Shown here: positions 1 to 64,000 of the stretch, in pieces
Position numbering within the stretch: position 1 is the first letter of the stretch
How the letters are laid out: every line of letters starts with the position of its first letter
From: Opitutaceae bacterium EW11
GTDB taxonomy: Bacteria; Verrucomicrobiota; Verrucomicrobiia; Opitutales; Opitutaceae
DNA: 64,000 bases
Assembly: GCA_003054665.1 (NCBI GenBank)
Contig: QAYY01000012.1
Coordinates: 155,679-219,678, forward strand
Reading direction: 5' to 3'
Made by a program: the position numbers and the translations under genes
Notes under the pieces: model-generated
What the model was told of the DNA's origin: nothing
What the model saw: the letters and a program-made list of their open reading frames with translations, nothing else
The model's database searches: none

Positions 1-72
1 CCTTCAGCCCTTCAGCCCTTCAGCCCTTCAGCCCTTCAGCCCTTCAGCCCTTCAGCCCTTCAGCCCTTCAGC
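1..72. repeat. Nine tandem copies of CCTTCAGC
   Basis: Nine exact copies of the octamer CCTTCAGC run from the window edge to base 72. It is the right-arm unit of the inverted-arm elements found elsewhere in this window, which otherwise carry four units per arm. The array lies just downstream of rlmN on the minus strand and overlaps its last two sense codons and stop codon (60-68). A matching left arm, if any, lies outside the window. The exactness suggests recent copy-number expansion. Confidence 0.95.
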
Positions 73-1163
73 ACCGCCAGCTGCCCGCAGCCGGCGGAAA
101 TGTCGATCCCGCGCCGCTGGCGGATGGTGCAGGGCAGGCTGTAGCCGGCGAGGACGGACTGGAAACGTCTCGCTGCCTCGAGCGCGGAGGGGCCTCCCTG
201 GTATCCGCTCGTCGGATTCAGCGGAATGAGGTTCACCTGAGCGGGAAGACCCGAAAGCAGCCTGCCGACGGCATGGGCTTGCTCGACGCCGTCGTTTTTC
301 CCCTCGATCAGCGTCCATTCGAAAAAGATCCGGCGTCGCAGCTTCTGGCAGTATGTGCGGCAGGCGGACATCAGCTCGTCCAGGGGCCACGCTCTCGCTG
401 CCGGGACCAGCGCGGCGCGCTCTTCCTGGGTGGCGGCGTGGAGGCTGACGGCGAGATGGACGGGGCGCGCCTCCTCCGCCAGCCGTAGGATTCCCGGCAC
501 TACGCCGACGGTGCTGAGCGTGATCTTTCGCGCGCCGAGGCCGAGGCCGTTGGGATCGCGGAGGATTTCGAGCGCCTTCATCACCGCGTCGTAGTTGTGC
601 AGCGGTTCTCCCATTCCCATCAGCACGAGATTCCGAAGCCGCTCGTGCCTCCCGTGCGGCGAGTTGTCGGCGGGATCCGCCAGCGCCGGTGAGTCCGCAC
701 TCGTTTCCCGCAGGACTCGGTCGATATGCAGCGCCTGGGCGACAATCTCCCCCGCCGTGAGGTGTCGCGTGAAACCCATCTGCCCGGTCGCGCAAAACAC
801 ACAGCCCATCGCGCAGCCGGCCTGGCTGCTGACGCACGCGGTGACGCGGCCCTTGAAGCGCATCAACACCGTCTCGATGCAACGGTCGTCGCGCAGGCGC
901 AGCAGGTACTTCCGCGTGAAACCGTCCGTGCTCCGACTCTCGTGCTCGGCGGGCAATCTGCCGAGCGCCGTTTCCTGCTCGAGCCTGGCGCGGACGCGCG
1001 GCGGAAGATCCGTCATCTCGTCGAGCGACGAAACGGCGGTGTAATAAAGGTAGTTCCAGATCCTCCCGGCATGGACCGCATTGAGACCGCCGCGCGCAAG
1101 CCACTCGCCGAGTTCGGCACGGGTGAACTCGTAGAGATTGAGCGGTTCCGTCGCGGGCGCCAT
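60..1163 (-). CDS. rlmN: Dual-specificity RNA methyltransferase RlmN
   Basis: This radical-SAM enzyme methylates C2 of adenosine 2503 in 23S rRNA and adenosine 37 of some tRNAs. The 367-residue length is normal for the family. The 4Fe-4S ligands are Cys117, Cys121 and Cys124 in CAMGCVFC. The two further cysteines needed for the methyl-Cys mechanism are visible as Cys110 (CVSSQAGC) and Cys359 (ISAGCGQL). GMGEPLHNYD is the usual SAM-contacting motif. The start is the ATG at 1163. The TGA stop and the last two codons (Lys-Gly) are made of the CCTTCAGC octamer array, so the repeat has invaded or replaced the native 3' end without breaking the enzyme. Identification is secure. Confidence 0.95.
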   Translation of the reverse strand: MAPATEPLNLYEFTRAELGEWLARGGLNAVHAGRIWNYLYYTAVSSLDEMTDLPPRVRARLEQETALGRLPAEHESRSTDGFTRKYLLRLRDDRCIETVLMRFKGRVTACVSSQAGCAMGCVFCATGQMGFTRHLTAGEIVAQALHIDRVLRETSADSPALADPADNSPHGRHERLRNLVLMGMGEPLHNYDAVMKALEILRDPNGLGLGARKITLSTVGVVPGILRLAEEARPVHLAVSLHAATQEERAALVPAARAWPLDELMSACRTYCQKLRRRIFFEWTLIEGKNDGVEQAHAVGRLLSGLPAQVNLIPLNPTSGYQGGPSALEAARRFQSVLAGYSLPCTIRQRRGIDISAGCGQLAVLKG

Positions 1164-1344
1164 GGGCCGGGGACTAGAAGCAGACCCCGATCCAATCTCA
1201 AGTCCGCCGTGGATGAACGGCCCGCAGCGGGCGCACGCGCGAACGACCGGGAGGAGAGAGAAGCGTTTGCCGCATGCGACGGCTCGGCCGCCGAAACCTC
1301 ACGATTTCGACCGGGTCCCGTCGCGCCGTCGCGTCTCTGCAGCC

Positions 1345-1611
1345 TCAGTTCTCGTGCGGCACCGAGTGATCGTCGGCCTTGCCTTCGTACGCATGCACGG
1401 AACGCGCCGAATCGCCCCAGCGGGGTAGATTCGATCCGCGCCACGCATGGGTTTGCCGAATGTCGGCCCTGATCTCCGTGTCCGTCGACTGCATCATGAG
1501 GCGGTTGATGGCTGCGTAAGCGATATCTTCGGTGCTGAGGTGTAGCTGATCCGCCAGACGGCAGATGGGAGCGTATTCCTCGTCTTCCAGATGAATCTTG
1601 ATCGCTGGCAT
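1345..1611 (-). CDS. Small ribbon-helix-helix-like protein
   Basis: An 88-residue protein starting MPAIKIHLEDEEYAP, with a short beta strand followed by two predicted helices (residues 10-42). This resembles the MetJ/Arc/CopG ribbon-helix-helix fold used by small repressors and antitoxins, but the match is by eye only. The open frame extends further upstream, but the ATG at 1611 is preceded by a good GGAGG Shine-Dalgarno with a 7-nt spacer, so I choose it. The hydrophilic C-terminal half (residues 50-88) has no recognisable motif. No toxin-like partner lies beside it, so an antitoxin role is not supported. Confidence 0.6.
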   Translation of the reverse strand: MPAIKIHLEDEEYAPICRLADQLHLSTEDIAYAAINRLMMQSTDTEIRADIRQTHAWRGSNLPRWGDSARSVHAYEGKADDHSVPHEN

Positions 1612-1873
1612 GCGAGCCTCCGGGGTTGAGGGGTAAATGGCTCTTTCTTCGAGCCACAGAGTAGGACCAAGCCCCTCTCGCAGCAAGACCGGGCCGGAAG
1701 GTATTCCCCCCGCTTTTCGCGCGCGTCCAACACCCCAGCCGCCCGAGACCCCGCAGCGTTCTCCAACCTTCGTTCGAAAACAGCGCGGCTCCGCCGAGCC
1801 GAGGGTTTCACGGCGACATCGTTTTCGGACGCTCCCGCCGAGGTCGCACTCGCGAGCCACGGTGGAGCGGACT

Positions 1874-3124
1874 TCAGGCAAGCTGGGGAAAGCCGGTCAG
1901 CAGTTCGGCGTAAATCTTCGCGGCGCCAAGCAGATCGGCCACCCGCGCCCGTTCGTCGGTGCCATGATAGCGCTGTCCGCCCGGCCCGTATCCAAGCGTC
2001 GGAATCTTCAGGTGATGCGAAAAGAAGTGCATGTCGTTGAACCCGCTCGACACGCTGAACACCGCGCTGCGTCGGCGCACGCGGCCGACCGCCTCCGCCA
2101 TCGCGGCGAAGAACGGGTGCGTCGGCGCGCAGTAGCAGGGATGATTGTCCGAGACCTTCTGCACGGTGATCCGACAGCCCGGGATTCTTTTCGCCGCGGC
2201 GAGGAGGAAACTGCGAAGGTCGCGTTCCGCGTGCGCGACGGTCTCGTTCGCGATCACGCGCCGGTCGATGGAGAAACGCGCCTCCGCCGGGACCGTGTTG
2301 ATCTTTCCTCCGGGAGGTTGGGAGAACACGCCGCCGACATTGATCGTCGGCACCATGATTTTCCCGTCGGGAGCGTGGAACGAGCGGGCCGCCAATTGCC
2401 GTTTGTACTCCTCGAGGGCGAGGACCAGCGCGGACATCTTCTCGACCGCGTTCACGCCGGCCTCGGGCTTTGAGCCGTGCGCCGCCCGCCCGTGCACCAC
2501 CACCTCGAGCCAGACGACTCCGTTGTGGCCGCAGCAGACGACGTCACCCTCGCCTCCCTCCATCACCACGGCGTAGTCGGGGCGGATCGGGGCGTTCTGC
2601 ACGAGCCAGCCGCTGCCGAGGAGCGAGTCCGTTTCCTCGTCGGCCGTGAAGGAAACCTCGACGTTCGTCAGCGGGGCGACGCGACAGGCCCGGAGCGCCT
2701 TCAGCGCCAGAATCAAGCTCGCGATCGAGCCTTTCATGTCCCCCGTGCCGCGCCCGTAGATCCAGCCGTCCTCGAGCTCGCCGCTGAACGGGTTCTTGTG
2801 TCGCCAGCCGCTGGATACCGGAACGACATCGTAATGGGCGTTAAAATGCACCGTCTTCCGTTCCCGCGCCACCGGCCAGCGCCCCAGAACGTTGTAGCGC
2901 GGAAACCCCTGCTGGTCGGCCGGCAGCACCTTTCGCAGAAGCGCCCGCGGCACAGAGAGGCGACGGGCCGCGAGACCGGCTGCCTCGAGTTCCCGAACAA
3001 GGAGACTCGTGATTTCGTCGTACGCGCAGCCAGGAGGATTGGTGGTGTCGATCCGAACCAGGCGCTGAGCCAGCGCGATCAGATCCTGCACATGGCCATC
3101 GAGGTAAGCCGCGGGCGTCATCAT
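1874..3124 (-). CDS. M20-family metallopeptidase (ArgE/DapE-like deacylase)
   Basis: A di-zinc amidohydrolase of the M20 family, which removes acyl groups from amino acids or cleaves small peptides. From the ATG at 3124, the first zinc motif is NAHYDVVP (His97, Asp99). The bridging Asp129 lies in GRGTGDMKG, and the catalytic and metal glutamates in ADEET (Glu163, Glu164). A dimerisation domain follows, including the HGRAAHGSKP loop. The length of 416 residues fits ArgE, DapE and carboxypeptidase-like members, and the substrate cannot be told from sequence. A GTG at 3202 would add 26 residues and has GGAAGG just upstream, so the start is uncertain. There is no arginine or lysine pathway context. 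Confidence 0.85.
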   Translation of the reverse strand: MMTPAAYLDGHVQDLIALAQRLVRIDTTNPPGCAYDEITSLLVRELEAAGLAARRLSVPRALLRKVLPADQQGFPRYNVLGRWPVARERKTVHFNAHYDVVPVSSGWRHKNPFSGELEDGWIYGRGTGDMKGSIASLILALKALRACRVAPLTNVEVSFTADEETDSLLGSGWLVQNAPIRPDYAVVMEGGEGDVVCCGHNGVVWLEVVVHGRAAHGSKPEAGVNAVEKMSALVLALEEYKRQLAARSFHAPDGKIMVPTINVGGVFSQPPGGKINTVPAEARFSIDRRVIANETVAHAERDLRSFLLAAAKRIPGCRITVQKVSDNHPCYCAPTHPFFAAMAEAVGRVRRRSAVFSVSSGFNDMHFFSHHLKIPTLGYGPGGQRYHGTDERARVADLLGAAKIYAELLTGFPQLA

Positions 3125-3369
3125 GGCCGAAGAGAAGCCGGGCCCATGCCGAAATGAAAGACCCGAAGCGAGTCGACGGAGGTCAATAAACGCGCAGTCC
3201 ACCCACCTTCCAGCACCCGATTCGGCCGCCTATTGATTGCAACAACACCCAAAACGAGGGGTCAACCATGCGTAAAATGATCCCATCAGATGTAGTGGAA
3301 TCCCCGTTTTTCCATATGGTTCCAAATTCCCCATGGCGGGGGTGATTAGGGTCGTTAATTTCTTGTCAA

Positions 3370-4005
3370 ATGCCATTGGCCGACCTGCGACGCGATTACG
3401 GACTCTCCGGGCTCCTCGAAAAGGACCTGGCGGCCGATCCGTACCGGCAATTCGACAAATGGTTTCAAGAAGCCGAAGCCGCGAAGCTTCCCGAGCCCAA
3501 CGCGATGGTGTGTTCGCTCTCCACGCGCGATGGCCATCCTTCGTCGCGGATCGTTCTGCTCAAGGCCTTCGACAGCCGGGGCTTCGTATTCTTTACCAAC
3601 TACGAGAGCCGGAAAGGCCGTGAACTCGGCGAGAATCCCCGCGCTTCCCTCCTCTTTCCCTGGTTTCCCCTGGAACGTCAGGTGATCGTCGAGGGCTCGG
3701 TGACAAAGGTCGCGCGAGAGGAGGCCGATGCCTATTTCCACAGCCGTCCGCGCGCAAACCAGCTGAGCGCGTGGGCTTCGCAACAGAGTTCCATCGTCAC
3801 GGGCCGCCCGCAGCTCGAGGACGCTCTTCGGAAAGTGGAGGAGAAGTATGCGGGCAAAGAGGTGCCCATGCCTCCGTACTGGGGCGGCTACCGAGTCGTT
3901 CCCGAAACGGTTGAGTTCTGGCAGGGCCGGCGGAGCCGGTTGCACGATCGCCTGCGCTACCGGCGCGACCGCGAAGAGTGGGTCATCGAGCGCCTTTCAC
4001 CCTGA
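3370..4005 (+). CDS. pdxH: Pyridoxamine 5'-phosphate oxidase
   Basis: This FMN enzyme oxidises pyridoxine or pyridoxamine 5'-phosphate to pyridoxal 5'-phosphate, the last step of vitamin B6 salvage. The 211-residue length matches PdxH. Typical motifs are SSRIVLLKAFDSRGFVFFTN (FMN and substrate binding), the SRPRANQLSAWASQQS segment, and a C-terminal EFWQGRRSRLHDR phosphate-binding signature. The next gene begins 12 nt after the stop, with its Shine-Dalgarno overlapping the pdxH stop codon, so the two are probably cotranscribed. No functional link between them is evident. Confidence 0.95.
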   Translation: MPLADLRRDYGLSGLLEKDLAADPYRQFDKWFQEAEAAKLPEPNAMVCSLSTRDGHPSSRIVLLKAFDSRGFVFFTNYESRKGRELGENPRASLLFPWFPLERQVIVEGSVTKVAREEADAYFHSRPRANQLSAWASQQSSIVTGRPQLEDALRKVEEKYAGKEVPMPPYWGGYRVVPETVEFWQGRRSRLHDRLRYRRDREEWVIERLSP

Positions 4006-4016
4006 GGAGTTGGTCC

Positions 4017-5636
4017 GTGCGGTATCTGCATTCCACGCCTCCGTTCGCCGCTTTGCCCGACGCGCAGGACACCCGGGACAAACCCCCTCCTGCGCCGCTT
4101 CTGGCCGCCGCGGTGCATGCGCAAAGCGAGGGCCTGCTGATCACCGGTCGCCGCTGGGGCCGCAACGGCCTGAAGATCATCTTCGCCAACGAGAGCTTTT
4201 GCGCGATGACCGGCTACACCGTCTCCGAACTTCGTCGCAAGGGCCAGGGAGCCGTGCACATCGAGAAGGCCCAACTCGCGCGGATGCAGCGCTGGGCGGC
4301 AAATCCCGAGCCGGGATCGATCTACAGCGGCGAGGGCTATCTCACGCGCAAGGACGGCGGCACCTTGTATGCCGCGTGGAACTACAGCCCGGTTTCCGAC
4401 GAGGCCGGCCACGTCACCCACATCGTCGCGACCTACCGAGACCTGACGGAAAAGCGGCGCCTGCAGGAGGCGTTGATCCACTCGCAGAGGCTGGACGCGG
4501 TCGGGCGGCTCGCCGGCGGCGTGGCTCACGACTTCAACAACCTGCTCTCGGTCATCAACGGCTACTGTGAGATTCTCGGCTCGAAACGTGGCATCCGCCG
4601 CCAGGCAGCCCACGAGTTGGAGGAGATCCATCAAGCCAGCCAGAAGGCGGCGAGCCTCGTCCGGCAGCTGCTCGCCTTCAGCCGCCGGCAGGCGATGAAC
4701 CCGAAAGTCGTCAATCTCGACCAGCTGGTGCGGGACAACGCGGAGATTCTCTCCCGGCTCCTCAAGCCCCGCAAATGGCTCGCCCTCGATCTCGACGCAG
4801 GCGATGGCAACGTGCGCGTCGATCCGTCGCAGATCCAGCAGGTGCTGCTCAACCTCACGATCAACGCCCGCGACGCTCTGGACGAAGGCGGCCGCGTCGT
4901 GTTGTCCACGTCGCTGCGCGACGTCGGTCCGGAGATGGAGCGCCGCCCGCAGGAGATGGCGCCGGGCCGCTACGTGGTGCTCACGGTCTCGGACAACGGC
5001 TGCGGCATGGACGCCGAAACTCAGGCGCATCTTTTCGAACCGTTCTTCACCACCAAGGAACAGGGCAAAGGCACCGGTCTCGGGCTCGCCCTGGTCTACG
5101 GCGTCGTCCAGCAGAGCGGCGGCTTCATCTTCGTGCGCAGCGCGCCGGGGCAGGGCTCGACCTTCGAGATTTTCCTGCCCGAGGTTCGCGAGCCGGCTCA
5201 GCCCGTCGCCGCACCGCTGCCGTCGATTCCGAGCACGCGGGGAAAAGAAACTGTCATGATCGTCGAGGACGACGATGTCGTGCGCAAGATGGTCGCCGGC
5301 ATCCTCACCGCGGACGGCTACCAGGTGATCGCGGAACGGAACGCGGAGGAAGCCCTGCACGCCGCGCGCGTGCTGCGTCACCCCATCGATCTCCTGATCA
5401 CGCAGATCGGCCCCAATCCGGGCAACGAAGGCGAGCTGCTCGCCGCCGCGCTGCACGAGATCCAGCCGAAGCTGCGAGTCCTCGGGACCTGCAATCCCGA
5501 TTGCGCGCCGTTGGGTTTTCTCGAGCCCGAATCCCAGGCGTGTCTGACAAAACCGTTTACCCTGAGCGCCCTGATGAAAGCCACACGCGCGCTCCTCGAT
5601 CACGCGCCGGTCCATAGCCCGGCGACGTCCTGCTGA
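4017..5636 (+). CDS. PAS hybrid histidine kinase with a degenerate receiver
   Basis: A cytoplasmic 539-residue sensor kinase. A PAS domain (about residues 40-145) leads into a HisKA region with the phospho-acceptor His171 in AHDFNNLL. The HATPase domain has its N box near residue 284 (NLTINARDAL), then DNGCGMD and GTGLGLAL. A receiver-like domain follows (about 410-530). It keeps the acidic pocket (EDDD) and the lysine of LTKPF, but the phospho-acceptor aspartate is replaced by glutamine (Gln463, codon 5403-5405, ITQIGP). I chose the GTG at 4017, which has GAGGAG 8 nt upstream, over an earlier GTG at 3978 inside pdxH. No transmembrane segment or cognate regulator was seen. Confidence 0.85.
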   Translation: MRYLHSTPPFAALPDAQDTRDKPPPAPLLAAAVHAQSEGLLITGRRWGRNGLKIIFANESFCAMTGYTVSELRRKGQGAVHIEKAQLARMQRWAANPEPGSIYSGEGYLTRKDGGTLYAAWNYSPVSDEAGHVTHIVATYRDLTEKRRLQEALIHSQRLDAVGRLAGGVAHDFNNLLSVINGYCEILGSKRGIRRQAAHELEEIHQASQKAASLVRQLLAFSRRQAMNPKVVNLDQLVRDNAEILSRLLKPRKWLALDLDAGDGNVRVDPSQIQQVLLNLTINARDALDEGGRVVLSTSLRDVGPEMERRPQEMAPGRYVVLTVSDNGCGMDAETQAHLFEPFFTTKEQGKGTGLGLALVYGVVQQSGGFIFVRSAPGQGSTFEIFLPEVREPAQPVAAPLPSIPSTRGKETVMIVEDDDVVRKMVAGILTADGYQVIAERNAEEALHAARVLRHPIDLLITQIGPNPGNEGELLAAALHEIQPKLRVLGTCNPDCAPLGFLEPESQACLTKPFTLSALMKATRALLDHAPVHSPATSC

Positions 5637-5785
5637 AGTCTGGGCATCGCACCGGCCGCGCTCCACGCGGCCAAGTGAAGCGAACAAACGGGGCTCGCGA
5701 ATCGCGTAAGATCCTGCTGTCTGGCGCGTCGTAGTTAGCACTGCCGCCGTTCGCTTGGCGGCTCCCCCAGAAAACCGCTTCCCCC

Positions 5786-6202
5786 ATGACGACGACCCAG
5801 GGTCTTCGCGCGTTTGCCTCCGTCGCCCTCTTCGGGCTTCTCGCCTCAATCGGATTCGCCCAAAACGCCACGATCGACGATCCGATGCCGTTCCCGCCGG
5901 AAACCGGTCCGGCGTTGCCCCACAGTTACGCACCGAAAATCACGGAACGAGCCCAGCTCGCCTACCCCGCCGAACTCAAGGAACGGCGTTGGGAAGACAC
6001 GGTGTGGATCGCGTTTCTCGTCGACCCGTCGGGCGCGGTGCACGCGCCGCGAGCGTTCTTCAGCCGGCATTCGGAATTCGAGGCGCCGGCGATCGCCGCA
6101 GTGCAGCAGAGCAAGTTCACCGGCGGCATGCACGACGGCAGGGCGGTCTGGACTCAGATGGTCGTATCCGTCCGGTTCACGAGCATCGTCAGCAACCCGT
6201 AG
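5786..6202 (+). CDS. Secreted TonB C-terminal-domain-like protein
   Basis: A 138-residue protein with a clear N-terminal signal peptide (residues 1-25, ending near GFAQN). It is followed by a region resembling the TonB C-terminal domain: strand-rich, with YPAELKERRWEDTVWIAFLVDPSGAV and a later PAIAAVQQSKFTGG helix. Verrucomicrobial genomes carry many short secreted proteins of this type that lack the TonB membrane anchor and proline-rich spanner. It is therefore unlikely to energise outer-membrane receptors by itself. There is no ExbB/ExbD partner nearby. Its role is unknown. Confidence 0.7.
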   Translation: MTTTQGLRAFASVALFGLLASIGFAQNATIDDPMPFPPETGPALPHSYAPKITERAQLAYPAELKERRWEDTVWIAFLVDPSGAVHAPRAFFSRHSEFEAPAIAAVQQSKFTGGMHDGRAVWTQMVVSVRFTSIVSNP

Positions 6203-6348
6203 CGCCACGCTGAGGGCGCCGCTGCGGCACCTTTCTCCGCCTCGCGTTTACCTCTCCACATCACGGCGCAGGCAGGGCGACACTGCAGCGTCCTCGGCTC
6301 CGGTTTTTCTGCCTTTCAGCCCCGCCGGCGATACGACTTTCTTGCCGA

Positions 6349-7065
6349 ATGCAGTTTCACCTCCTTCCGGACCGCACCGCAGGCGCCGCCGAGAACATGG
6401 CGACCGACTTCATGCTCCTGCAGCGGTATCCGAACGAACAGGACATCCGCTTCCGGCACTACGATTGGCATCGTCCTGCCTTCACCTTCGGCTACAGCCA
6501 GAAGATCGAATTCGTCCGAGGTCAGCTGCCGGCGGGCGAGGTCGTGGAACTCTGCCGTCGGCCGACAGGAGGAGGCGTCGTCGACCATCGCGCTGACTGG
6601 ACCTACGCGTTGGTAGTCCCGCGCGGGCATCCCGCCTATGACGTCCGAGCGACCGAATCCTACCGGATCGTTCATGCCTGCATCGCGGAGGCGTTCCGTG
6701 CGCTCAAACAGCCGGCTGTTTTGCACGAGCGGCCGGCCGCAGCACCCGATGGAAAACCCGCCGGCCCGGGAATCTGCTTCATCCAGGCCGAGCTCTACGA
6801 CGTGATCTCGCCCGCCAACGGGCGGAAGATCGCCGGCGCCGCGCAGAAACGGACCAAACACGGGCTGCTTTTCCAGGGTTCGATCGCACGTCAGGTGGTT
6901 TCCGCCCAGCTGGATTGGGAGGCGTTTCGCACCGGTTTTCTCGAGAGACTCGCCGCCGCTCTCGGGGTGCAGCCGGAAGAAACACCGTGGCCGGATTGGT
7001 CGGACGAGGAACTGGCCGCGCTGGTCGAGCAGTACTCCACCCCGGAGTGGAACGAGTTCCGCTGA
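6349..7065 (+). CDS. Lipoate-protein ligase A / octanoyltransferase-like protein
   Basis: A member of the biotin/lipoate protein ligase fold that activates or transfers lipoyl or octanoyl groups onto lipoyl domains. The family motif is RRPTGGGVVDHRADWTYALV near residues 70-90, and KIAGAAQKRTKHGLLFQGSI carries the conserved lysine of LplA. At 238 residues it has only the catalytic domain and lacks the C-terminal accessory domain of E. coli LplA. It may therefore be an LipM-type octanoyltransferase or half of a split ligase; I cannot tell which. A glycosyltransferase follows 43 nt downstream. Confidence 0.8.
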   Translation: MQFHLLPDRTAGAAENMATDFMLLQRYPNEQDIRFRHYDWHRPAFTFGYSQKIEFVRGQLPAGEVVELCRRPTGGGVVDHRADWTYALVVPRGHPAYDVRATESYRIVHACIAEAFRALKQPAVLHERPAAAPDGKPAGPGICFIQAELYDVISPANGRKIAGAAQKRTKHGLLFQGSIARQVVSAQLDWEAFRTGFLERLAAALGVQPEETPWPDWSDEELAALVEQYSTPEWNEFR

Positions 7066-7108
7066 GTTCAGTCTGTCGCCCGCTTTTGCGAACGACAGGC
7101 AGGCCAGC

Positions 7109-8104
7109 ATGCAACTCACGCCCGACGACATCACGATCGCGGTGACGGTTTACCGCCGCCTCGAGTACTTGGAAGCCGCGCTCGACTCCGCGGTCAACCA
7201 GACCGTTCCGGTGCGCGTGCGGCTGTACGACGACGGAGGCCAGGACTCGCCCCAGCTGACCCGCATCCTCGCGGGTTTTTCCGGCCGGGTGGAGCACATC
7301 CGGAATCCCCGCAGTCTCGGACTGTTTGGGAACATGAACGCCTGTATCCAGCAATCCTCGACACCGTGGGTTTCGATTCTCCACGACGACGACCTGGTGG
7401 AGAAGGACTTCGTCGAGCGCGTGCTCGATGTCGCCCCGGAGGTCGAGCGGTGTTCGCTTTTCTGCGGGGGCACCGTCTATCTCAAGCCCGACGGCCGGGA
7501 GTTCCATCGGTCAGATCTCGATCGGAGCCGGCGATGGAGGCGGCTTACCGCGGAGGATTTTGCGCTGAAGACGTGGTTCGCCTTTCCCGGGCAGCTGATT
7601 CATGCGCCGACGGCCCGCCAGGTTGGCGGATTCCCCACCAAGTCGATCTACACGGGCGATTGGGAGCTCTGGTTCCGCCTCGCGATGGTCGACGGCGTGG
7701 TGCAGCTCGGCGCCTACACCGGTCGGCATCGGACGCATCTCGGCGCCGGTCGAGGCACCGTCGCCGCCGCCAAGACGGGGCGGAAAATCGCCTGCTGCGG
7801 CATGCAGGCCAAACGCAACGTCCTGCGCCTGCGCCGTAGCGGGTCTGCCATGACCTACGATCGTCGAGCCTGGGTGCGCGCCTACGCTCCGATGTACCGC
7901 GACCTGATCGTCTACGCGTGGGGCATGCCGCGCTGGCTGCTCCGCTACAACCGAAAGGTCCTGCTGCTCACCGAGCCACAAGGTCGGGGGTCCCGAGCGC
8001 TCCACTACGCCTCGAGGACTCTCGGCACCGGCGCTCTCCGGCTCGCCGGGCTGGCTCGGATGCTCGCCGAGCGCACCGGCCTGCGAGCGCCGCAGACTTT
8101 CTGA
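7109..8104 (+). CDS. Family 2 glycosyltransferase
   Basis: A 331-residue inverting glycosyltransferase with a GT-A fold. The N-terminal strand ITIAVTVYRRLEYLEAALDS is followed by the nucleotide-sugar motif LYDDGG and by the metal-binding HDDD (about residues 92-95). An acceptor region TGDWELWFRLAM lies near residue 190. The arginine-rich C-terminal half carries no obvious membrane segment. The acceptor and donor sugars are unknown. Its plus-strand orientation and isolation from the 12-18 kb sugar genes leave its pathway open. Confidence 0.85.
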   Translation: MQLTPDDITIAVTVYRRLEYLEAALDSAVNQTVPVRVRLYDDGGQDSPQLTRILAGFSGRVEHIRNPRSLGLFGNMNACIQQSSTPWVSILHDDDLVEKDFVERVLDVAPEVERCSLFCGGTVYLKPDGREFHRSDLDRSRRWRRLTAEDFALKTWFAFPGQLIHAPTARQVGGFPTKSIYTGDWELWFRLAMVDGVVQLGAYTGRHRTHLGAGRGTVAAAKTGRKIACCGMQAKRNVLRLRRSGSAMTYDRRAWVRAYAPMYRDLIVYAWGMPRWLLRYNRKVLLLTEPQGRGSRALHYASRTLGTGALRLAGLARMLAERTGLRAPQTF

Positions 8105-8156
8105 CGAGCTGGACTTCACCGTCAGTGCCGCGCTCGGATTGCGGTCTGTTCGGCGG

Positions 8157-8192
8157 CGAAAAAAGAGAAAGGGCGCGACCGAAGTCGCGCCC
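8157..8192 (-). terminator. Rho-independent terminator with UUCG loop
   Basis: Read on the minus strand, a perfect 9-bp stem GGGCGCGAC / GTCGCGCCC encloses a UUCG tetraloop closed by C-G. It is followed by TTTCTCTTTTTT. It lies 40 nt downstream of the DUF4412 gene and is well placed to end its transcript. On the plus strand it lacks a T-run. Confidence 0.85.
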
Positions 8193-8231
8193 CGAAAAGC
8201 TCCGCCCTCCCTCTGCTCGAGCAGGTCCGGA

Positions 8232-8975
8232 TCACTCGCCCCCGCCGGGGACCATGCCCTTGAACATGCCGCCCAGGCTGAACTTCTGGTAGTCCGCGGG
8301 CGGCTTGAAGAGCGCGTCGGGCTGCGAGCCCTTGTCCACCGAGACCGTCTCCGTGCGCATCACTTCCTTGCCGTCCTTGCCGTGGCTGACCATGCGCAGC
8401 GGAAAGAAATCGCCCGATTTCATGAAGGCCTCTGCCTCGCTCGTCTTCGCCGGGCCGCGTTTTCCCTGGTTCGCCATCATGTATTGGCCGAGCCCCTTGG
8501 TCACCCAGAGATCCGTCTGCATGCCCTGCGACGTGCCGACGTATTCTTCCGTATCATACCCGGCGATCTTCTCCTTCCGGCCGGTGGGCTTGAAACTCAT
8601 CGCCGCGGCGGTCTCCTTGCCCTTCTCCACCTGGGCGTCCGTCATCTTGTGCACCATGTACATCTTCTGCTGGGGCATGAGCATGGTGAACTCCTTGGCG
8701 TCGGCATCGATCAACATCACTGCGGTGATGCTCGCCGGAGCCTGGCTTCCACCCTCCTCCTGATGGCGCTTGCGCTCGCGACGCTCCTCCTTGTCCGGCG
8801 TAACCGTGGTTTCGATGCGCATCTTCGTGCCTTTGACGAAGTAGGTGACCGGCATCGTCTCCTTGCCGGTTGTCATGTTCATCGTGATCTTGCCTTCGAA
8901 CGCCCAGGAAGAGGCGGCGGTGAGAAGTCCCAGCGTACAAACCGCGAGGAATCGTTTGAGGGAGCAGGGTTTCAT
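8232..8975 (-). CDS. Secreted DUF4412 protein
   Basis: A 247-residue exported protein. It has a signal peptide (residues 1-26, ending near SSWAF), then a beta-rich domain beginning FEGKITMNMTTGKETMPVTYFVKGTKMR (split here only by reading). This matches the DUF4412 family, whose members resemble LolA/LolB-like lipoprotein-binding barrels. A central methionine-rich stretch (MLIDADAKEFTMLMPQQKMYM) is typical of the family. A strong terminator follows. The function is not known. The gene stands alone between convergent and co-directional neighbours. Confidence 0.8.
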   Translation of the reverse strand: MKPCSLKRFLAVCTLGLLTAASSWAFEGKITMNMTTGKETMPVTYFVKGTKMRIETTVTPDKEERRERKRHQEEGGSQAPASITAVMLIDADAKEFTMLMPQQKMYMVHKMTDAQVEKGKETAAAMSFKPTGRKEKIAGYDTEEYVGTSQGMQTDLWVTKGLGQYMMANQGKRGPAKTSEAEAFMKSGDFFPLRMVSHGKDGKEVMRTETVSVDKGSQPDALFKPPADYQKFSLGGMFKGMVPGGGE

Positions 8976-9171
8976 AGAGGAAGGTTGAGCGGATGGGATC
9001 TGCGCCCGCCGTCGTCCGACGTGCCTGGCGCAAACAAATCCTTCCCGGAATCTGCGTGGGGGTTACGCGGGAAGGTGGATTTCCACTGCGATAGTGGCCT
9101 CCCCGAATCAGATCAATCTTGGATACGTCACGGCGCCGCGATGCAAACCCGCGGCAGTCCGGCCAGACTCC

Positions 9172-11073
9172 TCACGGGTCCTGATTCCGCCTCCAGGGGA
9201 AGGGATCGAGCCCCAGCTGGCCCTGCGTCAACGTGAGCTTCCGCGTCTCCAAGGCCCGCGGATCCCGCACTTCGAGCGCGATGGAATCGCCGTTGCGGCG
9301 GTGCACGAAGAGGCGCCCGAGATCGCTGTCCGGATTGAACCGCGCGACGAAGCTCCGAATGTCGCGCCCATCCGCCGAGACGATTTCCGTGCCGGGCTGA
9401 ATTCCTTTCTGCGCCGCCTCCGAATCCGCAGCGACTTTCCGAACCACAAGCCGCTCCACGCGATTCGTCTTTCGATGGGCGGACACGTTGAACGCCAGCC
9501 CGAACGACGTCCAGACCATGGCCCGGTCGCGCACCAGCACCGGTGCGAGTCGCACCAGATCCTCACCCGAGCCAGAGAGCGCGGAGCGGAGCCATTGAAT
9601 CCGTTCCTCCTGGGCGAAACCGCGCTCGATCGCCGAGTCGAGCGACTCCTTGGCTTTTTTGCGCTCGCCGGACAGGGCATACGCCACCGCGAGGTCGAAA
9701 TGCAGGTACGCGGGCTCCGGATGGATCGTCAGCGCCTGCGAAAACTCGCGGGCCGCGGTGGCGTACTCGCGATCGTCCAGCGCTTGGCGGCCCTGCTCGA
9801 TCAACGAGACAAACGCCCCGCTGAGGACCCGGCGAGCAGCATGATTGGTTTTCCCCCAGCCCTCCAATTCCCGGACAAAATCGGCGAACACCGCGCGCTG
9901 GCCCGCATCCGGTAGTTCCGAGTTCATCGTCCCCAAGCTCCCCAACTCCGTGCGATCGGCTCCAGCCACCGGGTCGCCGAACGTGCTGCGGCGCTCGCGG
10001 GATTCCATCGCGGCGCGCATCTGCATTTCTCGCTCCAGGCGGCGATGCGATGCCTCCCCCGTCGAAAGCTCCTCAGCCGCGATTTCCTGGAGCCGGTCCC
10101 GCCAACCCTTCTCCTGGTTCGCCGCCTTTTGCTCCGATTTCTCCCAACGTCTGAGCTCCTTCGATCCCTTGAACGATCCAACTTTGGCTTCCGCCTCCGC
10201 GACCGACCGCATGCCCCGGAAGTCCGCGACCAGCGATTCGTACGCGGCGCAGACTCGGCCGATCTCCGTCTCGGCCTTCGCGGCGGCAAGGTGCTTCTGC
10301 CAGAGCGACTCGATCCAGGCGGCGTCGCGCGGAATCACCTCCGAGCGCATGGCCTGAAGATGTATCCACTCCACGGCTTCGAAGGCCACTTCCGGCGGAG
10401 GCCAGCCGTGCCCGCCGTCGTAGAAAACGACGCGATGCGGCGTGTGGCGCACGCTCAGGGAGACATCCGTCTCCCTCAGTTCCTGGTAGTTGAAATCGTC
10501 GAGTCCTGCCGCGCCGAAAAACACCGGCTTCACCTGCGACGGCATGCTACCGGCGGAGAACGCGGCGGAAAACGCGATCACACCGGCGATGCCGCTGCCC
10601 TGCCCGAGCGAGCACGCCACCCTCGCCCCACCCGACATGCCGGCCGCGTACACCCGATGGCGGTGCATGGGAATGCGCTTGGGCACGTCGCGCAGCAGCG
10701 CGTTCAGCGCCTCGACCAGTTCCTCGGACGCCCCGTTGCGGCAGTTGTTGGAGCCGATCACGACGTAGCCATAGCGCCGGGCGGCGGGCAAAAAGACCTC
10801 GATCGCACGACGGCCGTTGCCGGCCGGATCGAAAGCCAGGATCACCGGCCAGGCCCGATCGGAGGAGTAGTTGGGCGGTAGATACGCAGCGTACGAATGC
10901 CCGGGGGCGTCGGCACACGGCACCGGGTCGACCACTTCGCCCGCGGTCCAGCGCACCGCGTCGATCCCCGCTTTTTCAGCGGGCGGCTTCTCTTCCGCCG
11001 GCGCCTGCCCGGCAAGCAAGGTCGCCGCCGCGAGAACCGGGACGAACACGAGACTGCGGATGACCTTGGACAT
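9172..11073 (-). CDS. Secreted esterase with TPR and PDZ domains
   Basis: A 633-residue three-part protein. After a signal peptide (residues 1-27) comes an alpha/beta-hydrolase of the PHB-depolymerase/feruloyl-esterase type. It has nucleophile Ser147 in AAGMSGGA, a probable acid at Asp192 or Asp193 (AAGLDDF), and His222 in YDGGHGWPPPE. A long charged helical region (about 240-390) leads to tetratricopeptide repeats (about 430-510). A C-terminal PDZ-like domain (about 540-620, with AAQKGIQPGTEIVSADGRDI) closes it. I start at ATG 11073, because the 14 extra codons to GTG 11115 lack a ribosome site and precede the signal peptide. The combination suggests a periplasmic or outer-membrane esterase held in a complex. 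The substrate is unknown. Confidence 0.75.
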   Translation of the reverse strand: MSKVIRSLVFVPVLAAATLLAGQAPAEEKPPAEKAGIDAVRWTAGEVVDPVPCADAPGHSYAAYLPPNYSSDRAWPVILAFDPAGNGRRAIEVFLPAARRYGYVVIGSNNCRNGASEELVEALNALLRDVPKRIPMHRHRVYAAGMSGGARVACSLGQGSGIAGVIAFSAAFSAGSMPSQVKPVFFGAAGLDDFNYQELRETDVSLSVRHTPHRVVFYDGGHGWPPPEVAFEAVEWIHLQAMRSEVIPRDAAWIESLWQKHLAAAKAETEIGRVCAAYESLVADFRGMRSVAEAEAKVGSFKGSKELRRWEKSEQKAANQEKGWRDRLQEIAAEELSTGEASHRRLEREMQMRAAMESRERRSTFGDPVAGADRTELGSLGTMNSELPDAGQRAVFADFVRELEGWGKTNHAARRVLSGAFVSLIEQGRQALDDREYATAAREFSQALTIHPEPAYLHFDLAVAYALSGERKKAKESLDSAIERGFAQEERIQWLRSALSGSGEDLVRLAPVLVRDRAMVWTSFGLAFNVSAHRKTNRVERLVVRKVAADSEAAQKGIQPGTEIVSADGRDIRSFVARFNPDSDLGRLFVHRRNGDSIALEVRDPRALETRKLTLTQGQLGLDPFPWRRNQDP

Positions 11074-11130
11074 GGGCCGCTGACCAAAACACCGAAATGG
11101 CCCGATTCCCTTCACGCCAAGGCCTCCGGT

Positions 11131-11592
11131 CTATTCGATCCGGCCCTCGTCGAAGTCGATCAGGTCGGGGACGCTCTTAATCTCTCCCGCCCGATCGGCG
11201 CAGCCCATCTTTTCGAGGGCCTCCCGAAGAAACTGCTGCCCCGCCTCCGTCATGCCCTTCTGCACGAGCTCCCGGTTCCACTTCGCCGCACGGACGTCCT
11301 TGGGAAACAGCGCGAGGAGTCTCTCGTCGAGTTCGCGATCGCTCGCCGCTTCGTGGACGATCTTCTCCACCGCCGCCGGATCGACGCCGAGATGCAGGCA
11401 GAGAAACCGGTCGATCCCGCGCTTGTAGTTCTTCGCGTAGCTCGGAGGAAGCGCGCCGTGCTCCTTCACGTACCGGCATTTCGCGATGAAGCGCGGGAGA
11501 TAGAGAAGTCCCGTCGCAGGATGCGGAATGTACGGCGAAGGCAGGCAGGTGAGGACGTCGCCAGACGAGCCCGGAATCGGTTTGGAAGCCAT
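11131..11592 (-). CDS. DUF5069 protein
   Basis: A 153-residue soluble protein that I recognise as DUF5069, a family common in Verrucomicrobiota and Planctomycetota. Typical features are the early PSPYIPHPATGLLYLPRFIAK segment (written here as two adjoining pieces), the YKRGIDRFLCLHLGVD stretch and a helical C-terminal half. It has no signal peptide or membrane segment. The 60 nt to the FkbM gene upstream are short enough for cotranscription. The biochemical role is unknown. Confidence 0.75.
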   Translation of the reverse strand: MASKPIPGSSGDVLTCLPSPYIPHPATGLLYLPRFIAKCRYVKEHGALPPSYAKNYKRGIDRFLCLHLGVDPAAVEKIVHEAASDRELDERLLALFPKDVRAAKWNRELVQKGMTEAGQQFLREALEKMGCADRAGEIKSVPDLIDFDEGRIE

Positions 11593-11652
11593 GCGCCCAG
11601 CGCACCGCGTCGCAGCCCGGTCCGCAATCTCGGAGGTGGTCCGGTTGCGTCC

Positions 11653-12567
11653 TCAACCGCGCCAAGCCCAGGTAGTGAGGTGTTCGGGATAGCCCGTCTC
11701 CACTTGATAGCCGACTCGCCGGAACAGCTCTTCGAGCAAGGACGACGTGGGGCGGTTTTCGCGGAGATGATAGCTCGCGATCGCGAAGCGAATCGACTGC
11801 CGGGCGATGAACTCCAAGGAGCCTTCAATCGTATCCACCTCGGCGCCCTCGATGTCCATCTTCACAAAACCGGGCGCCGTTCCGGCGATCTCCGCCGCCT
11901 CTTCCAGGCCGAGCACCTCCACCTCGGCGTTGCTGGCCCCGGGCTCCAGGTGAGAACCCAAGCCGCCGCCGCCGTGGAAGGCGAGGCGCCCCGATGTTCT
12001 CCAGAGTCCCCGCCGCAGGACGACAACGTTGCGAAGGCCGGCCGCAGCCACGTTGGCTTCCAGGAACTCGGCGTTGGCGGGATCCGGCTCGAAGGCAAAA
12101 ACACGTCCGCGCCCACCGACCAGCCGCGCAAAAACAATCGTCATTTCGCCGCAGTAGGCGCCGGCATCGAAAACCACCTCGCCTTCGGACGGCTTGCCGC
12201 GCAGCAGATACCCGGAGCAGAAGTCGGCGAGTTCCGGTAGCTCCGGCAACCGCAGGCGATCTCCCGTTGCAGGAATCCGGTACCAGGTCGGCGCGCGGCA
12301 ATCGGCGGTTGGACGAGGACGGCCCTCGTCGAAAACCAGACGGCGCTCGAAGTCGGAAAACATCCCAAGGATCGTCCATACGAGCGAGGCCTGCCCCAGG
12401 GGAAACCAGACATCCCTGCCGTTCACCGTGACGCGAATGCCGTCGTGGCTAAACGCGAGTTCCGCGCCGATGGCCCGGGCGCGATCGCGCAAGCGGCGGC
12501 CGACTTGGGTGATTCCCCAGCGCAGAGCGGCGCTGTACGGCCATCCAGATTTCAACGGGTGATTCAT
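11653..12567 (-). CDS. FkbM-family methyltransferase
   Basis: A 304-residue S-adenosylmethionine-dependent methyltransferase of the FkbM family, which O-methylates sugars or small acceptors. The SAM motif I is VVFDAGAYCGEMTIVFA, followed by VFAFEPDPANAEFLEANV (acidic motif II). The family hallmark FVKMDIEGAE is near residue 230. The first 100 residues are not part of the catalytic core. It stands between DUF5069 and a GT8 glycosyltransferase, all on the minus strand and closely spaced. A role in modifying a surface glycan is the simplest reading. Confidence 0.85.
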   Translation of the reverse strand: MNHPLKSGWPYSAALRWGITQVGRRLRDRARAIGAELAFSHDGIRVTVNGRDVWFPLGQASLVWTILGMFSDFERRLVFDEGRPRPTADCRAPTWYRIPATGDRLRLPELPELADFCSGYLLRGKPSEGEVVFDAGAYCGEMTIVFARLVGGRGRVFAFEPDPANAEFLEANVAAAGLRNVVVLRRGLWRTSGRLAFHGGGGLGSHLEPGASNAEVEVLGLEEAAEIAGTAPGFVKMDIEGAEVDTIEGSLEFIARQSIRFAIASYHLRENRPTSSLLEELFRRVGYQVETGYPEHLTTWAWRG

Positions 12568-12600
12568 CTCTTCCGCGGCACCGCCACAGGCTCGCGGACC

Positions 12601-13533
12601 TCACGTTCGCTGCCAACGTGTGGCTCGCAGTCGATCGATCCAGGGGCCTGGCGTCACCTTCAGCAGCCACGCATGCAGACTGCGCGGCCGCCAGCCACGG
12701 TAAGCGGTGTCGTCGAGGACCTCAAAGTATTCCCTGAAGTGAAAACTCCGGGCGGCTTCCGACTGCCACCGGGCGAGCGCCCAGTCCTGGCGCCGCAGCA
12801 AACTCCGCGGCCGCACAAACGGTTTCCGGAAGGTGCAAAAATGAACGATGCGGGCGTCCTCTGTCGCCACGAGGGAGAACCGGTTGTAGACGTCGGGCAA
12901 CCGATCCACCCGCTGGCCGAGGCACGCGTTGAGAGTGCCCTGATCGGCAAACGGGATCTCCCCGGAGTACCGTTTGAGAAACGCGATCAACTCCGGCAAA
13001 ACCGCCGAGCTCCGCCATTTCTCCAGGTCGATGCCGAGCACGCCTGCATTGTAGTAGGTCGTTCCGAGCGCGATTCCCTGGGCGGCATGCATCGGCATGA
13101 GTTCGGGTGTGACCGCCGGATGCGGATCCTCGCATGCCTGGATCAGCATCCCGGAAGCAAGCGCGAGCCTCCACAATTCGGAGATGTCGCACCGCACGAG
13201 CAGATCCGAGTCGAGGTAAAGAACCCGGCTCACCTCGGGCAGAGCCTCACCGAGAAGGAATCGATCGTACGTCGTCTCCCGAGCCCCAACCTCGCGGAGA
13301 ACGCTCCGAAACGGCTCCAGGTCGACGAAGCGAACCGTATTCCCGCTCTCCGAATCCACCGCCGCGAGGAGACGTTGCTTTTGGGATGGGGAGAAGCCGT
13401 CCGCCGCGATGTGAAAATCCACCGGGCACGAACGGCGGCGGACGATGCTCCGAACCGTCACGGACAACGCCATGGCCATCGCTGCGTTCGCGCACAGCGC
13501 GATCTGCGGTCGGACATCCGAGGCGTGAAGCAT
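12601..13533 (-). CDS. Family 8 glycosyltransferase
   Basis: A retaining GT8 glycosyltransferase (310 residues) like the galactosyl- and glucosyltransferases of lipopolysaccharide synthesis. Visible motifs are the N-terminal DVRPQIALCANAAMAMALSV strand, YLDSDLLVRCDISELW with the DxD metal site, and YYNAGVLGIDLEKWR. FADQGTLNACLG and a later HFCTFRKP complete the acceptor side. I use ATG 13533 rather than the TTG at 13572. The FkbM methyltransferase gene begins 33 nt downstream, suggesting a joint sugar-modification unit. Confidence 0.85.
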   Translation of the reverse strand: MLHASDVRPQIALCANAAMAMALSVTVRSIVRRRSCPVDFHIAADGFSPSQKQRLLAAVDSESGNTVRFVDLEPFRSVLREVGARETTYDRFLLGEALPEVSRVLYLDSDLLVRCDISELWRLALASGMLIQACEDPHPAVTPELMPMHAAQGIALGTTYYNAGVLGIDLEKWRSSAVLPELIAFLKRYSGEIPFADQGTLNACLGQRVDRLPDVYNRFSLVATEDARIVHFCTFRKPFVRPRSLLRRQDWALARWQSEAARSFHFREYFEVLDDTAYRGWRPRSLHAWLLKVTPGPWIDRLRATRWQRT

Positions 13534-13752
13534 GGAGGATGGCGCCGGCGTAGCGCGAGGCGTGGGTCCCAACGAGGCGAACGCCTCCCTCGAGGTCGGC
13601 CTCGAAGCCGTTGGCTAACTGCCGCCCGCTGTCGACCCTTTTACAGCAACCTGCCCCGAGGCGCTACGCACCCGGGAGACCTGCGCCGAGATTCAGCCCA
13701 GCCATCGAGCCCAGGCGGCGGCTCCGTTGCGGGCCACCGCCTGCAAGCCGCG

Positions 13753-15846
13753 TCACTTAACCGAGACCGAACCCTCGAGCTTGATCTGGTCGGAGGCTCC
13801 GCCGACGAAGATGCGATACTCGCCGGCGGCCGTGTTCCAGCCGTGCCGGTTCACGTCCCAATACGCAAAATCCCGGGCGGGAACCCGCAGACGCACGGTC
13901 CTGCTCTCGCCGGGCTTCAGGGTCACGCGCGAGAAGCCCTTGAGTTCCTTCTCGGGGCGCGGGACCGAGGCGTGAACCTCTCGCACGTACAGTTGAGCCA
14001 CCTCCGTGCCGGCGGTGAGGCCCGTATTCTTGACCGTGAATTCGACGTTCACCCGATCGTCCGGCGCGACGGCGGCGGGCCCGACCTTGAGATCGCTGTA
14101 GTGGAAGGTCGTATACGACAGCCCGTGTCCAAAGGCGTAGAGCGGCTGGATCTTCTTCGCCTCGTACCACCGGTAGCCGACAAACACGCCTTCCTTGTAG
14201 ACGACGTCGCGTATCGGTTGGGACATGTCGTTGTCCGGCTCCCAGCCGGTGTAGAGCGCCTGACCTTCGGGGAGGTAACCGTAGCCCGGCGAGTCCTCGA
14301 AACGCTTTTCGACCGTCATCGGCAGCTTGCCGGAGGGATTGGTCTCGCCCGTGAGCACCTCGGCCAGAGCGCGGTACCCGATCTGGCCGGGGTACCAGCA
14401 GTACAGAATGGCCGCCGCCTGCTCGTTCCAGTCCGTCATGCGGATACCGCTGCCGGAGTTCACGAGCACGATCGTGCGGGAGTTCAGGGCCACCGCGCGT
14501 TTGACGCGGTTCTCCTCTTCCGGCGGCAGAGCAAAGGGACGGTCCCAGCCCTCATGGTCGAGCGTGCCGGTGCTGAGGAAGACGACGTCGGCCTTCGAAA
14601 GCTGTTCGTCCGTCGGCTCCTTCACGTATTCCAGGCGATCGCCGTAGGCCGACTTCAGCGCCTGAAGCAGGGTGACGTGGTTGTAGCCTTCCACCTCGGC
14701 AGAGCCGCCGCCGAAAGGGATGGTCTCCACGAATAGTCCGGTGAGGAGGATCTTCTGGTCGGTTCCCTTCTTCACCGGCAGAAGCAGATTCCGGTTTTTC
14801 AGGAGCACCACGCCTTCTCTCGCCGTTTGGAGGGCGACCTGTTCGTGCTCCGGGAATTTCTTGAGGAAAAACTCATCCTTCACGGGACGGTCGTACAGTC
14901 CCATGGCGATGCAGGTGCGGATGATGCTCCGGGCCATGCGATCGATTTGGTCCTGGGTCACCTTGCCCGAGGCGAGGAGCCGTTCGGCATCGGCCTTGAT
15001 GAACTTGTCCCCCGGCATCTCCAGATCCTGGCCGGACTTGATGATCTTCTCCGCATCCCAAACGGACCACCAGTCGGTCATCACCAGCCACTTGAACCCA
15101 AGGTCCTTCCGGAGCAGCTGGCCGATGACGCTCTCGCTCTGGCCGGCCCACTCGCCGTTCACCAGGTTGTACGACGTCATCACCGCCATCGCCCCGGCGT
15201 CCACTCCGGCTTTGAAAGCCGGCAGGTAAATCTCGTGAAGCGTGCGTTCGTCGACCACGGAGTTCGACGTGCGGCGGTGAAAATCGGTGTTGTTGGCGAG
15301 GAAGTGCTTCAGCGTCGGGATCGTCCCTGTATCCAGAACGCCCATCACGTAACGCTCGATCATCCGTGCCGCGAGGTACGGATCCTCGCCGAAATATTCG
15401 AAATTCCGCCCGCACTGCGCTTGCCGGTAAATGTTCATTCCCGGTCCGAGCAGCACCGCAATTCCTCCCGCCCGGCATTCCTCGCCGATGCTTTTCGCGT
15501 AGTTGTAGGCCAACGACGGATCCCAGGTCGCCGCCAGGCCGATGGGGGCGGGAAACGCCGTGGATTTCTCGAGCTGCTGGCTGAGATTGCGCCGGATATT
15601 CACTCCGCCGGTGGCGTCGGACAGGTAAAGCTCGGGCATTCCGTACTGCGAGAAGCCTTTGATGAAAAAGGAATTGTAGCCACTGATGAGCTGGATGCGC
15701 TCCTGAGGCGTCAGTTTGGCCAATACCTCGCCGGCCCGCTTGTCGGCCGCTTCGTAGCTGACGGGGGTCTTGAAAGAAGGTTCAGCCAGGAGAGTGGCTG
15801 CAAGTGGCAGAACGAGTGCGGAAGCGCGGAGCAGGGGCTTTTTCAT
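13753..15846 (-). CDS. Secreted GH3 beta-glucosidase
   Basis: A 697-residue family 3 glycoside hydrolase that releases terminal beta-linked glucose or related sugars. A signal peptide (residues 1-21) precedes the (beta/alpha)8 domain, with substrate residues KH (180-181) and nucleophile Asp258 in LVMTDWWSVWD. The alpha/beta sandwich domain (about 330-520) supplies the acid/base loop. The C-terminal fibronectin type III-like domain (about 590-690, with GTEVAQLYVREV and GESRTVRLRVP) completes the usual architecture. It is probably periplasmic. The neighbours are glycosyltransferases rather than transporters or other hydrolases, so it does not form a classical utilisation locus here. Confidence 0.93.
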   Translation of the reverse strand: MKKPLLRASALVLPLAATLLAEPSFKTPVSYEAADKRAGEVLAKLTPQERIQLISGYNSFFIKGFSQYGMPELYLSDATGGVNIRRNLSQQLEKSTAFPAPIGLAATWDPSLAYNYAKSIGEECRAGGIAVLLGPGMNIYRQAQCGRNFEYFGEDPYLAARMIERYVMGVLDTGTIPTLKHFLANNTDFHRRTSNSVVDERTLHEIYLPAFKAGVDAGAMAVMTSYNLVNGEWAGQSESVIGQLLRKDLGFKWLVMTDWWSVWDAEKIIKSGQDLEMPGDKFIKADAERLLASGKVTQDQIDRMARSIIRTCIAMGLYDRPVKDEFFLKKFPEHEQVALQTAREGVVLLKNRNLLLPVKKGTDQKILLTGLFVETIPFGGGSAEVEGYNHVTLLQALKSAYGDRLEYVKEPTDEQLSKADVVFLSTGTLDHEGWDRPFALPPEEENRVKRAVALNSRTIVLVNSGSGIRMTDWNEQAAAILYCWYPGQIGYRALAEVLTGETNPSGKLPMTVEKRFEDSPGYGYLPEGQALYTGWEPDNDMSQPIRDVVYKEGVFVGYRWYEAKKIQPLYAFGHGLSYTTFHYSDLKVGPAAVAPDDRVNVEFTVKNTGLTAGTEVAQLYVREVHASVPRPEKELKGFSRVTLKPGESRTVRLRVPARDFAYWDVNRHGWNTAAGEYRIFVGGASDQIKLEGSVSVK

Positions 15847-16140
15847 GGGTAAGAATCTGAATCAACGGCAGTGGCCTCGACTGAACCAGCTGCCGCAACG
15901 TATCTCGTTAGAGTAGCCGACAAAAGCAAACGTCTCGTCACGCGCGTTTGCGGACCGTGCGAAGTGCGCGCCTGCGACCGCCGCTCGGGGGCGCGGTACA
16001 GCGGCCTGCAGAAATCCGTCCGCGGCGCCGCAGCCTGCGTTTGGGTTCGTCGAGGCGATCGATTCGGAAACCCATGCGCAGGCAGGTGGCAAACTTCTCC
16101 GTTGAGCGCGGTCGAGGGGCGATTTTCCATTCGACTCCCA

Positions 16141-17259
16141 ATGCAGGAACCAAGCGCACAAGCTCGCGAGCTGATCGTCCATGCCCGATACGGTTTGGCC
16201 AATCGGCTCATGGCGCTGCTCTCGGGCATGGTACTGGCCGAAGCGTTGTCCCTCCGGCTGACCGTCGTGTGGCGCTCCGGCAAGGCGCCGGAATGCGCGG
16301 CCCGGCTGCCGGAGCTTTTCGAGAGAGACGGACTCGAGGCTGTCACGGTCTGCGAGGACACGAATGTGTCCGAACGTTGGATACCGGGAGAAGATCTCTC
16401 GGGACAACGCCTGCTCGAGCTCCTGCGGTCGGGCGAAGGACCGATCTGCGTCAGGGCGCATGGTTTTTTCGGTTACGATGCGCTCCCGGGCTACTCGTTT
16501 CACGAGGCCGTCCGGAAAAAACTCGGGCAGCTGATCCCAACCGCGCCCGTTCGCCGGATGATTGAGGCGACCCCGCAACCCAGGCTGGGCCTCCATGCCC
16601 GTTTCACCGATCACCTGCCCTGCCATGTGCTCACCCCGCGCTGGTGCTACAAAGCCGCGCTCGAAGGTATCGCCAGGCGTTTCCCGAAACTCCCGGTGCT
16701 GGTGTGCTCGGACTCGCCCGACTTCGCGTACGAACTCAAGGCGAGCGCCGCACACTCCGTGATTGTCGCTCCGAGCCTGCGCGGCCCGCGGATCGCTCCG
16801 CGCGATTCGGTGGAAGGCATGCATGCCGCGCTGGCGGACCTCTGGATGCTGGCAAACTGCCGAGTGGTCATCGGATCTCCGGCGAGCACTTTCGCGTCGA
16901 TCGCCTGCGCGCTCGGAGGAGGGCACGAGCTCCGGCTCGCCGCGTCATCGGTCCTCGGCACCTCGCGAGCCGTGACCGCCATCTGGGCGATCTCGCGGTG
17001 TGTGGAGTACAGCTGGACCAAGGACCTCTGGCTGCCGGACTCAAGAAACTGGAACCTGCGGAAGACGCTTCTCTCCTGCATCGCCATGCCGCTGGGTGTC
17101 GTCGCACGGCACCGGCTCTACCAGAATCGTCCGTTCCCCTTGCAGGACCGAGCGCTGCGCCAGCGCCTCGACGCGTTCTTCGACCGGCGCAAGGACACAT
17201 TCCCTTCGGCCCCTCATACCGCCGGCTCGCCGGCACGAGCGAGCCGTGTGCCGTTTTGA
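16141..17259 (+). CDS. Fucosyltransferase-like glycosyltransferase
   Basis: A 372-residue protein with the pattern of GT-B O- or alpha-1,2/1,6-fucosyltransferases. An N-terminal HARYGLANRLMALLSGM loop binds the nucleotide, PRLGLHARFTDH resembles the HxRxxD motif, and a C-terminal VVIGSPASTFASIACALGG completes the sugar-nucleotide site. The open frame extends to 15871, but the 90 extra residues are arginine-rich and unlike the family. ATG 16141 immediately precedes the conserved start. The 294-nt spacer before it lies between divergent genes and holds no other gene. It converges with the next glycosyltransferase, with stop codons 13 nt apart. The donor is inferred. Confidence 0.7.
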   Translation: MQEPSAQARELIVHARYGLANRLMALLSGMVLAEALSLRLTVVWRSGKAPECAARLPELFERDGLEAVTVCEDTNVSERWIPGEDLSGQRLLELLRSGEGPICVRAHGFFGYDALPGYSFHEAVRKKLGQLIPTAPVRRMIEATPQPRLGLHARFTDHLPCHVLTPRWCYKAALEGIARRFPKLPVLVCSDSPDFAYELKASAAHSVIVAPSLRGPRIAPRDSVEGMHAALADLWMLANCRVVIGSPASTFASIACALGGGHELRLAASSVLGTSRAVTAIWAISRCVEYSWTKDLWLPDSRNWNLRKTLLSCIAMPLGVVARHRLYQNRPFPLQDRALRQRLDAFFDRRKDTFPSAPHTAGSPARASRVPF

Positions 17260-17272
17260 CGGACTCAGGCGG

Positions 17273-18298
17273 CTAGGCGGTCATCCTGCGGCGCCACGCA
17301 CGAATCTCTTGACGCAGCGGGCAATGCCTCAGGTGTGCGGCGATCCACGCAGCCGCCACCCGGAGAGCCAGGACCGGACGCCGTGCGTGTCCCGCCACGG
17401 CGAAAACCGTCGAGAGTTCGCGCCAGGCGTTCACGCACTCGCGCGCCGTGCAGGGAGGCGAGTAGAAACCGAGCTCTTGGGGAAACGCTATCGGCGCCCA
17501 GGTTGAAAACACCGGCTGAAGGTCCGGCCGCTGCCGCGCCCAGTCGGCCAGCCAGCGGAGGTAGGCCATCGTGGCCTGAAAACGCACCCGGTTTCCGGTC
17601 CCAAAGGTGCTCGTGCTGATGCTCTGGCTGTGGGTCCTCCAGCGCACCTTGGCGCCGAGGATCGACCGCACACCGGAGAGCGAGCTGAATTTCAGCCATG
17701 TAGCATAATCTGAATACATGCCGCGGGGCAGATCGACGAATCCGCCGAGCCGCTCGTAGGCACGGCGGGTGAAAACATGGTCGGGGGCGCGCCATTGGCG
17801 TTGGCGATCCATCAGCAGAGCCCGCAGGAGCTCCGCCTCGCGCTCGAACCAGGGATGTGTCGGCGGTTCGCACAGGAAGCCCCCCTTCTCATCGATGATC
17901 TCGAGCGGGAAACGCAGGAGGTCCGGCGTATCGGGACGGGCGATCGCGCAATAGAACGCGGATACGCAGTCCGTCTCCAGGGTATCGTCGTCGCTGAACA
18001 GCCAGAGCCACGGTTCACCCTCCGTGAGCGCAATGCAGCGAGCCCAATGCGCGATGAGCGATTTGCCACCGAGGTTCTCGGCGAAGCGTTTGTAGCGGAG
18101 GCGAAACCTGGATTCGTACTCCCGCACGCAGTCTCCCACCGGTTCCGGACTGGCGTCGTCGCCGACATACAGCGTGAACCGCTGGTCCGTCTGCCTCGCG
18201 AGCGATTCCAATGTCTCACGGAGGTGCCGCGTCTTGTACGCCGGAATCACGATCGCCAACGGGGGCTGGTCGAGAAACGTGGACGATGGCTCAGACAT
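17273..18298 (-). CDS. Family 2 glycosyltransferase
   Basis: A 341-residue GT-A enzyme. LAIVIPAYKTRHLRETLES opens the nucleotide-binding half, followed by LYVGDDASPEPV and the DxD-equivalent LFSDDDTLETDCV (near residue 110). The acceptor region includes LPRGMYSDYATWLKFSS. There is no signal peptide. It lies head to tail, in the convergent sense, with the fucosyltransferase-like gene. It probably acts in the same surface-glycan process, which is an inference from position only. Confidence 0.85.
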   Translation of the reverse strand: MSEPSSTFLDQPPLAIVIPAYKTRHLRETLESLARQTDQRFTLYVGDDASPEPVGDCVREYESRFRLRYKRFAENLGGKSLIAHWARCIALTEGEPWLWLFSDDDTLETDCVSAFYCAIARPDTPDLLRFPLEIIDEKGGFLCEPPTHPWFEREAELLRALLMDRQRQWRAPDHVFTRRAYERLGGFVDLPRGMYSDYATWLKFSSLSGVRSILGAKVRWRTHSQSISTSTFGTGNRVRFQATMAYLRWLADWARQRPDLQPVFSTWAPIAFPQELGFYSPPCTARECVNAWRELSTVFAVAGHARRPVLALRVAAAWIAAHLRHCPLRQEIRAWRRRMTA

Positions 18299-18413
18299 TG
18301 GATTTGCGCGACGCCAGCTGGATTCGGGCGTGAATTCAATCCGCCGGTTTACCCAGGGAACCTGGTTCGCAGCGGCGTAGATACAGCGAAACCGCGGCTC
18401 GGTTCGCCGGTTG

Positions 18414-18451
18414 GCCTAAAAAAGGGGCGGCGCCTCGCGGCGTCGCCCCCC
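18414..18451 (-). terminator. Rho-independent terminator of gltBD
   Basis: On the minus strand an 11-bp GC-rich stem (GGGGCGACGCC with GGCGCCGCCCC, one mismatch) is followed by TTTTTT. It begins about 30 nt after the gltD stop codon and marks the end of the gltB-gltD transcript. Confidence 0.8.
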
Positions 18452-18480
18452 GGATAAGGTATGTCAGATCGGCCTGGGAA

Positions 18481-19965
18481 CTACGGCAGGTCAGTCGAGC
18501 CCATCAGGTAACGATCGCACTCGCGTGCGGCACCGCGGCCTTCGTTGATCGCCCACACCACGAGACTCTGTCCGCGGCGGCAATCGCCGGCGGCAAAGAT
18601 GCCCTTGATGTTGGTCGTGTACTTTTCGTGTTCGGCCTTGATGTTCGTACGGGGGTCGCGCTCGACCTTCAGGTCGTCCAGGATGTCCTGCTCGGGCCCG
18701 AGGAAACCCATGGCCAGGAGGACGAGTTGGGCTGGACGGGTCTGCTCGGTGCCGGGGACTTCCTTCGGCACAAACTGACCCTTCTCATTTTTCTCCCAGG
18801 TGATCTGGACGGTCACGAGCTCCTTCACCTGCCCCTTCTCGTCGCCGACGAACTTCTTCACCGTCGTGAGATAGATGCGCGGATCGGCGCCCTGCTTCCA
18901 TGCCGCTTCTTCCTGGCCGTAGTCCATGCGGTAGACTTTCGGCCACTCCGGCCAGGGGTTGTCCTTGGCGCGGTCCATCGGGGGCTTCGGGAGGATTTCG
19001 ATCTGGAGAACACTCTTGCAGCCCTGGCGGATCGACGAGCCGACGCAGTCCGTGCCGGTGTCGCCACCGCCGATGACCACGACGTCCTTGCCCTTGGCGT
19101 GGATGCCCGCGTGGTCGGGTCCGCCGTTGAGCAGCGCCTGGGTGTTGCCCTTGAGGTACTCCATCGCGAAGTGCACGCCCTTGAGGCTGCGGCCCTCGAT
19201 CGGGAGATCGCGCGGCTTCGTCGCACCGGTGCAGATGACCGTCGCGTCGAATTCCTTGAGGAAAATCTGCGGTTCGACGTTGTCGCCGACGTTGGCGTTG
19301 CAGACGAACTTCACGCCTTCCTGCTCCATGAGTTGGATACGGCGGAGGAGGACTTCCTTCTTATCCAGCTTCATGTTCGGAATGCCGTACATCAGCAGAC
19401 CGCCCGGACGATCGGCGCGCTCGAATACCGTGACGGTGTGCCCCGCGCTGTTGAGTTGAGCGGCGCAGGAGAGGCCGGCGGGGCCGGAACCGATCACCGT
19501 CACGCGCTTTCCGGTGCGGGTCTTCGGCGGATTCGGATAAACCCAGCCTTCCTCCCAGCCCTTTTCGATGATCGAATACTCGATGTTCTTGATCGTGACG
19601 GGCGGGTTGTTGATGCCGAGCACGCACGAGCCCTCGCAGGGAGCGGGGCAGACGCGGCCGGTGAAGTCGGGGAAGTTGTTCGTCTTGTGCAGACGTTCCA
19701 GCGCCTCCTTCCAGAGGCCGCGGTAAACGAGGTCGTTCCACTCCGGGATCAGGTTGTGAATCGGACAGCCCGCGGCCATGCCGCTGATGAGCTTGCCCGT
19801 GTGGCAGAACGGAACGCCACAGTCCATGCACCGCGCACCCTGGTTGCGGAGTTTTTTCTCCTCCATGTGGTGGTGAAACTCTTTCCAGTCTTTCACCCGC
19901 TCCTGAGGCGGGCGGTCGACGGGCAGTTCGCGCAAGTACTCGATGAATCCGGTTGGTTTACCCAT
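18481..19965 (-). CDS. gltD: Glutamate synthase small subunit
   Basis: The NADPH-oxidising beta subunit of GOGAT, which passes electrons through FAD and iron-sulfur clusters to the large subunit. It has 494 residues. Cysteine clusters near the N-terminus ([33 protein letters not shown]) bind the 4Fe-4S centres. [13 protein letters not shown] binds FAD and [13 protein letters not shown] binds NADPH. The ATG at 19965 has no purine-rich site; the leader is CCTTTTCTCC. The gene lies 151 nt downstream of gltB, separated by an inverted-arm octamer element, and ends at a terminator. Confidence 0.97.
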
Positions 19966-19978
19966 GGAGAAAAGGAAG

Positions 19979-20107
19979 GGCTGAAGGACTGAAGGGCTGA
20001 AAGTCTGAAGGAGGAGCGACTAGATTAGTTCGACGGTGGCTCGGGCGGAAGGATCGTTTGGCCGAAGGGCATTTGTTTCAGCCCTTCAGCCTTTCATTCC
20101 TTCAGCC
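19979..20107. repeat. Inverted four-unit octamer element between gltB and gltD
   Basis: The left arm 19979-20010 consists of four octamers (GGCTGAAG, GACTGAAG, GGCTGAAA, GTCTGAAG). The right arm 20076-20107 consists of four octamers (TTTCAGCC, CTTCAGCC, TTTCATTC, CTTCAGCC). The arms are complementary at 27 of 32 positions and enclose a 65-nt loop without a gene. In the gltBD mRNA they would fold into a long hairpin. Its ends lie 9 nt from the gltB stop and 13 nt from the gltD start. Confidence 0.9.
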
Positions 20108-20116
20108 CTTGATTTG

Positions 20117-23100
20117 TTAGTTGCCGCCGACGCGGGAGAGGTCGCGGGCGTTTTCTTCGAAGGCGGCCATGACGGCCTCTTCGCCGGTGAGTCCCTGCTC
20201 GTGGGTGCGTTTGATGCACGCGAGCATGCGCTTGTAGTCCTTGGGCATGACCTTGACGAAGCGCGGGACGAGGGCGTCCCACTTCGCCAGGACCTGCTTG
20301 CCGCGCTCGCTGCCGGTGAGGGCAACGTGTTTCTCGACCAGGCTGCGGACCTTCGCGATTTCCTCGGCGTCCTCGAGCTTTTCGAGGCCCACCATCTGCT
20401 TGTTCACCCGGCTGGCGAAGTCGCCCTTCTCGTCCAGCACATAGGCGACGCCGCCCGACATGCCGGCCGCGAAATTGCGCCCGGCCGAACCCAGCACGAC
20501 GACGTGGCCGCCGGTCATGTATTCGCAGCCGTGGTCGCCCACGGACTCCACCACGGTATCCACACCCGAGTTACGGACGGCGAAGCGTTCGCCGGCCATG
20601 CCCGCGATGTAGACCTCGCCAGCCGTCGCGCCGTAGAGGGCAACGTTGCCGACGATGATGTTTTCCGAGGCGACGAAGCTCGAGCCAGCCGGCGGGAAGA
20701 CCGCCAGCGTGCCGCCGGAGAGGCCCTTGCCGATGTAGTCGTTGGCATCGCCCTCGAGGAGGAACGTCATGCCCTTCGGCATGAATGCGCCGAAGCTCTG
20801 GCCGGCGGAGCCCTTGAACTTGATCCGGACCGTGTCGGCCGGAAGGCCGTTCGCGCCCCACTTTTTCGTCACCTCGCTGCCGGTGATCGTGCCGACGACG
20901 CGGTTGACGTTGCGGATGGGCATCTCGGCCACGACCTTCTCGCCGCGTTCGATCGCGGGCTTGCAGAGGTCGAGGAGGACGGTGAGGTCGAGCGACTTGT
21001 CGAGGCCGTGGTCCTGCGGGATGTGGCAGGACTGGATCACGTCGTCGCCGACGTCCGGCTTGTAGAGGATGTTGCTGAAGTCGAGGCCCTTGGCCTTCCA
21101 ATGCTCGATGGCCTTCTTGGGTTCGAGCCGGTCGACCTTGCCGACCATCTCCTCGACGCTCGCGAAGCCGAGTTGAGCCATCAGCGCGCGGACTTCCTCG
21201 GCGATGAACCGCATGAAGTTCACCACATGTTCCGGCTTGCCGGCGTACATGGCGCGGAGGCGCGGGTCCTGCGTGGCGATGCCGGCCGGGCAGGTATTCA
21301 GATGGCACACACGCATCATGATGCAGCCGGTGGCGACGAGCGGGCCGGTGGCGAAACCGAACTCCTCGGCGCCGAGCAGGGCAGCGATCACGACGTCGCG
21401 ACCGGTCTTGAGCTGTCCGTCCGTCTCGACCGCAATGCGAGAGCGGAGGTTGTTCAAGACGAGCGTCTGGTGGGTTTCGGCCAGGCCGAGTTCCCACGGC
21501 AGACCGGCGTGCTTGATCGACGTCTGCGGAGAGGCGCCCGTGCCGCCGTCATGACCGGAGATCAGCACGACGTCGGCGTGCGCCTTGGCGACGCCCGCGG
21601 CGATCGTGCCGACGCCGACCTCTGCCACCAGCTTGACGCTGATGCGCGCATGGCGGTTGGCGTTCTTGAGGTCGTGGATCAGCTCCGCGAGGTCCTCGAT
21701 CGAATAGATGTCGTGGTGGGGCGGAGGCGAGATGAGGCCCACGCCGGCGGTGGTGTGGCGGGTCTTGGCGACCCACGGATACACCTTCGTGCCGGGCAGC
21801 TGACCGCCCTCGCCGGGCTTTGCGCCCTGCGCCATCTTGATCTGAAGCTCGCGGGCGTTCACCAGGTAATCGCTCGTGACGCCGAAGCGGCCCGAGGCAA
21901 CCTGCTTGATGGCCGAGTTCTTCGAGTCGCCGTTTTCCAACGGCTTGTAACGCTCGGGATCCTCGCCGCCCTCGCCGGTGTTCGACTTGCCGCCGATGCG
22001 GTTCATGGCGATGGCGAGCGTCTCGTGCGCTTCCTTCGAGATCGACCCGTAGGACATGGCGCCCGTCTTGAAGCGCTTCATGATCGATTCCACGGACTCG
22101 ACTTCCTCGATCGGAATCGCAGTGGACGGTTTGAAGTCGAGGAGTCCGCGCAGGGTGCAGAGGTTCTTCGTCTGCTCGTCGATGAGCTTCGAATACTCCT
22201 TGAACGTGGCGAAGCTGCCCGTGCGCACCGCCTTCTGCAGGCGATGAATCGTTTCCGGATTGAAGAGGTGGAATTCACCTTCGTCGCGCCACTGGTACTG
22301 TCCTCCGACCGGGAGGACGTGGCCGTTCACCTGGCGATCGGGGAACGCCATGTGGTGCCGCGTCAGAACCTCCTGAGCGATGACGTCGAGGCCGATGCCG
22401 CCGACGCGCGAAGGCGTCCAGGTGAAGTACTGGTCGACGACGTCCTGGCGGAGGCCGACGGCCTCGAACACCTGGGCGCCACGGTAGCTCTGGATCGACG
22501 AGATGCCCATCTTGGACATGACCTTGATCACGCCCTTCGACGCCGCCTTCACGAAGTTCTTGCACGCGGTCTTGTGGTCGACGTTGAGCAGGAGCTGGTC
22601 CTGGATCATGCCGTCGATCGTTTCGAACGCGAGGTACGGGTTAATCGCGCTGCAGCCGTAGCCGATGAGGAGCGCGAAGTGGTGGACTTCGCGGGCCTCG
22701 CCGGTCTCGAGCACCACGCTGACGCGGGTGCGCAGGCCTTCGCGGATCAGGTAGTGGTGCAGCGAGGCGACCGCGAGCAGCGATGGGATCGGGGCAAACT
22801 CGCGGGTGACGCCGCGGTCGCTGAGGATCAGCACCGTCACCTCGTCGTCCTCGATCATGCGGCGGGAAATGACGCACATTTCCTCCACGGCCTTGGCCAG
22901 GCCGCGCTCGCCACGGGTGACGCGGAAGAGGATCGGGATGACGCCGACCTTAAATCCGGGGCGGTCGAGGCGGCGGATCTTGGAGAACTCCTCGTTCGTC
23001 AGCACCGGCCACTTCAGCTCGACACGGCGGCAATCCGCCGGACCCGGGTGCAGGAGGTTGCCCTCGGAACCGAGACGCGTCTCGGCCGACGTGATGATTT

Positions 23101-24775
23101 CCTCACGGATGCTGTCGATCGGGGGATTCGTTACCTGCGCGAAGAGCTGCTTGAAGTATTCGAACAGCAGGCGCGGCTTGTTGGAGAGCACGGCCAGCGG
23201 CGCGTCGTTGCCCATCGAGCCGATGGCTTCGACGCCGTCGCGCGCCATCGGAGTCAGCACCACGCGCTGGTCTTCGAAGGTGTACCCGAAGGCGATCTGG
23301 CGCTGGAGCAGCGTGTCGTGATCGGGAGTCGGCACCGCCTGCGCCTCGGGCAGGTCCTCAAGGTGGACGAGATTCTGGTCGAGCCAGACGCGGTACGGAT
23401 GCTCCGCGGCGAGCTGGCCCTTGATTTCGTCGTCGCCGATGATCCGGCCTTGAGTCGTATCGACCAGGAACATACGTCCGGGCTGAAGGCGTCCCTTGCT
23501 GAGGACGTTCTCCGGGGCGATGTCGAGCACGCCGGCTTCGGAAGCCATGATGACGAGCCCGTCCTTCGTGACGTAATAGCGCGAGGGGCGCAGGCCGTTG
23601 CGGTCGAGCTGGGCGCCGATGACCGTGCCGTCGGTGAACGCGATGCAGGCAGGGCCGTCCCACGGCTCCATCAGGCAGGAGTGGTACTGGTAGAAGGAGC
23701 GCTTCGCCTCATCCATGCTCTCGTGGTTGGACCACGGCTCGGGGATCATCATCATCACCGCGTGCGGGAGGGAGCGGCCGGCCAGCACCAGGAGCTCGAG
23801 CGTGTTGTCGAACATCGCCGAGTCGGAGCCGTTGGTGTTGATGATCGGGAGGACCTTCTTGATGTCGTCGCCGAAGGCTTCCGAGACGAAGTGAGCCTCG
23901 CGGGCGTGCATCCAATTCACATTGCCGCGCAGCGTGTTGATTTCGCCGTTGTGGGCAATGTAGCGGTACGGATGCGCGCGGTCCCAGCTGGGGAACGTGT
24001 TCGTGCTGAAACGCGAGTGGACGAGCGCAAGGGCCGTCTCCACCAGCGGATTGTCGAGGTCCTGGAAGTAGGTCGCGAGCTGCGTCGTCAGCAGCATGCC
24101 CTTGTACACGATCGTCCGGGACGAAAGACTGGGCATGTAGAGGAGTTCACTGCCGTCGAGCCCCTCGGCGCGGATCTCGTTGTAGACGCGCTTGCGGATG
24201 ACGTAGAGCTTCCGCTCGAACGCCAGCGGATCGGCAGCGAGGTTCTCGCCGCGGCCGACGAAGATCTGCCGCATGTAAGGTTCGGCGGAGCGAGCCGTCT
24301 CGCCGAGCGACGAGTTGTTCGTCGGCACCGTGCGCCAGCCCAGGAACTGCTGACCCTCGGACTGCACGATCTGCTCGATGCGCTCCTCGATGCGGCGACG
24401 CTTGGTGCCGTTCTTCGGAAGAAAAGCGATGCCGGTGCCGTATTGGCCGGCGTCGGGCAGGTTGATGCGGGCCTTCTTGCAGGCTTCCGCGAAATAGGCG
24501 TGGGGGATCTGGATCAGCAAGCCGGCGCCGTCGCCGGTGTTGGCCTCGCTGCCGGCCGCGCCGCGGTGATCGAGATTCTCCAGGATTTGAATACCCTGGC
24601 GCACGATCGCGTGCGACTTTCGACCGTGCATGTCGACCACGAAGCCGACGCCGCACGCGTCGTGCTCGAACCACGGATCGTACAAGCCTTGTTTGGACGG
24701 CACTCCAGGCTTGCGTGCCCGGTCGGAGCCGGAGCGGTCAAGTTGGCAGTGCTTTTCTGATTGGGTCTTGTTCAC
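20117..24775 (-). CDS. gltB: Glutamate synthase large subunit
   Basis: The alpha subunit of GOGAT (1552 residues) makes two glutamates from glutamine and 2-oxoglutarate. The N-terminal Ntn glutaminase domain is preceded by a 40-residue propeptide, and the catalytic Cys41 lies in [12 protein letters not shown] central domain follows. The FMN/TIM-barrel synthase domain has the 3Fe-4S ligands in [13 protein letters not shown], and the C-terminal GXGXG beta-helix includes [11 protein letters not shown]. The start is a GTG at 24775, and no Shine-Dalgarno is visible upstream. It is cotranscribed with gltD. A complete antisense reading frame of 1574 codons opposite it is a codon-bias shadow. Confidence 0.97.
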
Positions 24776-24835
24776 AGTCGTTGGAGGGGCCTGAGTTTGG
24801 TTCTAGCTGAAAAAACGGGGCGGCTTGATGAGGGC

Positions 24836-24873
24836 AAAAAAAGACCGGGTCTCGCAGTGCGCGAGAGCCGGCC
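24836..24873 (-). terminator. Rho-independent terminator of the glutaredoxin gene
   Basis: On the minus strand an imperfect 13-bp stem (GGCCGGCTCTCGC with GCGAGACCCGGTC) encloses a 5-nt loop and is followed by seven T. It lies 34 nt after the glutaredoxin stop and before gltB, separating the two transcripts. Confidence 0.8.
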
Positions 24874-24906
24874 CATGGAAAAGGAAATTGGGAAAAGCCC
24901 TCGGCG

Positions 24907-25242
24907 TTAGAAGAAGCGGATCGTTTTAGTGGCCATTTTGGCGTGCTCTTCATCCGAGCAACCTTGGTTGGTCGGGATATCCAGTTGCGCATCACTCGGC
25001 TTCACAAGGTCGTTTGAGAGCAGGTAGTTCTCGACCTCTTCGCCAGAAACATCGGCCAACATCACGCCGTCCACCTCAACGCAGGGCGAAAGGGGCTGCC
25101 CAGACTTCTGCACCATCTCCGCGTAGTTGTCGCGGTTGTTGATGATGTCGATGTCCTCATACGCCAGGTTGTATTTGCGCATGATCGCCCGCACGCCGTT
25201 TGACCAGCCGCAATGCGGTTTGAGATAGGCTTTGATCTTCAT
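24907..25242 (-). CDS. Glutaredoxin-like protein with CGWS site
   Basis: A 111-residue thioredoxin-fold protein. The active-site motif after the first strand is CGWS (KPHCGWSNG), so the second cysteine of a dithiol glutaredoxin is a serine, as in monothiol CGFS types. The cis-proline is visible in LSPCVEVDG. This is followed by the usual GMLA-like turn (GVMLADVSGEEVENYL). The last 35 residues, including an isolated cysteine, form a non-standard tail. ATG 25242 is preferred to the start eight codons upstream. It ends at its own terminator before gltB. A role in thiol or iron-sulfur handling is inferred. Confidence 0.75.
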   Translation of the reverse strand: MKIKAYLKPHCGWSNGVRAIMRKYNLAYEDIDIINNRDNYAEMVQKSGQPLSPCVEVDGVMLADVSGEEVENYLLSNDLVKPSDAQLDIPTNQGCSDEEHAKMATKTIRFF

Positions 25243-25494
25243 GCGATATACCCAAGCTAGGGACAAAAGCGGCGCAACTTATAGGAGGGCTTTTACGCCA
25301 ATCAATAGAAAGTTTCGGCAGGATGTGACTTTTTCGGCATCTGTGCTGTGCGCGCCGCGAGAAAAGTCGTGGATTTCAGCTGAGCGCCGCGCATGCAATA
25401 CGGCGCATCGTCCAGCGGTCCCAAAAGCTCACTCAGCAGCCGCACTAATCCGCGGCACGTCAGTGTCCACCGGTGCTTCTCGCCGCCGATAGGA

Positions 25495-27270
25495 TCAATG
25501 GATCTCGGCATCGCGAACCCAGACGCGCAGATGCTGCCAGCGGGTGCGACCGAGGTTGAAGCCCACCAGCTGACTCGAGGTCCACTCGGGCGAACTGGAC
25601 AGCTCAGCGACTTGCGGAGCCCACTCGGCCGGGCCTGGACGGAAGAGCGGCTTCGAAGAGTTGCGCGGCGCAAATCCCAATCCCGCAGCGAACAGCTTCA
25701 AAGGATCGCATTCTTCATCGATGCTGACGACCACGAGCGGCCCCGGCTTGCGGAGCGCTTGAGCGAGTTCATCCGCAGTCTGCGGGAACGCCCAGCGTCT
25801 GCCGGTATAAAAAACGAGACTCGGTTCGGAAAAGCCTGCTCCCACAAACCGCGTCCCCGCGGGCAGCGCGTCGAAGCGACCTGCCGTTTGCACAGTGAGG
25901 CTCGTCTCACGCAGGCCGCGCGCCATGAGAATCGCTCCGGGAACCAATAGCACGAGGCCGGCTAGCAGTACGATGGAGGGGCCCGCTCGCATCCTCACCG
26001 CTTCACCCCCGGCCGTTCCCTCCGAAGCCACCGGGGCCTCTTCGCCCAGAGCGCCGAGCATCACGGCGGAAGAAAATGCTGCGAAACCGAGCATCACGAG
26101 GCAGACGCCCGAAAACGCCACTCGCAGCGGCAACGCCTCGGAGGGCAAGTCCGCCAGCTGCACGCCGATGGCCGCGCCTACAAACAGAACCACGAACAGG
26201 CCGAGCAGCGACCAGGCGAGAACCGTCGCCCAGCGCGGGCGCTCTTCCCACGGCACAACCAATGCGCGGGCGAGAAGGAGAAACAACGCCGGAAAAGCGG
26301 GAAGCACGTAATGGGGAAGCTGCGTGGCGTAAGCGGTGAAAATCACGTAGGGAGCTATCAGCCAGCAGAGCAGCCACGCCGTGCGAGCGCTCCAGGTCCG
26401 TCGCACGATCCACGGCAGGAAACCCAGGAGCGCTACCCAGGGAAACAGGCTGAACGGCGCCGTCCCGAGATAGAAGAAGGGGGTGTATCCCCGCCCGTTG
26501 AACTTCTCGAAGCCGCGTTGAACGACATGCTCGCCCATGCCGACCCGCCAAAAAAGCCCATGGGTCGCGACAAGCGCGGGAATACCCCACGCCGCAATGA
26601 TCGCCAGCGCGATCAGGAGCCCAGGAGCAATGCCGAGATGGGCCCAGCGAAGCGGCTTCCGCCAGAACGCGAACCGATACAGCAGCAGCGCCAGAACCGG
26701 CACCGCGGCAACGATGGGACCCTTCGCGAGAAAACCGAAACCGAGGGAAAGATAGAGTGCCCACCACCAGCGATTCCGGAAAGGTCTGGGCGCTTCCGCC
26801 TCGAGCAACTCGATCAACGCCACGCAGGCAACGACCACGCACGCCACCATCGGCATGTCGGCCAACGATAGGCGACCGTGGATAAACACCTGCATGCAAG
26901 ACGCGAGCATGCCCGCCGCGAGAAGCCCCACACGTTCTCCGAACCATTTGCGGCCCGCCCACCAGGTCGCGAGCACGAGCACGATCGTAGCACCGATGGC
27001 GTGCACCCGGGCGCCAAACTCCCCGATGCCAAACAGCCCATAGCCAGCCCGCATGAGCCAGTAGGTCAGCACCGGTTTGTCGAAGCGGTAGTTGCCGTTG
27101 AACGTCGGAACAATCCAGTCCGAACGCTGGATCATCTCGCGCGTCGCCGTGGCGAATCTCGGCTCATCGCGGTCCACGATCGGCAGCGTTGCCGTGCCCG
27201 GCAGGAGCAAGAGAAGCACCCAGGCCGTCAGCAGCCAGGGGGCGCGGCGGAAGATCCAGCTCCGGTTCAC
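25495..27270 (-). CDS. GT39/ArnT-like membrane glycosyltransferase
   Basis: A 591-residue integral membrane enzyme of the ArnT/PMT family, which moves a sugar from a polyprenyl phosphate to lipid A or protein. The catalytic first periplasmic loop is visible as DRDEPRFATATREMI (residues about 38-52), after the first membrane helix. About ten further hydrophobic helices follow, then a soluble C-terminal domain. The GTG start at 27270 shares GTGA with the stop of the PAP2 gene, so translation is coupled. A frame continuing upstream is antisense-like and not used. With the GT2, LABN and PAP2 genes it forms a complete sugar-lipid transfer operon. Confidence 0.88.
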   Translation of the reverse strand: MNRSWIFRRAPWLLTAWVLLLLLPGTATLPIVDRDEPRFATATREMIQRSDWIVPTFNGNYRFDKPVLTYWLMRAGYGLFGIGEFGARVHAIGATIVLVLATWWAGRKWFGERVGLLAAGMLASCMQVFIHGRLSLADMPMVACVVVACVALIELLEAEAPRPFRNRWWWALYLSLGFGFLAKGPIVAAVPVLALLLYRFAFWRKPLRWAHLGIAPGLLIALAIIAAWGIPALVATHGLFWRVGMGEHVVQRGFEKFNGRGYTPFFYLGTAPFSLFPWVALLGFLPWIVRRTWSARTAWLLCWLIAPYVIFTAYATQLPHYVLPAFPALFLLLARALVVPWEERPRWATVLAWSLLGLFVVLFVGAAIGVQLADLPSEALPLRVAFSGVCLVMLGFAAFSSAVMLGALGEEAPVASEGTAGGEAVRMRAGPSIVLLAGLVLLVPGAILMARGLRETSLTVQTAGRFDALPAGTRFVGAGFSEPSLVFYTGRRWAFPQTADELAQALRKPGPLVVVSIDEECDPLKLFAAGLGFAPRNSSKPLFRPGPAEWAPQVAELSSSPEWTSSQLVGFNLGRTRWQHLRVWVRDAEIH

Positions 27271-27974
27271 TTCCCAACCTCCTCGGGGCGCGCTGGAATC
27301 TTCGGCCCGACCGGAACGGCGTAAACGCTCCGCACGGCGAGCCCCATGATCACGCCGACGGTCAACCCCAGTCCAGCCCCGCCAAAGAGATCCGTCACGT
27401 AGTGGCGCTCTAGATACCAGCGGGACCAGGCGACGCCCACGGCGCCGAGCGCCAGGACAGCGGAATAACGCGGTACAAACAGCGCGACGGCAGCCACGAT
27501 CGCCAGGCAGTGCGTCGCGTGGCCGGAGGGAAAGGACGCGAAATCCCAGCCGTGGCGAAACCAATAAAACCCATCTTCGTAGGGCGTGCTCGGTCGCGGG
27601 CGACTCGCGATCCACTTAACGATGTTCACCAGGATTCCCCCCATCACTCCGGCGTGAACGCCCGCAATCGCCCCCCAAATCCATCGGCTCTGCTTGCGAA
27701 GATACCCGGCGATGCCGAGCAGAACCAACGCAAGGAGCGGCGCCATGTGGAGTTCGCCCCAGCGACTGAGCTGCCGGGCGATTTCCATCCAGAACGGATT
27801 GCGGTGCTGCGGAAGCCAGGCTTTCAACGCCGGATCGTAGAAGTGCAGCAGCCCCGCTGCGCAGCCGGTGAGCAGCGCGACGAGGAGCAGCCAGCGCCAG
27901 CCGGCCGCCACCGAGCGGCCCGCAGCAGCAAAGATCTGGCCCTCGCGTTTCCAGAACTGGCTCCAGGGGTTCAT
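27267..27974 (-). CDS. PAP2-family lipid phosphatase
   Basis: A 235-residue membrane phosphatase of the PAP2/haloperoxidase superfamily. The three signature motifs are intact: KWIASRPRPS, FPSGHATHC and SRWYLERHYVTD, with several membrane helices around them. It probably dephosphorylates a lipid phosphate such as undecaprenyl diphosphate or lipid A. ATG 27974 overlaps the stop of the preceding gene as ATGA, and its own stop overlaps the ArnT-like start as GTGA. The longer frame to 28364 is not used. Confidence 0.88.
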   Translation of the reverse strand: MNPWSQFWKREGQIFAAAGRSVAAGWRWLLLVALLTGCAAGLLHFYDPALKAWLPQHRNPFWMEIARQLSRWGELHMAPLLALVLLGIAGYLRKQSRWIWGAIAGVHAGVMGGILVNIVKWIASRPRPSTPYEDGFYWFRHGWDFASFPSGHATHCLAIVAAVALFVPRYSAVLALGAVGVAWSRWYLERHYVTDLFGGAGLGLTVGVIMGLAVRSVYAVPVGPKIPARPEEVGK

Positions 27975-28300
27975 GTCGACGCGGAGTCCTGACCGATGCG
28001 GTTGAGCGCCGCCTTGGCTCGGAGGTCCAGCCACAGGTTGTAGCCGGCGGTGAATGCCGGAAAGAGATTGGAGAGGATGCCCACGGAGTCGTTTTTCCCG
28101 AAGATGAAATAACTCAGGAGAGCAATGCTCCCGACCATGCTCATGTACCAGAACGTGCGCGGCATGACCGGACGATTGGCGATGCGGGATGCCACGAGTT
28201 GGACGACCCAGCGGCCGCCGAACATGAGCACACCGATGTAGCCGACGATCTTCCAAGGCGTGACAACGACGCCGTGTAGATGAAAGAGGACTTCGTTCAT
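27971..28300 (-). CDS. Lipid A biosynthesis N-terminal (LABN)-like membrane protein
   Basis: A 109-residue protein with three predicted membrane helices. It matches the short domain found at the N-terminus of some lipid-A-disaccharide synthases and as a separate gene beside ArnC/ArnT operons. PWKIVGYIGVLMFGGRWVVQ and RTFWYMSMVGSIALLSYFIF are characteristic segments. It may be a small SWEET/SemiSWEET-like or flippase accessory; its function is not established. The start is ATG 28300, 71 nt after the GT2 gene. The stop overlaps the next start as ATGA. Confidence 0.75.
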   Translation of the reverse strand: MNEVLFHLHGVVVTPWKIVGYIGVLMFGGRWVVQLVASRIANRPVMPRTFWYMSMVGSIALLSYFIFGKNDSVGILSNLFPAFTAGYNLWLDLRAKAALNRIGQDSAST

Positions 28301-28371
28301 TGAGCAGAAGATGGTGGACGAAGGGGCAAACGCCCGCGGCATCCGGGGCGGCGCCAACGGCCATCGCAGGG

Positions 28372-29097
28372 TCAGGGATGGTTGACGGAAGCGGAAGATA
28401 CCGTCTCGGAAGCAGAGTTGGGCGCAGGAAACCGGATCTGCCGCTGGAGCAGCCAGCTGACTCCGATCAGATCGCGAATTCCACGCAGCGCTCGACCCCC
28501 GATCGTGTACTTGGAAACGCCGCGGAGGCGGGGGCGGTGATTGACCGGCACTTCAACGACGCACAATCCGGCGTTCTTGAGCAGCGCGGGGATGTATCGA
28601 TGCAGGCCGTTGAACGGAACCAGGAATCTCACGTCCACTCGGCGCATCGCCTTGAGCGAACAGCCGGTATCCCGAATGCCGTCGTGAAGAAACCAACGAC
28701 GAACTCCGTTGCCGATACGCGAAGCGATCCGTCGATTCCACGTGTCCCGCCGATTCTTGCGGTACCCACAGGCAACGTCCGCCCTCGACAGAGCCTCGAC
28801 GAGGGCCGGGATATCGGCGGGGTCGTTTTGCCCGTCGCCATCGAGCATGACGCAGATCTCGCCCCTCGCCTGCTGGAGGCCGGCGTACAGCGCCGCGCTC
28901 TGGCCAAGGTTGCGGCCCATCGCCACCAACCGCACGCCCGGCTCCGCGAGAATCCGCTGCTGGGTGGCGTCGCGGCTGCCATCGTCGACGGCGACGATTT
29001 CCGCTTCCGGACACGCTTGGCGAACTTCGCGAAGAAGCTCGGAGACGTTCTCCTCTTCGTTGAAAAAGGGAATAACGACAGAGATGGACGGCTTCAT
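28372..29097 (-). CDS. ArnC/DPM1-like polyprenyl-phosphate glycosyltransferase
   Basis: A 241-residue GT2 enzyme that loads a sugar onto undecaprenyl phosphate. ISVVIPFFNEEENVSELL opens the domain, and IVAVDDGSRD and VMLDGDGQNDP carry the nucleotide and metal aspartates. The C-terminal RLRGVSKYTIGGRALRGI is the usual dolichol-phosphate mannose synthase signature. No C-terminal membrane helices are present, unlike classical ArnC. ATG 29097 is preceded by GGGGAG. It heads the four-gene operon and supplies the lipid-linked donor for the ArnT-like enzyme. Confidence 0.9.
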   Translation of the reverse strand: MKPSISVVIPFFNEEENVSELLREVRQACPEAEIVAVDDGSRDATQQRILAEPGVRLVAMGRNLGQSAALYAGLQQARGEICVMLDGDGQNDPADIPALVEALSRADVACGYRKNRRDTWNRRIASRIGNGVRRWFLHDGIRDTGCSLKAMRRVDVRFLVPFNGLHRYIPALLKNAGLCVVEVPVNHRPRLRGVSKYTIGGRALRGIRDLIGVSWLLQRQIRFPAPNSASETVSSASVNHP

Positions 29098-29737
29098 CCG
29101 CTCCCCTGGTTGCTGCAGCCAGGCACGCGAGCCCAGGGGCCCGTCGCCGGCAGATGAGTCGCGTCGCGTCGTTGCATGAAACACCAGAAAACACCGGTTT
29201 TGGCGCCGGCCTGCAAGCCGCAGCTACTGGCAAAGCAGAGAGAAAGACGGCGAGCCCGACGGAACAGGGCCGTTCATTGGATCTGGTCGGGAGACGGCCC
29301 TCTCCTCACCCACCGACAAACAAGACACGACAAACAAAAGTCCGCGGACCGGCACGGAATGGAGCCGCGTACCGGGCCAAAAAGAGGAGCTCGCCCTGCG
29401 ACATGGCCTGCGGACGAGACTCGCGAGCCGACGTTCCCCACGTCGCACAGGCTGGCCCGCGGTCGAGGCAAGCAGCGCGAGCCACCCCCCTCGGGTGGTC
29501 TTCGACGGACAACGCGGTGCCATCGACCTCCCCGCCCAAGGCACGAACAACCGCGCCTCCGTCCCTGGCGAGCCGCGCCCACGCCATCGTCCGCCGCCGT
29601 GCCTCCGAGTCGGGTACAACCGGAACACCCCTCCATCGGATATTGGCCTCAAGAGGCCAAGCGCACTCGGCCAGCACGGAGCCAGACACAGTTCTTTAGG
29701 CTAGCCCGACTATGCCGTATTCCCTAAACCACGACCA
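29098..29737. other. 640-nt divergent spacer without a convincing gene
   Basis: This spacer lies between the divergent GT2 operon and the epimerase gene. Several overlapping open frames of 120-180 codons exist on both strands, but they are rich in arginine, proline and alanine and carry no known motif. Each is mirrored by another frame on the opposite strand, as expected for GC-rich noncoding DNA. It must contain both promoters, but I could not place them with confidence. Confidence 0.5.
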
Positions 29738-30715
29738 ATGAAAGTGCTCGTCACCGGAGCCGCCGGCTTCATCGGCTACCATGTTTCCCGCCGCCTATCG
29801 GAATCGAAACGCTGTGAGGTTCTGGGCATCGACAACCTGAACGACTACTACTCGGTCGACCTCAAGCAGGCGCGGCTGAAGCAACTCGAGTCGTTCGATG
29901 CCTTTCGTTTTCTCCGGCTCGATTTCAGCGATGCCAAGGCGGTCCTCGCCATCTTCGAGCACTTCAAGCCCGACTACGTCGTGCACCTGGGCGCGCAGGC
30001 AGGCGTTCGCTACAGCCTGGAGAATCCCGCCGCGTATGTTCAGAGCAACATCACAGGCTTCCTGAACATGCTCGAAGCGGCGCGCATGCATCGTCCGCGG
30101 CATATGGTGTTCGCCTCGTCGAGCAGCGTTTACGGGGCCGGTGCGAAGGTGCCGTTCTCCGAAGACCAGATCACCGACCAGCCGGTCTCTTTCTACGGCG
30201 CGACCAAGAAGAGCAACGAGCTGATGGCCTACAGCTACTCCCACCTTCACAAGCTGAGCCTCACGGGGCTTCGGTTCTTCACGGTGTACGGGCCGTGGGG
30301 ACGACCGGATATGGCGCCCATTCTCTTTTCGAAGGCCATCAGCGAGGGGAAACCTCTGAGGCTGTTCAACGAAGGGAAAAACCTCCGCGACTTCACCTAC
30401 ATCGACGATATCGTCGACGGCATCCTGAAGGTCCTGCTCTACCCCGCCGCCGACACTCCGGTGCCGCCGTATCGCGTCTTCAACATCGGCCACCACCGCC
30501 CAGTCGAGACACGGCTCTTCGTGGAAATGCTGGAGACGCTCTTGGGCAAGAAGGCGAAAATCGAACTCCTCCCACCCCAGCCCGGCGACATGTTCGAAAC
30601 CTGCGCCAGCCTCGAGCGTATTCAGGCTGCCGTGGGATTTGAACCGAAAGTCCCCCTCGAGGAGGGCCTCCGTCGCTTCGTTGAGTGGTTCAAGGAATAC
30701 TACCGCCTCAGCTGA
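29738..30715 (+). CDS. UDP-glucuronate 4-epimerase-like SDR enzyme
   Basis: A 325-residue extended short-chain dehydrogenase. The NAD motif GAAGFIGYHVS starts at residue 7, and the catalytic YxxxK is YGATK in SFYGATKKSNELMA. RFFTVYGPWGRPDMAP and the LRDFTYIDDIVDGI segment are typical of UDP-glucuronate 4-epimerases, which make UDP-galacturonate for surface polysaccharides. Related UDP-glucose 4-epimerases are a possible alternative. A galacturonate product would suit lipid modification by the neighbouring divergent ArnC/ArnT-like operon, which is an inference. Confidence 0.85.
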   Translation: MKVLVTGAAGFIGYHVSRRLSESKRCEVLGIDNLNDYYSVDLKQARLKQLESFDAFRFLRLDFSDAKAVLAIFEHFKPDYVVHLGAQAGVRYSLENPAAYVQSNITGFLNMLEAARMHRPRHMVFASSSSVYGAGAKVPFSEDQITDQPVSFYGATKKSNELMAYSYSHLHKLSLTGLRFFTVYGPWGRPDMAPILFSKAISEGKPLRLFNEGKNLRDFTYIDDIVDGILKVLLYPAADTPVPPYRVFNIGHHRPVETRLFVEMLETLLGKKAKIELLPPQPGDMFETCASLERIQAAVGFEPKVPLEEGLRRFVEWFKEYYRLS

Positions 30716-30749
30716 CCGCACCGCTCCTGAGGGGGTCCCCTCGTCTCCG

Positions 30750-31115
30750 TCATCTACGCAGGGCTCCCGCTACGGAGGTCGCGATAGGTTTGTTGCCTTC
30801 CTCTTCGCCGGGCGTCTCCAGAAGCTTCTCCAGCGCTCGTCTGGCATCGCTCTCGCGAATCAACAGAAAAAGATGAAGCGCGACCGCAACGCTCAGACCC
30901 ACGATTCCCCGCACCTCATCCGTCGGCGAGCGTGACACGAGGAGCCCAAGCGCCGTCGAGCTGAGCGCCAGCGCAGCCGTCGCGGAATAGAGCTCAACCC
31001 ACGAGGCACGCGCAAGCAGTGTGGGCAGGCACTTTGACTCTGCGAGTCGAAGGCGGGCAGTGCGCAGATCGCGTTCAAGCTGCCAGCGCACCTGACAAAA
31101 GGAAAAGCACCGCAT
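30750..31115 (-). CDS. Small two-helix membrane protein
   Basis: A 121-residue protein with two hydrophobic helices at about residues 38-60 (VELYSATAALALSSTALGLLV by parts) and 68-85 (IVGLSVAVALHLFLLI). Charged N- and C-terminal tails flank them. The ATG at 31115 has AAAGG 8 nt upstream. The open frame extends further but with cysteine- and arginine-rich residues unlike a start. I do not recognise the family. It lies just downstream of the secretin gene on the same strand and may belong to the same acquired module. Confidence 0.5.
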   Translation of the reverse strand: MRCFSFCQVRWQLERDLRTARLRLAESKCLPTLLARASWVELYSATAALALSSTALGLLVSRSPTDEVRGIVGLSVAVALHLFLLIRESDARRALEKLLETPGEEEGNKPIATSVAGALRR

Positions 31116-31331
31116 CGATCTGCCTTTCAGGATTCCTAACAGCCGGCAGATGGGACGGCCCAAGGAGCAAGTGAGCCAAACGGTGGCTCGATTCTCCGAG
31201 TCTGCTGGACGCCCTGCCCGCTCGGCAACCCTCGCTGAAAAACATCGCGGAAACGGGCCGCCCAACTCGACGTGAGAGGCTGAACGAGCGCGCTCGGGAT
31301 CGCTTTCACGGCAGAACCAGCTCCGCGGCTC

Positions 31332-32426
31332 TCAGAGCTTCGCATGAGAACCTTTCAACTCCACCGGCGGCATGTCCGTCGCCGGAGCACTCACGATGCT
31401 TGGGATGATATACCCTATAAGGTTTCGCTGCTGGCCTTTCTGATTCGAATGCCGGAAGAGCGCGCCAAGCACCGGCACACGGCCAAGCACGGGGATGCTG
31501 GACTCGTTTTTCGAATTGGAAAGTCCTGTCAGACCGCCGAACGCCAACGCCTGTCCCTCCTCGACCGTCGCGGTGAATTGGTACTTCTGGCTGTCGACTA
31601 TCGGATAAAGGACGTTCGACGTCACCTGCCGGAAGCCCGACAGACGCCCTAGCTCCATCTTCACGATAAGTCGGATCTTCGGCTTTTCGCCGGGAGCGCC
31701 CCTAAAGTACGTTGGCACCACATTCACCGCGGTGCCGATGCGCTTCACCGAAATGCGGTTGGTCGTCGACCCCAGCCCCCCGTCAACCGCACCGGGCGAA
31801 AGCGTGCTCGATTCCAGGAAGGGCTCCTCCTGACCGACAGAGAAAAGCGCTTCATGATTGGACGTGGTGACCACGAACGGATTCTCAATCTTTTCGCTCT
31901 TCTCGTCCTTTTCGAGGGCGTTGAGCTGCAGGCTGAGAGCCGAAGAACTGAGGATCGCCTGCGGCGGCCAACGTTTATCCGTGAGCCGCTGAAGGTTGAT
32001 CCTGTTATCGGTACCCGACTGCGCGTCGCTCAACGTGAGCTTCGGCTGAGCTTCACCGTAGTCGATGCCGAGAATGGTTTGGGGATCGCTCGTCGTAGCG
32101 AAAAACCGGGCTTCGATCCTGATTTGCACTGGCGGCTGATCCGCTTGTTTCACGTACTCGGCGACCAAGTCGTGCTGGCTGCGGTAGCAGACGACGTACA
32201 GTGCGTTCGTTTTAGGCAGATAGAGCACCTTCTGACCCTTTTCCGAATACTTGGCGTCGAGCACCACTTTCTGAATACCCTTCTCGTCAGGTATCTTTCC
32301 CTCCGACTGGGCGAGGCTCAACGATAGCGGCGGAAGGCCAATCAGCTCGCGGACATCATCGACCACCTGCTTCGAATCGATCTTGTAGATCAAGTCGAAT
32401 CCCTGGCCGCTAGCGCCCGGACTCAT
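31332..32426 (-). CDS. Secretin-domain protein lacking a signal peptide
   Basis: A 364-residue protein with an N1-like module (residues 55-115, with VLYLPKTNALYVVCY) and a secretin core (about 150-350). The core contains the conserved GRVPVLGALFRHSN and the NLIGYIIPSIV strand. Secretins form outer-membrane rings of type II/III systems, pili and filamentous phages. This one starts MSPGASGQGFDL without a signal sequence. Its ATG overlaps the stop of the upstream membrane-protein gene (ATGA), so translation is coupled. It could be a truncated or domesticated secretin, or be exported with the aid of its partner. It lies in a module with a conjugation-type ATPase. Confidence 0.75.
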   Translation of the reverse strand: MSPGASGQGFDLIYKIDSKQVVDDVRELIGLPPLSLSLAQSEGKIPDEKGIQKVVLDAKYSEKGQKVLYLPKTNALYVVCYRSQHDLVAEYVKQADQPPVQIRIEARFFATTSDPQTILGIDYGEAQPKLTLSDAQSGTDNRINLQRLTDKRWPPQAILSSSALSLQLNALEKDEKSEKIENPFVVTTSNHEALFSVGQEEPFLESSTLSPGAVDGGLGSTTNRISVKRIGTAVNVVPTYFRGAPGEKPKIRLIVKMELGRLSGFRQVTSNVLYPIVDSQKYQFTATVEEGQALAFGGLTGLSNSKNESSIPVLGRVPVLGALFRHSNQKGQQRNLIGYIIPSIVSAPATDMPPVELKGSHAKL

Positions 32427-32926
32427 TGCATCGCCCGAGCTCTGCTGGCCAAAATGCGTCCCCGATCCCGCAGCTGAAACTGCGTCAAGGTTGGCACGCC
32501 GAAACTCATCCGCATTCCCTCCTCGCCGCGACTCATCTTCTGCGCCCCTTCAATCCCGAGGTACATGGCGATCGCAAGAAAGAGCCCGATCGTTATCCAC
32601 AGAGCGTACTGCAGGAGGTCCTGCACTTCCTTGCCGATCAGCGGTTCCGTTGGCGGAAAATCGATTCCAAGGTTCTTGAAGAGCCCCACTCCATTAAATG
32701 CCGACTGCACGGCCCACGGAATAACCGCGATCAGGAAGCCGCTCTTGATTTCTGCGAAGGCGTCTTCGCCGCGTATCCAGTTCTTGAAGCCCATGCCGAT
32801 CTTCACAAGCGACGTTACGGTGCATCCCGCCAACACCGTCATCACCGCATAAAGAATGATGTTCCCAAACTGCTTCGGCACGTCGATCACCGCCAGCCCC
32901 TCACCCAGCCAACATAGCGAGTTCAT
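32423..32926 (-). CDS. Polytopic small membrane protein of the acquired module
   Basis: A 167-residue protein with hydrophobic segments at about residues 22-44 (ILYAVMTVLAGCTVTSLV), 60-80 and 103-125 (LLQYALWITIGLFLAIAMYL). It ends in a basic tail. I do not recognise the family; a pore-forming or pilus-like component of a secretion apparatus is possible. No Shine-Dalgarno precedes ATG 32926. GTG at codon 13 has GAGGGG upstream and is an alternative start. An AT-rich spacer with an 8-bp inverted repeat lies upstream, and the secretin gene overlaps its end. Confidence 0.6.
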   Translation of the reverse strand: MNSLCWLGEGLAVIDVPKQFGNIILYAVMTVLAGCTVTSLVKIGMGFKNWIRGEDAFAEIKSGFLIAVIPWAVQSAFNGVGLFKNLGIDFPPTEPLIGKEVQDLLQYALWITIGLFLAIAMYLGIEGAQKMSRGEEGMRMSFGVPTLTQFQLRDRGRILASRARAMQ

Positions 32927-32936
32927 GAGGTGAATA

Positions 32937-32973
32937 AGTACGAAGTTATATCGTATGTCAATGTTTTCGTACT
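32937..32973. promoter_or_regulatory. Inverted repeat in AT-rich leader
   Basis: AGTACGAA (32937-32944) and TTCGTACT (32966-32973) form a perfect 8-bp inverted repeat around an AT-rich 21-nt centre. The site lies directly upstream of the 167-residue membrane-protein gene. On the minus strand TTGACA followed after 17 nt by CTTATT could serve as a promoter inside it. A repressor operator is plausible but unproven. Confidence 0.4.
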
Positions 32974-33169
32974 AGCGTTTCTGCGAGATCCCAGAAACTC
33001 CTGTGTGAGTGCGTCTTCACGCATCATTTTCCTGAAATGTGCCCTATCATCTGCGACCGAGGCCGTTCACCTCCGCCTCGCGTCCGGTCAGCAGGCGAAC
33101 CGTGGAGAGAACCGGATGCGCCGGCTTCGCGCGTCCTTTGGGTTCCGGACAGTCGGGTTCCGGACAGTC

Positions 33170-34957
33170 CTACCTGCGAATTCGCACCGTCGGCGGTCTG
33201 AAGGCGCAGTATTTCGGCCCGCGACGGGTCACGGCGAGTTTGCACCGCATCCAGGGCAGCGCCAAACCGGCAAACCATACCGGAACTCGACCGCGTTCAT
33301 CCAGAGGTGTGAACTGCCTGATCTGATGATTGCCGGCCGCGTGGCAGAATACGGCAACGAACTTCGGCAACTGCCTGAGTTGGTACGGCTCGATAAAATA
33401 GGAGACCTCTTCGCTGTACGAGGTGCTCCGGCGGCCGTCCTGTTGCCGGGTATAGCTGCGCTTTTTACGAACGCCTTTTCCGATGAAGCGCGCAGACTCC
33501 TCCGCACACTCTTCATCTGCAGCCTGCAGGATTATTCTGTTGCGCAGATTGCCTAGAATGGGCGCCGCCTGTTCCTTGCCGCCGAGAGCCTTTTCCAGCT
33601 GAGACCGAAACTGCGTCGCGATCACGGTTGTCGCCTGGTACTGCCGCAGGATGTCGACATCCCCGTCGACGGGCATGATGAACCGCTGTGCCTCATCCTG
33701 CCAAAGCACCATGAGGTTGTAGGCCTTGTGAGTCGGCTGGCGCGACCGAGCGTGTGCGTAAGCCAGCACCTTCAAGAGCGAACAGAGATACCGGCGCTCG
33801 ATCGCGTATCGCTGGGGCAACGACAAGCAGATCATCTTGCCCTCGTCCATGCAGGCCATTGTGAAATTCGCGCTTTCGGACCCGAATACCTCGTGGATGG
33901 CGTCGTCCGTAAACCAGCGGAGATAGTTGGTGATCGTGCCTTTCACACCTTCCATCTGCTCCTGTGCTCGGACGTTCCAATAACGCTTGTGAAAATGCTC
34001 GAGCGCCTGGACCAGCACGGCGTTCTCACAGCCGCGAAAGCGCGGCACTAGCACGCCCAACGTTTCTGCCGCTGGATCCCCGCCGGCCGGGGCAGCCACG
34101 AGCAACCCGGCGCGGTCCGCAAGAAGTCGCCGGAACTCTTCTTCGCTTGTCAGAATCTCGTAGATCCCGCGCAGCGTGGGCGCGACCCACTGCGCTGTCG
34201 GCGCCCCCGTTGCCTGCTGCCATTGGCGCACGCCACGGAAGAGATCGATCGCCGCCCCGATGTGCAGGCCGGCCTGCGTCTTGAAGAAACCCTTGTCGTC
34301 CTTTCCGGAGGCGATGGTTTCCGCCACGGTCAGGATGGCGTCAACGTACTGCGACGTTCGCACGCACTCATCACCAAGCACATTGAACCGAAAAGGCGGC
34401 TGCCAGTCCGCGGCCGCATCCTCGGGCCGCGTTCGGAGTTCTCGAACGTCTCCACGGCGCCCATACGTTCCGAGGATCGGCAAGACTTCGTCGGCGAAGA
34501 AGCCCTTCTCGTCGATGAACAGGCCTCCCCAGTCCTTCTCCGACCGACAGAGTTGATGCATGAGGAGCTTCAGAGCCTCCGTCTTTCCGCTGCCGGTCGT
34601 TCCCGAAATGTACCAACCGCGGCAGAAGTCGTTTCGCGTCCAAACGAGATCGGCCATCGCCAGCGTTCGCCGCTCGCCGGGTTTGCGCTTCCGCGAGAGG
34701 AGGACGCCCGCAATCGCTCCGGAGACCGCGCCTAGCATCAGCGCCGCAGACGGCATCTGGGCACCCCATCGAGCAACTGGCGCGCTCAATTCGAATGCGC
34801 ATGCCATCGATCCCGCACCTGCAGCCGAGGCCAAGGCCACGACAAACAGCCGTACAAGCCCGGCTGCCGAAACACAGTTCCCAGTTCCGCCCAAACCCCC
34901 ATGCGGTTTTTCGCCGCTCAAGATCTCCGCCGCCATTTCCGAACACCGGCATATCAT
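33170..34957 (-). CDS. TraG/VirD4-like type IV coupling ATPase
   Basis: A 595-residue DNA-pumping ATPase of the type IV coupling protein type. Two membrane helices (about residues 31-52 and 68-88) precede the nucleotide-binding domain, with Walker A GTTGSGKT (119-126) and FIDEKG. The second acidic motif LMVLWQDEAQRF matches the Walker B/TraG-D C-terminal region, followed by ATTVIATQFRSQLEKALGG. No relaxase, VirB4 or integrase gene is near. It is the largest gene of a lower-GC island that includes the secretin. The start codon ATG 34957 lies inside a 15-bp palindrome. Confidence 0.8.
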   Translation of the reverse strand: MICRCSEMAAEILSGEKPHGGLGGTGNCVSAAGLVRLFVVALASAAGAGSMACAFELSAPVARWGAQMPSAALMLGAVSGAIAGVLLSRKRKPGERRTLAMADLVWTRNDFCRGWYISGTTGSGKTEALKLLMHQLCRSEKDWGGLFIDEKGFFADEVLPILGTYGRRGDVRELRTRPEDAAADWQPPFRFNVLGDECVRTSQYVDAILTVAETIASGKDDKGFFKTQAGLHIGAAIDLFRGVRQWQQATGAPTAQWVAPTLRGIYEILTSEEEFRRLLADRAGLLVAAPAGGDPAAETLGVLVPRFRGCENAVLVQALEHFHKRYWNVRAQEQMEGVKGTITNYLRWFTDDAIHEVFGSESANFTMACMDEGKMICLSLPQRYAIERRYLCSLLKVLAYAHARSRQPTHKAYNLMVLWQDEAQRFIMPVDGDVDILRQYQATTVIATQFRSQLEKALGGKEQAAPILGNLRNRIILQAADEECAEESARFIGKGVRKKRSYTRQQDGRRSTSYSEEVSYFIEPYQLRQLPKFVAVFCHAAGNHQIRQFTPLDERGRVPVWFAGLALPWMRCKLAVTRRGPKYCAFRPPTVRIRR

Positions 34958-34962
34958 ATGCC
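34948..34962. promoter_or_regulatory. Palindrome over the coupling-ATPase start codon
   Basis: GGCATAT-C-ATATGCC is a perfect 7-bp-arm palindrome that includes the ATG of the ATPase gene. Such placement would suit an autoregulatory operator or a site controlling translation. No binding protein is known. Confidence 0.35.
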
Positions 34963-35088
34963 CGTTGTCTATCTTTTATTACCCACATGGCATTCCTTGC
35001 TTTGCGCTCGTGAAGCTCGTGTCCCGACTTGCGCAGAGACAACGCCGCGGCAAAGTGGATATTCTCCCGCGTCCGAGCCCTTCCCGTT

Positions 35089-35565
35089 ATGATCAAAAAG
35101 GTGGCCCTCGTCCTGGCTGTCGTGTTGGTGCTGATCCAGTTCATCCGCCCGGCGATTCACACGACCTTCGTAGCCCAGCCCAAAGACCTGTTTGCGCTCC
35201 ATCCCGCTCCGGCAGCGGTCCAGGAAAAGATCCGAGACGCCTGCTACGATTGCCATTCTATGAACACCCGCATGCCCTGGTACGCCCAGGTGCAGCCCAT
35301 ACGTTGGTGGCTCGCGGACCACATCCGCGAGGGGCGTCAGCACCTGAACTTCTCTCAGTTCGCCGACTATCCCGCAAAGCGTGCAGCTCGGAAGCTGCAA
35401 GAGAGCATCGACGAGATTCGCGACGATGAAATGCCACTCCCTTCATACACGTGGATTCACACAGACGCCCGGCTAACCGCCGAAGACGAAAAGGCCATTA
35501 CGGAATGGCTGGCGTCCGTCCGAGACCAGATCAAAGCCGCTGGAGCAGAGAGCCCAAGCCGCTGA
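35089..35565 (+). CDS. Membrane-anchored haem-binding-domain protein
   Basis: A 158-residue protein with an N-terminal membrane anchor (residues 1-22, MIKKVALVLAVVLVLIQFI), followed by a periplasmic domain with one c-type haem motif CYDCH (near residue 50). The sequence RMPWYAQVQPIRWWLADHIREG and the terminal helix match the haem-binding domain family (PF14376-type). These are usually found near cytochromes or oxidases. I choose ATG 35089 because the signal anchor starts there. It is probably a small electron-transfer or sensory cytochrome. No partner lies beside it. Confidence 0.82.
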   Translation: MIKKVALVLAVVLVLIQFIRPAIHTTFVAQPKDLFALHPAPAAVQEKIRDACYDCHSMNTRMPWYAQVQPIRWWLADHIREGRQHLNFSQFADYPAKRAARKLQESIDEIRDDEMPLPSYTWIHTDARLTAEDEKAITEWLASVRDQIKAAGAESPSR

Positions 35566-35627
35566 GCCGACCCGGCAGTTCGTCACCTGCACGTCGGGGT
35601 GACGCGGGCGACGCTTCTTGACGTCGC

Positions 35628-36932
35628 TCAGTCGAAACCTCGGCTCAAGCGGTCCCGAAGCGAGTCGATCAGCGTTCCGATTTCCCGATTCAAATCGGCA
35701 ATGTCTTGGCCCGTTTGTGCCATGGCGTCTGCATCCGCCAAGCGGTTCTCCCGGCAGAAGTCCGCGGCGATCGTGGCGTCCTCCAGGTAGCCGAGCGCCC
35801 GCTTCAGCCATGCGATGCAAACTCCACATTCATCCACCGGTGGCGGCCAATCGCGTCCGTCGAGCGCTCCGGCCAACTTGCCTCCGGCTTTCGTGACAGA
35901 TCGAATCAGGTCCGAGACCGGGTGCTCGCTCGTGTCGTCCGCCGGAAGCCAATGACCCTGATCCGCAGCGGCCATCAGGCGGAGTGCGAAATCACGCAAA
36001 CGCTCGGAAAGCGGATGCCGTCGTTCCAGGTCTGCCTGGAAACCGGGATCTTTGGCGATTTCCTCGGCCGCGCGGTTCACTTCTTCCATCCATTCCGCCC
36101 GCCGCGCCTGCTCCTCGGGCGTCAGCGGGGGCATGTCCGCATCCTCTCTGCGACGTTCCAGCTCTTCCTCGAGAATCGACTCGAGATCGGCTCCCTCCCC
36201 TGCTTCGTCGAGCCGCGCCAGCAAACGATCGGTCAGCCGATCCGAATCGGCGATCAGCTCGTCTGCTTCCTCCTCGGACAAGGGCGCGTCGCCGCGCCAG
36301 CTCTCTCTCTCCCCGTTATCGTCATCATCGCCGAAGCGATCGTCGTCTTCCTCGCTCCGCTCAAGCTCGGAGTCATCCGTGTCACGCGTCTCAAGTGGCG
36401 GCTTGAACGCTGTGCACTCGCTGGAAAGCAGACCCAGCTTTTGAAAGAACTGCTCGGTGGCTTCGGCATTCTTCTGCCTCTGCTCCGCTTCCTCCTCGGC
36501 CGTCATTTCCCAAGCAGCATCGGACGCGATTCTCAGTTGGTAGGACGCCGTTTCGATCACGACGCGGCCGTTTGCCCCGCTGAACCATTCGAAATAGACG
36601 CTGTTCCCCCAATGCCACGGGAAGGGTTTGTTCAACCCATAATACGTGCCCATCTGCTCAAGTGAGATCTCCGGCACTCGGACTTTTCGGGAAGCGGTGA
36701 AATCACCAACGACGCCAATCTGACGGCCGGAAAACAGCGCCGCCAAGCCCGGCTGAGGCGACGGGTTCACAAACTGAAGCCGCCGACCCGCGAGGTCCCG
36801 ACTCGCGTTGCCTTGCAGATCCAGCTCGACCGGTGCTTCGCGACCGAGAAACCAAAGGCGGCCGACAATTCGGCCGCGAATGCGGTTGTCGATTTCTCCA
36901 CGAATCAGGTGTGTATCGATGCGCCACGCCAT
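35628..36932 (-). CDS. Hypothetical acidic protein divergent from DUF4202
   Basis: A 434-residue soluble protein. Residues 1-165 form a beta-rich globular region (MAWRIDTHLIRGEIDNRI to IETASYQLRIAS by parts). The centre (about 170-300) is highly acidic, with EDDDRFGDDDDNG and glutamate-rich helices. The C-terminal 130 residues are helical, ending in a segment with several short ALxEDATIA-like helices. I do not recognise a catalytic motif. It is convergent with the haem-binding gene and divergent from the DUF4202 gene, with a 150-nt shared upstream region. The first 65 codons of the longer frame overlap that region and are excluded. Confidence 0.6.
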   Translation of the reverse strand: MAWRIDTHLIRGEIDNRIRGRIVGRLWFLGREAPVELDLQGNASRDLAGRRLQFVNPSPQPGLAALFSGRQIGVVGDFTASRKVRVPEISLEQMGTYYGLNKPFPWHWGNSVYFEWFSGANGRVVIETASYQLRIASDAAWEMTAEEEAEQRQKNAEATEQFFQKLGLLSSECTAFKPPLETRDTDDSELERSEEDDDRFGDDDDNGERESWRGDAPLSEEEADELIADSDRLTDRLLARLDEAGEGADLESILEEELERRREDADMPPLTPEEQARRAEWMEEVNRAAEEIAKDPGFQADLERRHPLSERLRDFALRLMAAADQGHWLPADDTSEHPVSDLIRSVTKAGGKLAGALDGRDWPPPVDECGVCIAWLKRALGYLEDATIAADFCRENRLADADAMAQTGQDIADLNREIGTLIDSLRDRLSRGFD

Positions 36933-37082
36933 CGGCGCCACTGACCATCCCGAACGGCACGGGTTCTGTTCCTCACGGAATTCGTCGTCCGAGGTCCTTA
37001 ATCCGCCTTCATCCGGCAAGCGTCCGCCTCGGCCGACTCGTCGCTTGCCTGTGAGCCAGACGATGATACGAACCGCAGTCGA

Positions 37083-37670
37083 ATGGACGTATACGCCCAA
37101 GCGCGGAAACTGATCGACCAGTCCCATGCAGCCGACCCTGTGCGCACGCCCGACGGACGGTCGGCGGAACTGGTGTACGCAGACAACATGGAGCGTTGGG
37201 TGACTCTGGTAGCGGAGGAGGATTCAGAAGTCCTTCGGCTCGCGGCGCGTTGCCAACATCTCGAACGCTGGTCTGTCCCGCGGTCCACGTTCTCACTCGA
37301 CAAAGCAGGCTACCACGCCTGGCGCCGATCCCTCTACGTCAAGCAGGCCGAGCGCGCTCGGGAGCTGCTCCGACAGGCCGGAGTGTCCGCTGCAGAAGCC
37401 GACGAAGTTGCCACGTGGGTATCCAAGACCGGACTGAAGACGAACTTCGGCACTCAGGCACTGGAGGATGCCGCATGTCTGGTCTTCCTGGAGAACGAAA
37501 TCCAAGCATTTGCCGCGCAGCACTCCGAGTATCCGCGGGAGAAGTTCATCGACATTCTTCGGAAGACTTGGCGCAAGATGAGCCCCAAAGCCCGAGAACT
37601 CGCATTGGGTCTTCAATTACCCGCCGCGATCAGCGAGCTCGTCCGGGACGCTGTGCAAGGGGCGGAATGA
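37083..37670 (+). CDS. DUF4202 protein
   Basis: A 195-residue helical protein that I recognise as DUF4202, widespread in bacteria and fungi. Conserved features are ARKLIDQSHAADPV at the start, RCQHLERWSVPRSTF with the H-x-x-RW motif, and DAACLVFLENEI. Its HD-like histidine and glutamate residues suggest a metal-dependent hydrolase, but the function is not established. The divergent promoter is shared with the acidic protein. Confidence 0.8.
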   Translation: MDVYAQARKLIDQSHAADPVRTPDGRSAELVYADNMERWVTLVAEEDSEVLRLAARCQHLERWSVPRSTFSLDKAGYHAWRRSLYVKQAERARELLRQAGVSAAEADEVATWVSKTGLKTNFGTQALEDAACLVFLENEIQAFAAQHSEYPREKFIDILRKTWRKMSPKARELALGLQLPAAISELVRDAVQGAE

Positions 37671-37803
37671 CCGGTCCGGGGTTGCCCGGCACTGCAACAA
37701 AGTCGGACCCGCTTTTCTTGGCCAGAGACGTTCGGTGCTGGTGCAACTCACCAGCGCGATCACGGCGCCGGGCGAGAGAGACTACGCCCGTAGCCTGCGA
37801 GAC

Positions 37804-39012
37804 TCAGCGAAGCAGTCTGAATCCGGCTTTCCGCAACGCCCCGTGCAGAGCTTTCACATGTGCGCGGTCCCGTGTCTCCACGGTGCAATTACAGTGGACG
37901 GCGCTGACATCCGGACCGCTGAACGCCCGGTCGTGGGCGATGTCCTTGATGCTTCCGCCCGAGTCGCCAATCACGCGCGCCAGCGCGGCAAGACCGCCGG
38001 GGCGGTCGCTCACGACGGCGGTGAACCGCGTCAGGCGCCCGTCCGCGACGAGGCCCTTCTCGATGACCCTGCTGAGCACAGCCGGATCGATGTTACCTCC
38101 GCAGAGCGTGAGGACGACGGTCTTGCCCTGAAAGTCGGGGAGTTTACCCGCCATCAGCGCGGCGAGCGGGGCGGCCGCTGCGCCCTCCACGACGGTTTTC
38201 TCGAGCTCAACGAGGCGCAGAATGGCGAGCGCAATCCAGTCCTCGGATACGCGGACCACGCGATCGACCCGATTACGGGCAAGCCCGAATGAATTGTCCC
38301 CGACCTTCAAGACAGCCAAACCGTCGGCCAGCGTCGGTTGCCGGGGAATCGAAACCGGGCGCCCGGCCTTAAGCGCCGCGGTGAAGCTGGCCGTAGCCAC
38401 GGATTCCACGCCGATGACTTTGATCGACGGACGCATGGCTTTGGCCGCCACGGCAATGCCTGCAATGAGCCCGGCTCCGCCGATCGGTGCGACAATGGCG
38501 TCGACGTTCTTAACCTGCTGCAGGATTTCGAGCGCGATGGTCCCCTGCCCGGCAATGATATCGGGATCGTCGAAGCCGTGGACGTACCGCAAGCCTTCCC
38601 TACTCGCATACTCGTCGGCGGCCGCACGTGCCTCCGCAAAATCCCGGCCTTTTACCACCACCCGCGCGCCAAGCCGCTGGCAGGTGGTGATCTTGATCAG
38701 GGGTGCATAGTCGGGCATCACGACCGTTACCGGCACGCCCAGCAATCGGCCGTGGTACGCCAGCCCAAGTGCGTGATTGCCGGCTGAAGCTGCAATGACA
38801 CCGCGTCTCTTTTGGGCGGCATCGAGCTTGCGCAGAGCATTGCACGCGCCGCGTTCCTTGAACGACCCGGTACGCTGGAAGTTGTCCAGTTTGCAGAACA
38901 CATGAGCACCGGTGATCTCGGAGAGCGGGATCGACTCGGGACACGGCGAGACGGCCACATGACCCGCAATACGACGGGAAGCGGCCTGGATATCGGCAAG
39001 GGAGACCGGCAT
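37804..39012 (-). CDS. ilvA: Threonine ammonia-lyase with ACT domain
   Basis: A PLP enzyme that deaminates threonine to 2-oxobutanoate, the first step towards isoleucine, or for threonine catabolism. It has 402 residues. The PLP lysine is Lys52 in TGSFKERGA. GVIAASAGNHALGLAYHGR, APIGGAGLIAG and the cofactor-phosphate loop are in place. A single C-terminal ACT domain (about residues 330-400, RFTAVVSDRPGGLAALARVI) suggests allosteric control. This one-ACT architecture is that of short biosynthetic or TdcB-like forms. The stop is convergent with DUF4202. Confidence 0.93.
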   Translation of the reverse strand: MPVSLADIQAASRRIAGHVAVSPCPESIPLSEITGAHVFCKLDNFQRTGSFKERGACNALRKLDAAQKRRGVIAASAGNHALGLAYHGRLLGVPVTVVMPDYAPLIKITTCQRLGARVVVKGRDFAEARAAADEYASREGLRYVHGFDDPDIIAGQGTIALEILQQVKNVDAIVAPIGGAGLIAGIAVAAKAMRPSIKVIGVESVATASFTAALKAGRPVSIPRQPTLADGLAVLKVGDNSFGLARNRVDRVVRVSEDWIALAILRLVELEKTVVEGAAAAPLAALMAGKLPDFQGKTVVLTLCGGNIDPAVLSRVIEKGLVADGRLTRFTAVVSDRPGGLAALARVIGDSGGSIKDIAHDRAFSGPDVSAVHCNCTVETRDRAHVKALHGALRKAGFRLLR

Positions 39013-39265
39013 GCGTGAACCCTACCGGGCGCCGTGGACACGGCAAAACCCAAAGCAGCGGTGCCACGCTCAACGCGGAACAAACCGACAGAGCCCCCTA
39101 CCTCCGGAGAAACACGCAGCCGCAATTTCCTGGCCACACAAGCGGAGGTAGGTTTGAAGACACGCCCTCGACTCCGGTCGTGAGGCCGGTAAAGTTCTGC
39201 GCTGGAAGCGCCGTGGGGCATCCCGCCTCGCAGCGTCCGCGTCTCACGCTGACGAATACTCTCCG

Positions 39266-39619
39266 ATGTACCAGGTCACGTTCTCCGAACAGGCGATGCA
39301 CGAGCTCAACCGGCTCGACAAACTCGCGCAGATGGAAGCGATCGAGCCGATCAGCAGCCTAAAGCCGTCCGATCTGGCGAACCCCCGTGAGCCCGTCGGC
39401 CGTTTCAATCGCGCCGGTCACACTCTCTACCGGTTGCGGGCTGGAGATTTCCGATTCTACTTTGATGTCCGTGGCGAAACGCTGCACACGCTCTACATTC
39501 TTCACAAAAACTCCCTCGAAGACTTTCTGCTCCGCAACAAGTTGCCAGTCTCCGAAACGCAGCTGGTAGAGCAGGATTCCAAGTTCTGGAAGTACCTCGA
39601 GAGCCTGACCAAGAAGTGA
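39266..39619 (+). CDS. RelE/ParE-like protein coupled to pssA
   Basis: A 117-residue protein beginning YQVTFSEQAMHELNRLDKL and containing YRLRAGDFRFYFDV and LYILHKNSLEDFLLR. This is the strand pattern of the RelE/ParE mRNA-interferase fold. No antitoxin gene lies beside it. Instead pssA begins three nt after its stop, indicating an operon with lipid synthesis. The last 25 residues (KLPVSETQLVEQDSKFWKYL) form an extra tail absent from classical toxins. It may have lost toxicity and acquired a structural or regulatory role, which is an inference. Confidence 0.7.
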   Translation: MYQVTFSEQAMHELNRLDKLAQMEAIEPISSLKPSDLANPREPVGRFNRAGHTLYRLRAGDFRFYFDVRGETLHTLYILHKNSLEDFLLRNKLPVSETQLVEQDSKFWKYLESLTKK

Positions 39620-39621
39620 CC

Positions 39622-40497
39622 ATGGCTTTGCCCGACCCGCGTGAAGATCCGTACACCGTAAGCCAGGCCAGCAGGATCTATTTCCTGCCCAACCTGATGA
39701 CGGCTGGGAATCTGTTCTGCGGTTTTATGTCCGTGATCGAGTGCATCCAGGCTCGTCTGTCTGAGACGGCACTGACCGGCCTCTACAACGGCAGCACGCC
39801 GGCGGATCACTATCGCTACGCGGTTTACTTGATACTGGGCGCGGCCGCCTTCGATGCGCTCGATGGCAGGCTGGCGCGGTACGGCGGACGTGAATCGCTC
39901 TTCGGCGCTGAGTTCGACTCGCTTGCCGACGTTGTCTCGTTCGGCATCGCACCGGCGTTAATGATGTTCTTCTTCATCCTGTCGCCAACGCACGGCATTA
40001 CCTGGTTCCGCAACATCGGGTGGTTCGTCGGTTTCATTTACCTACTTTGCGCGGCGATGCGGTTGGCCCGCTTCAACGTCATCACGAATCCACTGCTCCA
40101 CCGAGCGGCGAAAGACTCCAACAAGGATTTCGTCGGACTACCCGTGCCGGCGGCCGCCGCGACGGTCGCTGCAACCGTGCTCTTTCTGCTCCAGCTGGCT
40201 GAAGCCGACAAATCCCTCCATCGCTTCGCTCTGCTCCTGCCTTTCCTGATGTTGATGATCGCGTTGCTGATGATGAGCACCGTGCGTTATCCCAGCGGGA
40301 AGCAGCTCAACATGCAGACGAAGACCCGGTTGACCACGTTTGTGGCTATTCTCGTCGTGGGCGCGTTGGTGGTCTTCTACCGCGAGATCGGCTTCCTGGT
40401 GCTTTGTCTCGGTTACGTGCTCTTCGGCTTCATTCGCCACCTCAGGCGGCGCGGACACACTTCTCGAACTCAGCCGCCGATCGGAACAAGTGTGTGA
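39622..40497 (+). CDS. pssA: CDP-diacylglycerol-serine O-phosphatidyltransferase
   Basis: A 291-residue membrane enzyme that makes phosphatidylserine, the precursor of phosphatidylethanolamine. The full CDP-alcohol phosphatidyltransferase motif is present: Asp78, Asp81, Gly82, Ala85, Arg86, Gly95, Asp99 and Asp103. About six to eight hydrophobic helices follow, as usual for the family. ATG 39622 sits 3 nt after the RelE-like stop. A GTG at 39616 overlapping that stop is an alternative start. Confidence 0.93.
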   Translation: MALPDPREDPYTVSQASRIYFLPNLMTAGNLFCGFMSVIECIQARLSETALTGLYNGSTPADHYRYAVYLILGAAAFDALDGRLARYGGRESLFGAEFDSLADVVSFGIAPALMMFFFILSPTHGITWFRNIGWFVGFIYLLCAAMRLARFNVITNPLLHRAAKDSNKDFVGLPVPAAAATVAATVLFLLQLAEADKSLHRFALLLPFLMLMIALLMMSTVRYPSGKQLNMQTKTRLTTFVAILVVGALVVFYREIGFLVLCLGYVLFGFIRHLRRRGHTSRTQPPIGTSV

Positions 40498-40725
40498 GCA
40501 ACTGACCAACAGGTGACCAACAACTCGAGGCGTGCGAACAACCCTGGTTTTGTTGGCCCGTACTTCTCGTTTGTTCACACCGGCGGCAGCGGCGGTTTTC
40601 AGAGGTAAACGGGCCAGTTATCCCTGTTTTTCACCGGACATATGGATAGGGATAACATTCCTTATTGAACTAGGATCTAATTATCCTTTGTTAACTTCCC
40701 CAAGAAGCTGCGCCTCCAGCAATCC
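40498..40725. other. AT-rich spacer upstream of dnaN, candidate origin region
   Basis: A 228-nt spacer, unusually AT-rich for this genome after 40600. GTTATCCCT (40617-40625) and AGGGATAAC (40648-40656) form a perfect 9-bp inverted repeat, and TTATCCTT recurs at 40681. TTGTTCACA (40571-40579) is a DnaA-box consensus TTATNCACA with one mismatch. TGACCAACA is repeated at 40503 and 40514. Gene orientation switches near here. These facts make it a candidate oriC, or at least the dnaN promoter. Confidence 0.45.
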
Positions 40726-41850
40726 ATGAAATTCAAAATCAACCGCGATCATTTCAGCAACGGGCTTGCTCAAGTCCTCAATGTCGTCGGCTCGAAGGCG
40801 ACGATGCCGATTCTGAGCAATGTGCTGATCGAAGCGGAAAAGGACCACATCTCGCTCACCACGACGAATCTCGACCTCGGGATTCGCTGCAAGATCAAGG
40901 CCGAGGTGAAGGAGACCGGAGCTGTCACGCTGCCGGTGAAGCGTCTCGCTACGATCGTTCGTGAACTGCCCAACGTAGACGTCGGTTTCGATGCTTCTCC
41001 GAATCATCAGGTGAAGCTGACCTCAGGAGGGTCGAATTTCCGCATCATGGGCATCGGCAAGGAAGAATTTCCGCCGCTGCCGGAGTTCGGCGAAGAGAAA
41101 TCGTTCACGCTCGAGCAGGCCGAGCTCACGATGATGCTAAAGAGCGTCTCTTACGCTCAGTCGACCGATGAGACGCGCTACATTCTCAACGGCGTGTATT
41201 TCAATTTCAAAGACGGCAAGCTCTCGCTCGTTGCTACGGACGGGAGACGTCTTGCGCTGATCAGCAAGGAAATGGAAGTTCCCGCCGCGAGCGCTGGAAG
41301 CATTATTCTTCCTGCGAAGACCGTGGGCGAGTTGCTCCGGATGCTCGATAAGGGCGAAAAGCTGAAAGTCTCGTTCAACGACCGCCGCGCGGCCTTCCAG
41401 ATTAACACCGACCGCGATACCAGCGGTTTGGTCGACAGCATCTACCTCTACTCCAAGGTCGTCGAAGGGAACTACCCGAATTACAACCAAGTTATTCCCA
41501 AGGAAACCCACCAACGCATCAAGCTGGAGCGTGAGTTGTTCCTGCAGTGCGTGCATCGCGCAGCGCTGGTCTGCAGCGAGAAATCCAATTCGGTAAAAAT
41601 CAAACTGAGCAGCAATCTGCTCGAAATCACGGCGCAGAGCCCGGACTTCGGTGAGGCCCACGAATCGATGGCGATCGCTTACAGCGGTCCGGAGCTTCAG
41701 GTGGCATTCAATCCGCAGTTTGTGATGGATCCGCTTCGCGCGCTAACGAAGGACGAGGTGTTCTTCGAAGTGAAGGACGAGGTCAGCCCGGGTGTCTTCA
41801 AGACGCTCGAGAGCTTCATCTGCGTCATCATGCCGGTGCGCTTGAGTTGA
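40726..41850 (+). CDS. dnaN: DNA polymerase III beta clamp
   Basis: The sliding clamp (374 residues) that holds DNA polymerase III on DNA. Three similar clamp domains are visible. [20 protein letters not shown] by parts and [15 protein letters not shown] lie in the first, [15 protein letters not shown] in the second, and the peptide-binding terminus [11 protein letters not shown] closes the third. dnaA is not adjacent in the window; pssA and the AT-rich spacer precede it. No Shine-Dalgarno of note precedes ATG 40726. Confidence 0.97.
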
Positions 41851-41918
41851 GCGCCTCCGGGAAGTAAGTTGACTGCGTCTTCGGGTACCCTCGTTTGAGC
41901 GTGCCGGGACTTGCATCG

Positions 41919-42797
41919 ATGGACTCTGCATACGCCATTTTCGGCGCCATGTTGGTCTCGCTGGTTCTCTTTCAGCTGAACCAGCGAGTCGCGTCGCCCG
42001 TGCTCGCCATCGTCAATCGATGGTTGCGTTGGATCATATTCTCGGCGGGCGGCGCTCTGATCGCGATCGACTTCGGTTGGATCAGCCGCCCGTTTTGGGC
42101 CGTCGCCCTTGCGTTTTCCCTGATCTGGTTCCTCTGCGAGACACTGTATAACTGGCTGGCGATCCAGGCGTTGAGCATTAGCCCACTTCCCCTCTTCCCT
42201 CGCTTCGTCGCAAATACGTCCGGTGAAGAGTGGCCTACGGCGCCGCGCCTCCTGAAGGTGCGAGACTGGCTGCGCGCAAACGACTTCAAGCTGGTGCAGT
42301 CGTTGAAGGCGGAAGTCGGCCCGAGCGTGTACCTGCGCGTTTCTGTCTATCAGGACATGGAGGCGCAGATCCGAATTCAGGTGACTTTCCTGCCGCAAAC
42401 GAACGGAGCAATTTCTGTCTGCTACAGCCTTTCGTCGCAGACGGTGAGCGGCTTCCGCTACGTCACCGACAATCTGTACCTGCCTTTCGGCGGCTTCTAC
42501 CCGGAAAACTGGCTGGTTGAACGGAATCCGTGGCGCCGAAGCCTGGACGGTTTGGTGAAGAGGCATCGGCAGCGCCTGAGCAAAGCGCGCGAGATGCTGT
42601 TGCCGTGGAGTACGGACCCGCTGAACGATCTGAACTCCCAACAGCGTGAACTCGAGCAGGTGAACACTGAGCTGGGTTTTCTCCTTCCCCACGCTGACCG
42701 CGAAGATTTCGGCAAAATGTCCTACGAAGGACGGTATCGCGTCTGGCAGGAGATCTGGCTCTTAAACTACTTCGGCCGCAGCAAGCGGTACGAATAA
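41919..42797 (+). CDS. Hypothetical membrane-anchored protein
   Basis: A 292-residue protein with two or three hydrophobic helices in the first 75 residues (AYAIFGAMLVSLVLFQL; WIIFSAGGALIAIDFGW; AVALAFSLIWFLCETLYNW). A soluble 215-residue domain follows, rich in aromatic residues (VSGFRYVTDNLYLPFGGFYP) and with a helical C-terminus. ATG 41919 is preferred to a TTG eight codons upstream. I do not recognise the family. It is the only gene between dnaN and the convergent RNA methyltransferase, and may share the dnaN transcript. Confidence 0.65.
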   Translation: MDSAYAIFGAMLVSLVLFQLNQRVASPVLAIVNRWLRWIIFSAGGALIAIDFGWISRPFWAVALAFSLIWFLCETLYNWLAIQALSISPLPLFPRFVANTSGEEWPTAPRLLKVRDWLRANDFKLVQSLKAEVGPSVYLRVSVYQDMEAQIRIQVTFLPQTNGAISVCYSLSSQTVSGFRYVTDNLYLPFGGFYPENWLVERNPWRRSLDGLVKRHRQRLSKAREMLLPWSTDPLNDLNSQQRELEQVNTELGFLLPHADREDFGKMSYEGRYRVWQEIWLLNYFGRSKRYE

Positions 42798-42863
42798 ACG
42801 CCCACCGCGGCGCCGGCGGGTTTGTGCGTGGCGGGAAGGTCGAAAGCACCGGCCAGCGAAGCC

Positions 42864-44126
42864 TCAACGTTTCAGGGAGATCACACACTCCAGGTGGCGG
42901 GTCTGCGGGAAGAGGTCGAAGGGCTGCACGGCGGTCAGTTCGTAGCCGGCCGCAGTGAAGAGCTTGAGGTCGCGCATTTGAGTCGCGGGATCGCAGCTGA
43001 CGTACACGACCGCTTTCGGTCCGTATTGGAAAAGCTGATTCAGGAATGCTTCGTCGCAACCTTTGCGCGGCGGATCGATCACGACCACGGTCTCGATGGC
43101 CGGGAAACGAAGGCCGGCGAAAATCGCGGCGGCATCGCCGGCCTGAAATTCGGCGTTGGCGATGCTGTTCACGGCGGCGTTTTCGCGGGCGAATGCGATG
43201 GAGGTTTCGCTGATCTCGATGCCTTCGACGCGCTCAAAGGCGCTCGCGGATGTGAGCGCGAACAGCCCGCTGCCGCAGTACGCGTCGACGAGAAAGCGCG
43301 CGCCGGACGCCGACGCTTGCTGGCGCACGTAGCCGGTGAACGCGGGCAGGATGAAAGGGTTGTTCTGGAAGAAATCCCGCGCGAGGAAACGAAGCTTCAG
43401 ATCGCCGACGGTTTCCGTGATGACGCGATCGTACTCCGTGGTGACTTCTCCGGAGGCGTCGCGAAGCAGCAGGGTCGCGGAGCGTTTGAATTCGCCGGCG
43501 GCGGCGCGGCGGCGAATCCCGATCCGTTCGGCCGAGAGCCGCACGTTGATCGAATCAGTCGCAATCTCGCATCGCGGCACGTCCACCAAATCGAACCGCG
43601 TTCCCTGCCGCAGGAAACCAATGGGGAACTGAGCCGGATCGCCGGCGCTCGACGGCTCCTTGGGAGGATGAAAATGCGGCGTGATTTTCGAGCGGTAGCC
43701 ATAGGTCTTCGGCGAACCGATCACCGGCGCGACCGGAAACGTCAGGCCTGCCATGTGCGCGAGCAACTCTTCCACCTGCCGCTGTTTCCAGAGAAGCTGC
43801 TGGTCGTAGGCGAAGTTCTGATACTGACAGCCGCCGCACCGGCCGAAAACCGGGCAGGGCGACGCGACGCGGTGCGGCGAAGGGCGGAGCACCGCCACGA
43901 GATCGGCTTCCGAGTAGTTCTTGTGATTCCGGAAAACGCGTGCGCGGACGCGTTCCCCCGGAAGCGCGAAGGCGCACATCACGACCCAGGGACGTTCCTC
44001 CGTGCTCGCGGGATCGCGCAGCGGCACGCGTCCAAGGCCGACCCCGAGGTTCGTCAGGGTCGCGATCTCGAGTTCGATCTCGGCGTGATAGGCAAAAGGA
44101 AGGTCGTTGAAGCGTTTTTTCGCCAC
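42864..44126 (-). CDS. TrmA/RlmD-family RNA uracil-5-methyltransferase
   Basis: A 420-residue iron-sulfur RNA m5U methyltransferase. An N-terminal TRAM-like domain is followed by the cluster cysteines (Cys91, Cys97, Cys100 in CPVFGRCGGC, with a fourth probably in VPRCEIAT). The Rossmann SAM domain has VDAYCGSGLFAL and VVVIDPPRKGCDE. The catalytic cysteine is in VVYVSCDPATQ. Orthologues act on 23S rRNA U747 or U1939, and the target base cannot be told here. It is one of two minus-strand calls in an otherwise plus-strand region, and divergent from the TrmH-like gene, so both may use the 150-nt spacer. Confidence 0.9.
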   Translation of the reverse strand: MAKKRFNDLPFAYHAEIELEIATLTNLGVGLGRVPLRDPASTEERPWVVMCAFALPGERVRARVFRNHKNYSEADLVAVLRPSPHRVASPCPVFGRCGGCQYQNFAYDQQLLWKQRQVEELLAHMAGLTFPVAPVIGSPKTYGYRSKITPHFHPPKEPSSAGDPAQFPIGFLRQGTRFDLVDVPRCEIATDSINVRLSAERIGIRRRAAAGEFKRSATLLLRDASGEVTTEYDRVITETVGDLKLRFLARDFFQNNPFILPAFTGYVRQQASASGARFLVDAYCGSGLFALTSASAFERVEGIEISETSIAFARENAAVNSIANAEFQAGDAAAIFAGLRFPAIETVVVIDPPRKGCDEAFLNQLFQYGPKAVVYVSCDPATQMRDLKLFTAAGYELTAVQPFDLFPQTRHLECVISLKR

Positions 44127-44276
44127 GGCGTTCCACGAAACACCAACTACCGCGCAAAAAACAGGACGATTTCACGGGGCGAACGCCGATGGCTGGACGG
44201 TGCGGATGGGGCCGGCGATACCTCCGCGTTGTGTTTTGTTTGCGGCCGCGCGGCATCTTGGGTCTGGTTTCCCGCC

Positions 44277-45101
44277 GTGCCGCCAGCCGAGAAGATCACC
44301 AGCCTCCAGAACCCTCGAGTGAAGCAGCTTGTCCGCCTCCGCGACCGGCGGCCGCGCGACGAAGCGGGTGTGTTCCTCGTGGAGGGATATCGCGAGATCC
44401 GGCGGGCGCTCGAGAAAGACGTCCGCCTCCAGGAGGTCTATTTCTCGGCGGCTTGGTTTCTCGGCGAGAACGAGCCCGCACTTCTCGAGAAAGCGGCGGC
44501 TGCGGGCGCCCAGCTTTTCGAGCTGTCGAAAGACGCGTTTGCGAAGGTCGCGTACCGGGAGCGGCCGGACGGTCTGCTTGCCGTGGCCCCTCAGTGGAAA
44601 CGCACGCTGGATGAGCTTCAGCTCGGGGCAGCACCGTTCGTTCTGGTGGTCGAGGCGATCGAGAAGCCCGGCAACCTCGGTACGATTCTGCGAAGCGCGG
44701 ACGCCGCGGGTGTGGACGCAGTCGTCGTCTGCGATCCGGTAACGGATATCTTCAATCCCAACGTGGTCCGATCTTCCACCGGCGTGTTGTTTTCCGTGCC
44801 CGTCGTGGTCGAGGAAAGCGGGACGGTCCGCGACTGGCTTCGCCAGCGTGGTATTCGGGCGGTGGCGACAACGCCTTCGGCCACGGCTCTCTACACCGAC
44901 ACCGACCTCCGCGGCCCGCTGGCGATCGTGATGGGCAGCGAACAGTACGGGCTCAGCGATTTCTGGCTGAAGCAGAGCGACGCACAGGTCCGCATCCCGA
45001 TGGCGGGGCAGGCCGACTCGCTCAACGTCGCCATGGCCACGATCATCACCCTTTTCGAAGCCGTGCGTCAGCGCGGCGGTTCTACGGCGAAAGCCGGCTA
45101 A
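44277..45101 (+). CDS. TrmH/SpoU-family RNA 2'-O-methyltransferase
   Basis: A 274-residue SPOUT methyltransferase. The N-terminal substrate-binding part starts SLQNPRVKQLVRLRDRR. The knotted catalytic domain has VEAIEKPGNLGTILRSADAAG, IVMGSEQYGLS and IPMAGQADSLNVAMA, the three family motifs. The probable targets are 2'-OH groups of rRNA or tRNA. The start is a GTG at 44277 just ahead of the conserved region. The long frame to 42822 is mostly antisense to the RlmD-like gene and is excluded. Confidence 0.88.
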   Translation: MPPAEKITSLQNPRVKQLVRLRDRRPRDEAGVFLVEGYREIRRALEKDVRLQEVYFSAAWFLGENEPALLEKAAAAGAQLFELSKDAFAKVAYRERPDGLLAVAPQWKRTLDELQLGAAPFVLVVEAIEKPGNLGTILRSADAAGVDAVVVCDPVTDIFNPNVVRSSTGVLFSVPVVVEESGTVRDWLRQRGIRAVATTPSATALYTDTDLRGPLAIVMGSEQYGLSDFWLKQSDAQVRIPMAGQADSLNVAMATIITLFEAVRQRGGSTAKAG

Positions 45102-45162
45102 CGCCCCGGGCGAACCCGATCGTTCTCCGAGGGTCTAGAAACGCCCACACACCCTACCTCTC

Positions 45163-45768
45163 ATGATGCGCTTTCTCCTCCCGCTTCTTCTTTTCGCCGC
45201 TGCTTTGAGTGCCGCCGACGATTCGAAACCGGCTCTGCTTTCGACGACAGGAGGAGGCAATACTTGGTCGGACGTCGCCGAGCTTCAGAAGGACGCCGAG
45301 GCGCACAAACCGGCGGCGTTGGCCGCTCTGGGCGACATGCTGCTCACGGGTGATCAGGTGACCAAGGATGTGCCCAAGGGTTTGTCGATGCTGGAAGAAG
45401 CCGCTAAGGCAGGCCAATCGAGCGCGGCATTTCGGCTTGGGAAGGTGTACGAAGACGGTCAGCTGGCGCCGCGCGATACGACGAAGGCCATTCAGTACTA
45501 CAAACAGGCCGCGATCGCGGGGGTCGGCGAGGCACAATACAATCTGGGAGCGCTATACGTGAGCGGTAAGGGACTCAAGCGCGACTATCGCGAGGGCCTC
45601 GCGTGGCTGCTCGTCGCGGAGAAGTCCGGCGTAACTGCGGGCGGCGCGGAGAAGGTGCGCCAACACCTGGTGAAGACGGGCCGAAGCGAGCTCATTCCAG
45701 CGGCGGAGAAGCGCGCGGCCGAGATCGCAGCCGAGCTGAAGAAGTCCGCTGAGGCACCGGCGAAATAG
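45163..45768 (+). CDS. Secreted Sel1-repeat protein
   Basis: A 201-residue protein with a signal peptide (residues 1-20). It has three Sel1-type helical repeats, seen as PAALAALGDMLLTG, SSAAFRLGKVYEDG and GEAQYNLGALYVSG spaced about 36 residues apart, each followed by a YY- or LL-bearing second helix. Such proteins act as scaffolds for periplasmic complexes. ATG 45166 is an equal start to 45163. The C-terminal 35 residues are lysine- and alanine-rich. The neighbours give no further clue. Confidence 0.85.
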   Translation: MMRFLLPLLLFAAALSAADDSKPALLSTTGGGNTWSDVAELQKDAEAHKPAALAALGDMLLTGDQVTKDVPKGLSMLEEAAKAGQSSAAFRLGKVYEDGQLAPRDTTKAIQYYKQAAIAGVGEAQYNLGALYVSGKGLKRDYREGLAWLLVAEKSGVTAGGAEKVRQHLVKTGRSELIPAAEKRAAEIAAELKKSAEAPAK

Positions 45769-45815
45769 ACGGGCGCAACGAAGGTGCCGCGTCCGCTGCG
45801 TAGAGAGCCCGCGGG

Positions 45816-45998
45816 TCAGGGATTGAACTCTTCCTTCGTCCGCTCGAGCTGCTGCGCGAGTGTGGTCGGACGGCCGCTCCGGAAAGAACGGCGATCCGTG
45901 ATCGTCCGGTGATTTGGGAAGCTCTTCGTGCCAGCTCCTGCGGCTCCAAAGATCCGGGGTAGCGAACGGACGGGAGGGCCCGCGTGGATTTGTCCCAC
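45816..45998 (-). CDS. Possible small protein
   Basis: A 60-codon minus-strand frame from GTG 45998 in the 279-nt spacer before the ABC genes. Its C-terminal half (TDRRSFRSGRPTTLAQQLER, then TKEEFNP) looks more protein-like than the surrounding shadows and ends shortly before the Sel1 gene stop. I have no homologue in mind and no ribosome site. It is offered as a hypothesis only. Confidence 0.25.
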   Translation of the reverse strand: MGQIHAGPPVRSLPRIFGAAGAGTKSFPNHRTITDRRSFRSGRPTTLAQQLERTKEEFNP

Positions 45999-46047
45999 GG
46001 GTGTTTCCCATTGTGCTCTTCACTTTTCCTGCTGCTAATCCGCGTCC

Positions 46048-46788
46048 ATGTGCGTCGTGGCGGCTGATTCCCCCTCCTCGGCTCAAGACCCCCTCTTCGT
46101 CGTTCGGGGGCTGACGAAGACCTATGGCGACGGCGAAGCGGCGGTGCACGCGCTGGTCGGCGTGGATCTCGACCTTTTCCCGGGCGAACTCGTTGTGCTG
46201 CTGGGCGCGTCCGGCAGCGGAAAATCCACCCTGCTCAACAATCTCGGGGGCCTCGACACGCCTACGTCGGGGAAACTCAACTACCGGGGCTGGAGCCTCG
46301 ACGAAGCGGATCAAGAAGGACTGACGCGGTATCGCCGCGACGTCGTCGGCTTCGTCTTTCAGTTCTACAATCTCATTCCGAGCCTGACCGCGCGCGAGAA
46401 CGTGGCGCTCATCACGGAGGTGGCCGCGGACCCGATGAGTCCGGACGACGCCCTCGCGCTGGTCGGGTTGACGGACCGGAGAAATCACTTTCCGGCCCAG
46501 CTCTCGGGCGGCGAGCAGCAGCGTGTCGCGATTGCGCGAGCGATTGCGAAGCGACCCGAGGTGCTGCTTTGCGACGAGCCTACGGGCGCCCTCGATATTC
46601 ATACCGGCATTACCGTTCTCGACGCCGTGCAGCGGATCAATCGCGAGCTCGGCACGCTGACGGTGATCATCACGCACAACGCGGCCATAGCGGCGATGTC
46701 CGACCGGGTGTTGACGCTCTCCGACGGTCGCCTTGTCGGGCAGAAGAAGAATCCCCAGCGGCTGGCCGTCCAGGAATTACAGTGGTGA
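46048..46788 (+). CDS. ABC transporter ATP-binding protein (LolD/MacB type)
   Basis: A 246-residue ATPase with Walker [14 protein letters not shown] (about residues 53-65), the Q-loop [18 protein letters not shown], signature [14 protein letters not shown], Walker [13 protein letters not shown] and H-loop VIITHN. The sequence type matches LolD/MacB-like exporters that work with FtsX-fold permeases. The permease and an HlyD-type adaptor follow, making a complete export set. A heptamer inverted-arm element separates this gene from the permease. Confidence 0.93.
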
Positions 46789-46812
46789 TGCCGCGCCGCC
46801 GCGGCGCGGCGG

Positions 46813-47025
46813 GAAGTTGGAAGTCAGAATCTGGAAATTTGATGCTCGTAACGAACCAATGAATACCGATCGGGCTTCGTGTACTTCGCTTCTTCGCAAG
46901 ATGACTTCTGGAGTGTCTCGCGGTGGCGCGAAGGTCGCGGAGTCTGGGCGCGGCGGGACAGGATATCTGCCCTGCCGGGGAGCGGGTGGAATTCCACCAA
47001 CTTCCAATTCCTAACTTCCAACTTC
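46813..47025. repeat. Inverted four-unit heptamer element
   Basis: The left arm 46813-46840 consists of four 7-bp units (GAAGTTG, GAAGTCA, GAATCTG, GAAATTT). The right arm 46998-47025 consists of four (CAACTTC, CAATTCC, TAACTTC, CAACTTC). Complementarity is 22 of 28, with the outer unit perfect. The 157-nt loop has no convincing gene and ends in a 14-bp palindrome GGTGGAATTCCACC (46985-46998). It fills the spacer between the ABC ATPase and permease genes, copying the design of the octamer elements with another sequence. Confidence 0.75.
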
Positions 47026-47062
47026 CACTCCCCAGCTTTCCGTCGCCTCCGGCGGCGCTCCC

Positions 47063-49426
47063 ATGACTCACCTCGACCGCAAACTGTTGCGCGATCTGCG
47101 GACCATCAAGTCGCAGGCGTTGGCGGTCGCTCTCGTGATGGCCTGCGGGCTGGCGATGATGGTGATGACCCGGAGCCTGATTCGTTCGCTGGAGACGGCG
47201 CGGAGCGAGTACTACGCCCGGAACCGCTTCGCCGAGGTGTTCGCCGGTCTGAAGCGGGCGCCGCTTTCGCTGGTGGACGAGATCGCCAGGATCGACGGAG
47301 TAGCCGCCGTGCAGCCGGGAATCGCGCTTCAGGTCACGCTCGACATTCCGGGGCTGCCGGAGCCGGCGCGAGCGGAGATCAATTCCGTCCCGGACCGGGC
47401 CGTCCAGCAGCTCAATCGGCTTCACCTCCGCTCGGGACATCTCCTGGGTCTGGGCAGTCGGCATGAAATCCTGGTAGGCGAGGCCTTCGCGGAGGCGCAC
47501 GGGCTGCAGCCCGGAGCGACGATTTCCGCCATCCTCAACGGCCGGAAACTCGCCCTGCGGGTCGCGGGTGTCGCCCTTTCGCCCGAGTACATCTTCGAAT
47601 CGCCGCCTGGCGCCGCGCTTCCGGACAACCGCACGTTCGGAATTTTCTGGATGCGATACGAAGAGATCGCCGAGGCCTATAGCCTGAAAGGCGGATTCAA
47701 CAAGGTCTCCCTGACGCTCGCGCCGGGAGCTTCGGAAAAGCACGTCATCGCGGAGCTCGATCGCATGCTGGTGCCGTACGGAGGCACAGGGGCGTTCGAC
47801 CGCAAGGATCATCCCTCGCACATTCGGGTGAGCGACGAGATCCGGATCCTGCAGGTGATCTCGTTCGGTTTCCCCCTGGTGTTTCTCAGCGTGGCGGCAT
47901 TCATGACGAATGCCGTCATGAGTCGGCAAATACACCTGCAGCGGGAGCAGATCGCGATCCTGAAGGCGTTCGGCTTCACCGATTGGCAGGTCGGGCTCCA
48001 CTTTTTCAAGTTCACCCTCGCGATCGTGAGCGTTGGAGCGCTGCTCGGGGCGGTGGGCGGCATGCTCCTTGGATACAGGCTGGTCGACATGTATCACCTG
48101 TTCTTCCGCTTTCCCCGGCTGGATTTTCTTGTCTCGTGGGGAACTCTTTTTGGAGCCGCGGGGGCGAGTTCCGCCACGGCCTTCGTGGGCGTGGCGGGCG
48201 TGGTGAAACGGGCGATGCGTCTTCCGCCCGCGCAGGCTATGCGGCCCGAGGCCCCGGCAGACTACCGGCCGGCGCTGCTCGAACGGACGCGTTTTGGCGC
48301 CCGGATGACGCTTTCCGTGCGGATGGCGCTGCGCAACGTGCAGCGGAAACCCTGGCAGTCGTTTCTCACGACCGTGGCGCTCTCCCTCGCGGCAGGGATA
48401 CTGGTCATCCCGAACGCGTTTCGGGACGGCATTCGGTACGTGCTCGATTTTCAGTGGGACCTGATCCAGCACGAAACCGTCAGCGTTCGGCTGGTGGAGC
48501 CCGGGCCGGCGAGGGCCCTGGAGGACTTTCGTCACCTCCCCGGCGTGGTCACGGCCGAGCCGATGCGAACCGTGCCGGTGGAGTTTCGCGCTGGATCGCG
48601 GTCGCGGCGGCTCGGGCTGGTGGGACTGCCGGCCAATGGAGATCTCACGCGCATCCTCGATGCACAGGAGCATCCAAAGCCGATCCCGGCTCATGGCGTG
48701 GTGCTTTCGCGCAAGTTGGCGGAAGTGCTCGGCGTCGAACGCGGCGGACTCCTGCACGTCCGTGTCCTGGCCGAAAAGCGCACGGAGGCGTGGCTGCCGG
48801 TGACGGACCTCGCCGAGGATTTCGCCGGGATCATTGCGTACATGGATCTGGAGGCGATGAACCGGATGCTGCATTCCGGAGACGAGATCAACGGCGCGCG
48901 GCTCACGATCGCAGGCGGATCCTGGTCGGATTTCCTGGAGGCGATGAAAAACTCCCCTCGCACATCGGGCGTGGTGATCAAGGAGGCGATGCGGGACAGC
49001 TTCCGGAAAACGACGGCGGAGAGCATTGGCCTGCTCCAGACGATCTATTCGCTGTTCGCGACCGTCGTCGCTTTTGGCATCGCCTACAACAGCGCGCGAA
49101 TTTCCCTCTCCGAACGCCAGCGCGAACTCGCCACCCTGCGCGTGCTGGGGTTTAGTCAGGCGGAAGTCGGCGGAGTGTTGGTCATGGAAATGGTGATACT
49201 GGCGGCGGCATCGTTGCCCGTCGGCCTGGCGTTCGGCTCGCTGCTGGCGGGCGGGATACTGCACAGCGTGAATACTGAAACCGTGAGGCTCCCGCTCGTG
49301 CTCACCGGGGCCAACTACGCCTACTCTGTGCTCGTGATGACGCTCGCCACCACGCTTTCCCTCTGGTTCGCCTGTCGTAAGCTCAACCGCCTCGATCTGG
49401 TCGGCGCGCTGAAGGCGCCGGAGTAA
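47063..49426 (+). CDS. ABC transporter permease with two FtsX domains
   Basis: A 787-residue permease with two FtsX modules. An N-terminal helix (residues 16-36) precedes a large periplasmic domain. Three helices follow in the middle (about 275-385, with FLSVAAFMTNAVMSRQIHLQ). Another single helix precedes the second periplasmic domain near residue 430, and three final helices (about 655-780) complete it. The EQIAILKAFGF and RELATLRVLGFS coupling helices are visible. Such exporters move lipids, peptides or drugs with an HlyD-type adaptor, supplied by the next gene 13 nt downstream. Confidence 0.93.
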   Translation: MTHLDRKLLRDLRTIKSQALAVALVMACGLAMMVMTRSLIRSLETARSEYYARNRFAEVFAGLKRAPLSLVDEIARIDGVAAVQPGIALQVTLDIPGLPEPARAEINSVPDRAVQQLNRLHLRSGHLLGLGSRHEILVGEAFAEAHGLQPGATISAILNGRKLALRVAGVALSPEYIFESPPGAALPDNRTFGIFWMRYEEIAEAYSLKGGFNKVSLTLAPGASEKHVIAELDRMLVPYGGTGAFDRKDHPSHIRVSDEIRILQVISFGFPLVFLSVAAFMTNAVMSRQIHLQREQIAILKAFGFTDWQVGLHFFKFTLAIVSVGALLGAVGGMLLGYRLVDMYHLFFRFPRLDFLVSWGTLFGAAGASSATAFVGVAGVVKRAMRLPPAQAMRPEAPADYRPALLERTRFGARMTLSVRMALRNVQRKPWQSFLTTVALSLAAGILVIPNAFRDGIRYVLDFQWDLIQHETVSVRLVEPGPARALEDFRHLPGVVTAEPMRTVPVEFRAGSRSRRLGLVGLPANGDLTRILDAQEHPKPIPAHGVVLSRKLAEVLGVERGGLLHVRVLAEKRTEAWLPVTDLAEDFAGIIAYMDLEAMNRMLHSGDEINGARLTIAGGSWSDFLEAMKNSPRTSGVVIKEAMRDSFRKTTAESIGLLQTIYSLFATVVAFGIAYNSARISLSERQRELATLRVLGFSQAEVGGVLVMEMVILAAASLPVGLAFGSLLAGGILHSVNTETVRLPLVLTGANYAYSVLVMTLATTLSLWFACRKLNRLDLVGALKAPE

Positions 49427-49439
49427 AGTCTTTCTCCAG

Positions 49440-50699
49440 ATGAATCCTCCCGCTGACACTCCTCGTCCAAAAAAGCCGATTTTTCGCGGTACGGACGCTC
49501 CTGCGGCGCACCGGCGCCGCCGGTGGCCCTATATCGCAGGAGGGCTGCTGGTCGCGCTGATCGCCCTCGGGCTCTGGCCCAAGCCGTTGCCCGTCGAGGT
49601 CGGTCTGGTCCAGGTGGCGCCGTTGCAGGTCACGGTGAACGACGAGGGGCAGACACGCGTGAAGAATCGGTATGTCGTTTCCAGTCCGGTGGCCGGCCAC
49701 CTGCGGCGCGTGGAGTTGAAGGCGGGCGCGCCGGTGAAGGCCGGCGAGACTCCGTTGGCCTACCTCGAAACCGGCGGCGCCGACCTGCTGGATGCGAGAA
49801 CGTTCGCCCAAGCGCAGGCGCGGGTCAGCGCGGCGGGGGCGGCACGCAAGCAGGCGAGCGCCCTGGAGATTCGGGCGAAGGCGTCAGCCGAGTTGGCGCG
49901 GCGGGACCTGGAGCGGGCGAAGCACCTGTTCGCAAATGGCGGCATGGCCCGGGCGGACTTCGATCAGGCCGTGATGCGCGACACCGCGGCCCAGGAAGAA
50001 AGCCGCGCTGCGGTTTTCGGCCTGCAGGTCGCGAGCTACGAGGAGGAGCAGGCGAAGGCTCTGCTCCTGCGCGGTTCCCCTGGCGCCGGCGGCGCCGCGG
50101 AGCCGCTTTGTATCAATTCACCGGTTACGGGAAAGGTGCTGCGGGTGTTCCAGGAGAGCGAGCGGCAGGTGCCGCCGGGGATGCCGCTGCTGGAGGTCGG
50201 CGATGCAACCGATCTGGAGGTGCGGATCGAGGTGCTTTCCCGGGATGGCGTGGCGATCCGGCCGGGCGCGACGGTGTGGCTGGAGCAGTGGGGCGGCCCC
50301 GAACCGCTCGAGGCGCGCGTGCGGCTCGTGGAGCCGTCGGCGTTCACCAAAATCTCGGCGCTCGGCGTGGAGGAGCAGCGCGTGTTCGTCGTGGCGGACT
50401 TGATCGATCCCGCGGCCAAGAGACCGACGCTCGGGGACGCTTACCGCGTGGAAGCTCGGATTGTGCTTTGGGAGGGGGAACGGGTTCTCCAGGTACCCGC
50501 CGGCGCCCTTTTCCAGCGGGAGTCACAGTGGTCCACTTACGTGGTCGACGGCGGACGGGCGCGGCTGCGCAACGTGACCATCGGTCACTCCAACGGTATG
50601 CGGACGGAAATCGTCGGCGGGCTGAGAGAGGGCGACCGGGTGATCGTTTACCCCGGCGACCGCGTGGAGGACGGCGTGCGCGTGAAACAGCATCTTTGA
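49440..50699 (+). CDS. HlyD/MacA-type periplasmic adaptor
   Basis: A 419-residue membrane-fusion protein. A single anchor helix (about residues 27-45) is followed by a lipoyl half-motif (VSSPVAGHLRRVELKAGAPVK), a helical hairpin (about 110-200, alanine- and arginine-rich), the second lipoyl half (INSPVTGKVLRVFQESERQV) and a beta-barrel. The C-terminal part includes VQVPAGALF and HSNGMRTEIVGGLREGDRVI. It completes the three-gene efflux set with the ABC ATPase and permease. The cargo is unknown, and no outer-membrane TolC gene is in the window. Confidence 0.92.
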   Translation: MNPPADTPRPKKPIFRGTDAPAAHRRRRWPYIAGGLLVALIALGLWPKPLPVEVGLVQVAPLQVTVNDEGQTRVKNRYVVSSPVAGHLRRVELKAGAPVKAGETPLAYLETGGADLLDARTFAQAQARVSAAGAARKQASALEIRAKASAELARRDLERAKHLFANGGMARADFDQAVMRDTAAQEESRAAVFGLQVASYEEEQAKALLLRGSPGAGGAAEPLCINSPVTGKVLRVFQESERQVPPGMPLLEVGDATDLEVRIEVLSRDGVAIRPGATVWLEQWGGPEPLEARVRLVEPSAFTKISALGVEEQRVFVVADLIDPAAKRPTLGDAYRVEARIVLWEGERVLQVPAGALFQRESQWSTYVVDGGRARLRNVTIGHSNGMRTEIVGGLREGDRVIVYPGDRVEDGVRVKQHL

Positions 50700-50815
50700 A
50701 GTGTGCAGCCCCGGTGGCCGGGCCGGGGAAGCGCCGTCAATGCATTCGCTGAGCCGTCTGTGGCGCTGGCAGTTTTCCCTTTGCGTTTCGCACCTCCCGC
50801 CTTTGGTTGGCGCGG

Positions 50816-52171
50816 ATGTCCGTCCTGAACGACACGATCGCCGCACTCTCGACGCCGGTGGGTACTTCCGGACTGGCGGTGGTGCGCGCGAGCGGACCGC
50901 AGTGCCGAGAACTCTTCGGAGCCGTGCTGGGCGGTGAGCCCAAACCCAGGCTTGCGACCCACGGCGATTATCGGGATCGGAGCGGGCAGGTCATCGACGA
51001 CGTGGTCGGCCTCCTTTTTGCCGGACCGAAATCCTACACCGGCGAAGACACGCTGGAGATTTCGTGCCACGGCAACCCGTTTATCGCCCAGAAAATCCTG
51101 GAGGATCTTTTTGCGCGGGGATGCCGTGCGGCGGAGCCGGGCGAGTTCAGCCGAAGGGCCTTCCTTAACGGAAGGATGGATCTTGCTCAAGCCGAGGCGG
51201 TTGCTGATTTGATCCATGCCCGCAGCGAACGGGCGATGGCCGCGGCGAACCAGCAGCTGCGCGGGAGCCTCGGGCGCCATCTGGCGACATTGACGGACGA
51301 GCTTCTCGATGTGCTGGCCCGCGTGGAGGCTTACATCGATTTCCCGGACGAGGATCTGCCCCCGGAAGACCGCACGGTGGTTCAGGACGCTTTGAGCAGG
51401 CTGACCTTCGGCACGGAGCGTCTCCTCGCGACCGAGCACTACGGCGAGTTGCTCCGCGAGGGCATCAAAACGGTGATCCTCGGCGAACCCAACGCCGGCA
51501 AGAGTTCGCTCCTCAACCGTCTGGTCGGCGCGGAACGCGCGCTGGTCAGTCCGGAGCCGGGCACGACGCGCGACTACATCGAGGAGCGGATCGCGATCGG
51601 GCCGCATAGTATCCGGCTGATAGATACCGCGGGGCTGAACCCCTCCCCTGCCCCTTTGGAGCGTCTTGGCATGCAGAAAACCGTGGAGCGGGCCTCCCTC
51701 GCGGATTTGTTTCTCCTCGTGCTGGACGCCACGAGGCCGGTTCCGCCGCTGCCGGACGCGATCGGTGCGTGCATGACGGCAGGGAACACCATCGTCGTGG
51801 TGAACAAATCGGATTTGGCGCAGCCTGAGTTTGGCGGAGCCCAGCTCCCCTCGCCCACCGTCGTCCGGATTTCCGCCTTGAACGGGGTTGGTTTCGAACG
51901 GCTGCGGGACGAAATCGCGGCGCGTGCAGAGGCGTTCCGAGTCGACCAAGGCGACGAAGTCATTGCGATCAACGCCCGCCACGCGGACGCCCTCGGCCGC
52001 GCCCGGGCCGCGCTGATGGCGGCCCGGCAGAAGCTGGAGGAACGCGGTGCCGCGGAATTGCTGGCGAGCGATCTCCGGGATGCCCTGGCCGCTTTCGGGG
52101 AGATCGGGGGTCGGATCGACAACGAACGGATGCTGGATCGTCTCTTTGCCACGTTCTGCATCGGGAAATAG
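50816..52171 (+). CDS. mnmE: tRNA modification GTPase MnmE
   Basis: A 451-residue GTPase that with MnmG installs the 5-carboxymethylaminomethyl group on U34 of tRNAs. The N-terminal folate-binding domain precedes the helical domain with the inserted G domain: G1 GEPNAGKSS, G2 EPGTTRD, G3 DTAG and G4 NKSD. The C-terminal FCIGK cysteine signature is intact. The start is ATG 50816, three codons after a TTG. It is followed 62 nt later by mnmG, the usual pairing near oriC. Confidence 0.97.
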   Translation: MSVLNDTIAALSTPVGTSGLAVVRASGPQCRELFGAVLGGEPKPRLATHGDYRDRSGQVIDDVVGLLFAGPKSYTGEDTLEISCHGNPFIAQKILEDLFARGCRAAEPGEFSRRAFLNGRMDLAQAEAVADLIHARSERAMAAANQQLRGSLGRHLATLTDELLDVLARVEAYIDFPDEDLPPEDRTVVQDALSRLTFGTERLLATEHYGELLREGIKTVILGEPNAGKSSLLNRLVGAERALVSPEPGTTRDYIEERIAIGPHSIRLIDTAGLNPSPAPLERLGMQKTVERASLADLFLLVLDATRPVPPLPDAIGACMTAGNTIVVVNKSDLAQPEFGGAQLPSPTVVRISALNGVGFERLRDEIAARAEAFRVDQGDEVIAINARHADALGRARAALMAARQKLEERGAAELLASDLRDALAAFGEIGGRIDNERMLDRLFATFCIGK

Positions 52172-52233
52172 TTCCTCCCTTGCAGGACGCCGGCCCCATG
52201 CGTAGGGTTCCGGCTTTGGATTGCTGCAGCCCG

Positions 52234-54147
52234 ATGATATTCAACAAGATACCGTTCGACGTGATTGTTTGTGGTGCCGGCCACGCAGGCTGTGAAGCCG
52301 CCCTTGCTGCATCGCGGCTGGGCGCCTCAACCCTCCTCCTGACCGGCAACTTGGACACGATTGCCCAGATGAGCTGCAATCCCGCGATCGGCGGCCAGGC
52401 AAAGGGCCAGATTGTGCGGGAGATCGACGCCCTGGGTGGTGAAATGGGCATCAACACGGATGTCACCGGCATTCAGTTCCGGCTGTTGAACGAGTCAAAA
52501 GGGCCTGCCGTGCAGTCACCGCGAGCGCAGTGCGATAAGAAGGCTTACCAGTTCCGGATGAAGCATGTGCTGGAGCTGCAGAAGAATCTCCAGCTCTTCC
52601 AAGCCACTGTTACGGCGTTGGTGTTTGAATCCGGACGCGTGGTCGGTGTGCGCACCAACCTCGATATCGAATTCCGGGGCCGATCCGTTGTTGTCACAAC
52701 GGGCACCTTTCTCCGCGGGTTAATGCACATTGGTCAGAACAAGAACGAAGGTGGACGTCTCGGCGACTTCAGCGCGCGCACCCTCTCCTCTTCCTTTCTG
52801 GAGGCGGGAATTGAATTGCAGCGACTGAAGACGGGCACGCCGCCTCGCCTCCTTGGGCGAAGCATCGATTTCGGGAAGATGGAGGAGCAAAAGGGCGACG
52901 CCTCCCCCACTCTGTTTGCGTTCCACGACACGCGGGATCCTGAGGATATGTTCCACGTGGAACAAACCGGGGAGTCGCGCCTCGGCTGGGCTCCTGGCTC
53001 GGACCAAGTCTCCTGCTGGATGACCTACACCACTCCACGCACGGCTGAGATCGTGCGGCAGAACCTCCACAAGTCTGCCATGTACTCAGGCGAGATCAAA
53101 GGCGTCGGGCCGCGCTACTGTCCGAGCATTGAGGACAAGTTCGTCCGGTTTGCTGACAAACCCCGTCACCTTCTCTTCCTCGAACCGGAAGGCCGGCATA
53201 CGAACGAGTATTACGTGAACGGCCTTTCCACGTCGCTGCCGTTCGAGGTTCAGCTCGAGATGGTCCATAGCGTCCCTGGGCTGGAAAACGCGGTGCTTCT
53301 CAGGCCGGCCTATGCTGTGGAATACGATTTCGCCCCGCCTACCCAGCTCTTCCCGTCTCTGGAATCCAAGAAGGTCGAGAACCTGTTCTTCGCCGGGCAG
53401 ATCAACGGCACCTCGGGCTACGAGGAGGCGGCCTGCCAGGGGCTGGTGGCCGGCGTGAACGCTGTCCGGAAGGTCCGCGCCGAGGATCCGATGGTGATTG
53501 GCCGCCACGAAGGCTACATCGGCGTCCTGATCGACGATCTGGTGACCAAGGGTACGAACGAGCCGTACCGGATGTTCACGAGCCGTGCGGAGCATCGGTT
53601 GCTGTTCAACCACGGCAGCGCTGAGTTGAGGCTCGAAGCGCATGCGCGCGCGCATCGACTTGTCTCGGTCAGCCGGCTCGATCGCATCCGTGCCAAGCGA
53701 AGTCAGATCGACCACTGGATCCAGGAGTTTGGGCGCCGGCGAGCTGGTTCGGGTCAGAATGGTTCGTTGGCGGACGCGGTTCGCCGTCAAATGACAGGTG
53801 GAGGCCCTGCGGCGTCGCTGCCCGAGGATTTCTGCGCGCTTGGCTCGGCCGTCCAGCAGGAGGTGCTCTATCGCGTCAGCTACGAGGGGTATCTGCTGAG
53901 AGAGGAGCGGCAGATCGCGAAGCTGGCGGACGTCGAGAAGATCCGGATTCCGGCCGACCTAGACTTTGCTGAAGTGAAAGGCCTTCGGAAGGAGAGCGCT
54001 CTGAAGCTCGCGGCTTTCAAACCTTTCAACTTGGGGCAGGCGAGCCGGATTAGCGGCGTGAGTCCGGCCGATATCAGTATCCTGATGGTGATGCTCGAAG
54101 CGCGTCGAAGGGCAGGGGAGGAAAGTGCGTCGGTGCCTCGCAATTGA
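52234..54147 (+). CDS. mnmG: tRNA uridine modification enzyme MnmG (GidA)
   Basis: The FAD partner of MnmE, 637 residues. The FAD motif VIVCGAGHAGCEAALAASR starts at residue 9. IGGQAKGQIVREIDALGGEM and the GLMHIGQNKNEGG region are typical, as is the NGTSGYEEAACQGLVAGVNA block. ATG 52234 matches the usual start just before the FAD strand. The coding sequence contains a perfect 16-bp parS palindrome (52949-52964), read as Met-Phe-His-Val-Glu-Gln. It is cotranscribed with mnmE. Confidence 0.97.
   Translation: MIFNKIPFDVIVCGAGHAGCEAALAASRLGASTLLLTGNLDTIAQMSCNPAIGGQAKGQIVREIDALGGEMGINTDVTGIQFRLLNESKGPAVQSPRAQCDKKAYQFRMKHVLELQKNLQLFQATVTALVFESGRVVGVRTNLDIEFRGRSVVVTTGTFLRGLMHIGQNKNEGGRLGDFSARTLSSSFLEAGIELQRLKTGTPPRLLGRSIDFGKMEEQKGDASPTLFAFHDTRDPEDMFHVEQTGESRLGWAPGSDQVSCWMTYTTPRTAEIVRQNLHKSAMYSGEIKGVGPRYCPSIEDKFVRFADKPRHLLFLEPEGRHTNEYYVNGLSTSLPFEVQLEMVHSVPGLENAVLLRPAYAVEYDFAPPTQLFPSLESKKVENLFFAGQINGTSGYEEAACQGLVAGVNAVRKVRAEDPMVIGRHEGYIGVLIDDLVTKGTNEPYRMFTSRAEHRLLFNHGSAELRLEAHARAHRLVSVSRLDRIRAKRSQIDHWIQEFGRRRAGSGQNGSLADAVRRQMTGGGPAASLPEDFCALGSAVQQEVLYRVSYEGYLLREERQIAKLADVEKIRIPADLDFAEVKGLRKESALKLAAFKPFNLGQASRISGVSPADISILMVMLEARRRAGEESASVPRN
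52949..52964. other. parS centromere-like site inside mnmG
   Basis: TGTTCCACGTGGAACA is a perfect 16-bp palindrome that matches the bacterial parS consensus TGTTNCACGTGNAACA bound by ParB. It lies in coding sequence of mnmG, as is common near origins. I found no second copy by eye, and parAB is not in the window. Confidence 0.9.
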
Positions 54148-54279
54148 TACGCTTGGGCCCCGCCAATTGAAACCGCGGCCTGAGTGGGCTGTGCGCCGGT
54201 GACTCTTGCGCGGCAAACGTACGCTCGGCGCGCAGACCTAAATCGCTCTTTAGCCGTGGCTTGCCTTGCGCTTCACCGA

Positions 54280-54302
54280 CTGCTGTAACATTTGTGAAAC
54301 GG
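54280..54302. promoter_or_regulatory. Possible Pho-box-like repeat
   Basis: TGTAACA and TGTGAAAC occur 9 nt apart just upstream of the PhoB-like gene, in a TG-rich context resembling the direct repeats bound by PhoB. The match to the enteric Pho box is loose. It could also be an ordinary promoter element. Confidence 0.25.
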
Positions 54303-54353
54303 GCCGGTAAAATCGCTAGGCTTTGCCGGCCTCAGGCATAGTTTCGCTCCGCT

Positions 54354-55073
54354 ATGAGAGACGTAAAAGGGAAGAAGGTCCTGGTGATCGATGACGAAGC
54401 CGACGTCACGGAGCTACTCGCTTATCATCTGAAAGCGAAGGGCTTTGAAGTCGCGACGTTGAACGACGCAAACAGCAGCATCGGAACGGCGCGGTCGTTC
54501 ATGCCGGATCTGGTCGTTCTCGACGTGATGATGCCGGACCTGAGCGGCGTGCAGATCTGCAAGATGCTGCGGGCGGATCCGCAGCTGAAGACCGTGCCAG
54601 TGATCTTCCTTACCGCGAAGGCGGAAGAGGCGGACCGGATCCAGGGACTTGAAACGGGTGCCGACGACTACGTGTGTAAGCCGTTTAGTACCAAGGAGTT
54701 GATACTTAGAATCCAGACAATCCTTCGACGAGTTCAAGATGCGCTCCCGGAACAGCCGAAAAAGATCCAGACCGGAGAAATCGTCATCGATGTGGAGCGC
54801 CACGAAGCCAGCGTCCACGGTGAGCCGGTGGAGCTCACGGCGACGGAGTTCAAGTTGCTCCGCTTGCTAATGGAGAGGCGGGGGCGCGTGCAGACCCGCG
54901 AGCATCTCCTGATCAACGTATGGAATTACGAGACCGAGATTGAAACGCGCACGGTCGACACCCACGTGCGGCGTCTGCGCGAAAAGCTCGGTACGGAGGC
55001 GGACTGGATCGAGACGATTCGCGGGGTGGGGTACCGGATGGCCGAGCGAAAGCCCGACTCATGTTCGAAGTAG
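54354..55073 (+). CDS. phoB: PhoB-type response regulator
   Basis: A 239-residue OmpR-family regulator. The receiver has acidic pocket DDE, phospho-acceptor Asp57 in LVVLDVMMPD, the conserved threonine in LTAKAEE and lysine in YVCKPF. The winged-helix domain (about 140-235) ends in DTHVRRLREKL and WIETIRGVGYRM. It overlaps the kinase gene by 13 nt, forming a PhoBR-type pair that in many bacteria controls phosphate starvation genes. No pst genes are in the window, so the stimulus is inferred from sequence type only. Confidence 0.85.
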   Translation: MRDVKGKKVLVIDDEADVTELLAYHLKAKGFEVATLNDANSSIGTARSFMPDLVVLDVMMPDLSGVQICKMLRADPQLKTVPVIFLTAKAEEADRIQGLETGADDYVCKPFSTKELILRIQTILRRVQDALPEQPKKIQTGEIVIDVERHEASVHGEPVELTATEFKLLRLLMERRGRVQTREHLLINVWNYETEIETRTVDTHVRRLREKLGTEADWIETIRGVGYRMAERKPDSCSK

Positions 55074-56350
55074 TCTCCGCTGTTCTTGCCGTCCTGCTGC
55101 TCCTCGCCCTGCGGCGACTTTGGGCGCATCGGCGCGCAGCCGAATTGCTCCACGTGGCGATCGAGCGGAATCGGCCGCTGTTGAGAGAGGATTTGCCAGG
55201 GGCTGCAGGGGTGCATTGGGAGCAGTTGGCGTCGGACGTGAACGACTTGGTCGAGGATGTTCGCCGTCTGCAGAAGCTCCGCACCGGGCAACTCGCGCAG
55301 CTTGAGGCTACCCTGGGAAGTCTTCAGGAAGCGGTATTGATCGTTGATAGCGAGAACACCATCCTACTGGCCAACAAGGCGTTGCAGGCGATCTTCCCGG
55401 ACGCGAAGAACATCCTCAACCAGCGTTTGGAGCGGGTTCTGCATAGCGCGGCTTTTCTGAAGTACGTGAGCGCGGTCAGGGAAAGTGCGTCGGCTCAGCC
55501 CGTCCGGGAGATCGAGTTCGCCGAGGGGAAGAAGACGGTTTGGGTGGAAGTCACGGGCACGATCATTCCGCCGCTAGACGCTCAGCGCTCGCCGTGGGCC
55601 CTCTTCGTTCTCCACGACATCACCAACCTCAAGAAACTGGAGATGGTACGTAAAGAATTCGTGGCCAACGTCTCCCACGAACTCCGCACGCCTCTCAGCG
55701 TGATCAAGGGTTACGTCGAGACTCTGGTGGACGGACATACGGAGATGCCTCTGGAGGACCGTGAGCGGTTCCTCCGCACCATCCAGCGCCATACCGAACG
55801 GCTGAACTCGCTCCTGGAAGATCTGCTTACGCTCTCCCGCCTGGAATCCATCAATCCCGGCCTACGGAGGGAGACGGTGAACTTTTCCGAGCTGTTGTCT
55901 GCCGTGATGGACGACTTCCGGGCTCGTCCTGCCGCGGAAGGTTTCCACCTTGAGTCGCGCGTGGACGCCGCGATCGGGCCTCTGTTGATCGATCCGCTCA
56001 AGATCACCCAGGTGCTCGAAAACCTGATTGAGAACGCGCTGAAATACACACCGAAGGGGTCGCACATTTCCGTGGAGGCGCGGCTCGGCGAGAAACAAGT
56101 GGAAGTCAGTGTCAGCGACGACGGACCGGGCATTCCTGAAGCGGATTTGCCGCACATTTTCGAGCGATTCTATCGGGTCGACAAAGGCCGTTCCCGCGAG
56201 AAGGGCGGCACCGGTCTCGGGCTTAGCATCGTCAAACACATCGTTCAGCTTCATCAGGGACGCGTCTGGGTGGAGAGCCGGCTAGGGAAGGGGACGGCGT
56301 TCTTTTTCACCCTTCCACAGCGCGCGACCGCCGAGGTGAAGTCGAACTGA
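55061..56350 (+). CDS. phoR: PhoR-type sensor histidine kinase
   Basis: A 429-residue membrane kinase. One N-terminal helix (residues 4-18) is followed by a cytoplasmic PAS domain (about 75-190, LEATLGSLQEAVLIVDSEN). HisKA has the phospho-acceptor histidine in VANVSHELRTPLS. HATPase motifs ENLIENALKYTPKG, DDGPGIPEADL and GGTGLGLSIV follow. Having a single anchor helix and no periplasmic sensor is typical of PhoR, which senses through the phosphate transporter. It is translationally coupled to the response regulator. Confidence 0.85.
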   Translation: MFEVVSAVLAVLLLLALRRLWAHRRAAELLHVAIERNRPLLREDLPGAAGVHWEQLASDVNDLVEDVRRLQKLRTGQLAQLEATLGSLQEAVLIVDSENTILLANKALQAIFPDAKNILNQRLERVLHSAAFLKYVSAVRESASAQPVREIEFAEGKKTVWVEVTGTIIPPLDAQRSPWALFVLHDITNLKKLEMVRKEFVANVSHELRTPLSVIKGYVETLVDGHTEMPLEDRERFLRTIQRHTERLNSLLEDLLTLSRLESINPGLRRETVNFSELLSAVMDDFRARPAAEGFHLESRVDAAIGPLLIDPLKITQVLENLIENALKYTPKGSHISVEARLGEKQVEVSVSDDGPGIPEADLPHIFERFYRVDKGRSREKGGTGLGLSIVKHIVQLHQGRVWVESRLGKGTAFFFTLPQRATAEVKSN

Positions 56351-56526
56351 CGGCACCCTGCCTGACTTCCGGTCAGCGAGAGGCCGGTTCGAAGCAGAGT
56401 GGTTCGCCTGGACCGGGGCTGGCATTTTCTGGATACGCGGACTCTCAGGGGTCCGTATCGGCGGCGGGTGCTGCCGCCTGGCGTCGCGAGCTTGCCTGCG
56501 GGGAGGGCCGTCCGTAACCACGCGGC

Positions 56527-57138
56527 GTGCATCCTTCGCCACCGTCACCTCAGCACCTTGCCAATCATCGCGAACGCGTCGACGCGCTCCGGATCGCGGT
56601 TGGGAAGGGATTGGCGGGTCGCACGCGCATCACGCTGGAGATCGGCAGCGGGCACGGCCACTACCTGACCGGCTTCGCGTCCGCGCATCCCGAGCGGTTT
56701 TGCGTCGGCATCGATCTGCTCCTCGATCGCTACGAGCGTTCCGAGCGGAAACGCTCCAGGGCTTCGCTTGAGAACCTGGTGTTCTTCCGGGCTGACGCGG
56801 CGGATTTCCTGACGGTGCTGCCGCCGGAAACGGAGATCGAGGATGTGCTGGTGCTCTTCCCGGATCCGTGGCCGAAACGGCGCCACCACAAAAACCGGCT
56901 TATCCAAACGGGTTTCCTCACCCGTCTGGCGCGGCACGTTCGACTCGGCGGACGACTCTATTTTCGCACCGACGATGCCGCGTATTTCGCCGCCTCACGC
57001 GCTACCGTCGGCGCTCACCCTGCCTGGCAATTCGAGACATCGGCGCACCCGTGGCCATTCGAGCTGCCGACCGTGTTTCAGCAGAGAGCGGCCTCGTACG
57101 ATTCGTGGATCGCACGGCGTGTAGTGCGTTTGTCATGA
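56527..57138 (+). CDS. trmB: tRNA (guanine-N7)-methyltransferase TrmB
   Basis: A 203-residue SAM enzyme that methylates N7 of G46 in tRNA. The SAM site is TLEIGSGHGHYL and FCVGIDLLLDRYERS. The family signature LFPDPWPKRRHHKNRL is complete, and FRTDDAAYF follows. The start is a GTG at 56527. The last part (TVFQQRAASYDSWIARRVV) carries the helix that packs on the core. The gene stands alone between phoR and the atp operon. Confidence 0.92.
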   Translation: MHPSPPSPQHLANHRERVDALRIAVGKGLAGRTRITLEIGSGHGHYLTGFASAHPERFCVGIDLLLDRYERSERKRSRASLENLVFFRADAADFLTVLPPETEIEDVLVLFPDPWPKRRHHKNRLIQTGFLTRLARHVRLGGRLYFRTDDAAYFAASRATVGAHPAWQFETSAHPWPFELPTVFQQRAASYDSWIARRVVRLS

Positions 57139-57322
57139 CCCCCGTCACACACTCCGCGGAGTCAATTCAACAGCGTGGTTGATACTACAACCCCTGTTTC
57201 GGACTGTCCGTGCTTATTCCTTTTTACCCGGATAAGTATCGGTGATTTCGAAGATTGACGAGGGTTGCGGCAATTGCCTAGTGCTCGACCTTTCCCTTTC
57301 ACCGTGGTCTCCTTGTCTCCTT

Positions 57323-58198
57323 ATGTCTTGGCGTAAACTGCTCGTTGCGCTGGCCCCGCTTGCGTCCGCAAGCTCATTGTTGGCCGCGGAAGGCGGGCAC
57401 TCCGGCGTCGCGACGGCGGCCGAGCCGCTCTTCCACGTCGCAGGCCTGCCGGTGACAAATAGCATCGTGACGAGCTGGCTGGTCGCCGCCGTTCTCATCG
57501 TCGCAATTCGCCTCGCGGTGCGACGCCCCAAACTGATCCCGACTGCGGGCCAGGCGGTCGTGGAGAGTCTGGTTCAAGGAGTTCTCGATCTTACTTCGCC
57601 GATCGTCGGTTCGAAGGTCGCCAAACATACGTTCCCGCTGCTGGTCGGTCTTTTCATCTTCATCCTGATCCAGAACTGGAGCGGACTGTTTCCCGGCGTC
57701 GGCACGCTCTTCTGGGGCAGCGAGCCGCTGGTTCGCCCGGGGAATGCCGACATGAACGGCACCGTGGCGCTCGCGGTCGTCGCGACCCTCGGCTGGCTGT
57801 ATTTTATCGTTCGCTACGCGGGGCCGAAGGCCATCCTCTTCGACATCTTTGGCAACAAGGCCGACAAGAAGGAGATTCCGGCGGTCATCTATTATTTCCT
57901 TTTCCTGATCTTTTTTGCGGTCGGTCTGATTGAGATCGTCTCGATCATGTTTCGCCCCGTGTCGCTCTCGTTCCGACTTTTCGGCAACGTGTTCGGCGGT
58001 GAAAACCTGATGCATGCCATGTCGGCGATGCAGCGTTGGGGCCTTCCGATTCCTTTCTACTTCCTCGAAGTGCTGATCGGCTTCGTCCAGGCGCTGGTCT
58101 TCACGCTTCTGGTCAGCGTGTACATCGGCCTCATCTGCAACCACGGCGACGATCACCACGAGGAAGCCGGCCACGGCGAAAAACCCGCGCACCATTGA
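57323..58198 (+). CDS. atpB: ATP synthase Fo subunit a
   Basis: A 291-residue membrane subunit forming the proton half-channels with the c ring. A short hydrophobic leader (LLVALAPLASASSLLA) is followed by about five membrane helices. The essential arginine is in PVSLSFRLFGNVFGGE. The C-terminus is histidine-rich (HGDDHHEEAGHGEKPAHH). ATG 57323 is chosen over 57242 because the extra 27 residues are atypical. It heads the atp operon; no atpI is seen upstream in the 184-nt spacer. The leader before the start is CU-rich without a Shine-Dalgarno. Confidence 0.95.
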   Translation: MSWRKLLVALAPLASASSLLAAEGGHSGVATAAEPLFHVAGLPVTNSIVTSWLVAAVLIVAIRLAVRRPKLIPTAGQAVVESLVQGVLDLTSPIVGSKVAKHTFPLLVGLFIFILIQNWSGLFPGVGTLFWGSEPLVRPGNADMNGTVALAVVATLGWLYFIVRYAGPKAILFDIFGNKADKKEIPAVIYYFLFLIFFAVGLIEIVSIMFRPVSLSFRLFGNVFGGENLMHAMSAMQRWGLPIPFYFLEVLIGFVQALVFTLLVSVYIGLICNHGDDHHEEAGHGEKPAHH

Positions 58199-58265
58199 TC
58201 CCTTTCCCGCCGGGAGCGTGCCAACGAGTGCGCACGGCGGAAATCCAACCAACGAAAATCCCGTT

Positions 58266-58475
58266 ATGATTACAGCAATCGCAGAAGTCACCGGTAGCAT
58301 TCAAGGCGCGCTCGGCTGCTTGGCCGCCGCCATCGGCGTAGGCCTTGTCGGCACGAAGGCCGTCGAAGCCGTCGGTCGCAATCCCGGCGCGTCCGGCAAG
58401 ATCCTCGTTCAGTCCATCATCGGTATGGCGCTGGCCGAAGCCGTCGCGTTCTACTCGCTGTTCCTCGGTAAATAA
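58266..58475 (+). CDS. atpE: ATP synthase Fo subunit c
   Basis: A 69-residue proteolipid with two helices linked by the polar loop VGRNPGASGK. The ion-binding carboxylate is the glutamate in GMALAEAVAFYSL of helix 2. The residues that bind sodium in Na+ types (glutamine in helix 1 and serine or threonine after the glutamate) are absent, which argues for proton coupling. ATG 58266 gives the standard length; an ATG-like start at 58218 would add a non-family leader. Confidence 0.95.
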   Translation: MITAIAEVTGSIQGALGCLAAAIGVGLVGTKAVEAVGRNPGASGKILVQSIIGMALAEAVAFYSLFLGK

Positions 58476-58546
58476 CCGTTTCCCGCATCGCCGCATTGAG
58501 CGGCGATGCGTCCCTTTCCCCGTAGCCTCGTTCTTGTCCGTCCGCC

Positions 58547-59131
58547 ATGCTCTCCAATCTGTTCGTGCTCGCTGAAGCCGCTGTCCACGCGACCGAAACC
58601 GCCGCTGCTGCCGGCGAAGCCAGTGGGATCACGAAGATCCTGAATGACTTTGGAATTCGAGTACCCGATCTGATCGCTCAGATCGTGAACTTCTCGATCG
58701 TGGCGTTCATTCTCTGGCGCTTTGCATTCAAGCCGGTGATGGCGTCGATCCAGGAGCGCCAGGAGAAGATTCAGGCAGGTTTGAAGTATGCGGAGGATAT
58801 GAAAGCCCAGCTTGCGGCAGCGCAGCAGGAGAGTGCGGCGCTCGTGAAGCAGGCCCAGCTCGAGGCCAACCGCATCATCGAAGAATCCCGACGCACCGCC
58901 AAGGAGCTCTCCGACAAGGCTCAGAAAGACGCGTCCGACAACGCGAACGCGATCATCGCGAAAGCGCAGCAGGCGATCGAGCTCGAGCACAAGAAGATGC
59001 TCGCTGACGCCCGTGGCGAGATTGCCCGCCTCGTCGTGGTGACGACGGAGCGCGTCTTGGCCAAGCGCCTCTCGGATTCCGATCGCGCCACCTTCAACGA
59101 AGCCGCCGCGAAGGAGCTCACTTCGGTCTGA
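58547..59131 (+). CDS. atpF: ATP synthase Fo subunit b
   Basis: A 194-residue stator subunit. A hydrophobic anchor (about residues 42-58, LIAQIVNFSIVAFILWRF) is preceded by an unusual 30-residue alanine-rich segment. A long right-handed helix follows, rich in Glu, Lys and Gln, ending at the dimer and delta-binding region. It lies 71 nt after atpE and is followed by an octamer element before atpH. Confidence 0.95.
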   Translation: MLSNLFVLAEAAVHATETAAAAGEASGITKILNDFGIRVPDLIAQIVNFSIVAFILWRFAFKPVMASIQERQEKIQAGLKYAEDMKAQLAAAQQESAALVKQAQLEANRIIEESRRTAKELSDKAQKDASDNANAIIAKAQQAIELEHKKMLADARGEIARLVVVTTERVLAKRLSDSDRATFNEAAAKELTSV

Positions 59132-59137
59132 TCAAAA

Positions 59138-59240
59138 GGCTGAAAGACCGATGGGCTGAAAGGCTGAATGCCCAAGCCTCCCAGAATCCCGCAAACCCCG
59201 CTCATCTTCTTCAGCCTTTCAGTCCTTCAGCCCTTCAGCC
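59138..59240. repeat. Inverted four-unit octamer element between atpF and atpH
   Basis: The left arm 59138-59169 reads GGCTGAAA, GACCGATG, GGCTGAAA, GGCTGAAT. The right arm 59209-59240 reads CTTCAGCC, TTTCAGTC, CTTCAGCC, CTTCAGCC. Arms match at 26 of 32 positions around a 39-nt gene-free loop. It starts 6 nt after the atpF stop and ends 10 nt before the atpH start. Confidence 0.93.
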
Positions 59241-59250
59241 ATTTTCCTCC

Positions 59251-59643
59251 ATGTCTTCCCAGAAACAGATCCAGCACCTCGCTCGCCAGCTCTTCCGGCT
59301 GAGTCTGGCTGACGGCCGCCTTTCCGACGAGCGCGTCGCCGGCGTTCTGGAATACGTCGAGAAGACAAAGCCGGCGCATGCGACCGCCGTCCTCAAGGCT
59401 TTTCACCGGCTGGTCGCCGCCGAAGTCGCCCGCGGTCAGGCCGTGGTGGAACACGCGGGACCTGTATCGGCAGAAACGCTACAGAGCATCGCCTCTTCTC
59501 TGACGAAGCGGTACGGCCGTCCCATTGCGGCGGCGAGCCGCCCGAACCCCGCGCTGCTGGCCGGACTCCGCGTCCGTGTTGGCGACGACATTTACGAGTC
59601 TTCCGTTTCCGGACAGCTCAGCCAGCTGGCTGCAGCCGTCTGA
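59251..59643 (+). CDS. atpH: ATP synthase F1 subunit delta (short form)
   Basis: A 130-residue delta subunit that links the b stator to the F1 head. It is shorter than the usual 175-180 residues. The N-terminal helical bundle is reduced, whereas the C-terminal strand-rich part (LLAGLRVRVGDDIYESSVSGQLSQL) is retained. Position between atpF and atpA supports the call. The ATG follows the right arm of an octamer element by 10 nt, with a CU-rich leader (TTTTCCTCC) and no Shine-Dalgarno. Confidence 0.88.
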   Translation: MSSQKQIQHLARQLFRLSLADGRLSDERVAGVLEYVEKTKPAHATAVLKAFHRLVAAEVARGQAVVEHAGPVSAETLQSIASSLTKRYGRPIAAASRPNPALLAGLRVRVGDDIYESSVSGQLSQLAAAV

Positions 59644-59682
59644 TCCCTTTCAAAAACTAACAACCAAGCGCGTAGCGCCCCA

Positions 59683-61209
59683 ATGAGCACGGTCCTCGAA
59701 CAAATCGAACAGCAGATCGCCAAGCTGCAGAACAAGGCGGTCAAAAAGAACACCGGCACCATCCGCTCGGTCGCCGACGGCGTCGCTCGCCTCGACGGTC
59801 TTTCCGACGTGATGTACAACGAGATGATCGAGTTCCCCGGCGGGACGATCGGCATCGCGCTCAACCTCGAGGAGGACGAGGTGGGTTGCGTGGTTCTCGG
59901 CGACATCTCGAAGCTGAAGGAAGGCGACGAGTGCAAGACCACGGGGCGGCTTCTCTCTGTCCCCGTGGGCAAGGCCCTCCTGGGCCGCACGGTCGACGCG
60001 CTGGGGAATCCGGTCGACGGCAAGGGCCCGGTCGATGCGAAAGAGTTCTACCCGGTCGAAAAGATCGCGCCCGGCATCATCGTTCGGAAATCCGTCACGC
60101 AGCCGGTGTTCACCGGCATCATGGCGATCGACTCCATGATCCCGATCGGCCGCGGTCAGCGCGAGTTGATCATCGGCGATCGCGGCACGGGCAAGACGAC
60201 CATCGCGATCGACACGATCATCAACCAGGCGAAGATCAACCGCGTCGGGCTGGCGAGCGGCGATCCGAAGTTCCGCCCGATGTATTCGATCTACGTCGCG
60301 ATCGGTCAGAAGAATTCCAACATCGTTCGCACGATGGCCGCCCTCGAGGCCGCAGGGGCGCTGGAATTCACCATCATCGTCGCGGCCGCCGCTTCGGAGA
60401 ATCCCGCCAATCAATACCTCGCTCCGTACTCCGGCGCGGCGATGGGCGAGTGGTTCATGGAAAACGGCATGGATGCCCTGATCGTTTACGACGATCTCTC
60501 CAAGCACGCCGTCGCCTACCGCCAGATTTCCTTGATTCTGAAGCGCCCCTCCGGCCGCGAAGCGTATCCCGGCGACGTCTTTTATCTGCATAGCCGCCTT
60601 CTCGAACGCGCGGCGCGCCTCGACGGCAAGGGTTCGCTGACGGCACTGCCGATCATCGAAACGCTCGCGGGCGACCTTTCGGCGTACATTCCGACGAACG
60701 TCATTTCGATCACCGACGGGCAGATCTTTCTCGAAACCGACCTCTTCAATCAGGGCACGCGTCCCGCAGTCTCGGTCGGTCTCTCCGTCTCGCGCGTCGG
60801 CTCCGCCGCGCAGATCAAGGCGACGAAGCAGGTCGGCGGTAAGCTGAAGGGCGAGCTGGCGCAGTTCCGCGAGCTGGCGGCATTCGCCCAGTTTGGCGCC
60901 GATCTCGACGCCAGGACCAAAGCCCAGCTCGATCGCGGCACCCGCATCGTTGAGCTTTTCAAGCAGCCCGCCTTCAATCCCATCCCGATCGAACAGCAAG
61001 TGGTGACCCTCTGGGCGATGCAGAAAGGCTACTACGACGCGATCGACCTCAAGAAGGTGAACGCTGCGGCGGTCAAACTGCGCGAATTCTTCGCCACCCG
61101 GAAGGACGCCCTCCTCACGAAGATCCGCAACAAGGCCGCCCTCGACGCCGAGCTCGAAGCCGAGATCAAGACCGCCGTCGACGAGTGGAAAGCCACCTAC
61201 GCCGGCTGA
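59683..61209 (+). CDS. atpA: ATP synthase F1 subunit alpha
   Basis: The 508-residue non-catalytic nucleotide-binding subunit. Walker A is GDRGTGKT (165-172). ATP-contact and arginine-finger motifs [18 protein letters not shown] and [20 protein letters not shown] (by parts) are conserved, and length is normal. It is followed directly by the octamer element that carries an extra gene, whose left arm starts 8 nt after the stop. The native junction with atpG is thus interrupted. Confidence 0.98.
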
Positions 61210-61217
61210 ATGCAGAA

Positions 61218-61652
61218 GGCTGAAAGACTGAAGGACTGAAAGGCTGATGACTCCGGCCCCATGCTTCATCAAACGGGAGACCTACGGAGCAGAACGTTCC
61301 AGTTCGCTCGAAGGATTTCCCGTGTCTTTGAAGCACTCCCGAGAAAGCGGCTCGCCAACATCTATGGCGTGCAACTCGTCCGATCAGCAAATTCGGTCGC
61401 AGCCAACTACCGCGAAGCTCAGCGGGCACGTTCCAAGGCGGAGCATTTCTCGAAACTCGGCGACTGCCTCCGTGAAGCAGACGAGACACTCTACTGGCTT
61501 GAAGCCATCGAAGCAGATGCGCTCCTCTCGGCAGTACGGCTTTCTGAAATCAAAGACGAGTGCGGCCAGCTCGTGGCCATTTTCGTTACACTTCTCAAGA
61601 AGCGCTGACTCCTCGCGGAGCTTCAGCCCTTCAGCCCTTCAGCCCTTCAGCT
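61218..61652. repeat. Octamer inverted-arm element carrying a four-helix-bundle gene
   Basis: The left arm 61218-61249 reads GGCTGAAA, GACTGAAG, GACTGAAA, GGCTGATG. The right arm 61621-61652 reads CTTCAGCC three times and CTTCAGCT. Arms match at 26 of 32 positions. The 371-nt interior is almost exactly the four-helix-bundle gene, with 11 nt before its ATG and 12 nt after its stop. The whole 435-bp unit sits between atpA and atpG, ending 7 nt before the atpG start. Confidence 0.93.
61261..61608 (+). CDS. Four-helix-bundle protein (S23/IVS, Avd-like)
   Basis: A 115-residue all-helical protein of the family first seen in intervening sequences of 23S rRNA genes. It is structurally like the Avd accessory protein of diversity-generating retroelements. 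The pattern is FARRISRVFEALP, VQLVRSANSVAANYREAQRA, FSKLGDCLREADETLYWLE and ECGQLVAIFVTLLKK for helices 1-4. The RSANSVAANY motif is the family hallmark. Its function is unknown; relatives bind nucleic acid. It lies inside octamer arms within the atp operon, on the same strand as atp genes, and is therefore transcribed with them. No reverse transcriptase or rRNA gene is near. Confidence 0.9.
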   Translation: MLHQTGDLRSRTFQFARRISRVFEALPRKRLANIYGVQLVRSANSVAANYREAQRARSKAEHFSKLGDCLREADETLYWLEAIEADALLSAVRLSEIKDECGQLVAIFVTLLKKR

Positions 61653-61659
61653 TTTCCTA

Positions 61660-62532
61660 ATGGCATCGACTAGAGACATTCGACGGCGCATTAAGTCCGT
61701 AAAGAACACCCGCCAGATCACGAAGGCGATGGAGTTGGTGGCGGCGTCGAAGATGAAAAAGGCGCAGCAGGCCGCTCTCGCGGGCCGGCCCTACGCCCAG
61801 TTGATGGCTTCGATGCTGGCCGCCCTCGCTCCCCACGTGGAGGAGTCGATGCATCCGTTTCTCGCCAAGCGCGAGGTGAAGGTTCGCGGTATCCTTCTTG
61901 TCACGACGGACAAGGGCCTTTGCGGACCGCTCAACGCCAACCTTTTCAAGCTCGTGGCCGACGTGAAGACGCCGGCCAAATTCGCCGCCATCGGCCGCAA
62001 GGGGGCCCAGTTCCTCGCTCGCACGAAGCGTGATCTCATGGCCGATTTCCAGGTGCACGACCGCGTGCCGTTCCCCGAGGTGAAGGTTGCGATCGAGTTC
62101 ATGGTGAAACAGTACCTCGAGGGCGTGATCGACACGGTCGAGGTGATCTATGCCCGCTTCAAGAACACCCTCGTCCAGGAACCGTCCGTTCGCCCCATCC
62201 TCCCGCTGACAAGCGTTGCGGAGTTCATCGCGCACGCCTCGACCGAAGCCGGAGCGACCGCGAAGCCCGACGCGCGCGAGATGCTCTTCGAACCGAGCGC
62301 CCAGCAGGTGCTCGAGTCCCTTCTGCCGTTCTACGTCAATCGCACCATCTATCAGCACGTGCTGAGCGGCAAGGCCTCCGAACACAGCGCCCGGATGGTC
62401 GCGATGAAGACCGCCAAGGACAACGCGAGCAAACTGCTCGGCGATCTCACCCTCGAGTACAACAAGGCCCGCCAGGCCGGCATCACCCAGGAAATCCTGG
62501 AAATCGCCGCCGCCCAGTACGCGTCCTCATAA
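61660..62532 (+). CDS. atpG: ATP synthase F1 subunit gamma
   Basis: The 290-residue rotor shaft. The N-terminal RDIRRRIKSVKNTRQITKAM and MELVAASKMKKAQ helix and the C-terminal MKTAKDNASKLLGDLTLEYN coiled-coil helix are both conserved. The middle Rossmann-like part begins GILLVTTDKGLCGPLN. The start ATG lies 7 nt after an octamer arm with leader TTTCCTA, so no Shine-Dalgarno. The stop is 1 nt before the next octamer element. Confidence 0.97.
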   Translation: MASTRDIRRRIKSVKNTRQITKAMELVAASKMKKAQQAALAGRPYAQLMASMLAALAPHVEESMHPFLAKREVKVRGILLVTTDKGLCGPLNANLFKLVADVKTPAKFAAIGRKGAQFLARTKRDLMADFQVHDRVPFPEVKVAIEFMVKQYLEGVIDTVEVIYARFKNTLVQEPSVRPILPLTSVAEFIAHASTEAGATAKPDAREMLFEPSAQQVLESLLPFYVNRTIYQHVLSGKASEHSARMVAMKTAKDNASKLLGDLTLEYNKARQAGITQEILEIAAAQYASS

Positions 62533-62533
62533 A

Positions 62534-64000
<1,467 letters not shown>

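What the first reader, a model, noticed from the sequence alone, without database searches (positions are those of the whole stretch)
61218..61652. Repeat-bounded cassette carrying a four-helix-bundle gene inside the atp operon
Between atpA and atpG two 32-bp arms, each of four octamers and inverted to one another, enclose a 371-nt interior that is almost exactly one gene (61261-61608). The gene encodes a protein of the 23S-rRNA intervening-sequence/Avd-like four-helix-bundle family. The same arms occur without the gene between atpF and atpH, atpG and atpD, and gltB and gltD. This gives empty and filled versions of one element side by side, which looks like a minimal mobile or selfish cassette with repeat termini rather than an ordinary operon gene. 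It sits in an essential operon and would be cotranscribed, so it must tolerate or control expression of atpG and atpD. The mechanism of spread is inferred; no transposase is encoded.
Basis: partly seen in the sequence, partly recalled or inferred. Interest (0 to 1): 0.93.

Follow-up and report, generated by a model that had tools for sequence, protein, structure and literature searches.

The report
Repeat-armed cassette inside ATP-synthase operon
Between two genes of the cell's ATP-making machine sits a small gene boxed in by short, mirror-image repeats, and the same kind of box is found around this gene family in about ten bacterial phyla, which suggests an unrecognised class of minimal genetic hitch-hiker related to the inserts long known from ribosomal RNA genes.

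Summary
The ORF at 61261-61608 belongs to PF05635/TIGR02436 (four-helix S23/IVP family). It lies between inverted arms of four octamers; about 30 similar arm pairs, mostly empty, occur in this genome. All three IVP genes of the genome (one a decayed remnant) sit in such arms, each with a different unit. In relatives, 35 of 61 IVP genes have inverted arms against 9 of 611 control genes; across other phyla 54 of 80 do. The arm sequence is free but the period is not: 7 (89) or 8 (12) in 101 IVP cassettes, mostly 9-10 in GxxExxY-nuclease cassettes (17 of 21). In two congeners the atpA-atpG arms are orthologous but only one holds the gene, and the atpG-atpD arms plus gene are present in one and wholly absent from the other. 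The IVP tree follows insertion site, so movement is rare. Most genes point with the operon. Best reading: an mRNA-operon counterpart of the 23S-rRNA intervening sequence, with arms coupled to the encoded protein. RNA excision, protein binding to the arms and the route of spread are inferred, not shown.

The parts
61216..61247 (+). left arm, four 8-bp units (GGCTGAAA type)
   Evidence: matches right arm as inverted repeat
61261..61608 (+). IVP gene, 115 aa four-helix-bundle protein of PF05635/TIGR02436, pI 9.7
   Evidence: AF2 model pLDDT 94.9, four helices; nearest PDB 2rld Z 18.9, 2gsc Z 16.7
61621..61651 (-). right arm, four perfect CTTCAGCC octamers
61210..61660 (+). whole cassette between atpA (stop 61209) and atpG (start 61660); predicted RNA pairs both arms end to end around the gene
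   Evidence: -176 kcal/mol, z -4.1, 0 of 100 shuffles
59134..59244 (.). empty arm pair between atpF and atpH, 41 nt between arms
62531..62635 (.). empty arm pair between atpG and atpD, 37 nt between arms
19971..20115 (.). empty arm pair between gltD and gltB, 67 nt between arms
46812..47026 (.). empty arm pair of another unit (GGAAGTT, period 7) between an ABC-transporter ATPase and its permease; the same unit frames the genome's second IVP gene (L001)
1..72 (-). nine perfect CCTTCAGC octamers, right arm of an element whose left arm lies just outside the window (G000:C4:155504)

Best explanation
It is a minimal cassette: one gene for a small basic four-helix protein (IVP/S23 family) enclosed by inverted arms of tandem 7- or 8-bp units, sitting in sense orientation in an operon junction. 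It works like the 23S-rRNA intervening sequence, transferred to a protein operon. Shown: the anatomy, its recurrence across phyla, the fixed period with free sequence, a different period for a different cargo protein, presence and absence at orthologous junctions, purifying selection on the protein, and co-orientation with the host operon. Inferred: (1) in the atp transcript the arms pair into a stem of about 30 bp that holds the gene in its loop and can be cut by RNase III, so that the gene is tolerated or released; (2) the protein, whose two solved relatives have five chains per entry, binds the arms, perhaps one subunit per 7-8-nt unit, which would fix the period but not the sequence; (3) cargo is gained and lost between existing arms and arms spread by slippage and recombination, leaving the many empty pairs. 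The route by which a cassette reaches a new site is unknown.
For: IR flanks at score >=18: 35/61 IVP genes against 9/611 control ORFs, Fisher p 2e-33, OR 90; 54/80 in named genomes of Verrucomicrobiota, Acidobacteriota, Chloroflexota, Bacteroidota, Cyanobacteriota, Planctomycetota, Thermodesulfobacteriota, Ignavibacteriota and others. Period 7 or 8 in 101/101 IVP arms; 9 or 10 in 17/21 GxxExxY arms. GxxExxY gene counts track period-9 arm counts (Spearman 0.60; within the family 0.43, where IVP gives 0.18, n.s.). All three IVP genes of this genome have arms, with three units. Congeners G197/G168: orthologous atpA-atpG arms with and without the gene; atpG-atpD with arms and gene against a clean junction. 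G211/G036: two neighbouring junctions reciprocally filled and empty, each genome using its own unit. Orientation: 98 of 119 loci co-directional with both neighbours, 6 opposite to both. dN about 0.2 with dS near saturation. Coxiella 23S IVS: S23p ORF in the loop of a 28-bp stem, tandem heptamers before the ORF, RNase III excision (PMC4990558). Six genomes without IVP: no such hairpins in 600 kb; nine with IVP: 33 of period 7-8 in about 1.46 Mb.
Against: Left and right arms show no element-specific co-variation, so strict stem pairing is not clearly selected. Some IVP genes, notably at an ABC-permease junction, keep only one arm or none. Three of the nine IVP-bearing genomes showed no hairpin of period 7-8 or 9-10 in 100 kb. 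No processing, binding or movement has been observed. Strand calls rest on a heuristic, and species sampling is phylogenetically uneven.
Confidence: 0.6

Rival explanations
1. The arms are independent intergenic repeat hairpins (REP-like or slippage-born heptamer repeats), and IVP genes are ordinary small genes that happen to be inserted into, or tolerated beside, such repeat-rich junctions.
For: Most arm pairs are empty. Heptamer repeats with convergent pairs are known in Xanthomonas and Nostoc without mention of S23 genes (PMC4692102). Arms do not co-vary within elements.
Against: Enrichment of arms at IVP genes over 611 genes of two of the same genomes. Cargo-specific period. Genomes without IVP lacked such hairpins in the sample.
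Confidence: 0.22
2. A non-autonomous DNA transposon (MITE-like): arms are terminal inverted repeats moved by a transposase in trans, IVP being passenger or accessory.
For: Inverted termini, multiple copies, presence and absence at orthologous sites, cassettes on plasmids.
Against: Arm sequences differ from site to site and species to species, with no constant ends to recognise; no target duplication is evident in the one clean comparison; the IVP tree follows the site; strong sense orientation is not expected of DNA transposition.
Confidence: 0.08
3. A regulatory operon gene: IVP and arms form a vertically inherited control module of the host operon (for example tuning atpG/atpD expression), not a selfish element.
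For: Purifying selection; site-faithful phylogeny; recurrence at sdhA-sdhB, trpB-yicC and ABC-transporter junctions.
Against: Patchy presence: most atp operons of the family lack it. Sites are very diverse, including plasmid defence operons. Arm units change while the gene stays.
Confidence: 0.1

Closest known systems
23S rRNA intervening sequence (IVS) with S23p ORF (Leptospira, Coxiella)
   Same: same protein family in the loop of an inverted-repeat stem of about 28 bp; tandem heptamers before the ORF in Coxiella; sporadic distribution (PMC4990558)
   Different: here in intergenic junctions of protein operons, not in rRNA; arm units vary freely; excision not shown
Heptameric repeats of Xanthomonas (GGGAATC) and Nostoc (GGGGATT), and cyanobacterial STRR
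   Same: 7-bp units, mostly about four per tract, intergenic close to the neighbouring 5' ORF, often in convergent pairs (PMC4692102)
   Different: described as G-quadruplex repeats without a cargo gene or link to S23/IVP; many units here are not G-rich
Avd protein of diversity-generating retroelements
   Same: same four-helix fold (4dwl, 8ub7; Z about 13) and a five-fold assembly (from general knowledge)
   Different: low sequence identity (about 10%); Avd acts with a reverse transcriptase, which was not sought here
MITEs / REP elements
   Same: short, intergenic, inverted, multicopy
   Different: carry a gene; no constant termini; arms are tandem repeats

Membership tests
PF05635 / TIGR02436 (S23/IVP four-helix-bundle protein) | score above curated cut-off | tested here: met
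   50.1 bits against 33.8; 74.7 against 24
PF05635 / TIGR02436 (S23/IVP four-helix-bundle protein) | four-helix fold of 2rld/2gsc | tested here: met
23S rRNA intervening sequence (IVS) | S23p ORF enclosed by complementary ends forming a stem | tested here: met
23S rRNA intervening sequence (IVS) | located inside an rRNA gene | tested here: not met
   between atpA and atpG; no Rfam match in 58000-64000
23S rRNA intervening sequence (IVS) | excised by RNase III | not testable with these tools
   no RNA data
MITE / insertion-sequence derivative | constant terminal inverted repeats shared by copies | tested here: not met
   units differ between loci within one genome and between orthologous sites
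MITE / insertion-sequence derivative | target-site duplication | tested here: inconclusive
   none evident at atpG-atpD G168 against G197; one comparison only
Heptameric/STRR repeat tracts | tandem 7-bp units in intergenic regions | tested here: met
   met for the class: period 7 in 89 and 8 in 12 of 101 IVP arms; the window's own unit is 8 bp
DGR accessory protein Avd | reverse transcriptase and TR/VR repeats nearby | not tested
   no search for a reverse transcriptase was made; the protein matches TIGR02436

The most novel reading that the evidence does not exclude
A previously unrecognised class of single-gene cassettes in many phyla whose arms are 'period-coded': the encoded protein (IVP, or a PD-(D/E)XK GxxExxY protein) fixes the repeat period (7-8 against 9-10) but not the sequence, so that protein and arms form a self-maintaining pair. 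The 23S-rRNA IVS would be the rRNA-resident branch of it, and the long-noted excess of 7-bp repeats in bacteria its footprint.
Probability: 0.4. Interest if true: 0.92.

Novelty: new variant of a known kind. Interest (0 to 1): 0.82.

Why it matters
The origin, function and mobility of 23S-rRNA intervening sequences and of S23 proteins have been open since about 1990, and the excess of heptamer repeats in bacterial genomes has no accepted cause. Finding the same gene family in the same kind of arms throughout protein operons, with a cargo-specific repeat period, joins these puzzles and gives simple tests: binding of the protein to repeats of different period, and RNase III cutting of the atp transcript. 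It also shows essential operons carrying such inserts as a matter of routine.

Tried and rejected
Element-specific pairing of left and right octamer arms in this genome: not supported. Longest-ORF strand calls gave antisense artefacts in GC-rich DNA and were replaced by a GC3-based pick. KilA-N as a third regular cargo: only 1 of 4 loci has arms. rRNA location of the fetched IVP loci: no 23S motif found in 161 loci. Phage records gave only two weak IVP matches, plasmids 20 records. Full-text searches found no paper linking S23/IVP genes to such arms outside rRNA; the library is not complete.

Full report
WHAT IS THERE. The atp operon of the window reads atpB-atpE-atpF-atpH-atpA-atpG-atpD. Between atpA (stop at 61209) and atpG (start at 61660) lie a left arm of four octamers (61216-61247), an ORF of 115 codons (61261-61608) and a right arm of four octamers in inverted orientation (61621-61651). 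The ORF is a member of PF05635 (50.1 bits) and TIGR02436 (74.7 bits). Its AlphaFold2 model is a confident four-helix bundle (pLDDT 94.9). The nearest solved structures are the S23-family proteins 2rld (Z 18.9) and 2gsc (Z 16.7); Avd of diversity-generating retroelements follows at Z about 13, where de novo helix bundles also score. The protein is basic (pI 9.7; family median 9.3), with invariant R11, R41, R51 and K65 across 20 diverse members. Folded as RNA, the cassette pairs both arms end to end around the gene (z = -4.1).

MORE THAN CHANCE. The two-unit pattern occurs 31 times in the window against 0.36 expected. A three-unit pattern occurs 112 times in the 6.4-Mb genome and its backward control never. 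Reading these places gives about 30 inverted arm pairs, nearly all empty, with interiors of roughly 20-300 nt that look unrelated. The genome has three IVP matches, and all three lie in arms of three different units: GGCTGAAA at atp, GGAAGTT at C45, and GAGGTCA at C3 between lysC and thrC, where the gene is a decayed remnant (the two neighbours named from their translations). The GGAAGTT unit also has an empty pair in the window (46812-47026). So filled, decaying and empty elements coexist.

GENERALITY. In 61 IVP loci of related genomes, 35 have inverted flanks at score 18 or more, against 9 of 611 ORFs from 800 kb of two of those genomes (Fisher p 2e-33). Among the best of those control ORFs are a GxxExxY gene and a KilA-N gene. 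In 80 named loci from other genomes, 54 pass, in ten or so phyla. All six plasmid loci read show heptad repeats on both sides, with inverted-match scores of 16.5 to 35. The unit sequence is different nearly everywhere. The period is not: 7 in 89 and 8 in 12 of 101 arm pairs. Arms were chosen by inverted similarity alone, so the period is a result and not a filter. GxxExxY genes (PF13366, PD-(D/E)XK nuclease superfamily) lie in arms of period 9 or 10 in 17 of 21 cases. Over 57 genomes, GxxExxY gene number tracks the number of period-9 arms (Spearman 0.60; 0.43 inside the family, where IVP number gives 0.18, not significant). This genome has no GxxExxY gene and no such arm. In samples of 100-400 kb (64 kb for the window), six IVP-free genomes had no tandem-repeat hairpin at all in 600 kb, whereas nine IVP-bearing genomes had 33 of period 7-8 in about 1.46 Mb, very unevenly. 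Relatedness is not corrected for in these correlations.

FILLED AND EMPTY SITES. Several relatives carry IVP genes in the atp operon. G006 has one on each side of atpG and G016 one after atpG. G033 and a Lacunisphaera MAG have one at atpA-atpG, an Ereboglobus MAG one at atpG-atpD, and Cerasicoccus probably one at atpA-atpG, its neighbours being placed by clustering only. Others have arms only, with other units (L086, L087, L090, L101), and others a plain junction. The decisive pair is G197 and G168, two species of one genus. At atpA-atpG both have orthologous octamer arms, but G197 holds the gene and G168 a filler of about 75 nt. At atpG-atpD, G168 has arms plus gene and G197 has neither. A second pair (G211, G036; same family, different genera) shows two neighbouring junctions reciprocally filled and empty, each genome using its own unit at both. 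No IVP gene without arms was seen at an atp junction.

HOW OLD AND HOW MOBILE. A maximum-likelihood tree of 156 IVP proteins groups them by insertion site: 8 label changes against 25 in shuffles. The nine atp copies fall together, with one unplaced row among them, across both junctions and with four or more different arm units. Hence the gene is mostly inherited with its site and often lost, while arm sequences turn over faster than the gene. Movement does happen but is rare. dN is about 0.2 where dS is near saturation, so the protein is kept functional. With a GC3-corrected strand call, 98 of 119 IVP genes point with both neighbours and 6 against both. This bias points to the transcript, as in rRNA IVSs.

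MECHANISM. The best-supported account is an IVS-like cassette in mRNA. Its parallel is explicit: the Coxiella 23S IVS is an S23p ORF in the loop of a 28-bp stem, has tandem heptamers before the ORF, and is cut out by RNase III (PMC4990558). By analogy the atp transcript would form a stem of about 30 bp here, to be cut or bypassed. The fixed period with free sequence, and its change with the cargo, are best explained if the encoded protein reads the repeats. The two solved relatives have five chains per entry, and arms of 4-6 units are the commonest length class, so one subunit per unit is a natural but untested idea. Against a strictly selected stem stands the lack of element-specific pairing between arms in this genome. 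Some IVP genes lack one or both arms.

WHAT IS KNOWN. S23 proteins and rRNA IVSs are known, and so are heptamer repeats, with convergent pairs, in Xanthomonas and Nostoc (PMC4692102). That paper notes an unexplained excess of heptamers in bacteria and has no occurrence of 'S23'. The searches available found no report that joins the two or describes period-specific cargo. Subscription papers are largely missing from the library, so novelty is provisional.

VERDICT. Observation confirmed. 'Repeat-bounded cassette' is supported strongly, 'mobile or selfish' partly. It is not a member of the rRNA IVS as defined (not in rRNA), but it very likely works like one.

Noticed in passing
L203-L232 (GxxExxY loci), e.g. 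L206 and L207: GxxExxY genes (PF13366, PD-(D/E)XK nuclease superfamily) lie between inverted arms of 9-10-bp units (CACGGAGGA type), often at gatA-gatB or sugar-ABC-permease junctions: a second cassette type.
   Followed up: partly
L184 (G002:C1:20001-40000), 3500-11700: Junctions around nuo genes carry inverted GGAGTCA-unit hairpins, and one encloses a KilA-N gene.
   Followed up: partly
window 1-72 and L053 (G000:C2:349000-353000) 1882-1989: Perfect tandem arrays of 9 and about 13 identical octamers, which look like recent slippage expansions of arms.
   Followed up: no
window 46812-47026: Empty GGAAGTT arm pair between an ABC-transporter ATPase and its permease, the same type of junction that holds IVP genes in many relatives.
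   Followed up: partly
L003 (G000:C3:607593-610742), about 1420-1860: Decayed IVP remnant between lysC and thrC, with GAGGTCA arms intact: an intermediate between filled and empty.
   Followed up: partly
L375-L379 (plasmids): IVP cassettes sit inside plasmid defence operons: DISARM drmD-MmeI, csx2-cas1, DUF1156-Swt1/HEPN, helicase-N6 methylase.
   Followed up: no
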